DNA of 44,535 nt. It comes from Chlorogloeopsis fritschii PCC 6912 (lineage in GTDB: Bacteria; Cyanobacteriota; Cyanobacteriia; Cyanobacteriales; Nostocaceae). This document shows, piece after piece, positions 1 to 44,535 of this stretch; positions within the stretch are counted from its first letter, which is position 1; each line of letters starts with the position of its first letter. A program made the position numbers and the translations under genes. The notes under the pieces are model-generated. The model saw only the letters and a program-made list of their open reading frames with translations. It searched no databases and was not told where the DNA came from. The stretch spans positions 1 to 44,535 of the forward strand of contig NZ_AJLN01000039.1 of NCBI RefSeq assembly GCF_000317285.1, written 5' to 3'.

Positions 1-2475
1 GGTGAAGGCATTAGCGGTGATATCGCTGTTTTCGTTGGGTGTGGCAATCACAAAACCTTGGTAATCTGGAAGGGTATTAATAAAGATGTTGCCACCATTA
101 CCACCACCAGTTTCTGCTGTGCCAGCGGAGGTGGAAATCTCACTATTGCGGCTCATAAATAAGTAGTCTCTGACGTTAAGAATAATGTCGCCACCTTCTG
201 TAGAGGCACTTGAGGCGCTAATTTTTCCTTGGTTATCTAGTCGGATAGAGTCAGCGATGATGTCTAGGTTGCCTGCTTTTCCTAATCCTTGGCTGTTCAC
301 ACTTATGTCCGATCCACCCTCGACTAGCAACTCTCCAGTAGTAATCTTGATATTTCCTGCATTTTGTGATGTGAGAGTATTAGAACTGATTGAGGCTCCA
401 TCGCTCAGATGGATTTTTGCTGTAGAGAAATTAAGGTTTCCTGCTGTTCCCTGGGCAAATGTAGTGGAACGTATAAATCCGTCATCTTTTACTAAGAGCA
501 ATCCTGTAGAGATATTAATATCTCCTCCCTCTCCCACACCACCAAAGTCTACTGTGGCGGTAATTTGACTGGGAACTATAAAATCAGGATCGCCTGCACT
601 GGGGCCTTGGCCTTCAAGTATTACAGAATCACGAGCATTAATTATAATGTTGCCTGCATTCCCCTGGTTCTCTGTATCAGCAAGTAGCGCTGACGCATCC
701 TTCAGTAACAAAGTACCTGTTGTAATCTTGATATCACCTCCATTACCGACACCTGTTTTTTCGGTTACCTCACTGATAATAATGGAGTTTAATAAAGAAA
801 CTTGGTCTTGAGCTTCTATAACAATATCTCCTGGGTTTCCCTCTCCTTCAGTGTTGCTAACTAATTGAGCGCGATTGGTGATAAAAAGTGAACCCGTCCT
901 AATATCAATACCCCCAGTGTTGCCCTTACCTCCTTCTTGTACACCGGTGAAAATACCACTGGGAAATCTGCCCTCTCTGCGCCCATCAAAAGAAACTGTA
1001 TCGCGAGCTATAATTGTTACCTTTCCCGCATCTCCTTGCCCAAATATGCTGGATTGTATTTGACCGCCATTAGTAACAAAAAGTAAACCAGAGCTAATAT
1101 TTATTCCCCCACTGTTACCAACAGCACCAGACCCTACATTGTTAAAGATAAAACTTCCATTATCTCCACCATTCAAGAAGACAGTATCATTAGCATTGAT
1201 ATTCACTATGCCTGCATTTCCTCGTCCAAAGGTACTGGAACTGAGTACAGCACCATTGATCAAAGAAAGCGAGCCTGTCTTGATCTCCAGGTTTCCACCA
1301 TTACCCGTAGCTTCTGAGTAAACATCAGCGAACAAGCCACTGCGAAATTGACGATCTGAAGAGATGCCATTCACCTCTAGTGAATCTTGAGCGTTTACAA
1401 ACAAAGTCCCTCCAGGTTTTGCCCTTAGAGTACTTGTCTCAATCTGGGAACCATTGGTGAGGGTGACGCGCTTCCCTAACACTTGCACATCTCCTGCACC
1501 TTCTCCACTGGCATCAACTGCTGCCTTTTGAGATAGTTGAATGTTACCGAAATTCTTCACATTACCATAGCCCAAGGCAAAACCTTTTGCTGTCGGAGTC
1601 AGGTTGACTAAACCTTCTCCTGCAACACTGCCTAATTCAATTCTTCCCCCAGCAGTTTTTAGAGTTGCTCCCTCTAAGCTGACATCACCACCCACCAGCG
1701 CTAAGGTTTGATCGGATGCTACCCGCAACGCATCTGTAGTATCTATCAGAGTATCCGTTGCTCTAACTCCCTCACCATTGCCTTGTACCTGAATACCCCC
1801 TGGATTATCCCGAAATCGCAAGCCTACAGGAATATTTACATTCAATAGTGGTGCTTGTGGGTTGGCAGCACTAAATTCAAATCCATTGTCAAATACTATA
1901 CTGTTGGCTGTACTGGCAAAAAATGAACCGCCCAAATCTAATCGAGCATTCGCTCCAAACACAATTCCGTTGGGATTAATCAAGAATAGATTTGCTGTAC
2001 CCAAGTTATTGTTAATATCTACAACACCCAATCTTCCCTGGATATTAGAAGCATTACCTCCTGTAACGCGAGTGAGAATATTCTCAATTCCAGCCGGATT
2101 AGAAAAATAAACTCCTCTGTTTTCACCAACATTGAACTCTTGAAAACTGTGAAATAGATTTGAGCCGCGAGTAGTACCGCCATCTATGCGATCGCTTACT
2201 ATACCTCTAATCTCAATATCACGAGTGACAGTGCTTCTTCCTGTAGCGTCAAGGCTGTTATCTTCGACAATTTGGGCTGTGGCAATAGACACATATGCAA
2301 GGCTACCTAGTATAGCTAGAGGTAAAGTGATAAAAAGGAGCCGCCCTTGAGCAAGTTCTATTTGCCAACGGCGTTTTGCTGAAGTTGGTTGATGAGATGC
2401 AGGCGATCGCTTGTTAATATTTTTCTTGGTATTCTTTACGTAATTCCCGAATAAAATCGCATAATTAAGTAACAT
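1..2475 (-). CDS. Filamentous haemagglutinin-type exoprotein (TpsA), 3' end outside window
   Basis: Secreted adhesin-type cargo of a two-partner secretion system. The reading frame is open from ATG at 2475 to the window edge (825 codons read, no stop seen). The start has a GAG ribosome-binding site 8 bases upstream. The N terminus has a long leader with a basic stretch, then a hydrophobic segment (LLFITLPLAILGSLAY) ending in ATAQ, a signal peptide. The TPS domain follows, with landmarks such as LFLINPNGIVFGANARLDLGG and NPGGIQ, and then a long tail of repeated GN(A/G)G-I-NI-A turns that are predicted to form a right-handed beta helix. Its first 200 residues are nearly the same as the neighbouring TpsA, so the two are paralogues from a tandem duplication. 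It is probably exported through the TpsB encoded at 7384-9339. Confidence 0.88.
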   Translation of the reverse strand, partial: MLLNYAILFGNYVKNTKKNINKRSPASHQPTSAKRRWQIELAQGRLLFITLPLAILGSLAYVSIATAQIVEDNSLDATGRSTVTRDIEIRGIVSDRIDGGTTRGSNLFHSFQEFNVGENRGVYFSNPAGIENILTRVTGGNASNIQGRLGVVDINNNLGTANLFLINPNGIVFGANARLDLGGSFFASTANSIVFDNGFEFSAANPQAPLLNVNIPVGLRFRDNPGGIQVQGNGEGVRATDTLIDTTDALRVASDQTLALVGGDVSLEGATLKTAGGRIELGSVAGEGLVNLTPTAKGFALGYGNVKNFGNIQLSQKAAVDASGEGAGDVQVLGKRVTLTNGSQIETSTLRAKPGGTLFVNAQDSLEVNGISSDRQFRSGLFADVYSEATGNGGNLEIKTGSLSLINGAVLSSSTFGRGNAGIVNINANDTVFLNGGDNGSFIFNNVGSGAVGNSGGINISSGLLFVTNGGQIQSSIFGQGDAGKVTIIARDTVSFDGRREGRFPSGIFTGVQEGGKGNTGGIDIRTGSLFITNRAQLVSNTEGEGNPGDIVIEAQDQVSLLNSIIISEVTEKTGVGNGGDIKITTGTLLLKDASALLADTENQGNAGNIIINARDSVILEGQGPSAGDPDFIVPSQITATVDFGGVGEGGDINISTGLLLVKDDGFIRSTTFAQGTAGNLNFSTAKIHLSDGASISSNTLTSQNAGNIKITTGELLVEGGSDISVNSQGLGKAGNLDIIADSIRLDNQGKISASSASTEGGDIILNVRDYLFMSRNSEISTSAGTAETGGGNGGNIFINTLPDYQGFVIATPNENSDITANAFT

Positions 2476-2504
2476 AATAAACTCCTCATTCTTACTCCTA
2501 TGAG

Positions 2505-2707
2505 ATACTGACAAATCTGAAAAAGGTACAGGGCAAGCCTGCGGTTGTTTTAGAAGAAGCCCTATCAAGAGCGATCGCAAAGCAAATAGTTTCTGCCAAT
2601 CGCATCTCACCGAAGCCTGTTAGTGATATAGATGCGATCATTTCTTAGTGTCTTTCTTGGCAGAATTGATGTAATTTCGGAATCAAATTGGCTTACACAA
2701 GTAACAT
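2505..2707 (-). pseudogene. Collapsed remnant of a third TpsA exoprotein gene
   Basis: On the minus strand this begins with the same leader as the gene starting at 2475: GAG site, then ATG TTA CTT at 2707. It aligns with about 65 bases of that gene's 5' end (both read on to AAGAAA and GATCGC), but GTG TAA gives a stop at codon 5. The other end, at about 2505-2560, matches the 3' end of the 2750-6997 gene (GCTTCTTCTAAA then CTTGCCCTG and ACCTTTTT), with one extra base that shifts the frame. So the two ends of a tpsA gene are kept while about 4 kb of the middle is gone. As a consequence a segment of about 90 bases is directly repeated at 2469-2560 and 2702-2790. Confidence 0.75.
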
Positions 2708-2749
2708 AATAAACTCCTCATTTTTACTTATTCGGGTTACTGACAAATC

Positions 2750-5700
2750 TTAAAAAGGTGCAGGGCAAGCAGCAGTCGCTTTAGAAGAAGCGCGTTGAGG
2801 AAGATGAGTCGCAGTCGGATCGTAGGCTGTAAGAACTACATCGCCTTTGTCGTTAAACACCCATCCTTGAGCAGGGACAACTTGCTTGGTAGTAGAAGAG
2901 ATTGTTGGCTGGTTGATGGTTGCGCTTTGGAAATTACCGCTACTGATGGCAGGGTTTACCAAATCTACGCGAACATTGTTACTGTTGAAGCTTTGATTGG
3001 GGCTAGGTGGTAACCCACCACGTCCGGTGATGATAAATTCGCTACCACCAAGTTTTTGACAGGGGTTTTGAGCAATTTGGTCTTGAGGATCTACGACAGT
3101 CTCTGGTAATTCCACTAAACCCTTACTGGGGTCAACTTCTGGGGTATTGAGGGAGACACTGCCACCGACACCAAGTTCGGAACTGGCAGTAATATCACTA
3201 AATGGAGTCAAGCGATCGCGTGGTTCAATGCCAAAGATAGACTCCGCTTGGATATCAACTCTACCTCCGCTGCCCGTGAATGCGTTTGCTGTGATGTCGC
3301 TATTGTCCTTGGGGAAAGCTACGAGGAAGCCTGTGTTAATCTTGACGTTACCGCCATCGCCACCACCTTGCTCTCTACCAGCAGTTGCAGATATTTGGCT
3401 GTTACGACGCAGTAATAATAAATCTTTGATATCTAAATTAATGTTGCCGCCTGTGGTGCTACCGCTTTCAGCTGTGATTTTTCCGCGATCGAGGGTAAGA
3501 TTATCAGCTACAAGTGTTACATTACCTGCCTCTCCCGTACCAGCACTCGTTGCAGTAATCGTTCCGCCATCTTTGATTGTGACTTGTTTGGGATCGATGA
3601 AAATATCTCCACCTTTTCCTGTAGAGCCAGGGGCTGTGTTAGCAAAGATGCCACTTTCCGAACTTACTGGATCTATGGTAAACTCCGCCAATTCTCTTCC
3701 ATTGGGGAAGTTTTGATTTCCATTCGGAAAAGCTTGCTCTAGCTGCTTAAACCGCTCGGAAAACGTGGGATCACTGCCTGAAATGGTGATGCGATCGCGA
3801 ACATTAACGGTGATATTACCTGCATTACCACTTTTGAAGGTAGTAGTGAGTATTTGTCCACCACCACTTACATCAAGCGTATTGGCATTTACTGTGATAT
3901 TACCGCCGTTGAAGCTACTTCTGCTGCGGGCGCTGAGAACGGCTCCATCTGATATACGCAGATTTCCCGTAGTGACAGTGATGTTACCTCCCTCACCATT
4001 TGCTCCCGCTTCTGTTGAGGTAAAAAATCCACTAGAGAAGCCGCCTGGGCTGCCATCCTCTTTTTTTGGGAAGGGAGCAACACCACGCAGAACCACAGAA
4101 TCTGTAACATTGACCTGAATATTGCCTGCCTTACCATTTCCTCTAGTTTGAGATAGCACTTCAGCACCATTTGTTAAGGAAAGCGTTTTGGCAGTAATGT
4201 TGATATTACCCCCAAGCCCTTCGCCTTGCGGCCCCACATTGCTTGTGATAAAGCTGTAATCAGCAAGTTTAATAGCGTCATCAACCTGTACGGAGACATT
4301 TCCTGCATCGCCGTTGCCAAAAGTTGCTGTATTTAGTTTGGCACCATTAGTTAAAGAAAGTGACCTAGCTGTGACATTAATATTACCACCCTTGCCGATG
4401 GCTCCAGGTTCCACTGTGCTGAATGCAGCACTAGAGATCCCATCTAAGGAAACGGTATCGCTGACGTTAATCTCAATGTTACCTGCATCGCCCTTGCCAA
4501 AAGTACTGGAAACCAGAGCACCACCTTCGGTTAAAGAGAGCGATCGCCCTCTAATTGCGATATCACCAGCCTTACCATTGCCAACTAGCCCATTTTGATC
4601 GTTGCCGACACTGGTGCTGACTCCGCTAGAACGTTGGACATTATTAACAAGTCCCACTCCATCCAATCTAACTACTGGCAATATTCCATCACGACCTTCA
4701 ATAGTTACATTTCCGGCATTTCCCTGTCCGTAAGTGTCAGAGCGTAATTGTCCACCACTACCGAGAAAAACTTCATCAGAAACATTTACCTGAATGTTGC
4801 CAGCATCAGCCCTACCTGTTTCCCCTGCTTGTCCAGAAGTTGCTGTGTTTAGTACAGCATTATTAGTCAAAGAAAGCGACCTAGCTGTGACATTGATATT
4901 ACCACCTTTACCGATGGCTCCAGGTTCCACTGTGCTGAATGCACCACTAAAGAAGCCATTACTGCCTACTCCATCGAAGGAGACAGTATCGCTGGCGTTA
5001 ATCTCAATGTTACCTGCATTGCCCTGACCAAAAGTGCTAGAACTCAAAGCAGAACCATTGTTTAAGGAGACCGATCGCGCTTTGATATTGATATCACCAG
5101 CATTCCCTTGAGTAAGCACGGCGTTTCCTGCATCACCTTGATCTCGCTCTACCGAACTAAAAACACGACTACCGTTATTCATGGAGATATCTCCATTCTC
5201 TGCTCGTAGTGTTACGTTACCAGCGTTTCCCTTGCGTCTAGTAAAAGCTTGTATGAATGACTGATTTATAGAGATGGTATCGAGGGCATCAATCGATATA
5301 TCTCCGGCATCAATAGCTTCATCCACAGCACTATTAACGTTATCGTTGGTAGTACTTAAGGTAGAGCTATCGATGTTAACAACTTTAGGAGAATAAGTTG
5401 CGCCAGAAATATCTGATTTGCCAATGAGGATGCGCCCCAATTTGCCTTCACTAGAAATGGTACTTTGGTTGATAGAAACTTGGTCGCGGGCATTAATCGA
5501 AATAGTACCTGCAGTCCCAGTACCAGTATTAAGAGTAGTGATCGATGCTTGATTCAGAAAAATCGAACCTTCAGGAGCAAAAATATCAATCTTACCTGAA
5601 TCGCCAAATCCAAAGTTGATGGCTTGTATGAATGAGTTTCCGTCGATAGAGATAGAATCAGAAGCATTTATAAGGACATTGCCTACATTTCCTTGTCCAA

Positions 5701-6997
5701 AAGTAGAGGTAGTTATACCAGAGTTGAATAAAGAGAAAGACGGAGTGTTGATAATAATGTCACCTGTGCTTCCTCTGACTTCTGAGTTTACAGCACTAAT
5801 GATTCCGCTACTAAATCCTTGCAATCCCAGGAAGGCAACTTTGTCTTTAGCTGTAATGCTTATTTTTCCAGAATTTCCTTGTCCAGAATTAACGGAACCG
5901 ATGATAAAACGACCAGTACCTTCAAGGATGGCAGTATTAATGTCTATATTTCCTGTGTTTCCTAATGCTCCATCATCAACTATATTACGGATTCTACTAA
6001 GAGAATTAGCATCTCCCTCAATTCTTAGCTTATCTGTAGCATTAATTACAATATCACCGGACTGCGCATTGGGCGTCCCCGAACCTGCTTCTATCCCAGC
6101 CACAAGGTCGCTTCCTTCCAAAACATCTAAGTTTCGGGCATTAACTGCAATATCACCTCCACCGCCAGCAGCTACATACGCGATCGCTCTATTGGTAAAT
6201 GATACATCGCCTCGCGCTACACCATCAGGGAAACTTAGGCTGCCATCATTATTAATTCCCACTGTTCCCGCTGTAGACAATCCTCCTAATTCTATTCGTC
6301 CTCCTGGTGCGTATAGAATTCCGCCATCTAAACTGACGTTACCACCCACCAGTGCCAAAGTCTTTTGTGGTTGTACTGAAAGAAAACTACTAAAAACACT
6401 ATCGCCCACTACTGATCGTTCTGTAGTGATGTTGCCCGGATTATCCCGAAATCGCAAGCCTACAGGAATATTTACAGTCAACAGTGGTGCTTGGGGATTG
6501 GTGGCACTAAATTCAAATCCATTGTCAAATACTATACTGTTGGCTGTACTACCAAAAAATGAACCACCCAAATCTAAGCGAGCATTCGCCCCAAATATAA
6601 TTCCGTTGGGATTAATCAAGAATAGATTTGCTGTACCCAAGTTATTGTTAATATCAACAACACCCAGTGTTCCCCGGATATTCGAGGGATTACCTCCTGT
6701 GATGCGAGTGAGAATATTTTCAATTCCAGCCGGATTGGAAAAATAAACTCCTCTGCCTGCACCAACATTAAATTCCTCAAAACTGTGGAACAGATTTGAG
6801 CCACTAGTAGTACCGCCATCGATGCGATCGCTTATGATATTTCTAATCAACACATCGCGAGTGATGCTGCTTCTTCCTGTAGCGTCAAGGCTGCTATCTT
6901 CAACAATTTGCGCTGTAGCAGAACATATTGGTGCAAGACTACCCAAGATAGCAAGGGATAGAGTAGTAAAAAATAAAGACCAAGTTGGTTTCATCAT
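2750..6997 (-). CDS. Filamentous haemagglutinin-type exoprotein (TpsA), S-layer/adhesin-like
   Basis: Large secreted protein of about 1415 residues, the likely cargo of the TpsB exporter upstream. ATG at 6997 is preferred; another ATG lies at 6994 and a TTG at 7000, and no clear ribosome-binding site decides between them. Residues 1-30 are a signal peptide (LSLAILGSLAPICSATAQ). The TPS secretion domain follows (NLFHSFEEFNVGAGRGVYF, NGIIFGANARLDLGGSFF). From about residue 270 to 1250 the protein is made of imperfect repeats of the type GNAGNI-IN-SD, with SLSLTNGA and TFGQGNAGN recurring, as expected for a beta-helix rod. The C terminus carries a conserved tail (QNPCQKLGGSEFIITGRGGLPPSP) and ends with CPAPF. 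It lies 387 bases after tpsB in the same direction. The ligand cannot be told from sequence. Confidence 0.93.
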   Translation of the reverse strand: MMKPTWSLFFTTLSLAILGSLAPICSATAQIVEDSSLDATGRSSITRDVLIRNIISDRIDGGTTSGSNLFHSFEEFNVGAGRGVYFSNPAGIENILTRITGGNPSNIRGTLGVVDINNNLGTANLFLINPNGIIFGANARLDLGGSFFGSTANSIVFDNGFEFSATNPQAPLLTVNIPVGLRFRDNPGNITTERSVVGDSVFSSFLSVQPQKTLALVGGNVSLDGGILYAPGGRIELGGLSTAGTVGINNDGSLSFPDGVARGDVSFTNRAIAYVAAGGGGDIAVNARNLDVLEGSDLVAGIEAGSGTPNAQSGDIVINATDKLRIEGDANSLSRIRNIVDDGALGNTGNIDINTAILEGTGRFIIGSVNSGQGNSGKISITAKDKVAFLGLQGFSSGIISAVNSEVRGSTGDIIINTPSFSLFNSGITTSTFGQGNVGNVLINASDSISIDGNSFIQAINFGFGDSGKIDIFAPEGSIFLNQASITTLNTGTGTAGTISINARDQVSINQSTISSEGKLGRILIGKSDISGATYSPKVVNIDSSTLSTTNDNVNSAVDEAIDAGDISIDALDTISINQSFIQAFTRRKGNAGNVTLRAENGDISMNNGSRVFSSVERDQGDAGNAVLTQGNAGDINIKARSVSLNNGSALSSSTFGQGNAGNIEINASDTVSFDGVGSNGFFSGAFSTVEPGAIGKGGNINVTARSLSLTNNAVLNTATSGQAGETGRADAGNIQVNVSDEVFLGSGGQLRSDTYGQGNAGNVTIEGRDGILPVVRLDGVGLVNNVQRSSGVSTSVGNDQNGLVGNGKAGDIAIRGRSLSLTEGGALVSSTFGKGDAGNIEINVSDTVSLDGISSAAFSTVEPGAIGKGGNINVTARSLSLTNGAKLNTATFGNGDAGNVSVQVDDAIKLADYSFITSNVGPQGEGLGGNINITAKTLSLTNGAEVLSQTRGNGKAGNIQVNVTDSVVLRGVAPFPKKEDGSPGGFSSGFFTSTEAGANGEGGNITVTTGNLRISDGAVLSARSRSSFNGGNITVNANTLDVSGGGQILTTTFKSGNAGNITVNVRDRITISGSDPTFSERFKQLEQAFPNGNQNFPNGRELAEFTIDPVSSESGIFANTAPGSTGKGGDIFIDPKQVTIKDGGTITATSAGTGEAGNVTLVADNLTLDRGKITAESGSTTGGNINLDIKDLLLLRRNSQISATAGREQGGGDGGNVKINTGFLVAFPKDNSDITANAFTGSGGRVDIQAESIFGIEPRDRLTPFSDITASSELGVGGSVSLNTPEVDPSKGLVELPETVVDPQDQIAQNPCQKLGGSEFIITGRGGLPPSPNQSFNSNNVRVDLVNPAISSGNFQSATINQPTISSTTKQVVPAQGWVFNDKGDVVLTAYDPTATHLPQRASSKATAACPAPF

Positions 6998-7095
6998 CAA
7001 TAGATTTAAAAATATTTAAGATTCCAAGTGTTTTTTACTCTTACGAGTTCAATCGATTTCACTTCTTGTGATTACAATTGCGCTAAATTCTTGGA

Positions 7096-7248
7096 GATCC
7101 CCTAAATCCCCCTTAAAAAGGGGGACTTTAAGAAAAACTCCTTGCCCACTGAAAAAGGGGACTTCAAGAAAAACTCCTTACTCTCCTTAACAAGGGGAAC
7201 TTTAAGACAAATTCCTTGCCCCCCTTAAAAAGGGGGGTTGGGGGGATC
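7096..7248. repeat. Four-unit 37-bp repeat block with G/C-tract palindromes
   Basis: Between tpsB and tpsA lie four units with a period of 37 bases, starting near 7108, 7145, 7182 and 7219. Each contains a C-tract, TTAAAAA or similar, a G-tract, then ACTTTAAG and a run ending CTCCTTG. The block is bounded by GATCCCC at 7096 and GGGGGATC at 7248. Each unit can fold as a short hairpin (CCCCCTT/AAGGGGG). Such C/G-tract elements are common interspersed repeats in Nostocales; here it sits in the likely leader of the tpsA transcript. Confidence 0.7.
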
Positions 7249-7383
7249 AAGCGCCTGGAGCGCAACTTTAGAAAAATTGTGTATACACGGTAGTCTTGCT
7301 AAGAGGAGTATTCCATCGCACGAGGTGAGGTTTTTCATATCTAGCAGTAAAACTTGATTCATAAGGACTGCCTTGAAAAATTC

Positions 7384-9339
7384 CTAAAAAGGACTGTAAT
7401 TAATAGAAAAATACAATCCTTGTTCTTGTAAGGTTCTATCGCTATCATCTGCACTAACAAGAGGAATACCGTAGTCAAGACGGGCGTTAAAATTGTTGCC
7501 CATCTGCCACAGCAATCCCAAGCCTGCACCGATTAATGTGTTGGGATCTGGATCGGGGCTAGGACTATCGGAATCGTTCCAGCCTACACCAAAATCCACA
7601 AAGGGTACTACTTGTAATAGCCCTTGCACTTCATTCACCCGCAACACGGGAAATCTAACTTCTGCTGAGGTAAAAAAGCCGTTATCAGTCAAAAGCCTAT
7701 CTTGTCGATAACCACGAACGCTTTGCAAACCTCCTAGTGCAAATTGTTCTAAAGGTACGAGGGTTCTTGCCGCTAGTTGCAAATCTGAGCGCAATACCAG
7801 TAAGGTATCTGGTGCTAGCAATCGCACATACTGCCCTTGTCCGCGCCACGAGAAAAAACGACTATCTGGAGGTTCTTCGTTAACAGTGGCATTAAACCAA
7901 CCAACTCCTAAACTAAATTGCGATCGCACAGCAAAAACTTGTTGCGGGCTGCGTTGTGTATATTCCTGAATAAAGCGCACTGCAGAGATGCGCGTTTCTC
8001 CGTTGTCCTCTGCGCCCGCAGATAAAGGAAAATCTTCTCCTAGTAGTTTGGTTTGGCTTTGTTGGCGAGAAAAGGTTAAACCCAATGCTAGTTCTTGGGT
8101 GGGAGTTTGCACAATCGGCTGGCGCACACCAAAATCTAGGTAAAAAGAGTCACCAGTAATATCTATGCGATCAAAGGGTGGTTCAATTACATCCGTATCT
8201 GTTTTGCCTCCAGCTATTGTAATCGTACCGTTGCGAGGATTAAATGGTAGCGTATAGCTGAGGTCATAGGTGTTGCTTCCATCGGTATTGGTGTATTGAA
8301 AGTTAAAGCGATCGCCCAAACCCGATAAATTTTCTTCGTTAATAACGATACCCCTGCGGAAACTGCCAACACTGGGAACACGTCCGTTATCAACAAAAAA
8401 TTCTGTCCAAAAAGAATCTGCTTCTTGAACTGTGACTTCCAGTAAACTTAGCTCTGGACGCGATCCCGCAGATAACTCGGCAGAAAGATTTTTAATCAAG
8501 GGGTTAAGTTGTAATAGTTGCAGTGCCTCTAAAAGACGATTGCGATTTAATGGTTTAGAGGTACCAAGGGCGATGCGATTGCGTATATAGCTGGAATTTA
8601 GCCGCCTCGTACCTGTTACTTTAATCTCTTCGATTCCACCTTCGATAATCTCAACTTTGACAATCGCCCCTTGTTTTGACAAGGTTTGATTTGCTGGAAT
8701 CACAGCACCAGAATTGATATACCCCGCCTCGGTGTATAAATTAGTGATAATATTTTCAACTTGCAGCAGTTCGGTAAAGGTGAGCGGGCGATTCAGGAAA
8801 TTGGCTGTTGCTTCACTTAACTTTTTGTCACTGAATGCTGTGTTCCCTTCAAACTCAAATTTTCTAATGGTGATGCTTCCGGGAATTTCAGGGCGTGGTG
8901 CAGATTCTGTTGGTGGAGAGGGAATTTGTTCTAGAGGAGGTGTTGGTGATGGTTGTGGTGTCGGAATTGGTTGTACTGGTGGAGGTGGCGTGGGGGTAAT
9001 CGGATTGGGAAGTTGCGCCAGAACCCAAGCCGATGCTGTACTATTTTGAGTAGGAGTTAAAGTTTGGTATTTTTTATGGCTTAAAAAAATATTTTCGTTC
9101 TCAATTCCTACTACTGCATCCTGAGTGTTTCTATTTTGTGCAGCAATTAAGCTGTTTTTATCTTCTTTTGCTTTGGTCTGGATTTGCTCATTTATATTAT
9201 TAACTTTAGCAAATAAACCTTTATTGAGAGGCTCAGTCGCTAAGTTAACAGCCAAAGTTTTGCCAGCATAGAAGGAAATTAATACCTTCAAAGTCAACAA
9301 AGAAATGGTTAAATTTAGTTTCAAAGACTGCCCATCCAT
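7384..9339 (-). CDS. Two-partner secretion outer-membrane exporter (TpsB; ShlB/FhaC/HecB family)
   Basis: Outer-membrane beta-barrel transporter that moves TpsA exoproteins across the outer membrane; Omp85 superfamily. It is 651 residues long, which is usual once the N-terminal extension is counted. Residues 1-30 form a hydrophobic export signal (LTISLLTLKVLISFYAG). A low-complexity Pro/Thr linker (PITPTPPPPVQPIPTPQPSP) spans about 112-140. Next are POTRA-type domains (ITIRKFEFEGNTAFSDKKL; GGIEEIKVTGTRRLNSSYI), then the barrel, with the family motif around ALGGLQSVRGYRQDRLL, which corresponds to the conserved VRGY/F loop 6 motif. The C terminus ends in aromatic residue F, as in many outer-membrane proteins. 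It is the first gene of a same-strand series with the tpsA genes at 6997 and 2475, so one exporter may serve both. Confidence 0.95.
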   Translation of the reverse strand: MDGQSLKLNLTISLLTLKVLISFYAGKTLAVNLATEPLNKGLFAKVNNINEQIQTKAKEDKNSLIAAQNRNTQDAVVGIENENIFLSHKKYQTLTPTQNSTASAWVLAQLPNPITPTPPPPVQPIPTPQPSPTPPLEQIPSPPTESAPRPEIPGSITIRKFEFEGNTAFSDKKLSEATANFLNRPLTFTELLQVENIITNLYTEAGYINSGAVIPANQTLSKQGAIVKVEIIEGGIEEIKVTGTRRLNSSYIRNRIALGTSKPLNRNRLLEALQLLQLNPLIKNLSAELSAGSRPELSLLEVTVQEADSFWTEFFVDNGRVPSVGSFRRGIVINEENLSGLGDRFNFQYTNTDGSNTYDLSYTLPFNPRNGTITIAGGKTDTDVIEPPFDRIDITGDSFYLDFGVRQPIVQTPTQELALGLTFSRQQSQTKLLGEDFPLSAGAEDNGETRISAVRFIQEYTQRSPQQVFAVRSQFSLGVGWFNATVNEEPPDSRFFSWRGQGQYVRLLAPDTLLVLRSDLQLAARTLVPLEQFALGGLQSVRGYRQDRLLTDNGFFTSAEVRFPVLRVNEVQGLLQVVPFVDFGVGWNDSDSPSPDPDPNTLIGAGLGLLWQMGNNFNARLDYGIPLVSADDSDRTLQEQGLYFSINYSPF

Positions 9340-9530
9340 TCAAAGGAATTAATTTTTATTAATCTCAATATTTTGAATAAAAGTAACATTAATATAGTTT
9401 GTAGTCACTGTCAATTTAACTTGAAATAAAATGTAATACTTAAATTTAGATGGAACGATGAGTGATGAGCAATTTTTGTCAACAAATAAACACATTACTT
9501 TAAATTACTATCTAAGGAATGTATATTAAG

Positions 9531-11561
9531 ATGGCAGAAGTGCAAAAACAATTATTGTGTAGCCGCTACCAAATCCTCAGAGAATTAGGAAGAGGTGGGT
9601 TTGGGATAACTTATCTTGCAAAAGATGTGTTATCCAACTTCTTGTGTGCCATAAAAAAGCTAGATCCTCTGAGTGCTGATATTGAAACAGCCAAAAAACT
9701 ATTTCATAGAGAAGTTAATATTTTAAATAATCTACAAGCCAATAAACTGATTCCCAAGTTTTTTAATTATTTTGAGGAAGAAGGGAATTTTTATCTAGTT
9801 GAAGAATATATAGAAGGACTACCTTTGACTGAACTGCTTGACGAACAATGGACAGAGTCAGAGGTTATTAATTTTTTACGACAGATTCTCGATGTTCTCG
9901 CATCTCTGCATAGAAGAAATATTATTCATCGAGATGTCAAACCATCGAATATAATTGTTAGGAGTGAAGACAAACAATTTGTCTTAATTGACTTTGGTTC
10001 TGTAAAGCAAGTTGATATCAGTTACCCATCTTTCCAATCACCACATACGCAAACTATGATTGGAACTCCGGGATACGCACCTCCAGAACAAATGGCAGGA
10101 AAACCACGTTTTAACAGTGACATTTATTCATTAGGTTTAACGGCAATTCAGCTACTTACTAAAATGCATCCCAGGGAACTAAGACGGGATGATGAAGATA
10201 AAATCGTATGGACTCAAGAGTTTGTTATTAATAACTCTTTAGCTGGAATTTTAACAAAAATGGTTTATAATAATCCCGAACGTCGCTACCAGTCTGTAGA
10301 AGAGATTGTGAACGATTTAGGTAAAACTGAAATTAGCCCACCATTCACTCAACCGCCAACTTTTCAAACCTCAGAAACTGCAAAGAAAACATCAACACTT
10401 CTAGCAAATACTAGAATTTGGCATATTCCTATCTTTCTAGCAATACTAGCAATTGTAATAGCTTGTGTAGAATTATTTAACCCTTTTTTACGACCGTTAT
10501 ATTTAACATATAAAGCTAATAGTTTACTCGATCAACACCAAGCTGGCGCAGCACTTGAACAATATAATCATCTCAAAGAAATTCAACCAAATTCCGCTGA
10601 AGCGTGGAAAGGAAGAGGAGATGCTCTGTTTATTTTGGGGCGAGATTCGGCGGCGTTAGATTCTTATAACAAAGCGATTTCTCTCGAACCACAAGATAAA
10701 AAAATATTGAATAAAATCTTAATTAATAAAGGTAAGTTGTTGTATAGACAGCAAAAATATCAAGAAGCCTCAAGTATATATGACAAAGTACTCAGTAATG
10801 ATCATAATAACGCTGAGGCTTTAAGTGGAAAAGGTTTATCTTTGTTAGCATTGGGTCAAAAAAAAGAAGCTTTAGAATATTTGGAGCAAGTGAGGCAAAT
10901 CAAACCTGACGATCCGAGATTTTGGCAGGAAATAGGTTATGCTGTAGAACAATTGCAAGGACGACAAGCTGCAAGGACGTATTTTGAAGAAGCATTATGG
11001 TCGTATAACGATCTGCTCAAAATTAGGCGAAACAACCCAATTATTTGGACTGATAGAGGAACGATACTGCTGAAATTAAATCGCCCGCAAGAAGCTCTTG
11101 ATTCTTATGAGGAAGCCCTGAAAATAGATCGTGATTTTTATGAAGCTTTAGTAGGTAAGGGTAATGCGCTGAGTGCCTTAGGACAACCTAGTAAAGCACT
11201 TTTTGCTTTTAGGCAAGCTAGTGAAGTACGTCCGCAAGATCATATGGTTTGGTATAACCAAGGACTTTTACTAACACAAACCTTAAAAAACCATGAGGAA
11301 GCTTTAAAAGCCTTTGAGCAAGCGATCGCACAGAAAAAAGATTTTTATCCTGCTTGGGTGAATAAATCATTAGTGCTACTAGACTTAGGACGCAACAATG
11401 AGGCACTAGTTGCTATTGACGAAGCTAAAAACTTAGAACCCCAAGATCCCGATGTCTGGGATATTCGAGGAGATATCTTCAAAGAATTAGGAAATACTAA
11501 AGAAGCAAACAATTCTTATAATACATCTCAAAAATTGAGAGCTGCTTTAGAACAGCCTTAA
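9531..11561 (+). CDS. Serine/threonine protein kinase with C-terminal TPR repeats
   Basis: Membrane-anchored eukaryotic-type kinase. The kinase domain covers about residues 10-270: glycine loop GRGGFGITYLAKD, catalytic lysine in CAIKKLD, HRDVKPSN catalytic loop, DFGSVKQ metal-binding motif, and GTPGYAPPEQ. One transmembrane helix follows at about 300-325 (IPIFLAILAIVIACVELF), so the kinase is likely cytoplasmic and the tail extracytoplasmic. The remaining 350 residues are TPR units (for example AWKGRGDALFILGRDSAALDSYNKAI and WVNKSLVLLDLGRNNEALVAIDEA). All catalytic residues are present. Two starts compete: ATG 9519 with AAGGA directly adjacent, or ATG 9531 with AAGGA 12 bases upstream; 9531 is taken because of spacing. 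Its substrate is unknown. A WD40 fragment follows it downstream on the same strand. Confidence 0.92.
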   Translation: MAEVQKQLLCSRYQILRELGRGGFGITYLAKDVLSNFLCAIKKLDPLSADIETAKKLFHREVNILNNLQANKLIPKFFNYFEEEGNFYLVEEYIEGLPLTELLDEQWTESEVINFLRQILDVLASLHRRNIIHRDVKPSNIIVRSEDKQFVLIDFGSVKQVDISYPSFQSPHTQTMIGTPGYAPPEQMAGKPRFNSDIYSLGLTAIQLLTKMHPRELRRDDEDKIVWTQEFVINNSLAGILTKMVYNNPERRYQSVEEIVNDLGKTEISPPFTQPPTFQTSETAKKTSTLLANTRIWHIPIFLAILAIVIACVELFNPFLRPLYLTYKANSLLDQHQAGAALEQYNHLKEIQPNSAEAWKGRGDALFILGRDSAALDSYNKAISLEPQDKKILNKILINKGKLLYRQQKYQEASSIYDKVLSNDHNNAEALSGKGLSLLALGQKKEALEYLEQVRQIKPDDPRFWQEIGYAVEQLQGRQAARTYFEEALWSYNDLLKIRRNNPIIWTDRGTILLKLNRPQEALDSYEEALKIDRDFYEALVGKGNALSALGQPSKALFAFRQASEVRPQDHMVWYNQGLLLTQTLKNHEEALKAFEQAIAQKKDFYPAWVNKSLVLLDLGRNNEALVAIDEAKNLEPQDPDVWDIRGDIFKELGNTKEANNSYNTSQKLRAALEQP

Positions 11562-11600
11562 TTAGGGAACAGGGAACAGGGAATAGGGAACAGGTGAAGA
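11562..11600. repeat. Short tandem repeat, GGGAACA/GGGAATA type
   Basis: Imperfect 7-8 base units (gggaaca, gggaata) follow the kinase stop codon directly. This is a typical short tandemly repeated repetitive sequence of filamentous cyanobacteria. No coding role is seen. Confidence 0.6.
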
Positions 11601-11803
11601 GGTATTTTCACGTATTCAGGTAAACGCAGTTCAGCAAGTACTACTTATACCACATCCGGTTAAATTACCTTATTCTTTAGTCCGCCTACGCTGACTTGGT
11701 TTGTTTAGCCGCGACTTCTAGTCGCCAGGAAAATGCATAGAACAACAATTGCAAATCTATAGATTTAAGGAACAATCAAAATAATCAACAACTCTTTGAT
11801 GGA

Positions 11804-12358
11804 GTGCGCGCACGTGCGATCGCTCTTAAGGCTTGTTTCGACAATCTTCACCTTCAAATCTTGATATGTCTCCAGTTAGCAGATGGCACGTTGATCAAAA
11901 ATTTGAGCGGGCATGGAAGTGCGATCGCCCATCTTAACTTTAGTCCCAATGGTAAAATTCTCGCTTCTGCAAGTTGGGACAACACAATCAAAATTTGGCA
12001 ACTTCCAGAGGGTAAGTTACTCAATACCCTTATAGAACATAAAAACGGTGTTACAAGCTTAAGTTTTCATCCAGATGGTCAAATCTTAGCTTCTGGCAGT
12101 GCTGATAGTACGATTAAACTATGGAATACCAAAGACGGTACTGCAATTAAAACGCTACTAGGTCATTCTGGTAAAATTAACAGCCTCAGCTTCAGTCCCG
12201 ATGGTAAAATGCTCGTGACTGGTGGTGAAGATGCTGGTGTGACGCTGTGGGATTTTGATTTAGACGATTTAATCAAGCAAGGATGTGCAAGGCTGGAAAA
12301 TTATTTAGAAAATAATTACAATCTCAAAGCAGGCGATCGCGCTATATGCAACAGTTAG
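11804..12358 (+). pseudogene. C-terminal fragment of a WD40-repeat protein
   Basis: The frame encodes three WD40 blades (HGSAIAHLNFSPNGKILASASWDNTIKIWQ; GVTSLSFHPDGQILASGSADSTIKLWN; KINSLSFSPDGKMLVTGGEDAGVTLWD) and then the tail DLDDLIKQGCARLENYLENN followed by DRAICNS. That tail is the usual end of long cyanobacterial WD40 proteins, where it follows seven or more blades. The only upstream start in frame is GTG 11804 with no convincing ribosome-binding site, and residues 1-33 do not look like WD40. Three blades cannot close a propeller. I therefore read it as the 3' remnant of a longer gene. It could instead be expressed as a short protein; the frame itself is intact. Confidence 0.6.
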
Positions 12359-12473
12359 GTTTTATAAGTACTCACACAGAATTAATTACACACATTTTTT
12401 TCCTAACTCCGTTCCCTGTCTCCACGAATCAATTTAATTTTGCCCAACTACGCCTAGATGACGGAGGACAGAT

Positions 12474-13583
12474 TTGGATCTGGAAACAGTACTAGAATAT
12501 ACTACAGATGCCATCACCGCACTCGATCGAGAGTGGAAATACACCCATATTAATCATAGTGCAGAACTGTTGTTGAGGCGTAAAGAGGCAGACTTGCTTG
12601 GTCGTTCAATCTGGGAAGTTTTTCCCGAAGTGGTAAATACTACAGCAGAAGCGCAACTGCGATATGCATCAGAAAATGGTGTTTCAGTTAAATTCGAGCA
12701 GTTCCTTCCCAGTCTTTACGGTTGGCATGAAGTCCGGGCTGTACCAAGGGAAAATGGGATGATACTATTTAGCCGGGATATATCCGATCGCGTTCGAGCG
12801 CTCCGTGACGAAGCTGTACGCGCCGAAATCCGCAACATTCTTAAACACGCACCCATAGCGATCGCTATTTTGCGAGGGCGAGAGCATCGGTTTGAGATGC
12901 TAAATGTAATGTTTCACAAGTTGATTGGAAGGCGTAATGTTGAAGGGCTAACAGTGCGAAATGCTCTTCGGGAATTGGAGGGGCAAGGGTTTTTTGAGTT
13001 GCTCGATCAGGTGTACTTGAGTGGGAAGCCCTATGAAGGTAAGGAGATGCTCGCCCGCTACGATCGAACTGGAACAGGGGTGATGTACGAAGGCTGGTTT
13101 AACATTAATTATCAGCCTCTGTTTGATACAAACGGTCAAGTCTCCGGTATTTTAAGTCTATACGTCGAAGTTACCGAACAAGTTCTTGAGCGACGCCGCA
13201 TTGCAAGGATTGCGGCAGAACGCGATGCGATTCTGCAACAACTGCTCGAAGGGGTGATTGTCACCGATGCTAAAGGTTGCATCACCTTTGTAAATGAGGC
13301 AGCATCTCAGCTTCATGGAGTCGCTACGCTGAACGTCACTCCCGAAGAGTACACCGAAACATATCATCTTTATACAGAAGATGGTAAACTCTACCCTTTT
13401 TCTGAGCTTCCCCTCAGCCGCGCTGTACTCAGAGACGAAATCGTTACTGAAGCACGCTGGCGCATTCGTCGCCCAGACGGTACAGAGGTGCTTGTGGTAG
13501 GTAATGCCCGACCGATCTATGATGAGCAAGGCATAAAAATCGCTGCAGTACTTACGATTCGAGAACTGGAAAGTGGATATTAA
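12474..13583 (+). CDS. PAS-domain protein (three PAS folds, no output domain)
   Basis: Probable sensory or scaffold protein of 369 residues. The start is TTG 12474: GGAGG at 12463-12467 lies 6 bases upstream, and a TGA at 12459 closes the frame just before it, so no earlier start is possible. PAS 1 spans about 1-110 (LEYTTDAITALDREWKYTHINHSA, ending ENGMILFSRDISDRVRA). PAS 2 spans about 118-245 (APIAIAILRGREHRFEMLN, ending LSLYVEVTEQV). PAS 3 spans about 250-369 (LLEGVIVTDAKGCITFVNEAA, ending AAVLTIREL). In most relatives such PAS series precede a histidine kinase, GGDEF or GAF output; here the frame stops right after PAS 3 and nothing like an output domain is visible in the next 100 bases. 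It may be a truncated sensor or a genuine stand-alone. Confidence 0.8.
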   Translation: MDLETVLEYTTDAITALDREWKYTHINHSAELLLRRKEADLLGRSIWEVFPEVVNTTAEAQLRYASENGVSVKFEQFLPSLYGWHEVRAVPRENGMILFSRDISDRVRALRDEAVRAEIRNILKHAPIAIAILRGREHRFEMLNVMFHKLIGRRNVEGLTVRNALRELEGQGFFELLDQVYLSGKPYEGKEMLARYDRTGTGVMYEGWFNINYQPLFDTNGQVSGILSLYVEVTEQVLERRRIARIAAERDAILQQLLEGVIVTDAKGCITFVNEAASQLHGVATLNVTPEEYTETYHLYTEDGKLYPFSELPLSRAVLRDEIVTEARWRIRRPDGTEVLVVGNARPIYDEQGIKIAAVLTIRELESGY

Positions 13584-13654
13584 AATTCCGTTTGATTTGT
13601 TGGAATTCTACTCAAATGGAAGGCGATCTGAGATCTGTCTTGAAAATAAGGCAG

Positions 13655-13850
13655 AGGGCAGGAGGCAGTAGACACGTAGACGCGGTAGATGCGGAGCAGC
13701 TTCCGTAGGTACGGCTTCCGTTCAGCGTTGGGCGTAGACGCAAAGCGGCTTCTCGCAGAGTAGCCCTTCCCGCAGTCTTTGCTGTTCCCGTTCCCCGAAA
13801 GGGGTTCCCGCAGGGTAGGGTAGGTAGTGGCGTATCCGTTGGTAGGCAAA
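13655..13850. repeat. Dispersed palindromic repeat cluster
   Basis: GC-rich block of short inverted motifs of the kind scattered through Nostocales genomes: CGGCTTCCG near 13710, GCGGCTTCTCGCAGAGTAG near 13745, TTCCCGCAG near 13768 and CCCCGAAAGGGG near 13794-13805. It is preceded by tandem gcagagg/gcaggag units at about 13651. Open frames on both strands through it are accidental. Confidence 0.6.
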
Positions 13851-13944
13851 AGGAGTAAGATTTTCATGGCAAGGTTTGTGCCAAAACCCGGCGTGAATGG
13901 CTGACTTGAAAGGCAGAGGGCAGTAGGCAGAAGGGAAAGATTCA

Positions 13945-14438
13945 CTTTTGTACAGAATCATCTAGCAACAAGCGATCGCCATCATTATCTCTGTACAATC
14001 GTTCCTGTACCCATCCCAATTGACCATACATTCCTGGTGCTAAACGTTGCTGCACTCCCACATTGAAGTTGACAAAATTATAGTTAAAATCTCCCTCATT
14101 TGCATATCTAACCAAACCTCCACCCGCAGCAGCGATTAAGCGTTTAAACCAAAAAACAGCACTAGAACCAATTCGGGTAAGAGAACCTTCATTAAATAAC
14201 AGTTCACCCCTTAATTTCACTTTTGTTTGCAATGCATCTAAGGGAACTAATATATCTGCTTTCTCTTGGCAGGGCGCAGTGTTTGGTTTCTTAGCAGTAG
14301 CAGTACTTGATTCAATAATTTATAAACTTCTGCGCGGCTAAGTTCATTTTACTGTGCCTGTGCAGGTGTTGCCCAAGGTAGTAAAAGCAGAGTGCCAACT
14401 AATAACTTTTGAGTTAATATCCGCATCTGCCGTTTCAT
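13945..14438 (-). pseudogene. Broken FecR-type gene joined to an outer-membrane-like fragment
   Basis: The minus strand starts at ATG 14438 with AAGGA nearby and gives a 29-residue signal peptide (LLVGTLLLLPWATPAQAQ), then TAA at 14349-14351. Beyond the stop the same frame continues with NELSRAEVYKLLNQ, which resembles the start of cyanobacterial FecR-domain proteins. A net shift of one base then moves the frame, which goes on as ADILVPLDALQTK and RGELLFNEGSLTRIGSSAVF, the FecR core. At about FWFKR the sequence changes into Gly/aromatic-rich text (AAGGGLVRYANEGDFNYNF, GMYGQLGWVQERLYRDN) that looks like beta-barrel strands, and it stops at TGA 13945. So there are a nonsense codon, a frameshift and an apparent internal deletion fusing two different proteins. 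Confidence 0.65.
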
Positions 14439-14451
14439 CGCACCTATCCTT

Positions 14452-14941
14452 CGGTAGCTGAATTTGAATTGATTGTAGAGATGCATCTATCCCTAGATAT
14501 AATCTTCTACTACGTAGGATAATTACGTGTTTCCAGGCAATAATTGTTAATTTTTTTAATGAATTTGGGAGAAGAATAGCCGCTCAAAAATGAAAGCTTA
14601 TTTTGTTCAGAACACAAGTCGCATGGTCAATTATAATTGATAGTTGCCCAACTTTGGGAACCGACTCAGCATTTGGATATAGTAAAATTTTCTACCTTTA
14701 TTGGGACGCTAGCAATTAACTGAAAATGATATCGTATCAGCAGAGGTATGGCAGGCAAAAGCATATCAATCAGGAATATTTAAACGAAAGAGCTAGTTTT
14801 TAGCTACGGTTGCGTTGTTTATAAGCCAAGACGACAAGCGATCGCAATCTCTAAATCTGCTGCTCTAGTTGTGGAGTGCGGCTTGTTTCCGCTTCAAAGG
14901 TATGATTCCTTAAGTAAAGTAATATCTAGGTTTATACAGAT
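14452..14941. other. Intergenic region, no gene recognised
   Basis: About 490 bases between the dead FecR gene and the aminotransferase. It is AT-rich with one HIP1 site at 14838. A short frame near 14728-14794 (reading DIVSAEVWQAKAYQSG) has no start and no recognised relative. The last part presumably holds the promoter of the aminotransferase, but I see no decisive motif. Confidence 0.5.
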
Positions 14942-16090
14942 ATGACACAAACCATTTCAATCAATAACAGCCAAAAATTGCTAATTGAACCTCTTTCCAT
15001 GCCATCTCGCCTCCTGCTAGGGCCTGGGCCTTCAAATGCTCATCCTGCAGTTCTACAGGCGATAAATACTCCCCCTGTAGGACATCTCGATCCAGCATTT
15101 TTTGCAGTCATGGATGAGATTCAATCGTTACTGCGTTACGTCTGGCAAACAGAAAACTCCCTAACCATTGCCATGAGCGGTACGGGAACCTCTGCAATGG
15201 AAGCAACAATCGCCAATGTGACAGAACCAGGTGATGTGGTATTGGTGGGTGTAATCGGTTACTTTGGCAATCGTCTTGTCGATATGGCTGGACGATATGG
15301 TGCAGATGTACGCACTATTACAAAATCCTGGGGACAAGTTTTTTCGCTAGATGAGTTGCGAACTGCTTTAGAAACTCATCGTCCGGCGATTCTAGCATTA
15401 GTTCATGCCGAAACTTCTACAGGTGCTCGTCAACCTTTAGAAGGAGTGGGTGAGTTGTGCCGTGAATTCGGGTGTTTGCTGCTGGTGGATACAGTGACAA
15501 GTTTGGGTGGTGTCCCCATATTTTTAGATGAGTGGGGAGTCGATTTAGCTTATAGCTGTAGTCAGAAAGGCTTAAGTTGTCCACCTGGTGCTTCTCCCTT
15601 TACCATGAGTTCTCGTGCATGGGAGAAACTGCAAAAGCGCCGCACCAAAGTGGCTAACTTCTATTTAGATATGACATTGTTAAGCAAATATTGGGGTAGC
15701 GATCGCATCTATCACCACACAGCACCAATTAATATGTACTATGCACTGCGCGAAGCATTGCGCTTGCTTGCCGAAGAGGGCATAGAAAACTCTTGGCAGC
15801 GTCATCAACAGAATGTAGAGTATCTCTGGCAGCAATTGGAAGACTTAGGACTTACCTTACACGTTGAAAAAGAGTATCGCCTACCGACGCTGACTACAGT
15901 TCGCATTCCCGACGGAATTGATGGTAAAGCGATCGCACGTCAGTTGCTCTTAGAATACGGTATTGAAATTGGCGGCGGGCTTGGCGATCTGGCTGGTAAA
16001 GTCTGGCGGATTGGGCTGATGGGCTTCAACAGCCGTAAAGAAAACGTGGATCGACTCGTAGCAGCACTGCGGCAAGTGTTACCCAAGTAA
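14942..16090 (+). CDS. Alanine-glyoxylate / serine-glyoxylate type aminotransferase (class V, PLP)
   Basis: PLP-dependent enzyme of 382 residues, the usual length for the class V alanine-glyoxylate aminotransferase family that serves photorespiratory glyoxylate use in cyanobacteria. Landmarks are LLLGPGPSNAHPAVLQA at about 24-40, the substrate/PLP segment MSGTGTSAMEATIANV at about 79-94, HAETSTGARQPLEGVG at about 155-170, the aspartate in LLLVDTVTSLGG, and the Schiff-base lysine in SCSQKGLSCPPG near residue 203. The C-terminal part has GLGDLAGKVWRIGLMGFNS, where the arginine is the expected carboxylate binder. The exact amino donor cannot be told from sequence. A hairpin at 16296-16324 lies downstream. 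Confidence 0.92.
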   Translation: MTQTISINNSQKLLIEPLSMPSRLLLGPGPSNAHPAVLQAINTPPVGHLDPAFFAVMDEIQSLLRYVWQTENSLTIAMSGTGTSAMEATIANVTEPGDVVLVGVIGYFGNRLVDMAGRYGADVRTITKSWGQVFSLDELRTALETHRPAILALVHAETSTGARQPLEGVGELCREFGCLLLVDTVTSLGGVPIFLDEWGVDLAYSCSQKGLSCPPGASPFTMSSRAWEKLQKRRTKVANFYLDMTLLSKYWGSDRIYHHTAPINMYYALREALRLLAEEGIENSWQRHQQNVEYLWQQLEDLGLTLHVEKEYRLPTLTTVRIPDGIDGKAIARQLLLEYGIEIGGGLGDLAGKVWRIGLMGFNSRKENVDRLVAALRQVLPK

Positions 16091-16147
16091 TTCCGTTTCT
16101 CAAAAACGTGGCTAAAAAATCATGTTTTAGAAATCGACCACAGATAG

Positions 16148-16198
16148 ACACAGATAAACACAGATAAATCATCCGTGTGCATCTGTGTTTATCTGTGT
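16148..16198. repeat. Perfect 18-bp inverted repeat
   Basis: The arms at 16148-16165 and 16181-16198 are perfect reverse complements (ACACAGATAAACACAGAT) with a 15-base loop. The arms themselves hold direct repeats of ACACAGAT. No T tract follows, so it is more like an interspersed palindrome than a factor-independent terminator. Confidence 0.75.
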
Positions 16199-16295
16199 TC
16201 GTTATCATCATAAAATTCTTTAGGTACAGCTAAGGTCAGTTCGGCTAATTCATATTAGGAGTGAATTAGTATAAAATGTGCGGCTAATATAATAG

Positions 16296-16337
16296 CGAGC
16301 GCGGATTTACAAAAACTGCGCTCGTTTCTCCTTCTGT
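16296..16337 (+). terminator. Candidate terminator after the aminotransferase gene
   Basis: The stem CGAGCGC (16296-16302) pairs with GCGCTCG (16318-16324) and is followed by TTTCTCCTTCTGT. The distance from the stop codon at 16090 is large (about 200 bases) and the T tract is interrupted, so this is tentative. Confidence 0.4.
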
Positions 16338-16444
16338 CTAAGCTAGACTGAAAAATAGCAGGAAACCAGACGGCAAGACTGCGATTATTTAAGATATTAA
16401 GCAGTTCATCCGGCCAAAACTCAATTATTTTCGGCTATTAATTC

Positions 16445-17236
16445 ATGCTGCATCGCTTCTCAAAACAGGGCGTGATTTGTATCACCCAACCAAATCATGC
16501 TTGGCTTTCAGGACAACTAGCACAAGCTTGGGGCAATGAAACATTTGGTCAGCTTTTTCCTAGAAAAGAAGTTTGTTTGGGTGCAGAACAACACGACATC
16601 GGTTGGCTTGGCTGGGAACAAGCTCCAACACTCAATCCACAAACGGGCTACCCCCACAGTTTTAAAGAACTTAGCACTCAAGAACATATAAATATTTGGT
16701 CAGGTGCTAGAAAATCTGCGCTTCCTCTAAGTAGATATGCTGCACTACTGGTCTCGCTACATGGTACAAGATTATACGAAAAATACACAAGCTGGCAAAA
16801 TTCACCAACATCTACTCAAATTGTCGGGGACTTCTTGAAACGCGAGTATGCCTTTCAAAAGGAAATTATTGCGATTTTGAAAAATGACGAATACTATGCA
16901 CCTTACGTAACACCAGAAGTCATTGAACGCAATAGAAAATTAGTGGCCACTTGGGATGCACTTTCAATTATCTGTTGCCAAGGATTAAGTCATGATGAGG
17001 AAGTTACGAAAGTGCCAACAAGTGATGGTGAAACGACACTAAAACTAAGCTTGATAGAAGAGAAAGATTACCATCAGTGTATAGGCATATATCCTTGGCC
17101 ATTTCAGCAGGATGAAGTGACAGTAATTTATGAAGGACGGCTTTTGTGGCAGCCTTTTAACGATGAGAAAGCGATGCGAGAAGCTTTGATGGGAGATTGT
17201 TGGGTAAGTCTGAGTACTACCTTGAAAGCAGAGTAA
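16445..17236 (+). CDS. DUF3891 family protein
   Basis: Protein of 263 residues of no known function. It is recognised as DUF3891 by its opening (QPNHAWLSGQLAQAWGNE) and by AEQHDIGWLGWE with paired His and Asp residues, resembling metal ligands of an HD-type fold. HGTRLYEKY and WDALSIICCQG follow further on. These conserved His/Asp positions suggest a metal-dependent hydrolase, but that is inference. There is no signal peptide or membrane segment. It stands alone: the upstream gap of about 350 bases holds a palindrome and a terminator-like hairpin, and a hairpin also follows it at 17244-17286. Confidence 0.8.
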   Translation: MLHRFSKQGVICITQPNHAWLSGQLAQAWGNETFGQLFPRKEVCLGAEQHDIGWLGWEQAPTLNPQTGYPHSFKELSTQEHINIWSGARKSALPLSRYAALLVSLHGTRLYEKYTSWQNSPTSTQIVGDFLKREYAFQKEIIAILKNDEYYAPYVTPEVIERNRKLVATWDALSIICCQGLSHDEEVTKVPTSDGETTLKLSLIEEKDYHQCIGIYPWPFQQDEVTVIYEGRLLWQPFNDEKAMREALMGDCWVSLSTTLKAE

Positions 17237-17243
17237 TGTAAAG

Positions 17244-17286
17244 CCCGCCTCAAGACTGATCATTGAAGCTGACCCAGGAAGGCGGG
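17244..17286. terminator. Candidate hairpin terminator between DUF3891 and tRNA-Ser
   Basis: CCCGCCT (17244-17250) and AGGCGGG (17280-17286) form a 7-bp stem with a long loop, eight bases after the DUF3891 stop codon. No clean T tract follows, so the role is uncertain. Confidence 0.4.
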
Positions 17287-17390
17287 AATATAAAGACTCG
17301 GAGAGGTTTTAATGGTACGACTTCAACCAACTATATTAATGATTTGATTGCTTAGAATTATCTAGAATGCTTATAGAGTAAGCATTAAAC

Positions 17391-17476
17391 GGAGAGAGAG
17401 GGATTCGAACCCTCGTTGAGGTTGCCCCCAAACAGCATTTCCAGTGCTGCGCCTTCAACCACTCGGCCATCTCTCC
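17391..17476 (-). tRNA. trnS-GGA: tRNA-Ser (anticodon GGA)
   Basis: The minus strand folds as a class II tRNA of 86 bases. The acceptor arms GGAGAGA and TCTCTCC pair fully. The D-arm region GGCCGAGTGGTTGAAGGC and the anticodon stem-loop with CTGGAAA (anticodon GGA) are present. A long variable arm (GGGGGCAACCTC) and a T arm GAGGGTTCGAATCCCTC follow. The long variable arm and anticodon agree on serine (UCC/UCU codons). CCA is not encoded. Confidence 0.97.
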
Positions 17477-17560
17477 AGGGGTCACGATCTACTATCGTAC
17501 AATAGGATTCGATAAACTGCAATCAAATTTTATCCAAAAATCTCCAATCCAAAAATCAAA

Positions 17561-17929
17561 ATGTCCCAGACATACACCATTACAGTTCACGATCGCGCCA
17601 AAGGCACAAAATACACCTTAGAAGTTCCCGATGATCGCTACATCCTACACAGTTGTGAAAAACAAGGGGTAGAATTGCCTTTTTCCTGTCGCAATGGCGC
17701 TTGTACGACTTGTGCCGTCAGAGTACTCAAAGGAGAAATTTATCAACCTGAGGCTGTTGGGCTATCCCAAGAATTGCGCAACTCTGGTTATGCGCTGTTA
17801 TGCGTCAGTTACGCCCGTTCTGATTTGGAAGTGGAAACGCAAGACGAAGATGAAGTCTATGAACTTCAGTTCGGACGCTATTTCGGTAAGGGTAAAGTTA
17901 GGGCAGGTTTACCATTGGACGAAGAATGA
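17561..17929 (+). CDS. Plant-type [2Fe-2S] ferredoxin, FdC2/Fed2-like
   Basis: Electron carrier of 122 residues. The cluster ligands C43, C48, C51 and C81 match the CX4CX2CX29C pattern (CRNGACTTC, then LLCVSYARSD). Compared with PetF-type ferredoxins (about 97-99 residues) it has a C-terminal extension, YELQFGRYFGKGKVRAGLPL. That tail is characteristic of the FdC2 (Fed2) subgroup, reported to act in the low-iron response in cyanobacteria and plants; the subgroup assignment here is by recognition, not alignment. The gene is monocistronic in appearance: tRNA-Ser lies upstream on the other strand and repeats follow downstream. Confidence 0.92.
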   Translation: MSQTYTITVHDRAKGTKYTLEVPDDRYILHSCEKQGVELPFSCRNGACTTCAVRVLKGEIYQPEAVGLSQELRNSGYALLCVSYARSDLEVETQDEDEVYELQFGRYFGKGKVRAGLPLDEE

Positions 17930-17964
17930 TAATCAATTATTAGTCATTGGTCAATGGTCATTGG

Positions 17965-18027
17965 TAGGGGCGGGTTTATTTAGATATTTCTTCATCCTAG
18001 AGAGATTGTTGTTAAAACCCGCCCGTA
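17965..18027 (-). repeat. MITE-like element, copy 1 (GGGCGGGTTT family, inverted)
   Basis: The ends TAGGGGCGGGTTT and AAACCCGCCCGTA are inverted repeats of 13 bases with one mismatch, 63 bases end to end. Flanking TGACCATTGACC and CAGTGGTTAG also recur at the other copies (19628-19695 and 38550-38617). On the flanks this copy is in the opposite orientation to the other two. Confidence 0.7.
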
Positions 18028-18094
18028 CAGTGGTTAGTAGTTAGTAGAATAACCAACAACTCACTACTATTTACTAACTACTAACAAGTAATTC

Positions 18095-18616
18095 ATGAAT
18101 AAAATTATTATCTTATCCTGCCTATTACTTCTGCTTATAGGTTGTCAACTTCAAAACAGGCCTGAAGTAAAGGCACCGATAGAGGTAAAAGTCGCACAAG
18201 TCATAAGTGGGCAAACTTTAGAAGTGCTAGGAATAGGTGAGCAACCAAATTTGATGTCTCAAGTGCGGTTGTTAGGTATCGATACTCCAGATTTACAACA
18301 GCGCCCTTGGGGTAATGCAGCCAGAGAACGCCTGCAAGAGTTAATTGGTGAACAACCTGTCAAGCTGGAGTTTGATGTAGAAGTCAAGGATCAATTTGGG
18401 CGGACTCTGGCTTATGTGTGGAAAGATAAAGCGTTATTGAATGAACAGTTAACTAAAGAAGGATATGCTCTATTTGTAGCGCGATCGCCTAACCATAAAT
18501 ACGATCACCGTCTTGAACGCGCTCAACAAAGAGCAAGACTTTTGGGAATAGGTATTTGGAATCCAGAAAATCCCATGCGTTTTACTCCTGCTGAATTTCG
18601 CCGCCAATATCGTTAA
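18095..18616 (+). CDS. Thermonuclease-fold (SNase-like) lipoprotein with altered active site
   Basis: Protein of 173 residues with a lipoprotein signal: hydrophobic LSCLLLLLIGC with the lipobox cysteine at residue 17, so it is likely membrane-anchored outside the cytoplasm. Residues 30-160 follow the staphylococcal nuclease fold (VRLLGIDTPD, FGRTLAYVW, GIWNPENP). Set against the classical enzyme, R58 and R103 correspond to the catalytic R35 and R87, and D63 to D40. The general base E43 is replaced by D66, and the calcium ligand D21 is a glutamine in VISGQTLEV. Nuclease activity is thus doubtful. It lies between repeat-filled gaps and upstream of the inositol-phosphatase gene on the same strand. 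Confidence 0.85.
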   Translation: MNKIIILSCLLLLLIGCQLQNRPEVKAPIEVKVAQVISGQTLEVLGIGEQPNLMSQVRLLGIDTPDLQQRPWGNAARERLQELIGEQPVKLEFDVEVKDQFGRTLAYVWKDKALLNEQLTKEGYALFVARSPNHKYDHRLERAQQRARLLGIGIWNPENPMRFTPAEFRRQYR

Positions 18617-18695
18617 TGACAATTGCTAATAGCTAATCGCTAATTGCCAATTGCCTTTTACTATTAGCTATTAGCCATTAACCATTAGCCATTAC
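18617..18695. repeat. Short tandem repeat, GCTAAT/TTAGCCATTA type
   Basis: Imperfect 7-10 base units (gctaatagctaatcgctaattgcc, then attagccattaaccattagccatta; both read in pieces) fill the gap before the next gene. The same units recur at 39738-39785. Non-coding. Confidence 0.6.
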
Positions 18696-18702
18696 AGCAG
18701 AT

Positions 18703-19527
18703 ATGTCAGTTTCTCTATCTCAATTACAAAGCTTCCTAGACATTGCTACAGAAGCGGCGCTAGCTGCTGGTGCAGTTTTGCAAGGTTACTTGGGTAAAGT
18801 AGAAGATGCCATTACCGAAAAAGGACGCCCTGGCGATTTAGTCACCGTTGCCGATAAAGCTTCAGAAGAGGTGGTTTTGGAAGCTTTGCGCCGTCACTTT
18901 CCCGATCACGCCATACTTGCGGAAGAATCTGGGAAAATAGGAAATCAAGAAAATGAATTTCTTTGGGCGATTGATCCTTTGGATGGTACAACTAATTTTG
19001 CTCATCAATACCCATGTTTTACTGTATCCATCGGGTTGTTAATTGATGGCGTACCGCAAGTAGGTGTCATTTACGATCCGTTTCACAATGAATTATTTCG
19101 TGCGGCACAAGGTTTGGGAGCGACACGTAACCGTCACCCTATTAGAGTTTCAGAAACTTCTAAACTAAGTCAAAGTCTTCTAGTAACAGGATTTGCCTAC
19201 GATCGCCGGGAAACATCTGACAATAACTACGCAGAATTTTGTCACTTCACTCATCTTACCCAAGGAGTCAGGCGCACTGGTTCAGCGTCTCTCGACTTAG
19301 CTCATGTTGCCTGTGGACGTGTCGATGGCTACTGGGAACGGGGAATTTCTCCTTGGGATATTGCGGCGGGCATAATTATCTTGCGGGAAGCAGGGGGTAA
19401 AGTTACCGCCTATGATGGCACTCCCATCAAACTTGAATCAGGTAGGATTCTGGCAACAAATGGCTATATTCACGACATTATGATTCGCGAACTTCAACAA
19501 GTTCTACCCTTGTCTGCTTGGAAGTAA
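18703..19527 (+). CDS. Inositol monophosphatase family protein
   Basis: Mg-dependent sugar-phosphate phosphatase of 274 residues, the family's usual length. Metal-site motifs are complete: EESG near residue 70, WAIDPLDGTTNFAH near 90-103, and WERGISPWDIAAG near 205-217, with the aspartate that holds the third metal. The N terminus (GDLVTVADKASEEVV) matches the family as well. Members act on inositol-1-phosphate, but in cyanobacteria also on other substrates such as histidinol phosphate or bisphosphates, so the substrate is left open. The ATG at 18703 follows an AGCAG stretch with no strong ribosome-binding site. Confidence 0.9.
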   Translation: MSVSLSQLQSFLDIATEAALAAGAVLQGYLGKVEDAITEKGRPGDLVTVADKASEEVVLEALRRHFPDHAILAEESGKIGNQENEFLWAIDPLDGTTNFAHQYPCFTVSIGLLIDGVPQVGVIYDPFHNELFRAAQGLGATRNRHPIRVSETSKLSQSLLVTGFAYDRRETSDNNYAEFCHFTHLTQGVRRTGSASLDLAHVACGRVDGYWERGISPWDIAAGIIILREAGGKVTAYDGTPIKLESGRILATNGYIHDIMIRELQQVLPLSAWK

Positions 19528-19627
19528 TTTGAGAGGAGAGGAGGAGCAAGGGTGCACAGAAGAGGGGGAGAACCGCCAATACCGCGCTGGCTCACTAGTA
19601 ACTGTTAGCTATTAACTACTAACCAGT

Positions 19628-19695
19628 GTACGGGCGGGTTTAGAAGATAAATTTTTGGTTCTAACCCAAAGTTAATCAATCAAACCCACCCCTAC
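19628..19695 (+). repeat. MITE-like element, copy 2 (GGGCGGGTTT family)
   Basis: The ends GTACGGGCGGGTTT and AAACCCACCCCTAC are inverted with two mismatches, 68 bases end to end. It shares GGGCGGGTTTAGAAGATAAA with copy 3 at 38550. Its right end lies within the frame that runs into the truncated AraC gene, so it marks the break in that gene. Confidence 0.7.
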
Positions 19696-19732
19696 CACAG
19701 TTAAAAAAGGTCAACGTATTGTTCAAGTTGGT

Positions 19733-20356
19733 ATGCAAATACCGCATAACCGACTTGTAAATTTTTTCTCTGAGCAAAACGAAGCAGCGAATGCACAGTT
19801 GCGACCTTTAGTCAATGAAAATGATTGGCAAACCATACTGTTTCCCAAAAGCACTCCAGCAATCCAGGGAGTGGCACAGCAAATTATTAACTGTCCTTTT
19901 CAAGGTGTGACAAAAAAGATTTATTTACATGGAAAAATATTTGAATTAATCGCCTTACAGCTAGCTCCAATTTTAGAGAACGAGGTTAAAAACAAGACAA
20001 GACCACGACTCAAACCAGATACTGTGGCGCGAATTCATCATGCTAGGGATATTTTACATTGCCGCTTGCAAAATCCACCGTCATCGTTGGAATTAGCACA
20101 AAATATCGGGGTGAGTGAGAGAACTCTTAGGCGAGGGTTTCGAGAACTATTTGATACAACTGTATTTGGCTATTTAATGCAAAGACGCATGGAAAAAGCA
20201 CAGATACTTTTGCGAGAAGGAAATTGTAGTGTTGCAGAAGTAGCAAATCTTGTTGGTTATTCCCACTTGGGTTTATTTGCAACTGTATTTAAGCGTCAGT
20301 ATGGTATCTCTCCCAGGGAATGTTTAATGGGGAAAAAGTCTTTGTCCGGATCGTGA
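19733..20356 (+). CDS. AraC-family regulator (PchR-like), N-terminally truncated
   Basis: Transcription factor of which 207 residues remain; relatives that regulate siderophore uptake usually have about 320-340. The C-terminal half has the double helix-turn-helix (SSLELAQNIGVSERTLRRGFRE; CSVAEVANLVGYSHLGLFATVFKR) and ends YGISPRECL. The frame extends upstream of ATG 19733 with family-like text (TVKKGQRIVQVG), but runs straight into the palindromic element ending at 19695 and meets TAA at 19673. The sensor N terminus is therefore lost. The DNA-binding part may still be made, but the regulator is probably non-functional. Downstream are remnants of two siderophore-binding-protein genes, its likely former targets. 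Confidence 0.8.
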   Translation: MQIPHNRLVNFFSEQNEAANAQLRPLVNENDWQTILFPKSTPAIQGVAQQIINCPFQGVTKKIYLHGKIFELIALQLAPILENEVKNKTRPRLKPDTVARIHHARDILHCRLQNPPSSLELAQNIGVSERTLRRGFRELFDTTVFGYLMQRRMEKAQILLREGNCSVAEVANLVGYSHLGLFATVFKRQYGISPRECLMGKKSLSGS

Positions 20357-20415
20357 TCAAAATGCCGAATGTAGATTGATTTACCTAGAAACTGCTCTTT
20401 ATACTCTTTTCAATA

Positions 20416-20589
20416 CAGTTGTTAAATAAGCTTAAACAAAGTCCTTTATGGTCACAACTCAAAGTTGTTCAAAAAAATAAAGTTTATGTTGTAGGTGGAC
20501 ATTGGCATAATCAAGATATTTTTGCTATTAATGCCATCCTCGATGACCTCGAAAAATACTTTGTTAACACACCACAAACCTATGATTAA
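20416..20589 (+). pseudogene. C-terminal remnant of an iron-siderophore binding protein
   Basis: The frame ends at TAA 20587. It reads LLNKLKQSPLWSQLKVVQKN, then KVYVVGGHWHNQDIFAINAI and LDDLEKYFVNTP. This is the conserved end of FecB/FhuD-type periplasmic substrate-binding proteins (NPLW..L.AV....VY, then LDDL.KYL). There is no start codon: an in-frame TAG lies about 30 bases upstream of the recognisable part. Roughly the last 57 codons of a gene of about 320 codons survive. Confidence 0.7.
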
Positions 20590-20618
20590 ATCTGTCTTTT
20601 TGTCTACAAACAGAAAAA

Positions 20619-21003
20619 ATGAGTGTGATTAAAAAACAGTCACATCGTTTAATTAAGCCGTTTTTACTCATGGCTTTTTCCCTACTTTTAATTACAGCTT
20701 GTGACCAACCTGTCAGCCAAAGACATAATATCTCCTTGAAGCCTTCTGTAATTTTTATCTCCTGGCAAATACCTCAACATTGAAACCATCAATGAATTCG
20801 ACACTGATATCCTATTTATTATTGATGTTGAACGAAAAACATCAAGCTTTTATTTTCAACATCCCATCTTTAGCAGCCTAAAAGTATTCAAAAACAATAG
20901 AGTTTATTTTGTGACTCCAGAAAAATGGTACACACTAGGTATATCAGGAGCAAACAAGGTATTAGATGACTTGTTTAAATACTTGCCTGTCAGTTATCAG
21001 TAA
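20619..21003 (+). pseudogene. Gutted iron-siderophore binding lipoprotein gene
   Basis: ATG 20619 opens a lipoprotein signal (MAFSLLLITACDQPVSQ; lipobox cysteine near residue 28), stopping at TGA 20781 after 54 codons. From 20770, one base out of frame, the sequence resumes with YLNIETINEFDTDILFIID, SSLKVFKNNRVYFVTPEKW and GANKVLDDLFKYL up to TAA 21001. These are the last 77 codons of a FecB-like protein. The joint at about 20760-20772 shows that about 190 central codons have been deleted, leaving both ends out of register. Confidence 0.72.
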
Positions 21004-21014
21004 ACAGTTATCAG

Positions 21015-21866
21015 TTAGCTTTCAAGCGCTTCTAACCAGGCTTGTAAATCAGTCATATCAGTAAAATCAAGCAAAGCTTCTCCTAAATTTTCCAATTGTT
21101 CTAAAGAAAGAGATTCAACACGCTGACGAACCTCTTGAGGTAATTCTCCCACCCGACGATTTAATAGACGCAAAACGAGCGATTTTTCTCTTTGCAATCC
21201 TTCTTGTCGCCCTTCTTCCTTAATTTCCCGATAAACTCGTGTTTCTTGGAGCGTAATTCCTAACATTTCCTCTACCTCCCTTTGACTTTTACTCTCAAAT
21301 TTGTACACCATTATCGTTGTTAATAAATTTATTATGGCGCGATTTTCTGGTTGAGATGCTTCCTGTTGACTCCTTGTCAGCAAGTACCTTGCTTCCTCAG
21401 TGGTACGTTTTTCCTCTAGGGTAGTCAACACCATTAATGCCACCCAAACAGGTAAGGAGCGGATATCACCCAACTCATCCAAATATATCCGATGTACCTG
21501 GGGGCTTTCCAGTTGGCTGAGGTAGGGGTTTAGCTCGCTCTGTTCCAAGCTGCGGGATGGGTATATTATTACTATTTGTAAATTACTAAACCTGTCACGA
21601 TTGCGGTAAAAGTACAGATATGATTCGGCAAACACCCTTTCGTATAGCCTTTCATCCTTCTGACACTGTACCTCGCAGAAATATACCACACCCGGCTGTT
21701 GATTTTCTGGTGGTAAAAACACTCCATCAATCTCAAATTTCGGTTCTTTGACTGCTACCGAATCAAATCTGTATTCGTCTGCATTTGCTGGGGGATTTGT
21801 CAATAATTCAAATAGTAAATTTGGGGATTGTTGAAATAACTTATAAAAAATCGAATCTCGACGCAT
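21015..21866 (-). CDS. Rpn family / DUF2887 PD-(D/E)XK nuclease-like protein with DUF4351 tail
   Basis: Protein of 283 residues of the Rpn/PD-(D/E)XK transposase-like group that is multi-copy in filamentous cyanobacteria. The nuclease core is at about 1-150: DSIFYKLF at the start, D47 in FEIDGVF, and E65-V-Q67 in YFCEVQCQ, which serve as the D...ExQ catalytic triad of this group. The region FAESYLYFYR and YPSRSLEQ follow. The last 60 residues (LVLRLLNRRVGELP, LSLEQLENLGEALLDF, LQAWLEAL) match DUF4351. RpnA relatives in E. coli promote RecA-independent recombination; the role in cyanobacteria is not known. It starts at ATG 21866 and stands alone, next to the decayed siderophore locus. Confidence 0.87.
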   Translation of the reverse strand: MRRDSIFYKLFQQSPNLLFELLTNPPANADEYRFDSVAVKEPKFEIDGVFLPPENQQPGVVYFCEVQCQKDERLYERVFAESYLYFYRNRDRFSNLQIVIIYPSRSLEQSELNPYLSQLESPQVHRIYLDELGDIRSLPVWVALMVLTTLEEKRTTEEARYLLTRSQQEASQPENRAIINLLTTIMVYKFESKSQREVEEMLGITLQETRVYREIKEEGRQEGLQREKSLVLRLLNRRVGELPQEVRQRVESLSLEQLENLGEALLDFTDMTDLQAWLEALES

Positions 21867-22118
21867 GAAAAGTCTGCTAAATCCGCACAGTCATCAAAAA
21901 CTTACCATTGAGTATCTTAATCCTCAAGTGCGATCGCAATACGAGCGTAGGTTAGTTGAAACAGAGTGAAACCCCACAAAAATAATACAAATCAACTCTT
22001 AGCTACTAAGCAATCACTCATAACAAATCCCTTTATGAGAATTCTTATCATTTAACGGTATTCTAAATAGAGAAGCAAATTATGAAATCAGTGTAGTGCT
22101 TCAGAAAAAATCAACCAG

Positions 22119-22829
22119 ATGATCGCGCTATGGCTCTCAAAAGTTCTTGCAAAAAGTTTCAGGATTCTCCTTGCCGTTACATTAGTCAGTACTACATTTG
22201 CTGCGATCGCATCCGCAGAGCAGCCCGGTTCTAGTAATGAACCTGAACTCCTGCAAACTGAGATTACACAGCAGGATCTTAAAATTATTGAGCAATTAGT
22301 GGCTATTGCTGAACGTAACTCAGCTGAAGTGCTAGAAACCAAAGCTGCAATGGGATTAAATGCCTTTACAGATGTGGTTGCTCTCGAATTTTCTCCGTCT
22401 GTGGCTACGATTTCAACATCACCAGATGACTCATCAGAGCGCGAAAACAGTTTTTCTTTCACCATCACAATTGATCCGATTAAATTTATCAGTACTTTTG
22501 GGCAACTTCCTGTCTTACAAGCTCGTTGGAAACAAGCCAGACAGCAAAAAAGATTAGCGATCGTGCAATACTATGTTGCCTATATCCAAGCCCGTCAAGC
22601 TGCTCTGGTTGCAGCTTATCGAATGCAAAAATTTACTAGAGGTTCTCGCATTGCCAGCATTAGTTCCAGAACAACTTCTCGCGAGAACAATCATCTTGCT
22701 AATCCTGATTATGTAGCGGCTGCAACATCTATGTTAGATACAAATACGCGCAAACGATTGGCATTAGAAGAATTAGCAGCTTGTGTAGGAATATCTGTGC
22801 AAGAATTGAGCGCTATGATTGACAAATAA
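22119..22829 (+). CDS. Conserved secreted cyanobacterial protein, function unknown
   Basis: Protein of 236 residues. The N terminus has a cleavable signal peptide (FRILLAVTLVSTTFAAIASA), so it is exported. The mature part begins with acidic helices (DLKIIEQLVAIAERNSAEVLETKAAMG) reminiscent of the start of TolC-type outer-membrane efflux proteins. It continues with a central beta-like stretch (SFSFTITIDPIKFI) and a helical segment VQYYVAYIQARQAALVAAY, and ends EELAACVGISVQELSAMI. The pattern of paired long helices with Ala/Gln repeats fits a TolC-like half-protein, but this is inference; I do not recognise the family by name. The start at 22119 lacks a clear ribosome-binding site. Confidence 0.65.
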   Translation: MIALWLSKVLAKSFRILLAVTLVSTTFAAIASAEQPGSSNEPELLQTEITQQDLKIIEQLVAIAERNSAEVLETKAAMGLNAFTDVVALEFSPSVATISTSPDDSSERENSFSFTITIDPIKFISTFGQLPVLQARWKQARQQKRLAIVQYYVAYIQARQAALVAAYRMQKFTRGSRIASISSRTTSRENNHLANPDYVAAATSMLDTNTRKRLALEELAACVGISVQELSAMIDK

Positions 22830-22920
22830 TGTAATGTATTATTTTAGACTATTGCGGGTAAACTTAACACAGAAGATAAACTAAAGTGAAATCACGTCTG
22901 CTTAGGTATAAAATCGCTCT

Positions 22921-23877
22921 ATGTCTTTAAAAATAGACCGTGGACTGTTTAAATATGATTTCATAGATTACCACGCAATTTTATGCGTTCCAGTGGATGC
23001 GGATGTGAAAGAAATCCGCAAACGATATTTAAAAATTGCCCGTTGCCTGCATCCCGATAGCTGTGCTGCAACTAACAATGCTGAAAAGCAACTAGCTAGC
23101 AATTTGTTGTCGAAGTTAGTGAATCCAGCCTACGAAAAGCTCTCTCAAGAAAAAAAACGTACAGAGTATATGATAGTGATGTCGCAAATGGGCAAGCGGC
23201 TACTGCAAGAATCTACATCAATAGAACTGACTTCAGATGTAGCAAAAAATTTAGCAGGTACGCCTCATTTGGAACACACATATAAAAGTGCGATCGCTAA
23301 AATTGCCGAAACTCAATACGACTCGTTAGAGAATCTATTGCAAGTTATTGGTTTAATTAGCGAGTTAAATTTAGTTTATTTAGTACGGAATGTGAGTAAA
23401 CCAGCTGCTGCCCCACCACCAACAGCACCAGTAAAAAATCACACTACTCCTACACCAACAGTAAATCAAGCTGCCCCAGCACCTCCTCCCGCCCAGCCCA
23501 AGGAAGAATCGATTGCGGTTCAATATATTCGCCGCTCCCAAGAATTAATTGCAAAAAATCAATTGGCACAAGCTGAGGTAGAATTACGAGATGCTTTGAA
23601 GTTAGAGCCAAATAATAGTCGTTGCCATAGCTTGATCGGAATGCTGTATTTAAAGCAAAATCAAACCACGATGGCAAAAGTTCATCTTGATCGCGCCCTG
23701 CAATTAGATCCTTCTGACGAAACAGCGTTGGAGGGAAAACGTAAAATTGAAAAGATTTTGGGACAAAAACCCGGTAGCGCAAAGCCTGTGGCAACGCCAT
23801 CTACTGGAGTTAAGCGATCGGATAAATCTGAGGGCGGCGGTTTATTTGGTGGTTTGTTTGGTGGGAAGAAAAAGTAA
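22921..23877 (+). CDS. J-domain protein with TPR repeats
   Basis: Cytoplasmic co-chaperone-like protein of 318 residues. The J domain spans about 13-90: HAILCVPVDADVKEIRKRYLKIARCLHPD, with the HPD tripeptide that stimulates Hsp70 ATPase. A Pro/Ala-rich linker (AAAPPPTAPVKN, AAPAPPPAQP) at about 160-195 leads to two TPR units (QELIAKNQLAQAEVELRDALKLEPNN; LIGMLYLKQNQTTMAKVHLDRALQLDPSD). The C terminus is glycine-rich (GGGLFGGLFGG) with lysines. It overlaps hisZ by one base (TAATG), so the two are probably translated together, although no functional link is known. The start is the ATG at 22921. Confidence 0.88.
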   Translation: MSLKIDRGLFKYDFIDYHAILCVPVDADVKEIRKRYLKIARCLHPDSCAATNNAEKQLASNLLSKLVNPAYEKLSQEKKRTEYMIVMSQMGKRLLQESTSIELTSDVAKNLAGTPHLEHTYKSAIAKIAETQYDSLENLLQVIGLISELNLVYLVRNVSKPAAAPPPTAPVKNHTTPTPTVNQAAPAPPPAQPKEESIAVQYIRRSQELIAKNQLAQAEVELRDALKLEPNNSRCHSLIGMLYLKQNQTTMAKVHLDRALQLDPSDETALEGKRKIEKILGQKPGSAKPVATPSTGVKRSDKSEGGGLFGGLFGGKKK

Positions 23878-25088
23878 TGGTATATCAACCACCAGCGGGA
23901 GCCAGGGATTTATTACCCCTAGATGTGGCTCAAAAACGCTGGATTGAAGAAAGACTGCAGCAGATATTTCACCGTTGGGGATATCACAGAATTATTACCT
24001 CAACGCTAGAGCGCATGGATACATTGATGGCAGGAGGTGCAATTCAAAGACAGGCAGTAATTCAATTACAAAATTCTGAAGACGAAGAACTAGGGCTACG
24101 TCCGGAATTAACAGCGTCAATCGCGCGTACTGCTGTTACCCGCATGGCAGGTGCTACTCTGCCACAACGTCTATACTACAATGCCAATGTTTTCCAGCGT
24201 CCGCAAGATTATCGACACAATCAACCGCAGGAATTTTATCAAGCTGGAGTAGAGTTGTTGGGTGGTAGCGGCTTACTCGCTGATGCGGAAGTGTTGCTGT
24301 TAATTGCAGACTGTTTGCAAGCACTCTCTCTCAACCGTTGGCACATAATTTTAGGCGAAGCAGGAATTATCCGATCGCTCCTAGAAGTGTTTCCCACTCA
24401 TTTACGCAATCAAATCCGCCATGCGATCGCCCATCTCGATCGGGTAAGTATAGATAATTTACCCTTGAGTGAAGAATTGCGGGAACGCGCCCGCATTATC
24501 TTAGATCTACGTGGCAAGAGTAGTAATGTTCTGCAAAAAGTCAGCAGTCTAGATTTAGATCCATTGCAGCAAGAAAGGGTCAATAACCTGAAATCTTTGC
24601 TAGAGTTACTTGAAAATCGGGGAAATTTTCCGCTCATTCTCGATCTGAGCCTGATCCAAACCTTTGACTACTACACTGGCATATCTTTTGAAATAGTCAG
24701 CGAAACCGAAACTGGAGCGCGAGTATTAGGAAGGGGTGGTCGCTACGATCAACTTTTGGAACTATATCATCCTCAAGGTCAAAACATACCCGGAATTGGT
24801 TTTGTTTTTTTTATTGAAGATTTATACCAAGCGATCTCCGATTCAGTGCAATTACCACAAACTATCCCAGCAACCAACTGGTTAGTTGTCGCAGAAAGCA
24901 AGAGTGCATACGCTGCTGCCTTTGCTTACGCTCAAAAACTACGCGATTCTGCTCATCTGGTAAGAGTAGAGATGGATTTGGGAGCAAAGGATGCAGACAC
25001 GATTCGACAGTATGCACGCGATCGCAGCATTGCTCAAATTGCTTGGGTAAAATCTGATTGTTCAACCACGATCGAATCAATAATATAG
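23877..25088 (+). CDS. hisZ: ATP phosphoribosyltransferase regulatory subunit HisZ
   Basis: Regulatory, non-catalytic partner of the short-form HisG in the first step of histidine synthesis. It is a class II aminoacyl-tRNA-synthetase-like protein of 403 residues. Visible motifs: PAGARDLLPLDVAQKRWIEERL at the N terminus, typical of HisZ/HisS; ELGLRPELTASIARTA (motif 2 region); FDYYTGISFEIVS and GRGGRYDQLLELY near 265-300. Compared with true HisRS it lacks the C-terminal anticodon-binding domain arrangement and the full HisA motifs, which supports HisZ. ATG 23877 overlaps the stop of the J-domain gene (TAATG). A GC-rich hairpin at 25201 follows. Confidence 0.9.
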   Translation: MVYQPPAGARDLLPLDVAQKRWIEERLQQIFHRWGYHRIITSTLERMDTLMAGGAIQRQAVIQLQNSEDEELGLRPELTASIARTAVTRMAGATLPQRLYYNANVFQRPQDYRHNQPQEFYQAGVELLGGSGLLADAEVLLLIADCLQALSLNRWHIILGEAGIIRSLLEVFPTHLRNQIRHAIAHLDRVSIDNLPLSEELRERARIILDLRGKSSNVLQKVSSLDLDPLQQERVNNLKSLLELLENRGNFPLILDLSLIQTFDYYTGISFEIVSETETGARVLGRGGRYDQLLELYHPQGQNIPGIGFVFFIEDLYQAISDSVQLPQTIPATNWLVVAESKSAYAAAFAYAQKLRDSAHLVRVEMDLGAKDADTIRQYARDRSIAQIAWVKSDCSTTIESII

Positions 25089-25200
25089 ATTCTGCGTACC
25101 TGTAGGAGACAATGTGGCATTTTGGCAACTTTTCATCCTCACAAGAGTTTAAGTTAGTCGCATAAATGCCCTTCTATAGTGAATTACGAAAACCTCCTCG

Positions 25201-25229
25201 CCCCGGTTGCCAGCCGGGGTATTTTATTG
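25201..25229 (+). terminator. Rho-independent terminator after hisZ
   Basis: The stem CCCCGG (25201-25206) pairs with CCGGGG (25214-25219) with loop TTGCCAG, followed by TATTTTATT. It lies about 110 bases after the hisZ stop codon. Confidence 0.7.
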
Positions 25230-25283
25230 CAGCAGACTCCTATGAACTACAGTTCACGAGCAAGTACGAAAATTTGCTTTCTC

Positions 25284-25374
25284 TAGCCTCTAGCCCCTAG
25301 CCCCTAGCCCCTAGCCCCCAGCCCCTAGCCCCTAGCCCCCAGCCCCCAGCCCCTAGCCCCTAGCCCCTATTTTC
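25284..25374. repeat. Heptanucleotide tandem repeat, 13 units of YAGCCCC
   Basis: Thirteen consecutive 7-base units fill exactly 91 bases: TAGCCCC mostly, CAGCCCC at units 6, 9 and 10, and TAGCCTC as the first. This is a typical STRR of heterocystous cyanobacteria. Unit number probably differs between strains. Confidence 0.95.
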
Positions 25375-25443
25375 AGGTGATATCTCCTGCCAAATTGCCA
25401 GATTCTAGCAAACTACTCCTGTTTTCTCTGTGTTGTTTTGTAG

Positions 25444-25551
25444 ATGGAATTAAACAGATCATTTAGGGAGCATCTTGTGATTACTAAAAATGTGATTGCT
25501 AAGGTACAACTTGTGAACATCGACGAAGATGATCGTGGCAGTGGTAGATAA
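25444..25551 (+). other. Short open frame of 35 codons, coding status unknown
   Basis: ATG 25444 to TAA 25549, preceded directly by an in-frame TAG, with no ribosome-binding site. The peptide ends VQLVNIDEDDRGSGR. An AGGAG with ATG 25563 follows but reads only four codons. I do not recognise a relative; it may be a fragment of a lost gene. The rest of the 25089-25896 gap holds the terminator, the heptamer array and the hairpin at 25707. Confidence 0.25.
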
Positions 25552-25694
25552 GGAGAAGAGTAATGTCAGATTTATAAACAATGTTTATAATCAATTTTTT
25601 AATTTCAGGTGTGCGTAAAATAGGCATCACAAAACACTATATATTTCCAGAGAAGACCAGAACTCATCCTCTTGAGTCTTCTGATCATCGATTT

Positions 25695-25740
25695 ATTGAC
25701 ATCCTCCCCCACACAAAGGGTTACTATTTGTGGGGTATTC
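25695..25740. mobile_element. Probable IS200/IS605-type hairpin end, remnant
   Basis: TTGACATCCTCCCC precedes a subterminal hairpin (CCCCACACAAA at 25707-25717 with TTTGTGGGG at 25727-25735) and then TATTCTCCC. This is the layout of the hairpin end of many cyanobacterial IS200/IS605 elements (gacatcctcccc, stem, ggggattc). No tnpA or tnpB remains nearby, so it would be a solo end or a palindrome-associated non-autonomous copy. Identity is by recognition only. Confidence 0.45.
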
Positions 25741-25896
25741 TCCCACAACCAATTCGCTGAACAATATTTTTGCTCGTGACTAGTACAGCAGGAAAGGTTT
25801 TGAAGTCATGATTCAGGCAGAAGTCATCCCATTAGCTTGTGTGTAACGTAAGACTAATGCTGTTGCATTTAGGGTTACTCAACGGGAAATATCAAA

Positions 25897-26556
25897 ATGA
25901 CATTACAAGGTGTAATTTTAGATATAGATGGGACGCTTGTTTTAAGCAATGATGCTCATGCCGAAGCCTGGGTTGAAGCTTTTAAAAAATTTGGTCATCA
26001 GATCGAGTTTGAACAAGTTCGCCCTATGATTGGCATGGGAGGCGACAAAATAATTCCTAAGTTGGTGCCAGGGCTTTCTAGTGAGGAAGGTGAGGGAAAA
26101 AAACTTGCCGACTACCGCAAAGAACTTTTTCTCAACAAATATGCATCAACTATTACTCCTGCCAATGGAGCACGAGAGCTATTGTTAAAGATGCAGGATG
26201 AAGGTTTAAGGCTAGTTGTAGCCAGTTCAGCGAAAAGTGAAGAACTTTCTGTCTTACTTAAAATTGCTGAAATAGATGATTTGCTTGAGGAAACCACAAC
26301 ATCAAGCGATGCAGACTCTTCTAAGCCAGATCCCGATATTGTCAAAGCAGCTCTGAATAAGTCTCAGTTGCAGCCCGATCGCGTTATCATGCTTGGCGAT
26401 ACTCCATACGATATCGAGTCGGCAAATGCGGTTGGAGTAGATGTAATAGCTTTTCGTTGCGGTGGTTTTGACGATAACCAACTTGCAAAGGCAATTGCCA
26501 TCTATGACGATCCAGCTGAGTTGTTGGCGCAGTACGATCATTCACCCATAAGCTAA
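25897..26556 (+). CDS. HAD-superfamily hydrolase (beta-phosphoglucomutase-like)
   Basis: Soluble phosphatase or mutase of 219 residues. HAD motif I is DIDGTL with nucleophile D9 and acid/base D11. Motif II is the serine of VVASSAKSEE near residue 110. Motif III lysine is in SKPDPDIVKAAL near 145, and motif IV is MLGDTPYDIESA near 168. The helical cap between residues 16 and 85 (AHAEAWVEAFKKFGHQIEF) is of subclass I, as in beta-phosphoglucomutase and phosphoglycolate phosphatase. The substrate cannot be read from the sequence. The gene converges with the acidic-protein gene at 26642, with a shared hairpin terminator between them. Confidence 0.88.
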   Translation: MTLQGVILDIDGTLVLSNDAHAEAWVEAFKKFGHQIEFEQVRPMIGMGGDKIIPKLVPGLSSEEGEGKKLADYRKELFLNKYASTITPANGARELLLKMQDEGLRLVVASSAKSEELSVLLKIAEIDDLLEETTTSSDADSSKPDPDIVKAALNKSQLQPDRVIMLGDTPYDIESANAVGVDVIAFRCGGFDDNQLAKAIAIYDDPAELLAQYDHSPIS

Positions 26557-26595
26557 AAAGGCGATGATTAGGGTTTCTTCCCAATCATCGCTTTA
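26555..26595. terminator. Bidirectional terminator between convergent genes
   Basis: GCGATGATT (26561-26569) and AATCATCGC (26583-26591) form a perfect 9-bp stem. On the minus strand it is followed by a five-T run (AAAAA at 26555-26559 on plus), and on the plus strand by CTTT. It serves the HAD gene and, opposite, the acidic-protein gene. Confidence 0.75.
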
Positions 26596-26641
26596 GTACC
26601 CTTATCACATTCCTGATAAACTTTTCACCCCAGAAATAGAA

Positions 26642-27052
26642 CTATACAGCACCAGGGCCTCTTCCACGTTCGTCGCTCTCCATTGTGAGTTCGCCTTCTT
26701 TGTCTTCGTTTACCTCTGCTAATTCCTCAACCCGATGTGCAGTGTCTGCTTGGGCTTCTTGGCGCGCATCACCTGGTACTTCGTAGTACATTTCTGGTTC
26801 AACAGCGTAGTTATTTAACAAACCTTCTTTATCTACTGTATAACCGTCCGTAGTACGGATGCTGTCGCCGGGATGAGTTTGATCGTCAGTAGACGCACCT
26901 GCTTCTCTTTGCTCTGTAGGTAGTGTTTTATAAAGTTCCCCTTCTCTTTCTTTACGGGCAGCGGTTTCAGCAGGAATTATATGTCTATCGTATTCATCTA
27001 CCTTAGCACGCTCGGAGCTATCTACTGCTTTGTTATAATTTTCATTAGTCAT
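26642..27052 (-). CDS. Small acidic hydrophilic protein, function unknown
   Basis: Protein of 136 residues with no signal peptide or membrane segment. It is rich in Glu, Asp, Thr and Gly and poor in hydrophobic residues (ERAKVDEYDRHIIPAETAAR, ELAEVNEDKEGELTMESDER), so it is probably disordered. The start ATG 27052 has GGAG about 9 bases upstream (AGGAGAACAATAA), a good ribosome-binding site. Composition resembles stress-related hydrophilins, but no family motif is recognised. The gene lies on the same strand as the CAAD gene with a 500-base gap and a terminator-like hairpin between, so it is probably transcribed on its own. Confidence 0.65.
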   Translation of the reverse strand: MTNENYNKAVDSSERAKVDEYDRHIIPAETAARKEREGELYKTLPTEQREAGASTDDQTHPGDSIRTTDGYTVDKEGLLNNYAVEPEMYYEVPGDARQEAQADTAHRVEELAEVNEDKEGELTMESDERGRGPGAV

Positions 27053-27551
27053 AATTTATTGTTCTCCTAAAAAATCTGCTCAAATCAATGTCAATTCGAG
27101 AACTAGATTAGGTTTTTTAGTAATATGAAATCCACTGTCTTAAGGAGTGTTTTAATTACTAAGTTGACTTATTTAATCTATCTTTGGATATACTCTTGAG
27201 TCAAAAATATTATGGTGTAGTTGTTTTTTTATTTTATGTAGCTCTTGTCATTAAGTATTAGAATTTATTTTTTATAAAAAAATACTTATTTATTTTATTT
27301 ATATTAATTAATCTATTAAAAAATTGGTCAGGCATAAATGGTTCATTATACCTGACCTGGAACACTCAACTAAATAAAGATGTGTAAATACAGGAGCTTC
27401 CTTTTAAAGCATTATTTAGTTGCATACAACAGATAATTTGGGAATACCTCTACAGAGAGATAAATTTGTAGAGGTATAGAAGAGCTTTTTGTAAAACTGC
27501 GAGTAATTACAGTTATTAGGGTGAAATAAGAGTTGCTATTTAGACTTCTTA
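27053..27551. other. AT-rich intergenic region with two hairpins
   Basis: About 500 bases between the acidic-protein and CAAD genes. It holds a perfect 10-bp inverted repeat (ATACCTCTAC at 27444-27453, GTAGAGGTAT at 27468-27477) and the terminator-like hairpin at 27318-27357. No open frame worth calling is seen. The part near 27053-27250 presumably carries the promoter of the acidic-protein gene. Confidence 0.5.
27318..27357 (-). terminator. Rho-independent terminator (minus strand)
   Basis: On the minus strand GGTCAGG pairs with CCTGACC and is followed by AATTTTTTAAT. Flanking ATAAT/ATTTAT can lengthen the stem. It would end transcripts coming from the CAAD gene. Confidence 0.6.
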
Positions 27552-27998
27552 CTACCCTAAAAACTGTTTTTTAATTAGATCAATTTCCGCAGCTAGTTCT
27601 TGTCTGGTTGAAGTTTTAACTAGATAACGAAAAGTAAACCAAGCTGCGTAACCAATGCCAATCAACTCAAATAGTGGCTGTGCAAGCGGAATATCGTTCA
27701 CTGCATCCAGCATTGCCAAAATAACTTTGACTGAAACAAGTGCCGCCAAAATCCAAGCTAAAGTGAACAGAGTTTGCTTGTATGTATTAAAAAATCTGTC
27801 TAGATATTCGGGAAAATTCTCAAAAAAGTCTGCGATTATTCTACTAATTTGTTGCCATTGATTTTCAGGCGATCGCGCTGGCGGTAACTTGGGTAAATTT
27901 TGATTATCTGCACCTTCAATTGCAGCTACATCACTTGGTGATGCAGCTATATCACTTGGTGAGGAAATATCACCGTATTGTATTTTTTCAGCTTCCAT
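27552..27998 (-). CDS. CAAD-domain membrane protein (CURT1-like)
   Basis: Protein of 148 residues. The N-terminal half is hydrophilic and contains a repeated AASPSDVA / IAASPSD motif. The C-terminal half is the CAAD domain: an amphipathic helix (ISRIIADFFENFPEYLDRFFNTY), two transmembrane helices (TLFTLAWILAALVSVKVILAML; PLFELIGIGYAAWFTFRYLV) and a final amphipathic helix (RQELAAEIDLIKKQFL). CAAD domains were first described appended to cyanobacterial aminoacyl-tRNA synthetases that they anchor to thylakoids; stand-alone forms belong to the CURT1 group that bends thylakoid membranes. The start ATG 27998 has AGGAG about 7 bases upstream. It is alone in its transcript as far as can be seen. Confidence 0.9.
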   Translation of the reverse strand: MEAEKIQYGDISSPSDIAASPSDVAAIEGADNQNLPKLPPARSPENQWQQISRIIADFFENFPEYLDRFFNTYKQTLFTLAWILAALVSVKVILAMLDAVNDIPLAQPLFELIGIGYAAWFTFRYLVKTSTRQELAAEIDLIKKQFLG

Positions 27999-28330
27999 AA
28001 AAATATCTCCTATTTTTTGTAATAAAAGCTAAATTATCATGAAACAATTTTATTTGTATCACTTAATATTGATATTTCGACATTTGTATGCCTTATTTTC
28101 ATCAAACTTTTGGCATAATGTTTATCTCTATCGTAAGTAATATTGATTCATAGTAAATCCCGTAAACTAAGTAAAAAGCGTCAAGATTTAAAGTATATAA
28201 AATTACAATTAAATTAATATCAAAAAATGACTTTTAAAGTATAAACTAAGCCGAGCTTACACAACATTTGCGTAGACTCGGCTAGAAAATATTTATTTTT
28301 CTTCTAAATGTTGTAAGAATTTTCTTGAGG
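27999..28330. other. AT-rich intergenic region upstream of the CAAD gene
   Basis: About 330 bases. It contains the terminator of the 36-residue gene (28249-28283) and presumably the promoter of the CAAD gene nearer 28000-28150. I see no gene in it. Confidence 0.5.
28249..28283 (-). terminator. Candidate terminator after the 36-residue membrane protein gene
   Basis: The 7-bp inverted repeat AGCCGAG (28249-28255) and CTCGGCT (28277-28283) is followed on the minus strand by TAGTTTATACTTT. It lies about 50 bases after the stop codon at 28331. Confidence 0.5.
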
Positions 28331-28441
28331 TTATTTACGCTTGGTAGTGAATGCTGTAGTAAACATCATCAGTAAACCACTGATAATAATTACAATTGCA
28401 ACTCCCCCCGTTATCAAATCCAAAAGATTACTGTTGTCCAT
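28331..28441 (-). CDS. 36-residue single-span membrane protein
   Basis: Small gene from ATG 28441 to TAA 28331, with AGGA 10 bases before the start. The peptide opens MDNSNLLDLITGG, has one transmembrane helix (GVAIVIIISGLLMMFTTAF) and ends in the basic TTKRK. A negative N terminus and positive C terminus suggest an N-out/C-in helix. Size and shape are those of the low-molecular-mass subunits of photosystems, cytochrome b6f or NDH-1, but I cannot match it to a named one. It is bounded by its own ribosome-binding site and a downstream hairpin, which supports real expression. Confidence 0.7.
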   Translation of the reverse strand: MDNSNLLDLITGGVAIVIIISGLLMMFTTAFTTKRK

Positions 28442-28484
28442 AATTATTTGTCCTGTATCAATAGTCAAATGACGATTGATTAAT

Positions 28485-29621
28485 TTAAAAATCTACTCCA
28501 CGCTTCAGTTCTACACCTTGATTTGCATAGTGCTTATGGCAGTATACCTCAGAGTGAATGCTAGCCAAATCGAAGTATGCAGGTTGATTTTGGCAGCGAC
28601 CGGTAATGATAATTTCAGTGTGAGGGGGTTTGCGGAGTAGGGCTTGAACAATTGGTTCTACAGGGAGTAGTTCCAAGTCAACAGTGGGGTTAAGTTCATC
28701 GAGGATAATTGTTTTGTAAATTCCGGAAGCGATCGCTGTTTTAGCGATTTCCCAACCTCGTTCAGCTTCTACGTAGTCTAATTCTTGTCGGGAGTTGCGC
28801 CAAACAATAGCATCCCTACCACAGCGTTGATGATCCACCACATCTGGATAAGACTGCTGCAAAGCTGCCAGAGCTGCATCTTCTGTGTAGCCAGTACCAC
28901 CTTTAAGCCACTGCATAATTAATACACGGGTGGAGCCTGGATGATTAATTCCCCTACCAATAGCTTGCAAAGCTTTCCCCAAGGCACTAGTAGATTTTCC
29001 TTTGCCTGCACCAGTATAAATTTCGATACCTTCTATTCCCTGGGCTTTGGCGATCGCGTGGTGATGGGGTTTCATTTCCGAGTGCAAATCCGCAATATCG
29101 AGTAACTTTTGCGGCGTACCACGCCCGGTAGCAATAATTTCTAAGTCGTGGGGTTTAGATTTAAGTGTTCGCACTACCTCATCTACTGGCAGCAAACCCA
29201 AATCTAGAACAGGGTTGATTTCATCTAAGACAACAACTGAATACAAACCAGAGGCGATCGCACCTTTTGCTACATCCCAACCCCGTGCCGCCTCATCTTT
29301 GTCAAAAGGCGTAATTTCATCTGGGCCAAAAAATTCTGCTCTACCGGTGCGAACTTGGTCGATTAAATGAGGAAATCCTCGCTGCAAAGCTGTAATAGCT
29401 CCATCTTCATCATAATCTCGTTCTGGCCCTTTTAAAAACCGCAGTAGCAACACACGGTTGGAATAGCTCGGTGTATTTATCCCCAAGCCAATAGAGCGCA
29501 AAACGACTCCTAAAGCAGCTTGGGATTTACCTTTGCCTGCACCATCGTAAACGTGAATTTGTCCTGTAACCCGTTGTTGACGCACTTGCGCTGTACGAAT
29601 CCCGATGCCGTTCCTTGTCAT
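28485..29621 (-). CDS. Tandem CobO/CobA-type ATP:corrinoid adenosyltransferase-like protein
   Basis: P-loop ATPase of 378 residues made of two copies of the CobO-type domain. Copy 1 has GAGKGKSQAALG at 27-38, LLLRFLKGPERD, and VVLDEINPVLDLGLLP. Copy 2 has GAGKGKSTSALGKALQAIGRG near 205-225, LIMQWLKGG, and IILDELNPTVDLELLP. Both keep the P-loop lysine and the Asp-Glu pair after the hydrophobic strand. CobO/BtuR transfers adenosyl to cobalt(I) corrinoids; ordinary members have one domain of about 200 residues. Cyanobacteria mainly make pseudocobalamin, so an adenosylating role is reasonable but the fused form could have another one. No signal or membrane segment. No cobalamin riboswitch is seen upstream. 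Confidence 0.88.
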   Translation of the reverse strand: MTRNGIGIRTAQVRQQRVTGQIHVYDGAGKGKSQAALGVVLRSIGLGINTPSYSNRVLLLRFLKGPERDYDEDGAITALQRGFPHLIDQVRTGRAEFFGPDEITPFDKDEAARGWDVAKGAIASGLYSVVVLDEINPVLDLGLLPVDEVVRTLKSKPHDLEIIATGRGTPQKLLDIADLHSEMKPHHHAIAKAQGIEGIEIYTGAGKGKSTSALGKALQAIGRGINHPGSTRVLIMQWLKGGTGYTEDAALAALQQSYPDVVDHQRCGRDAIVWRNSRQELDYVEAERGWEIAKTAIASGIYKTIILDELNPTVDLELLPVEPIVQALLRKPPHTEIIITGRCQNQPAYFDLASIHSEVYCHKHYANQGVELKRGVDF

Positions 29622-29679
29622 CTCACTAAAAGCTCTAAGAGTAGCAGTCTTTAATCTTACCCAAGGTTTTGTCGAATCA

Positions 29680-29735
29680 GCTAGGGGCTAGGGGCTAGGA
29701 ACTCGGTACTAGGGATTGGGAATTAAGAAATTCTA
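29680..29735. repeat. Short tandem repeat, GCTAGGG type
   Basis: Imperfect heptamers (agctaggggctaggggctagg) followed by related tactagggattggg units. It is the reverse complement of the YAGCCCC family at 25284. Non-coding, upstream of fraC. Confidence 0.6.
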
Positions 29736-29829
29736 GTACCCAATCCCCGATACTTAGAATGATTGCCCTCATCAATTGACTATCTTGCGGCTATACTTTC
29801 TTCAGTCAGATCTGGAAAGTTACTTAGTT

Positions 29830-30375
29830 ATGTTTGATTATCCTATGATTCCCGAAGTTATTCCCTTAGGTGCTATTTTATTTAATTTTTTATTTATATT
29901 GATAGCAATTCCGATAGAGGCATATATTTTAAATAAACGGCTAAAATTTGATAAAAGAACGTCCAGTTACTATGCTATTGCTATTAATTTATTTTCTAAC
30001 GCTATTGGTTGGATTGTCTTTTTCTTTTTAGAACCATTTCTAGCAGTGCAATTAAAATCAGAATTAATTAGTTATATTTTCTTTCATCGTTTTATATCAT
30101 CTAATATTCAGATGATAATTATTTTAACTGCTTTTATAATTTTCTTTAGTACGTTTTTCATAAAAGTTGTATTGTTGAGAGTTTTATTATTATCACTTAC
30201 TGAACTCAAAAAGAGTGAAAGTGAGCCTGTTAATATTAATAAGCGACGTAATTCTCGACAGGACAATAAACTAAAAATACAAAATACGAATTTAGTCACT
30301 GCTGTTTTAATAGCTAACGCGCTAAGTTATAGCGCAATTTCTATTATTTTATTTTTAATTCCAAGACAAGTATAG
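29830..30375 (+). CDS. fraC: Filament integrity protein FraC
   Basis: Integral membrane protein of the cell-cell septum, needed with FraD for filament integrity, septal nanopores and intercellular molecular exchange in Anabaena. The start is taken as ATG 29830, giving 181 residues close to the 179 of Anabaena FraC; an upstream TTG at 29776 would add 18 residues with no support. Sequence: four hydrophobic segments (PLGAILFNFLFILIAIPIEAYIL; YAIAINLFSNAIGWIVFFFL; IIILTAFIIFFSTFFIKVVLL; AVLIANALSYSAISIILFLI) with a basic loop (KRRNSRQDNK) before the last. The motif NKRLKFDKRTSSYYAIAINL is characteristic. It is the first gene of fraC-fraD-fraE, with fraD starting 27 bases after its stop. Confidence 0.86.
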   Translation: MFDYPMIPEVIPLGAILFNFLFILIAIPIEAYILNKRLKFDKRTSSYYAIAINLFSNAIGWIVFFFLEPFLAVQLKSELISYIFFHRFISSNIQMIIILTAFIIFFSTFFIKVVLLRVLLLSLTELKKSESEPVNINKRRNSRQDNKLKIQNTNLVTAVLIANALSYSAISIILFLIPRQV

Positions 30376-30401
30376 AAAATTAATAGTGTAGAGGTTAAAG
30401 T

Positions 30402-31421
30402 ATGCAAGTAATTAAAGATGCATTCGGCATATTTAATGTGTTTGGGGATGTTTACGAAAGAATTAGAAAGATTTTAATTCCTCCAAAAGCTTATTCCTGG
30501 CAAACCTTAATTTATTTAAGTATTTTCTCTTTGTTGATGTCATCGCTATCTAGTGGTTTAGTCAGGGATATAATTGCTTTTTGTGGTTGGTTATTTTTAA
30601 TCGCGGGTACTGCTTGGTATACAACTGATAATCCTTTACTCATCCCTGGTACTAATATGCCTGTTGGTGCATTAATCACGGGATTCTTAGTTAGTGCTTT
30701 TGCCTTTAGACAACAAGAAGATGTAATTACAACAAATACAATTGTTTTTTGGCCAACAATTTCCGCGTTAATCACTGCTATTCCAGAATTTTTTGAAGGA
30801 ACAGGAACTGATGTAAATCCTCAGATTCCAAAGCTAGAAGACCGTCAAAAAATAATTATTTTAATTGCTAGTAGTATGGTACTTAGTTGCTGCTTGCAAT
30901 TTACATTTGTAGTCAATAAATGGTATCAAGAATATCCTAGTTTAAAGAAAGATAATTTTCAGCGCACCTTTGTTGTCAAATTAGTACCCTCAAGTGAAAC
31001 TTCGCAAAATGGGGCTATAATTTTAGATAAACTTGAGCCAAGACTTGTACAGCAAATTGCTGAAAGACCTTGGTCGGAAGTGGAGCAATGGTTACTAGAA
31101 GCAAGACAAAGAGTTGGCAATTTAGGCAGGCAAGTTATAGAAGCTAACTTACGTGAGTATGAAGAAAGGTCTTTATGGCGAGTTGAACCTCGTATATATA
31201 ATCTTAAATCTGGATATAAATTAGATTTACTCAGTATTTGGAGTGGCCCTTCTTCAAGCGGAAGTGGATATTATCGGATCAAAACTTGTCGCATTGAACC
31301 AATCGCCAAGTCTAACAACACCATTGTTCGTGGCAAAACAGATGGCAAATCAGTCATAGCGGAATTTAATTGCGATCCAGTAAGCAAGCTTTTTGTGGGG
31401 CAACCACCAGAGCCACAATGA
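30402..31421 (+). CDS. fraD: Septal junction protein FraD
   Basis: Septum-located membrane protein, component of septal junctions in heterocyst-forming cyanobacteria. It is 339 residues long, against 343 in Anabaena. An N-terminal cytoplasmic segment (about 1-35) is followed by four to five transmembrane helices (LIYLSIFSLLMSSLSSGLV; IIAFCGWLFLIAGTAW; PVGALITGFLVSAFAF; IIILIASSMVLSCCLQFTFVV) and a large periplasmic domain from about residue 180 (RTFVVKLVPSSE, ERPWSEVEQWLLEARQRVG, SLWRVEPRIYNLKSGYKLDLL). The latter is the part that in FraD builds the plug end of the junction. It follows fraC closely, and fraE comes 236 bases after it, the gap being filled with repeats. Confidence 0.9.
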   Translation: MQVIKDAFGIFNVFGDVYERIRKILIPPKAYSWQTLIYLSIFSLLMSSLSSGLVRDIIAFCGWLFLIAGTAWYTTDNPLLIPGTNMPVGALITGFLVSAFAFRQQEDVITTNTIVFWPTISALITAIPEFFEGTGTDVNPQIPKLEDRQKIIILIASSMVLSCCLQFTFVVNKWYQEYPSLKKDNFQRTFVVKLVPSSETSQNGAIILDKLEPRLVQQIAERPWSEVEQWLLEARQRVGNLGRQVIEANLREYEERSLWRVEPRIYNLKSGYKLDLLSIWSGPSSSGSGYYRIKTCRIEPIAKSNNTIVRGKTDGKSVIAEFNCDPVSKLFVGQPPEPQ

Positions 31422-31657
31422 TGAGGGAGAGTGGAAAAGACAAGGGGAGGGGGAGAGGAGCCAGCCGCGTGGGCGGGTTTCCCGACTTGGGCAGACTGGT
31501 GTTGGGGGACAAGCAAGGGAGCTTCAGGAGCACCAGGGGCACCATGAGAACAACCAACCACAACCACTAACTACTAACCACTATCAAATGACTATTGACT
31601 AATGACAAATGACTCATTACAAATGATTCATCACTATTGACTAATGGCTAAATAGCA
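31422..31657. repeat. Repeat-filled gap between fraD and fraE
   Basis: A purine-rich stretch (aggggagggggagag) is followed by an isolated GGGCGGGTTTCCCG half-palindrome near 31473. From about 31555 there are tandem CTAACTACTAACCACTA and TGACTAATGACAAATGACT units. Frames across it on both strands are accidental. It may separate fraE translation from fraCD. Confidence 0.6.
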
Positions 31658-32437
31658 ATGAATTTCGGCAGAATTTCTGTAATAGCAATGAATGTGTTCA
31701 AGGAAGTAATACGCGATCGCATTCTATTTATTATCGGCTTTTACATTCTCATACTTGCTGCTGCTATTGGTCTGCTTCCCGAAATTGCCGCCAGTACGGA
31801 GAATAAAATTTTTCTAGATTTTGGTTTGGCAACGGCAAATGTCCTTGGTTTAGTGGTGGCTGTTTTTGTTGGTACAGGACTAATTAATAAAGAAATCGAG
31901 AAGCGTACAATTTTGGTGTTGATGGCTAAACCGATCGCCCGCAGCGAATTTATTATTGGTAAATATTTAGGGTTAGTGACAGTACTTGCTGTTCTCACGG
32001 CTGCAATGACTGCTATTTACCTGGGATTTTTACAATTTGACAAAATAGATTATTCCACAAATAGTCTTTTGATTGCTGCATTTTTCCAATTTTTACAGTT
32101 GTCTTTAATCGCTGCTGTCGCAATTACCTTGGGCGTGTTTACTAGTTCTCTATTAGCGACGGCTTTAACCTTTTTTGTTTATTTAACGGGGAATATTACT
32201 CAAGATTTATTACAATTTGCTCGTTTGGGGCAAAATCCAGGTATTCAACGTCTTACTCAAGCTTTGTATCTGATCTTGCCAGATTTATCTCGATTAGATC
32301 TAAAAAATGATGCTATTTATGGATTAGAGGCATTACCTAACTCAATGGTTCTGGTTGGACATACTGTTTACGGGTTCGTTTACAGTTTGATGTTGCTGGC
32401 GATCGCTATATTTATCTTTTCGCAACGAGAGTTTTGA
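31658..32437 (+). CDS. fraE: ABC transporter permease FraE
   Basis: ABC-2 type permease of 259 residues, third gene of the fraC-fraD-fraE operon; in Anabaena its loss hampers diazotrophic growth and heterocyst function. Six hydrophobic segments are visible (ILFIIGFYILILAAAIGLLP; VLGLVVAVFVGTGLI; YLGLVTVLAVLTAAMTAIYL; LQLSLIAAVAITLGVFTSSLLATALTFFVYL; VYGFVYSLMLLAIAIFIF). The first cytoplasmic loop has NKEIEKRTILVLMAKPIARSEFIIGKYLG, the typical ABC-2 coupling region. No ATPase is encoded beside it, so the cognate ATPase must be elsewhere. No strong ribosome-binding site precedes ATG 31658. Confidence 0.85.
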   Translation: MNFGRISVIAMNVFKEVIRDRILFIIGFYILILAAAIGLLPEIAASTENKIFLDFGLATANVLGLVVAVFVGTGLINKEIEKRTILVLMAKPIARSEFIIGKYLGLVTVLAVLTAAMTAIYLGFLQFDKIDYSTNSLLIAAFFQFLQLSLIAAVAITLGVFTSSLLATALTFFVYLTGNITQDLLQFARLGQNPGIQRLTQALYLILPDLSRLDLKNDAIYGLEALPNSMVLVGHTVYGFVYSLMLLAIAIFIFSQREF

Positions 32438-32446
32438 TTATTAAGC

Positions 32447-32512
32447 GTAAGGTGGGCACTGCCACAACGTAAAAATAAGGATTTGAGAAAAATTAGGTAG
32501 TGCCCACCCTAC
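32447..32512. repeat. MITE-like palindrome (GTGGGCACT family)
   Basis: The ends GTAAGGTGGGCACTGCC (32447-32463) and GGTAGTGCCCACCCTAC (32496-32512) are inverted repeats of 17 bases with two mismatches, 66 bases overall. It begins ten bases after the fraE stop, so it may double as the operon's transcript end. Confidence 0.7.
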
Positions 32513-32549
32513 AAACATTGCTCAAATAGAATTTTTGAGTCTAAGTTCT

Positions 32550-33212
32550 CTAAATAAATGCTATGTGATGTTGGTGAATTGTGCCATCAGGCATAATAGT
32601 TTCATACAATTTTGCATTCTTGAGATTAGCGTTTTCAATATTTGCTTCACTTAAGTTTGCTGCTATTAAATTTGCCCATCTTAGATCCGCACCTGTTAAA
32701 TTAGCTTGATTGAAATTTGCTTCTATTAACATTGCTCCACATAGCTCTGCGTCTGTAAAATTTGCTCTTGTTAAGTTAGCTTCAATCAGTGATGCTTCAA
32801 TTAACATAGCTGAACTCAAATCTGCTTCTCTTAAATCAACACCACACAAAGAAGCACCCCAAAGTTTGCTGCCGCTTAATTTTGCCTGCCATAAAAAAGC
32901 GCCACACAAATCTGCCTGTCTTAAATCGGCTTCACTCAAATTCGCTTGAGATAAATTTGCTTCTCGTAAATTTGCTGCTCTTAAATTCGCTTGAGATAAA
33001 TTTGCTTCTCGTAAATTTGCACCAGTCAAAATAGCCCCACTGAGATTTGCACCACGTAAATCTGCTCCAATAAAGTTTATTCCACTCAAATCAACTTCTC
33101 TAAGGTCAATACCACTTAAATTACATCCACTGAAGTCTCTACCTCCAGAATTTTTATTTGTGATTTGACTTAAAGGACTAAGACTTTTTTGCTTCTCAGT
33201 ATGATTTTTCAT
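32550..33212 (-). CDS. Pentapeptide-repeat protein
   Basis: Protein of 220 residues. The start is ATG 33212 because AGG lies 8 bases upstream; a longer frame to 33299 exists but adds 29 residues without support. After about 40 hydrophilic residues come some 28 consecutive A(N/D)LXX pentapeptides (REVDLSGINFIGADLRGANL, SEADLRQADLCGAFLWQAKL, TGADLRWANLIAANLSEANI), which build a right-handed square beta helix. The N-terminal part has no domain I recognise. Pentapeptide proteins are very common in cyanobacteria and mostly of unknown role; some inhibit DNA gyrase, but nothing here points to that. No signal peptide is seen. Confidence 0.9.
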   Translation of the reverse strand: MKNHTEKQKSLSPLSQITNKNSGGRDFSGCNLSGIDLREVDLSGINFIGADLRGANLSGAILTGANLREANLSQANLRAANLREANLSQANLSEADLRQADLCGAFLWQAKLSGSKLWGASLCGVDLREADLSSAMLIEASLIEANLTRANFTDAELCGAMLIEANFNQANLTGADLRWANLIAANLSEANIENANLKNAKLYETIMPDGTIHQHHIAFI

Positions 33213-33521
33213 TTTATTTACCTGTATCTGTACTTTGTAAAGTTTCTTAAATTTCAACCCGATACCCTCTGTATTTTGAGAGTACACCTCCCGGATCAAA
33301 AAACAGGGGCACTAATTGAGAATATTTGGAAAAAATTCGGACTTAAATTGTGAATCCATTCAAAATACGTCACTAATCGAGTATTTCATGTCAAAAGCTG
33401 CTGATAATCATCAGAAAAAATTAATAACTGAAAACATTTAATTTTATTAGTATTCTCAGCTACGGAAATTTTATTTTTGATTTGTATACTAATTAAATAT
33501 TGATTAATTAGTAATAAATAC
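33213..33521. other. Intergenic region, AT-rich, nothing recognised
   Basis: About 310 bases between the pentapeptide gene and the DUF981 gene. It is AT-rich with no repeat array, and no frame with a start and ribosome-binding site. It should contain the promoter of the pentapeptide gene near 33250-33330. Confidence 0.5.
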
Positions 33522-34100
33522 TTAAGGCGATCGCATTGGCAATGGTTTCCAATCAGAATAATTGCCAAGGTGTCCCCAATATGCCATATAGCCAGTAAAC
33601 GCAAAAATCAGAGCAGCAGCTACTAGTACGATCGCACCCAATAACCGCCAAGCACGATTTGTTTTGAAATAGAGTGTTGGCGCAGCACAAACTCCACCCA
33701 ATCCCGTTAAGATAAATCCGATTCCTGATAGGAGTGGTTGTCGCGTTAATCCCAGGTTAAGTATTCGCGCACCAATGACAATAGCAGCAAGTCCAGCAAA
33801 AAAGCCGTAAATTGCCACTGTTAGTAAATCCCAACCAAAGGCTAAAGCTAAAGAAGCGGTGAGAAATAAAATCCCAAATAAGACACTTGTTTCACCATAA
33901 GCAATATTAAAAACACCAGTAACTGGCCAAGTAAAAGTCATGTGTAAGCCCGTAACGAGTGCGATCGCTCCCGTCATGCCAAACCCAGGAATCCAAAGTT
34001 TTTTATTGGCACCATCCATACCAAAATATACGTAGCCAGCAAGGAGAAATAGCCCAGCTACGAGATTAATCAACATTAAGGTGATGTAATTGATAAACAC
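33522..34100 (-). CDS. DUF981 family membrane protein
   Basis: Integral membrane protein of 192 residues with about six hydrophobic helices (LMLINLVAGLFLLAGYVYFG; GMTGAIALVTGLHMTFTW; SVLFGILFLTASLALAFGW; AIYGFFAGLAAIVIGARIL; GIGFILTGLGGVCAAPTLYF; LGAIVLVAAALIFAFTGYMAYWGHL). The length, helix number and motifs such as GMDGANKKLWIPGFG and FNIAYGE fit DUF981, whose function is not known. The His-Met in GLHMTFTWP and the acidic NIAYGE loop might bind something, but that is guesswork. It starts at ATG 34100 and lies 87 bases after the permease gene on the same strand. Confidence 0.78.
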   Translation of the reverse strand: MFINYITLMLINLVAGLFLLAGYVYFGMDGANKKLWIPGFGMTGAIALVTGLHMTFTWPVTGVFNIAYGETSVLFGILFLTASLALAFGWDLLTVAIYGFFAGLAAIVIGARILNLGLTRQPLLSGIGFILTGLGGVCAAPTLYFKTNRAWRLLGAIVLVAAALIFAFTGYMAYWGHLGNYSDWKPLPMRSP

Positions 34101-34187
34101 GATTTCGATTATTTACCCATTGAGAGTATTTCACTCACATTTGAATACATATACTGATTGTTTGAAAATCTACATTTAGGAGCATTT

Positions 34188-35087
34188 TTATAATTTCTTA
34201 CTCTCTTCTCCCCAAGTTTGTAGCTGCAAATAAACTAACACCAGCGTCACAGCTAACAATACTGTTGCTGCCGCCGCTGCATAACCAAAATCAAATTGAC
34301 CAAATGCTTCTTGATAAATGTAGTAAACCAGTAAATTAGTAGAATTTAAAGGGCCACCACCAGTAATTACATAAACTTGCTCAAAACTCCGTAATGTGAA
34401 AATCATGGTGGTAACAAACGCGAATACAATCGTAGGTTGCAATCCGGGTAAGGTAATATGCCAAAACTGCTGCCAAGCGTTTGCTCCATCGAGTTCTGCG
34501 GCTTCATAGCGACTTGAGGGAATTGTTTGCAACCCTGCCAAAAATACTACCAAGTTAAAGCCCAGTTGTTTCCAAATACTCAAGAGAATTAGCACTGGCA
34601 TTGCCCAAATGGTGCTACCTAACCAAGGAATTGGCTCGATACCAATAGCATCCAAAAGCCCGTTCACAGGGCCATTATTTTGAAACAGCCAGCGAAATCC
34701 CAAACCTGCTGCAACTAAAGAGATAATTGATGGCAGAAAGTAGGCAGATCGGAGCAATCCTCGCAGTGCCAAAGTCTGATTTAATAACACTGCCAGTGCC
34801 AAAGGAATAACCAAACTAGGAAGAACGGTGGCAATAGTAAAGTAAGCTGTATTAAAAATTACTTGCCAAAAGTCTGAGGTGAAGAGCAAGCGCAAGTAGT
34901 TTTTTAAGCCTACCCAGTGGGTACCAGCAGAAGTAAAACTTCCAGCAGTAAAGCTCAGGTAAAACAAATAGGCAATTGGCCACAAGACAAATAAACCCAG
35001 AAAAATTAGTGCTGGAGTCAGAAAAAACCAAGCTGCAACTGTATCGTTGTCTAGCAGCCGACTACCGGAAAAGCGTGATGATTTCAT
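34188..35087 (-). CDS. Sugar ABC transporter permease (MalF/UgpA type)
   Basis: Inner-membrane permease of 299 residues of the carbohydrate-uptake transporter-1 family. It has six membrane helices, with the N-terminal one at FFLTPALIFLGLFVLWPIAYLFYLSF. The EAA loop that docks to the ATPase is clear at about 196-217: EAAELDGANAWQQFWHITLPGL. The motif VITGGGPLNSTNLLVYYIYQEAF is typical of MalF/UgpA-type subunits. Substrates of this family include maltose, trehalose, glucosylglycerol and glycerol-3-phosphate; the present one is not determinable. It is an orphan: no binding protein, second permease or ATPase lies nearby. Confidence 0.9.
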   Translation of the reverse strand: MKSSRFSGSRLLDNDTVAAWFFLTPALIFLGLFVLWPIAYLFYLSFTAGSFTSAGTHWVGLKNYLRLLFTSDFWQVIFNTAYFTIATVLPSLVIPLALAVLLNQTLALRGLLRSAYFLPSIISLVAAGLGFRWLFQNNGPVNGLLDAIGIEPIPWLGSTIWAMPVLILLSIWKQLGFNLVVFLAGLQTIPSSRYEAAELDGANAWQQFWHITLPGLQPTIVFAFVTTMIFTLRSFEQVYVITGGGPLNSTNLLVYYIYQEAFGQFDFGYAAAAATVLLAVTLVLVYLQLQTWGEESKKL

Positions 35088-35247
35088 AACAATTGTGACA
35101 GCTTGAAATACCTAGAATTATTTAAGGTTATTAGTTAATTTTGTCAGGCGATCGCTACCACACACAACTTATGAAATCCGTGAAGTACACAACACGGTAA
35201 AATTCATAGGGGTTTGTGCTGTACTGTTTTGCACAGGTAGTTTAAGC

Positions 35248-36126
35248 ATGGAATCAAATTTTTTGACGGCTGTTTTTCTGCCCTTGGCTTTATTTATCAT
35301 TATGCTGGGTATGGGACTGACCTTGACTTTGAATGACTTCAAGCAGGTGTTAGTCTATCCTAAGGCGGTAATTATTGGTTTACTAGCACAGTTGGTAATG
35401 TTGCCGATAGTGGGTTTTGTAATTGCGTCAATATTTTCCCTCAGCCCAGACTTGGCTGTTGGTTTGATGATTCTAGCAGCTTGTCCTGGTGGTTCTACTT
35501 CCAACATGATTACGTTTTTAGCTGGGGGAGATGTTGCCCTGTCGATTACACTAACAGCCGTTAGCAGCTTAATTACTGTCTTCACAATTCCCTTGGTTGT
35601 AAATCTGTCAATGCAGAGTTTTCTGAGGGAAAGCACAACCTTGCAACTACCGTTTTTGAGTACTGTTTTACAAATCGCAGTGATTACAATTGTGCCAGTA
35701 TCACTTGGAATGCTCATCAAGCGTTACATCCCTGGCTTTGCTAAACAAGCAGACAAGTCTGTGAAATGGCTGTCTTTATTTTTCCTAGCGGTAGTCATTG
35801 CCGGAGTGCTCCTCAAAGAGCGCAATAACTTTGTCTCCTTTGTGATAGATGTAGGTTGGGTAACTCTGGCTTTGAATGTGGTATCAATGGCTCTAGGATT
35901 TGCGATCGCAACTTTAACCCGATTGAGTCAACAACAGGCTACGGCAATCACAGTGGAAGTGGGAATTCAAAATGGCACTTTGGCGATCGCTATTGCTTCA
36001 GCACCAACGCTACTCAATAGCCCAACAATGGCTATTCCCGCTGCAATTTATAGCCTGCTAATGTTTGTTACTGGGGCGGGGTTCGCTTGGTGGGCAAATC
36101 GCCGTTCAACTTTATCAAAGGCATAA
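35248..36126 (+). CDS. Bile acid:sodium symporter (BASS) family transporter
   Basis: Membrane transporter of 292 residues with about nine to ten helices. BASS landmarks are GMGLTLTLNDFKQVLVYPKA near 21-40, the sodium-site motif AACPGGSTSNMITFLAGGD near 77-95, and the second conserved segment VEVGIQNGTLAIAIA near 247-260. Members carry organic anions with sodium; plant plastid relatives move pyruvate (BASS2) and glycolate (BASS6), and a cyanobacterial BASS moves bicarbonate-like or other small acids only in the unrelated SbtA/BicA families, so the substrate is left open. The gene is divergent from the sugar permease at 35087 and precedes the hairpin block before purN. Confidence 0.9.
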   Translation: MESNFLTAVFLPLALFIIMLGMGLTLTLNDFKQVLVYPKAVIIGLLAQLVMLPIVGFVIASIFSLSPDLAVGLMILAACPGGSTSNMITFLAGGDVALSITLTAVSSLITVFTIPLVVNLSMQSFLRESTTLQLPFLSTVLQIAVITIVPVSLGMLIKRYIPGFAKQADKSVKWLSLFFLAVVIAGVLLKERNNFVSFVIDVGWVTLALNVVSMALGFAIATLTRLSQQQATAITVEVGIQNGTLAIAIASAPTLLNSPTMAIPAAIYSLLMFVTGAGFAWWANRRSTLSKA

Positions 36127-36251
36127 TTTACATAATTTAAGTAGGTAGACACAATTAAACGTAAAATGCTTACGCCCATAAATTAGATAGGACAAGCTTT
36201 TCAGCTTCTGCCCTCTGCCTCCTGCCCCTCCGAAGTTTGGATTGCCATGCA

Positions 36252-36362
36252 GGTGCGGCGGGGGCAGAAAAATCGGAGATTTTTCTGCTGTCGGCAGAGC
36301 CGACGCTGTGGTTGCACAGCAACCACAGCTATCCCCGCTCGCACCATCGGAGGAAGCCTCCG
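36252..36362. other. Structured block: three perfect triloop hairpins inside an outer stem, plus a fourth hairpin
   Basis: Hairpin A: CAGAAAAATC (36265-36274), loop GGA, GATTTTTCTG (36278-36287). Hairpin B: GTCGGC (36290-36295), loop AGA, GCCGAC (36299-36304). Hairpin C: GCTGTGGTTGC (36305-36315), loop ACA, GCAACCACAGC (36319-36329). An outer stem of 12 bp with one bulge encloses them: GGTGCGGCGGGG (36252-36263) with CCCCGCTCGCACC (36333-36345). Hairpin D follows: CGGAGG (36348-36353), loop AAG, CCTCCG (36357-36362); CGGAGG could alternatively pair with CCTCCG at 36227-36232. All stems are perfect except the single bulge. Together it would fold as a four-way junction. It ends 37 bases before the purN start. 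Confidence 0.8.
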
Positions 36363-36399
36363 CTCCAACTTCTCTCTGCCCTCTGCCCTCTGCCTTTTT

Positions 36400-37074
36400 A
36401 TGAGTAATTCTTCAATCATAGATACTTCTACTCCTTGCCTAATTTCTCCTCATCTTCCCAGCCAGCAATTTTCCCAAGGTACTCCTTTAAAATTGGGTGT
36501 TTTGGCTTCAGGAAGTGGTAGTAATTTTGAGGCTATTGCCAATGCCATCCAAAACGGGCAACTTAATGCCCAAATCCAAGTTTTGATTTACAATCAGCCA
36601 CAGGCTTATGCTGCTGTGCGGGCGGCTAATTGGAATGTACCATCTGTACTTCTCAACCACCGCGACTATAACAGTCGCGAAGATTTAGATCGGCAAATTG
36701 TGCAAACTTTGCGGCAGTATAATGTGGAATTTGTGGTTATGGCTGGTTGGATGCGACTGGTAACGCAAGTATTAATTGATGCTTTTCCTCATAGAATTAT
36801 CAATATTCATCCCAGCTTGTTGCCCAGTTTTAAAGGTGTGCGTGCCGTAGAACAAGCCTTAGCTGCTGGTGTAAAAATCACTGGCTGTACGGTGCATTTG
36901 GTTTCTCTAGAAATGGACAGCGGCCCGATTTTAATCCAAGCAGCAGTTCCCATCATGCCTGATGATACACCAGAAAAACTCCACGCCAGAATTCAACTGC
37001 AGGAACATCAGATTTTACCGCAGGCGATCGCTCTGACAGCCCAAAAACTACAGGCTCTAAACACAACCTCGTAA
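36400..37074 (+). CDS. purN: Phosphoribosylglycinamide formyltransferase (GART)
   Basis: Purine synthesis enzyme that transfers a formyl group from 10-formyl-THF to GAR. ATG 36400 gives 224 residues; the frame is open further upstream to 36247 but that part runs through the hairpin block and is not protein-like. After 30 variable residues the Rossmann-like domain begins (LKLGVLASGSGSNFEAIANAI, with the phosphate-binding GSGSN). Catalytic residues are visible in INIHPSLLPSFKG (Asn and His) and in GCTVHLVSLEMDSGPILIQA (Asp). VMAGWMRLVTQ is the folate-binding part. No good ribosome-binding site is seen before 36400, and the structured block just upstream may affect translation. Confidence 0.93.
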   Translation: MSNSSIIDTSTPCLISPHLPSQQFSQGTPLKLGVLASGSGSNFEAIANAIQNGQLNAQIQVLIYNQPQAYAAVRAANWNVPSVLLNHRDYNSREDLDRQIVQTLRQYNVEFVVMAGWMRLVTQVLIDAFPHRIINIHPSLLPSFKGVRAVEQALAAGVKITGCTVHLVSLEMDSGPILIQAAVPIMPDDTPEKLHARIQLQEHQILPQAIALTAQKLQALNTTS

Positions 37075-37240
37075 AAATACGCAATATTTGGGTAAAAAAT
37101 CACTTTATCCGTTTGATATATAACTGTGACTCTTTTTTCGCACTATTTGCGACTGGAGAGCAGCCATGATCAAAGTATTGCAGTGTGATTCCTGCAAGTC
37201 CACACTGTAATTAAGCTGAATTTTTCATGAGAGAGTATGG

Positions 37241-37591
37241 TTAAATTAACACCTCAGCCGGAATTCCCAATGAGGAATGTAAACGTCGAATCATTTCTAG
37301 TGTTAGTGCTTGCTGGCGATTTAAAATGTCTGTAACCTCTCCCAGACTGCCAATAATAGGTTCCAAATCATCAGCAGATAAACCACGGGATTCAAGATAA
37401 TATAAAATAGCCTCAATCGGCTCTGGTGCAACGATAGGATAATGCCGTTGTTCGTATGCTTCCACCAGTGTTGTTAAAATTTCTAAGCGATCGCAATCGG
37501 GTGTATTAGGTTCTGCATCAAATAATCTTTCAATTTCATCAAGCGCAGCATGATAATCAGCTTCAGTTCGGATGGGACGGAGTTTGAGCAT
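37241..37591 (-). CDS. higA: HigA-type antitoxin (XRE-like helix-turn-helix)
   Basis: Antitoxin of a type II toxin-antitoxin pair, 116 residues. ATG 37591 is chosen because GAGGT lies 7 bases upstream; an earlier ATG at 37618 has no site and overlaps the toxin frame. The N-terminal half (LRPIRTEADYHAALDEIERLFDAEP) and the segment PIEAILYYLESRGLSADDLEPIIGS are typical of the YgjM/HigA family, followed by the helix-turn-helix VTDILNRQQALTLEMIRRLH. The upstream higB toxin frame carries a stop at codon 21, so the antitoxin is left without an intact partner. Its start lies 11 bases after the toxin stop codon, the usual HigBA order. Confidence 0.85.
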   Translation of the reverse strand: MLKLRPIRTEADYHAALDEIERLFDAEPNTPDCDRLEILTTLVEAYEQRHYPIVAPEPIEAILYYLESRGLSADDLEPIIGSLGEVTDILNRQQALTLEMIRRLHSSLGIPAEVLI

Positions 37592-37601
37592 ATACGTTAC
37601 C

Positions 37602-37895
37602 TCAAATTGTTGTCGCATCTACGTTATTGTAGTCAGAGTGCGTTCCTACAAAGCGGATAAAAATAATCCCAATATCGTAACGAATGTGAACAATTAAGCG
37701 GTAATCATTACCTTTGATATTAAAAACGACACGATTATTAGCGATAATACTGGCGTTGCGATAAATACTTTTGATATCTATCGGACTATTCCATTCTGCA
37801 CGAGACGCTTCATCATACCAAGCTTCTAATGGCTATTCGGCATCGGGATGTGTTTCCCAAAATTGCCGTAAAGTGCTGCGGGCAATGATTCGCAT
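37602..37895 (-). pseudogene. higB: HigB toxin gene with premature stop
   Basis: ATG 37895 to TGA 37602 would encode 97 residues, the usual HigB length. It starts MRIIARSTLRQFWETHPDAE, then TAG (37833-37835) at codon 21, then PLEAWYDEASRAEWNSPIDI, RVVFNIKGNDYRLIVHIRYD and IIFIRFVGTHSDYNNVDATTI. Homologues have Gln at the stop position, so a single C-to-T change (CAG to TAG) explains it. No other defect is visible in the frame, so the loss looks recent. HigB is a ribosome-dependent mRNA endonuclease. Confidence 0.82.
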
Positions 37896-37904
37896 TTTTA
37901 TTTT

Positions 37905-38486
37905 TTAATATTGCCCAACTTTCCATAAATAGCTAGAAAGCATATTAGTAATCACATGAGCCACTATTGGCACTAACAAGTTATCACTCAAAAGGGCACT
38001 ATATCCAAGTATAAATCCAACAAAAGTAGCCCAAACCACATAAGGCCATTGTTGGGCACCACTCAAGTGCAAGACACCAAAGGAAACACTAGAGAAAAAT
38101 ACAGCCAAATGATCTAATCCAAAAGCGGGTAACATCACACCGCGAAATAACAATTCTTCACTTAACCCCGGTAATAATCCCAGCCAGATTAAATCTGGTA
38201 AAGCTAGGGGTTTCAGTACTATCTCTAAGTAATAATTAGCACTTTTGCGGTAGGGAGGACAGTGTTGATAAGCCAAGCCGCTTAAGCCAGTAATGCTTAA
38301 GCCCAAACCAATTCCCAATAATAAAGCTCTTATATCCCAACGCCAAGACATGAGGTAAAAGTTACCAAAGTACAACCACAGTTTGGCAACGATCCACAAA
38401 ATAGTAGCAGTTACTCCCATTGCCACCAGTACTTGGGTGCGCGTCATATATGGCATTTCTGGCTCTTGATTTTGGTGTTGAGTCAC
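37905..38486 (-). CDS. CPBP family intramembrane protease
   Basis: Membrane protein of 193 residues of the CPBP (Abi/CAAX-protease-like) family. There are about five hydrophobic segments. The catalytic motif EELLFRG is at 110-116, preceded by LIWLGLLPGLS. The second and third motifs are the His in SFGVLHLSGA (H140) and the His in VPIVAHVITNML near 177. All metal- and catalysis-related residues are present. Such proteins cleave prenylated or membrane-bound substrates or have roles in bacteriocin immunity; nothing here specifies one. The stop at 37905 lies only ten bases before the start of higB on the same strand. Confidence 0.88.
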   Translation of the reverse strand: MTQHQNQEPEMPYMTRTQVLVAMGVTATILWIVAKLWLYFGNFYLMSWRWDIRALLLGIGLGLSITGLSGLAYQHCPPYRKSANYYLEIVLKPLALPDLIWLGLLPGLSEELLFRGVMLPAFGLDHLAVFFSSVSFGVLHLSGAQQWPYVVWATFVGFILGYSALLSDNLLVPIVAHVITNMLSSYLWKVGQY

Positions 38487-38549
38487 GGGAGTTTTATGTA
38501 TATAGAGGGGCAGAGGGGCAGGAGGTAGGAGAGAGAACTACTAACCACT

Positions 38550-38617
38550 GTAAGGGCGGGTTTAGAAGATAAATTATCTGTTTGAACGGCAAGATGCTCA
38601 ACAAAACCCGCCCCTAC
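38550..38617 (+). repeat. MITE-like element, copy 3 (GGGCGGGTTT family)
   Basis: The ends GTAAGGGCGGGTTT (38550-38563) and AAACCCGCCCCTAC (38604-38617) are inverted with one mismatch, 68 bases overall, the same length as copy 2 and sharing GGGCGGGTTTAGAAGATAAA with it. It is flanked by CTAACCACT on the left and CCAATGAC on the right, as in copy 1 in reverse. Confidence 0.72.
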
Positions 38618-38634
38618 TAACCAATGACAAATAA

Positions 38635-39696
38635 CTAATTACTTAAACAATTTAAAGAGGATATTTTAGGGCTGAGGGAAAAAGGATCTATACCTGCTTT
38701 ATGAGCAACCAATACACCTACTGCCTCCAAATATGAGTTTACCTGTATTGATTTTATCCCTAATGGCTGAGAAGGAACTTGAATCTGAGTTTTATTTTCA
38801 TTGACTGTCACGATTAGACATCGCTGCTGGTTTAAACTAAGCAAAGCGCTGCTACCACAAGCTGTGGCTGGGACGATCGCCGCATCTACTCGATCAGCCC
38901 AAATATCTTCTAGTTGTGGTACTTGGTAAGTTTGTCTAGCCATAAATTGAGGTGCGCGACTCAAACCCACAAGCACACAGGGCAAAAAAGTATAGCCCAA
39001 TTCTTCTGCGGCAGAACGAGGAGATAAATTTGGATCGAGAGGTGGAGCCTCAAAGGCGGGAGCATGAGCGCAGGGAATGCGAAACTGCCGCACTACTAAA
39101 TGGCTAATAACAGCTTCTGCCCCTGCAATTGGATCGACTCCTTTACCGTGACGGTAGTTTTGTTCTGCCTCTTGATCAAGATGATCGGGGAAACGGGCAA
39201 CTACTGCGATCGCTTCTGCCCTTGCTTTTGTAATTAGTACCTCCACCGCCCGCAGTAAACTATCTGAATTGCCTATTGTTCCCCAACTGGCACCGGAAGC
39301 CGCAGTACGTAATTCTACGTTTAATGGAGCATCTGTAATCACGTAATCAGTTAAAGATATTCCTAAGGTAGCTCTGGCTGCATCTGCTGCCTGCAAGTGT
39401 CGCAGCCGCAATTCTGGCTCAATACCTTGGTCTAAAACTAAACCTACACGATTTTGATGGACTGGACGCAAACCCCAGCATCCTTCAGCAAATTTATCCA
39501 GCCCATAACCTTCTACATAAAAAGTATTGGGCAAGTTCCAATACAAGCTTGCACCGTTAAGGACATTGGGGTGAGTAATCAGGCGATCGCAAACCTGGGC
39601 GATCGCTCTTGCAACAGGCAATGCATCTCCTGCATATCCCCCAATCGCAGCCCCAATCCCAGTAGGTATAGTTAAAATAGCAGTGTATGGACGCAC
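38635..39696 (-). CDS. DUF3326 family protein
   Basis: Soluble protein of about 353 residues conserved in cyanobacteria, function unknown. Conserved-looking segments are LTIPTGIGAAIGGYAGDALPVARAIA near the N terminus, WGLRPVHQNRVGLVLDQGIE, NSDSLLRAVEVLI, RFPDHLDQEAEQNYRHGKGVDPIAGAEAVISHLV and VDAAIVPATACGSSALLSL. The GIGAAIGG loop and the RHGKGVDP stretch look like ligand-binding sites, which is inference. The start is uncertain: GTG 39696 matches the family N terminus (RPYTAILTIPTG), while a TTG at 39738 would add 14 residues; neither has a clear ribosome-binding site. It is the third gene in a same-strand run with the ferredoxin at 40352 and the 58-residue gene at 39960. Confidence 0.8.
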   Translation of the reverse strand: MRPYTAILTIPTGIGAAIGGYAGDALPVARAIAQVCDRLITHPNVLNGASLYWNLPNTFYVEGYGLDKFAEGCWGLRPVHQNRVGLVLDQGIEPELRLRHLQAADAARATLGISLTDYVITDAPLNVELRTAASGASWGTIGNSDSLLRAVEVLITKARAEAIAVVARFPDHLDQEAEQNYRHGKGVDPIAGAEAVISHLVVRQFRIPCAHAPAFEAPPLDPNLSPRSAAEELGYTFLPCVLVGLSRAPQFMARQTYQVPQLEDIWADRVDAAIVPATACGSSALLSLNQQRCLIVTVNENKTQIQVPSQPLGIKSIQVNSYLEAVGVLVAHKAGIDPFSLSPKISSLNCLSN

Positions 39697-39783
39697 GTTC
39701 TGAGTCTGCAAATAAAAGCAACTAGTTGATGATGTCAATAGCTAATAGCTAATAGTACACAATTAGCCATTAGCAATTAGCCA

Positions 39784-39960
39784 TTAGCTATCAACAGTAA
39801 CAACAGCTTCAACAGTCGCTTTCTGTTGTTTTACATCCACAGAGGTAATCGCCCAACGTAAAGGTTCTCCCTGTTTTTTCAGTTCTACTTCAATTACTTT
39901 TTGTAATTCTGTGGAAGTTTCTTGTAAATCAATTTCTGCCGTAATAAAATGAGTTGTCAT
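39784..39960 (-). CDS. 58-residue conserved-looking small protein
   Basis: ATG 39960 to TAA 39784, with GAGGAG 8 bases before the start, a strong ribosome-binding site. The peptide starts MTTHFITAEIDLQETSTELQ, continues KVIEVELKKQGEPLRWAITS and VDVKQQKATVEAVVTVD. Alternating hydrophobic residues and the amphipathic helix ELQKVIEVELKKQG suggest a compact beta-alpha-beta fold without signal or membrane segment. It lies between a ferredoxin gene (74 bases upstream) and the DUF3326 gene (about 90 bases downstream) on the same strand, so all three may form an operon. I do not recognise a family. Confidence 0.75.
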   Translation of the reverse strand: MTTHFITAEIDLQETSTELQKVIEVELKKQGEPLRWAITSVDVKQQKATVEAVVTVDS

Positions 39961-40034
39961 TACAATATCTCCTCATAGTTTTTGTAGTTTGACTGAGAAC
40001 TGGTTTGAGATGAATAGCTAATCGCTAATAACCA

Positions 40035-40352
40035 TTAACTTTTGCCAAATTGGAGCTGATAAACAACATCTTCCTTTTCTGTGGCTATTTTTAAATCAGA
40101 ACGCGGATAAGCGACGCAAAGCAGTACATATCCTTGTTTTTGTAGTTCGGGACTTACGCCCATGCCATCAGTTTGATCCACAGTTCCTTGCAGGATTTGA
40201 CCAGCACAAGTTGTGCAAACACCAGCATGGCAAGAGCTTGGCAAATCTAATCCAGCCGCTTCTGCAACTGATAATATAGTTTCATCCTCAGGAACTTGTA
40301 AAGTATGAACTTTACCTTGATGTTGAATTTCAACAGTGTATGTTTTGGACAT
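40035..40352 (-). CDS. Plant-type [2Fe-2S] ferredoxin
   Basis: Electron carrier of 105 residues. Cluster ligands C41, C46, C49 and C79 follow CX4CX2CX29C (SSCHAGVCTTCAGQI; LLCVAYPRSD). The start is ATG 40352 (MSKTYTVEI); an earlier ATG at 40382 adds ten unlikely residues. Compared with photosynthetic PetF, the cluster loop reads CHAGVCTTC instead of C(R/Y)AGACSTC, and the C terminus ends VVYQLQFGKS, so it belongs to an alternative ferredoxin subgroup. It differs clearly from the ferredoxin at 17561. The partner is unknown; its neighbours are a 58-residue protein and DUF3326, and acnB is divergent. Confidence 0.92.
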   Translation of the reverse strand: MSKTYTVEIQHQGKVHTLQVPEDETILSVAEAAGLDLPSSCHAGVCTTCAGQILQGTVDQTDGMGVSPELQKQGYVLLCVAYPRSDLKIATEKEDVVYQLQFGKS

Positions 40353-40628
40353 AGTGCAAAATAATTGTGACGTAAATAACAAATCAAATATCTTATATTA
40401 AAAATAGGTAGACATACAAATCAACGAAATAAATATTTTCTTGCCATTGTGTATGCAATAGTAGCTATACAGGGATAATTATAAATCCTTGTCACAGAAA
40501 AACTAAAACTAATAATCTTTTTCCCTGTTAATTACACCTGAAAACTATTATCAGGTAAAACCACCCTGAGAGTAGGGAAGTGATGATAACCACAAGAAAA
40601 ATTGTTGCCAGAACGAAGGAAGAGTAAA

Positions 40629-43298
40629 ATGCTGGAATCATACCGTCAACAAGTGGCTGAACGCGCTGCCTTAGGAATTCCCCCCCTACCTCTGGATGCC
40701 AAGCAAACGTCGGAATTGTGCGAACTACTGAAAAATCCACCTGCGGGTGAAGAAGAGACATTGTTGCATTTATTGCGCGATCGCATACCCCCTGGAGTCG
40801 ATCCAGCAGCTTACGTCAAAGCCGGATTTCTCACTGGCATCGCTAAGGGGGAAATCAAAAGTCCTCTAGTTTCTCGAATCGAAGCAGTACAATTGCTGGG
40901 GACAATGGTAGGAGGCTATAACGTCCAATCTTTAATTGAACTGCTGCAAACTCCCACCACTTCTGTATCCGAATCATCCGAAACACCTTTGGTAATGGGG
41001 GGGCAAGGCAAAGAACCGATCGCAGCTTACGCCGCCAACGCCCTCAGCAAAATCCTACTCGTGTATGACGCCTTCCACGATATTTTGGAATTGTCCAAAA
41101 CTAATCCCTACGCCAAACGGGTGATTGACTCTTGGGCAGAAGCCGAATGGTTTACTGCTCGTCCGCAACTGCCAGAATTTATTAATGTCACCGTCTTTAA
41201 AGTTCCTGGAGAAACCAACACCGACGACTTATCTCCCGCAACCCACGCTACCACCCGCCCGGATATTCCTTTACACGCCTTAGCGATGTTGGAATCACGG
41301 ATGCCAGGCGCGTTGGAAACGATTGCCGAATTAAAGCAAAAAGGGCATCCAGTTGCCTATGTCGGTGATGTAGTCGGTACCGGTTCCTCCCGCAAATCTG
41401 CCATTAACTCGGTGTTGTGGCACATTGGCAATGATATTCCCTATGTTCCCAACAAGCGGGCAGGAGGATATGTTTTAGGCGGTACGATCGCCCCGATTTT
41501 CTTCAACACTGCCGAAGACGCCGGTGCTTTCCCCATCCAGTGCGATGTCACCAAGATGGAAACTGGCATGGTGATAACCATCTATCCTTATAAAGGCGAA
41601 ATCACAAACGAAGCAGGCGAAGTAATTTCCACCTTTACCCTCAAACCAGATACAATCCTCGATGAAGTTCGTGCAGGTGGGCGCATTCCCTTATTAATTG
41701 GACGCACTCTCACCGATAAAACTCGGCAAGCACTAGATTTAGAAGCCAGCACAGTCTTCATTCGCCCTCAACAACCAGCCGATACAAGCAAAGGTTACAC
41801 CCTAGCACAGAAAATGGTGGGTAAAGCCTGTGGTTTACCAGGTGTGCGCCCCGGTACTTACTGCGAACCGATCATGACTACCGTTGGTTCCCAGGATACC
41901 ACTGGCCCGATGACACGGGATGAATTGAAAGAACTCGCCTGTCTCGGTTTCTCTGCTGACTTAGTCATGCAAAGTTTCTGCCATACCGCAGCTTATCCCA
42001 AACCAGTAGATATTAAAACTCACCACGAACTACCCGACTTTTTCGCCTCTCGTGGTGGTGTGGCTTTACGTCCCGGAGATGGTATCATCCACTCTTGGCT
42101 AAACCGGATGTTGCTGCCAGATACAGTCGGAACAGGTGGCGACTCTCACACCCGCTTCCCCTTGGGAATTTCCTTCCCTGCTGGCTCTGGGTTAGTGGCG
42201 TTTGCTGGAGCTTTGGGAGTGATGCCTTTGGATATGCCAGAATCAGTTTTGGTACGCTTCAAAGGAGAATTGCAGCCCGGTGTAACTTTGCGAGATATTG
42301 TTAATGCCATTCCTTACGTAGCAATTCAAAAAGGTTTGCTAACGGTAGAAAAGCAAAACAAGAAAAATGTCTTCGCTGGGCGGATTATGGAAATGGAAGG
42401 CTTGCCAGATTTGAAAGTAGAGCAAGCATTTGAACTTACCGACGCTACGGCAGAACGTTCTTGTGCAGGTTGCACAATTAAGCTAAGTATCGAGACAGTT
42501 TCCGAATATCTGCGTTCTAATGTTGCTTTGTTGAAAAACATGGTAGCGCGGGGTTACGGTGATGCTAAAACTATCATGCGTCGCGTTGCCAAAATGGAAG
42601 AGTGGTTGGCAAATCCAGTATTAATGGCAGCAGATGCAGATGCGGAGTATGCCGAAATCATTGAAATTGACTTGAACGAAATCAAAGAACCAATTGTCGC
42701 CGCTCCCAACGATCCTGATAACGTGAAATTATTGTCAGAAGTTGCAGGTGACAAAGTTGATGAAGTATTCGTCGGTTCTTGCATGACGAATATCGGTCAT
42801 TATCGCGCGACTGCCAAAGTTTTAGAAGGTGCAGGCGCAGTCAAAACTCGCCTGTGGATCTGTCCGCCGACTCGCATGGACGAACACCAATTAAAAGAAG
42901 AAGGCGTGTATGGTATTTTTGGTGCTGCTGGTGCGCGTACAGAAATGCCAGGATGTAGTTTGTGTATGGGGAACCAAGCACGAGTAGAAGATGGCGCGAC
43001 AGTATTTTCAACCTCTACCCGCAACTTCAATAACCGCATGGGCAAAGATGCGCGAGTTTATCTTGGTTCAGCCGAATTAGCAGCAGTTTGCGCCTTGCTG
43101 GGAAGAGTTCCCACAGTGCAAGAATATATGGACATTGTGGCGAATAAGATTCATCCTTTTGCTGGTGAATTGTATCGGTATTTGAACTTTGATCAAATTG
43201 CTGGTTTTGAGGATGAAGGTAGGGTAATTCCGTTGGAAGAGATGCCTAAGATTGAGGATATTTTGGGAATTCCTGCTGGTACGTTGCGTAGTTCATAG
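40629..43298 (+). CDS. acnB: Bifunctional aconitate hydratase 2 / 2-methylisocitrate dehydratase
   Basis: TCA-cycle enzyme that interconverts citrate and isocitrate through a [4Fe-4S] cluster. ATG 40629 has GAAGGAAGAG upstream; the frame could also begin at TTG 40602. The length of 889 residues fits AcnB (865 in E. coli). Domain order is that of AcnB: the N-terminal HEAT-like domain (about 1-160), the swivel domain ([42 protein letters not shown]), then the catalytic domains, with cluster cysteines in [10 protein letters not shown] and [10 protein letters not shown] and substrate residues in [13 protein letters not shown]. Present cyanobacterial acnB genes are usually single-copy. A terminator hairpin follows at 43331. 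Confidence 0.96.
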
Positions 43299-43330
43299 TT
43301 AGTGAACAGGAGTGAAATAGTATTATTTTT

Positions 43331-43362
43331 AGAGTAGGGCTTTTGCCCTCTCTATTTCTATT
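43331..43362 (+). terminator. Terminator after acnB
   Basis: The stem AGAG-AGGGC pairs with GCCCT-CTCT around loop TTTT (43331-43353, one bulged T), followed by ATTTCTATTT. It lies about 35 bases after the stop codon. Confidence 0.6.
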
Positions 43363-43383
43363 TCTCTAACTTATTTTTTGTTC

Positions 43384-43800
43384 ATGCCAGCAAAAGATAT
43401 ATATCATGATGCTGTTAAACAAGCTCTTATTAAAGATGGCTGGACAATTACAGCTGATCCTTATCCAATTAAATATGAAGAAGTTAAACTATTTGCGGAT
43501 CTTGCGGGTGAGAAAACCATTGCTGCGAGTAGACAAGGACAACAAGTTGTTGTTGAAATTAAAATTTTTCTGAGTATTTCTCCTATGCGTGATTTTGAAA
43601 ACGCATTAGGTCAGTATCTTATTTACAAGGCTTTACTTGCTATTGACCATCCCGAAAAGCAATTATATTTAGCAATAAGTCAAAAAATTTACGAGGATTT
43701 CTTTCAATAAGTCGCCATCAAATTTATTTTAGAAAAATATCAGGTATCCTTATTAGTTATTGATTTACAACAAGAGGAGATTATCAAATGGATAAACTAA
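43384..43800 (+). pseudogene. xisH: XisH-type element-excision controlling factor with premature stop
   Basis: ATG 43384 opens MPAKDIYHDAVKQALIKDGW, DLAGEKTIAASRQGQQVVVE and IKIFLSISPMRDFENALGQY, plainly XisH, up to TAA 43708 after 108 codons. Beyond the stop the same frame continues as VAIKFILEKYQVSLLVIDLQ and QEEIIKWIN to TAA 43798, the normal end of the family. Counting through gives 138 residues, the usual size. So one nonsense codon removes the last 29 residues. The end overlaps the xisI start (ATG 43788), as in intact xisHI pairs. XisH was named for control of fdxN-element excision in Anabaena; most copies lie far from any such element. Confidence 0.85.
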
Positions 43801-44129
43801 TTTATTATCAAAACATAATCAAGAAAATTTTAACAGAGTATCAAAAAATTTCTGTACAAGTTCCTGTTCCTGATGTAGATGAAGAGCTAATGTTTGATGA
43901 TGAAAGAAGTCAATATCTCTGGTTTAATATTGGTTGGAAACAAGGAAAGAGAGTTAAAGGAATTTCTGTCTATATCCGCATTAAGAATGAAAAAATTTAT
44001 ATTGAAGAAGATTGGACTGAGGAAGGAATAGCAACTGAGTTAATGCGGTTAGGTGTTCCGGCTAGTGATATTGTGCTGGCTTTTCAGCCTCCGGAGGTGA
44101 GAAAATACACTGATTTTGCAATAGTTTAA
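43788..44129 (+). CDS. xisI: XisI-type element-excision controlling factor
   Basis: Small soluble protein of 113 residues, the family's usual size. It begins MDKLIYYQNIIKKILTEYQK, and contains ERSQYLWFNIGWKQGKRVKG and IYIEEDWTEEGIATELMRLG, ending LAFQPPEVRKYTDFAIV; these are the constant parts of XisI. It overlaps the last codons of the damaged xisH and has AAGAGGAG about 10 bases upstream. xisHI pairs are multi-copy in filamentous cyanobacteria and may behave as toxin-antitoxin-like modules, which remains inference. Confidence 0.92.
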   Translation: MDKLIYYQNIIKKILTEYQKISVQVPVPDVDEELMFDDERSQYLWFNIGWKQGKRVKGISVYIRIKNEKIYIEEDWTEEGIATELMRLGVPASDIVLAFQPPEVRKYTDFAIV

Positions 44130-44168
44130 AAAGCTAGATTTTATAACTACATTAATAAGTGAAAACCA

Positions 44169-44435
44169 ATGGTTTTTTACACAGTTGTTCTTAGACAAAG
44201 CGCAGGTTACTGGGTTGCTTTATGTCTAGAAAATGTAATTGTAGGGCAAGAAAAAATTCCAGAAGATGCAATTAGCCAGTTAAAACAGGCAATTGAGTCT
44301 TTTGAAGATGTTTACGACAATGAAACTAATATTTATAAAGCACCAATTTCTAGAGAAGAATTACATGAGGTTTTAATGTTAGATGATAAGGAACAAAATT
44401 CGGAAATATATGAATCAAGAAAGGTTTATGCCTAA
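44169..44435 (+). CDS. hicB: HicB-type antitoxin
   Basis: Protein of 88 residues, recognised as HicB-like by YTVVLRQSAGYWVALCLENV near the start, then EDAISQLKQAIESFEDVYDN and ISREELHEVLML. It has the short form without a separate helix-turn-helix tail. In HicAB pairs it blocks the HicA RNase. The hicA start (ATG 44428) overlaps the last codons of hicB, so translation is coupled. There is no clear ribosome-binding site directly before ATG 44169 (AAGTGAAAACC). It follows xisI by 39 bases on the same strand. Confidence 0.85.
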   Translation: MVFYTVVLRQSAGYWVALCLENVIVGQEKIPEDAISQLKQAIESFEDVYDNETNIYKAPISREELHEVLMLDDKEQNSEIYESRKVYA

Positions 44436-44535
44436 AAATATCCCCTCTCTGAAACCGAAAGAGTTAATCAAAATTTTAGAGAAAGGGGATGTGCATTTTA
44501 TCGAGAAGGAAAAGGCGATCATCGTTTATATACTC
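44428..44535 (+). pseudogene. hicA: HicA-type toxin, frameshifted, 3' end outside window
   Basis: ATG 44428 reads MPKNIPSLKPKELIKILEKG, the normal HicA start. After the run GGGG at 44485-44488 the frame becomes DVHFIEKEKAIIVYIL, unlike the family. One frame over, the same bases read FYREGKGDHRLYT, the conserved HicA core with its catalytic His. So one G of a run of five is missing relative to homologues. Either the gene is broken, or this is a sequencing error in a homopolymer. The gene runs off the right edge. Confidence 0.7.

Follow-up and report, generated by a model that had tools for sequence, protein, structure and literature searches.

The hairpin block that precedes purN in Chlorogloeopsis fritschii PCC 6912 is very probably one copy of a mobile element of filamentous cyanobacteria that is palindromic, nested, and non-autonomous. 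The block lies in a stretch of 44,535 nucleotides (the window), and comparison of its copies and relatives showed for this element a fixed insertion point, loop inversion, inverted copying, and stems kept despite sequence change.

The composite is nested, with a 105-nt core (36241-36345, plus strand) in a palindromic shell and the shell in a heptamer array. The left half of the shell, CCTCCGAAGTTTGG, occupies 36227-36240, and its right half, at 36346-36372, includes a hairpin, both halves (plus strand) being recognizable from empty shells elsewhere in the genome. CCCTCTG-like units surround the composite, as a left remnant at 36209-36226, seen in the sequence and in the orthologous array of a second genome of the genus (G001), and as a right part at 36373-36396, seen in the sequence. 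Folding of the plus strand gave, in order, a mini hairpin TGC-CAT-GCA (36243-36251), the 5′ side of an outer stem, GGTGCGGCGGGG (36252-36263), arm 1, GCAGAAAAATC-GGA-GATTTTTCTGC (36264-36288, 11 bp), arm 2, GTCGGC-AGA-GCCGAC (36290-36304, 6 bp), arm 3, GCTGTGGTTGC-ACA-GCAACCACAGC (36305-36329, 11 bp), and the 3′ side of the outer stem, CCCCGC(T)CGCACC (36333-36345). In the comparison set A1 (6 sequences), pairing of the mini hairpin is kept in 6 rows (helix 2), the outer stem forms helix 3, and arm 2 pairs; arm 1 was further supported by arm and loop comparisons and arm 3 by arm comparison. All the stems named in the initial annotation are in the sequence, with two corrections: the 10 bp given for arm 1 are in fact 11 bp, and the outer stem, rightly given 12 bp, is not perfect, since it has one bulged T at 36339. 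Its fourth hairpin, CGGAGG-AAG-CCTCCG, was found at 36348-36362, the alternative partner proposed for CGGAGG is CCTCCG at 36227-36232, and the spacing to the purN ATG (36400), counted from 36362, is 37 bases as described. That annotation did not include the mini hairpin or the additional stem GAAGTT(T)GGA/TCCAACTTC. The fold energy of 36200-36400 was -87.3 kcal/mol versus -64.7 (SD 4.3) for shuffled sequences (z of -5.3), and 0 of 200 shuffles folded as well. Elsewhere in the window, a CTAGCCC heptamer array runs for 12.4 copies at 25283-25369, and further 7-base arrays begin at 11564, 18663, and 31587.

A BLAST search with 36220-36370 identified 16 places in the window's own genome (G000), and a model (R1) derived from six copies in two genomes gave 13 matches there at ten loci, namely C38 (the window), C92, C70, C107, C35, C121, C93, C45, C112, and C115, three of the matches being the same places on the other strand. 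The copy at C92 has the whole shell in common with the window copy and also lies among heptamer-like repeats, the one at C121 consists of the core only, and those at C112 and C115 are without 30 positions, arm 1 among them. A coreless shell, CTCCGAAGTTTGGATCGGAGGAAGCCTCCGCTCCAACTTC, was present at C83 (L015), and a pattern search of the genome yielded eight empty shells (five exact and three with one mismatch), seven of which retained an intact GATCGG, with no match for the reversed-pattern control. Comparison of filled and empty shells, together with the core-only copy at C121, placed the insertion of the core at GG^ATCGG.

Smaller forms also occur: L013/L021, L016, and L027 have a single arm, L012 is an outer stem without arms, and L121 is a solo of 24 nt. 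The initial annotation held that hairpins found separately as independent dispersed repeats would speak against a composite, and shells and single arms do occur alone; the multi-arm unit, however, is also copied whole. The empty shells, the single-arm forms, and 24-nt solos such as L121 would suit separate dispersed palindromes that inserted repeatedly into one another and never moved as a whole. We consider this very unlikely, since five near-identical full copies in the genome have the same arms, order, and shell core, and since the three-arm order recurs in other genera. The proposal of a composite mobile palindrome was supported by the dispersed copies, the empty shells, the purN site of G001, which is without the element, and changes on both sides of the stems.

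In a DNA search of 100 genomes including the window's own, three were matched (the own genome, G001, and G043), and R1 over 60 genomes likewise matched three (the own genome, G001, and G029). The G029 copy gave access to a sister subfamily in Cylindrospermum, with 8, 17, and 33 matches in G029, G100, and G101, respectively, short pieces included, and a second model (R2), built from 13 copies of this sister subfamily, matched 29 of 192 genomes of the family, in 12 of 56 genera, the copy numbers being lower bounds, with 19 candidates scored per genome. R2 did not match the window copy even at an E value of ≤1, and its only match in the window's genome was at C67; this locus (L169, G000:C67:81692-81779), found by R2 only, is a two-armed-looking relative at HIP1. 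Given ten loci of other subfamilies, R1 found five at an E value of 2.8e-7 or better (L045, L214, L203, L081, and L035, the last two being one Cylindrospermum place given twice) and missed L087, L174, L193, L224, and L148. The kinship of the subfamilies thus rests on part of these tests, because R2 misses the window copy and R1 finds 5 of 10, and also on the common ends and insertion point and on the shell-like flanks of the genus-g46 copies. Neither a search of viral contigs with the exact core pattern nor a blastn search of a plasmid collection with one genus-g46 copy gave a match.

The relatives lie mostly at GCG^ATCGC, the HIP1 octamer, and the window copy at the HIP1-like GG^ATCGG of its shell. 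GCG preceded 22 of 28 representative inserts and was absent before the other 6; in a crude count of the 91 parsed copies (of 101), it preceded 37, and many of the non-GCG copies in that count belonged to genus g46, with a left flank that was shell-like or GAGCC. The model searches favor GCG-flanked copies, because R1 and R2 include those columns. Orthologous genes gave the point directly: gloB of G000 has an intact HIP1 (GTGCGATCGCCAAAA) exactly where G001 has a 63-nt one-arm insert, and an amidohydrolase gene of G133 has an intact HIP1 (TATAGCGATCGCCTC) exactly where G182 has a 105-nt three-arm insert, although the G182 copy, with TTCGC at both insert ends, also fits a 5-bp duplication of a mutated target. 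The insert ends, which pair in the fold, read ATYGC and CACC or GGGCG, and shell copies have ATTGC or ATCGC at the left end and ATCGG as the right flank, with no duplication beyond ATCG. Since the core brings its own left end (ATYGC; ATTGC in the window), no duplication beyond the common ATCG is needed. An 8-base repeat around the C45 copy, ATCGCAAA, was considered as a target duplication and rejected as chance, because ATCGCAAAGCG also starts another element, L160. One locus of another genome (L170, G130:C5:59310-59415) was composed of tandem short HIP1-derived units (CATCGCCTTTGGCGGGGCTTTGCC repeated) and is not a three-arm element.

Y1 elements insert at a short fixed motif without clear duplication. 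A small, palindromic, dispersed, and geneless element with just such an insertion mode, in a genome with nine Y1 loci, might be a common IS-derived MITE, or a REPIN mobilized by a transposase of the Y1 (RAYT) type. This origin is rather unlikely, as the insert ends as read bear no GTAG or CGTC tag, shell copies, which start with ATTGC or ATCGC and are flanked on the right by ATCGG, show no MITE-type target duplication, and no copy lies beside any of the nine Y1 loci in the fetched flanks, where only four matches of 15 to 16 bases occurred; a Y1 transposase was accordingly rejected as partner within the flanks compared, and the comparison yielded no enzyme for the element. REP/REPIN sequences, dispersed palindromes without genes in the available text of PMC3116915, are alike in that respect and differ in being tagged and served by RAYT, neither a tag nor a linked Y1 gene having been found here. 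For the non-autonomous palindromic element that we prefer, a putative enzyme would recognize the core as folded single-stranded or cruciform DNA and copy it into G^ATCG sites. The family offers a visible target rule (G^ATCG, mostly HIP1), and the movement of elements this small becomes open to direct testing.

Several copies lie in frame within genes. A conserved protein common to G000 and G001 (L009/L018), which had no Pfam match when L018 was searched, carries an in-frame insert, as do a PKS-like open reading frame (L025, named by eye), an epimerase (L087), an FGE-sulfatase (L226), and the amidohydrolase (L154); the inserts in gloB (L027; protein with Lactamase_B and HAGH_C domains) and in a prephenate dehydrogenase gene (L162) are in frame and antisense. 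Insert-free orthologs were compared for gloB and the amidohydrolase, and the other gene inserts were read by frame. Most of the 101 copies are without a spanning open frame of 130 residues. The insert length is a multiple of three in 23 of the 28 representatives (exceptions L013, L016, L021, L160, and L174), and 19 of 22 three-arm inserts measure 102, 105, 108, or 111 nt, the others being L023 (141 nt), L160 (104 nt), and L174 (110 nt); many genus-g46 copies have 110 nt. Automated boundaries gave remainders of 0, 1, and 2 on division by three in 67, 8, and 21 copies (n = 96), a tally that includes related copies and some wrong edges, because these boundaries erred (5 of 101 copies unparsed and several misplaced, e.g., L006, L090, and L213). 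Of the 168 frames of the 28 representatives, 106 were open versus 56.7 expected from fold-keeping shuffles, a scarcity of stops that is suggestive only, because the 28 inserts are related. By these counts, the inserts are mostly of whole-codon length and apparently poor in stops.

The closest known systems are SDR5 and the Rickettsia palindromic elements. SDR5, a Nostoc SDR, inserts between bases 3 and 4 of HIP1, according to the available text of PMC4390886. Relatives here use the same insertion point, a likeness judged by description, and the 24-nt solo form (L121) lies at the same point of HIP1. SDR elements are said, in Elhai et al. 2008, to be 21 to 27 nt long and nested in heptamer repeats, with compensatory changes. 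The 105-nt window core with its three independent arms is outside that range, into which only solos such as L121, at 24 nt, would fall, and the element differs further from SDR5 by loop inversion and in-frame inserts. Rickettsia palindromic elements are described, in the available parts of PMC10969869 and PMC3733652, as mobile, about 100 to 150 bp long, and in frame inside genes. Compared by description, in-frame insertion in genes is found for relatives here, whereas the window copy is located ahead of purN; Rickettsia belongs to another phylum, and the element here has a fixed HIP1 target and a multi-arm build. Besides Rickettsia, the hosts of this family may be a second lineage in which proteins take up palindromes in frame. 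In the literature searched, we found no account of this family with several arms, of loops inverted in it, or of cyanobacterial inserts that lie in frame at HIP1, and Elhai et al. 2008 may give one.

The gene behind the window copy is purN (36400-37074, plus strand, 224 amino acids), taken from the open reading frame list and supported by a Formyl_trans_N match (E value of 1.3e-56) and a protein match from 36400. Its frame is open back through the element, and a start at 36247 is possible on paper (36247-37074, 275 residues), so that an annotation program could place a 275-residue purN start inside the mobile element. A leader switch controlling purN had been suggested. The gene was present in all 40 genomes from the protein search; purN loci were compared in 30 genomes, including the window's own, with flanks of 1.5 kb except at two contig ends (L065 and L080), and neither R1 nor R2 matched any of the 29 other loci at an E value of ≤1. 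Element-free purN sites in close relatives had been proposed as a check, and G001, whose purN is 92% identical to that of the window, has the heptamer array only at this site, with flanks 91% identical over 1,320 bases. By these comparisons, the window element is apparently without a conserved role at purN.

Selection for a structured RNA or leader switch that is only incidentally mobile would account for the strong fold and for the both-side changes in A1, and RNA intermediates have reportedly been suggested for SDR elements in Elhai et al. 2008. Both-side changes affected 15 of 46 pairs in A1 (shuffle mean, 6.6), and 90.2% of cells paired versus 31.6 to 55.7% when the sequences were slid. 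The signal was weaker in A3, a set of 13 similar sequences left after L087, L093, and L114 were dropped from 16 rows: the 4 both-side pairs of 42 were a modest number, reached by 16 of 500 shuffles, and the count of pair types stood at the chance level (243 of 500 shuffles), with 9 both-side cells versus 2.7 in shuffles and a covariation score of 0.082 versus 0.050 (0 of 500 shuffles as high for each). The three arms of L087 (G007) are very unlike those of Cylindrospermum and still form perfect triloop hairpins. The covariation check in A1 showed stems kept through changes on both sides. Conservation of the element strand as RNA should leave more G.U than A.C; G.T and A.C mismatches numbered 17 and 16 in 151 distinct arms, 10 and 18 in A1, and 9 and 13 in A3, counts that are small and leave room for an other-strand RNA preference. 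Rfam covariance models gave no match at an E value of ≤1 on either strand of 36000-36700, the loops are inverted among copies, and R1 and R2 are absent from the other purN loci, so that an RNA kept by selection appears highly improbable. The loop inversions would call for a DNA-level process and, with G.T not above A.C, favor renewal of the palindromes at the DNA level rather than conservation as an RNA. Compensatory changes normally serve to prove that an RNA structure exists. In this dispersed family, both-side changes occur with exact loop inversions and without a G.U preference, so that hairpin copying at the DNA level may mimic RNA covariation, a warning for structured-RNA searches.

Across the 101 collected copies (L177 gave no sequence), 16 stems, defined by the 7 bp beside the loop, bear more than one loop type, and 32 of their 42 loop types have the exact reverse complement on the same stem, whereas 20,000 random sets averaged 2.0 and never exceeded 16. 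The pairs include AAA/TTT, GAA/TTC, AGA/TCT, GGA/TCC, GATA/TATC, and GGCT/AGCC; in the window subfamily, the arm 1 loop reads GGA in five copies and TCC in the single copy at C35. Same-genome copies that differ at most in their loops gave 65 arm comparisons, 23 flipped and 42 the same, which came from 22 copy pairs and were not independent. In four G144 copies (L193, L194, L195, and L197), arms 1 and 2 occur in each of the four possible pairings of their orientations, and no flip was seen in the three comparable arms of three orthologous pairs. Chloroplast DNA has hairpin-associated small inversions, in which a loop between inverted repeats occurs in both orientations; in the available text of PMC2903610 these are a single-locus spacer feature, whereas here every arm of a dispersed element is involved. 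For measurements of loop inversion, the family provides many natural replicates.

In the mobile element that we favor, hairpins would be re-copied as DNA, by template switching or by recombination between their two sides, which would keep the arms paired and would also invert the loops. More tentatively, and with real doubt, we suggest that it represents a gene-tolerant class of mobile palindromes in Nostocaceae, HIP1-targeted, in which DNA template switching during copying renews and inverts the independent arms, perfect pairing is a by-product of movement, and whole-codon length and few stops were shaped by landing in genes, where about 35 residues are added to proteins. In L192 and L202, from two genomes, arm 3 has grown from 11 bp to 24 perfect bp, which looks like inverted copying of its right side over the left. 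The loop flips and this extension are read as DNA events, which may be template switching or recombination within hairpins. Arm 3 is also altered in two copies of G101 (L109 and L111), in which it holds a further insert starting GACGCTCCTAACGTCG.
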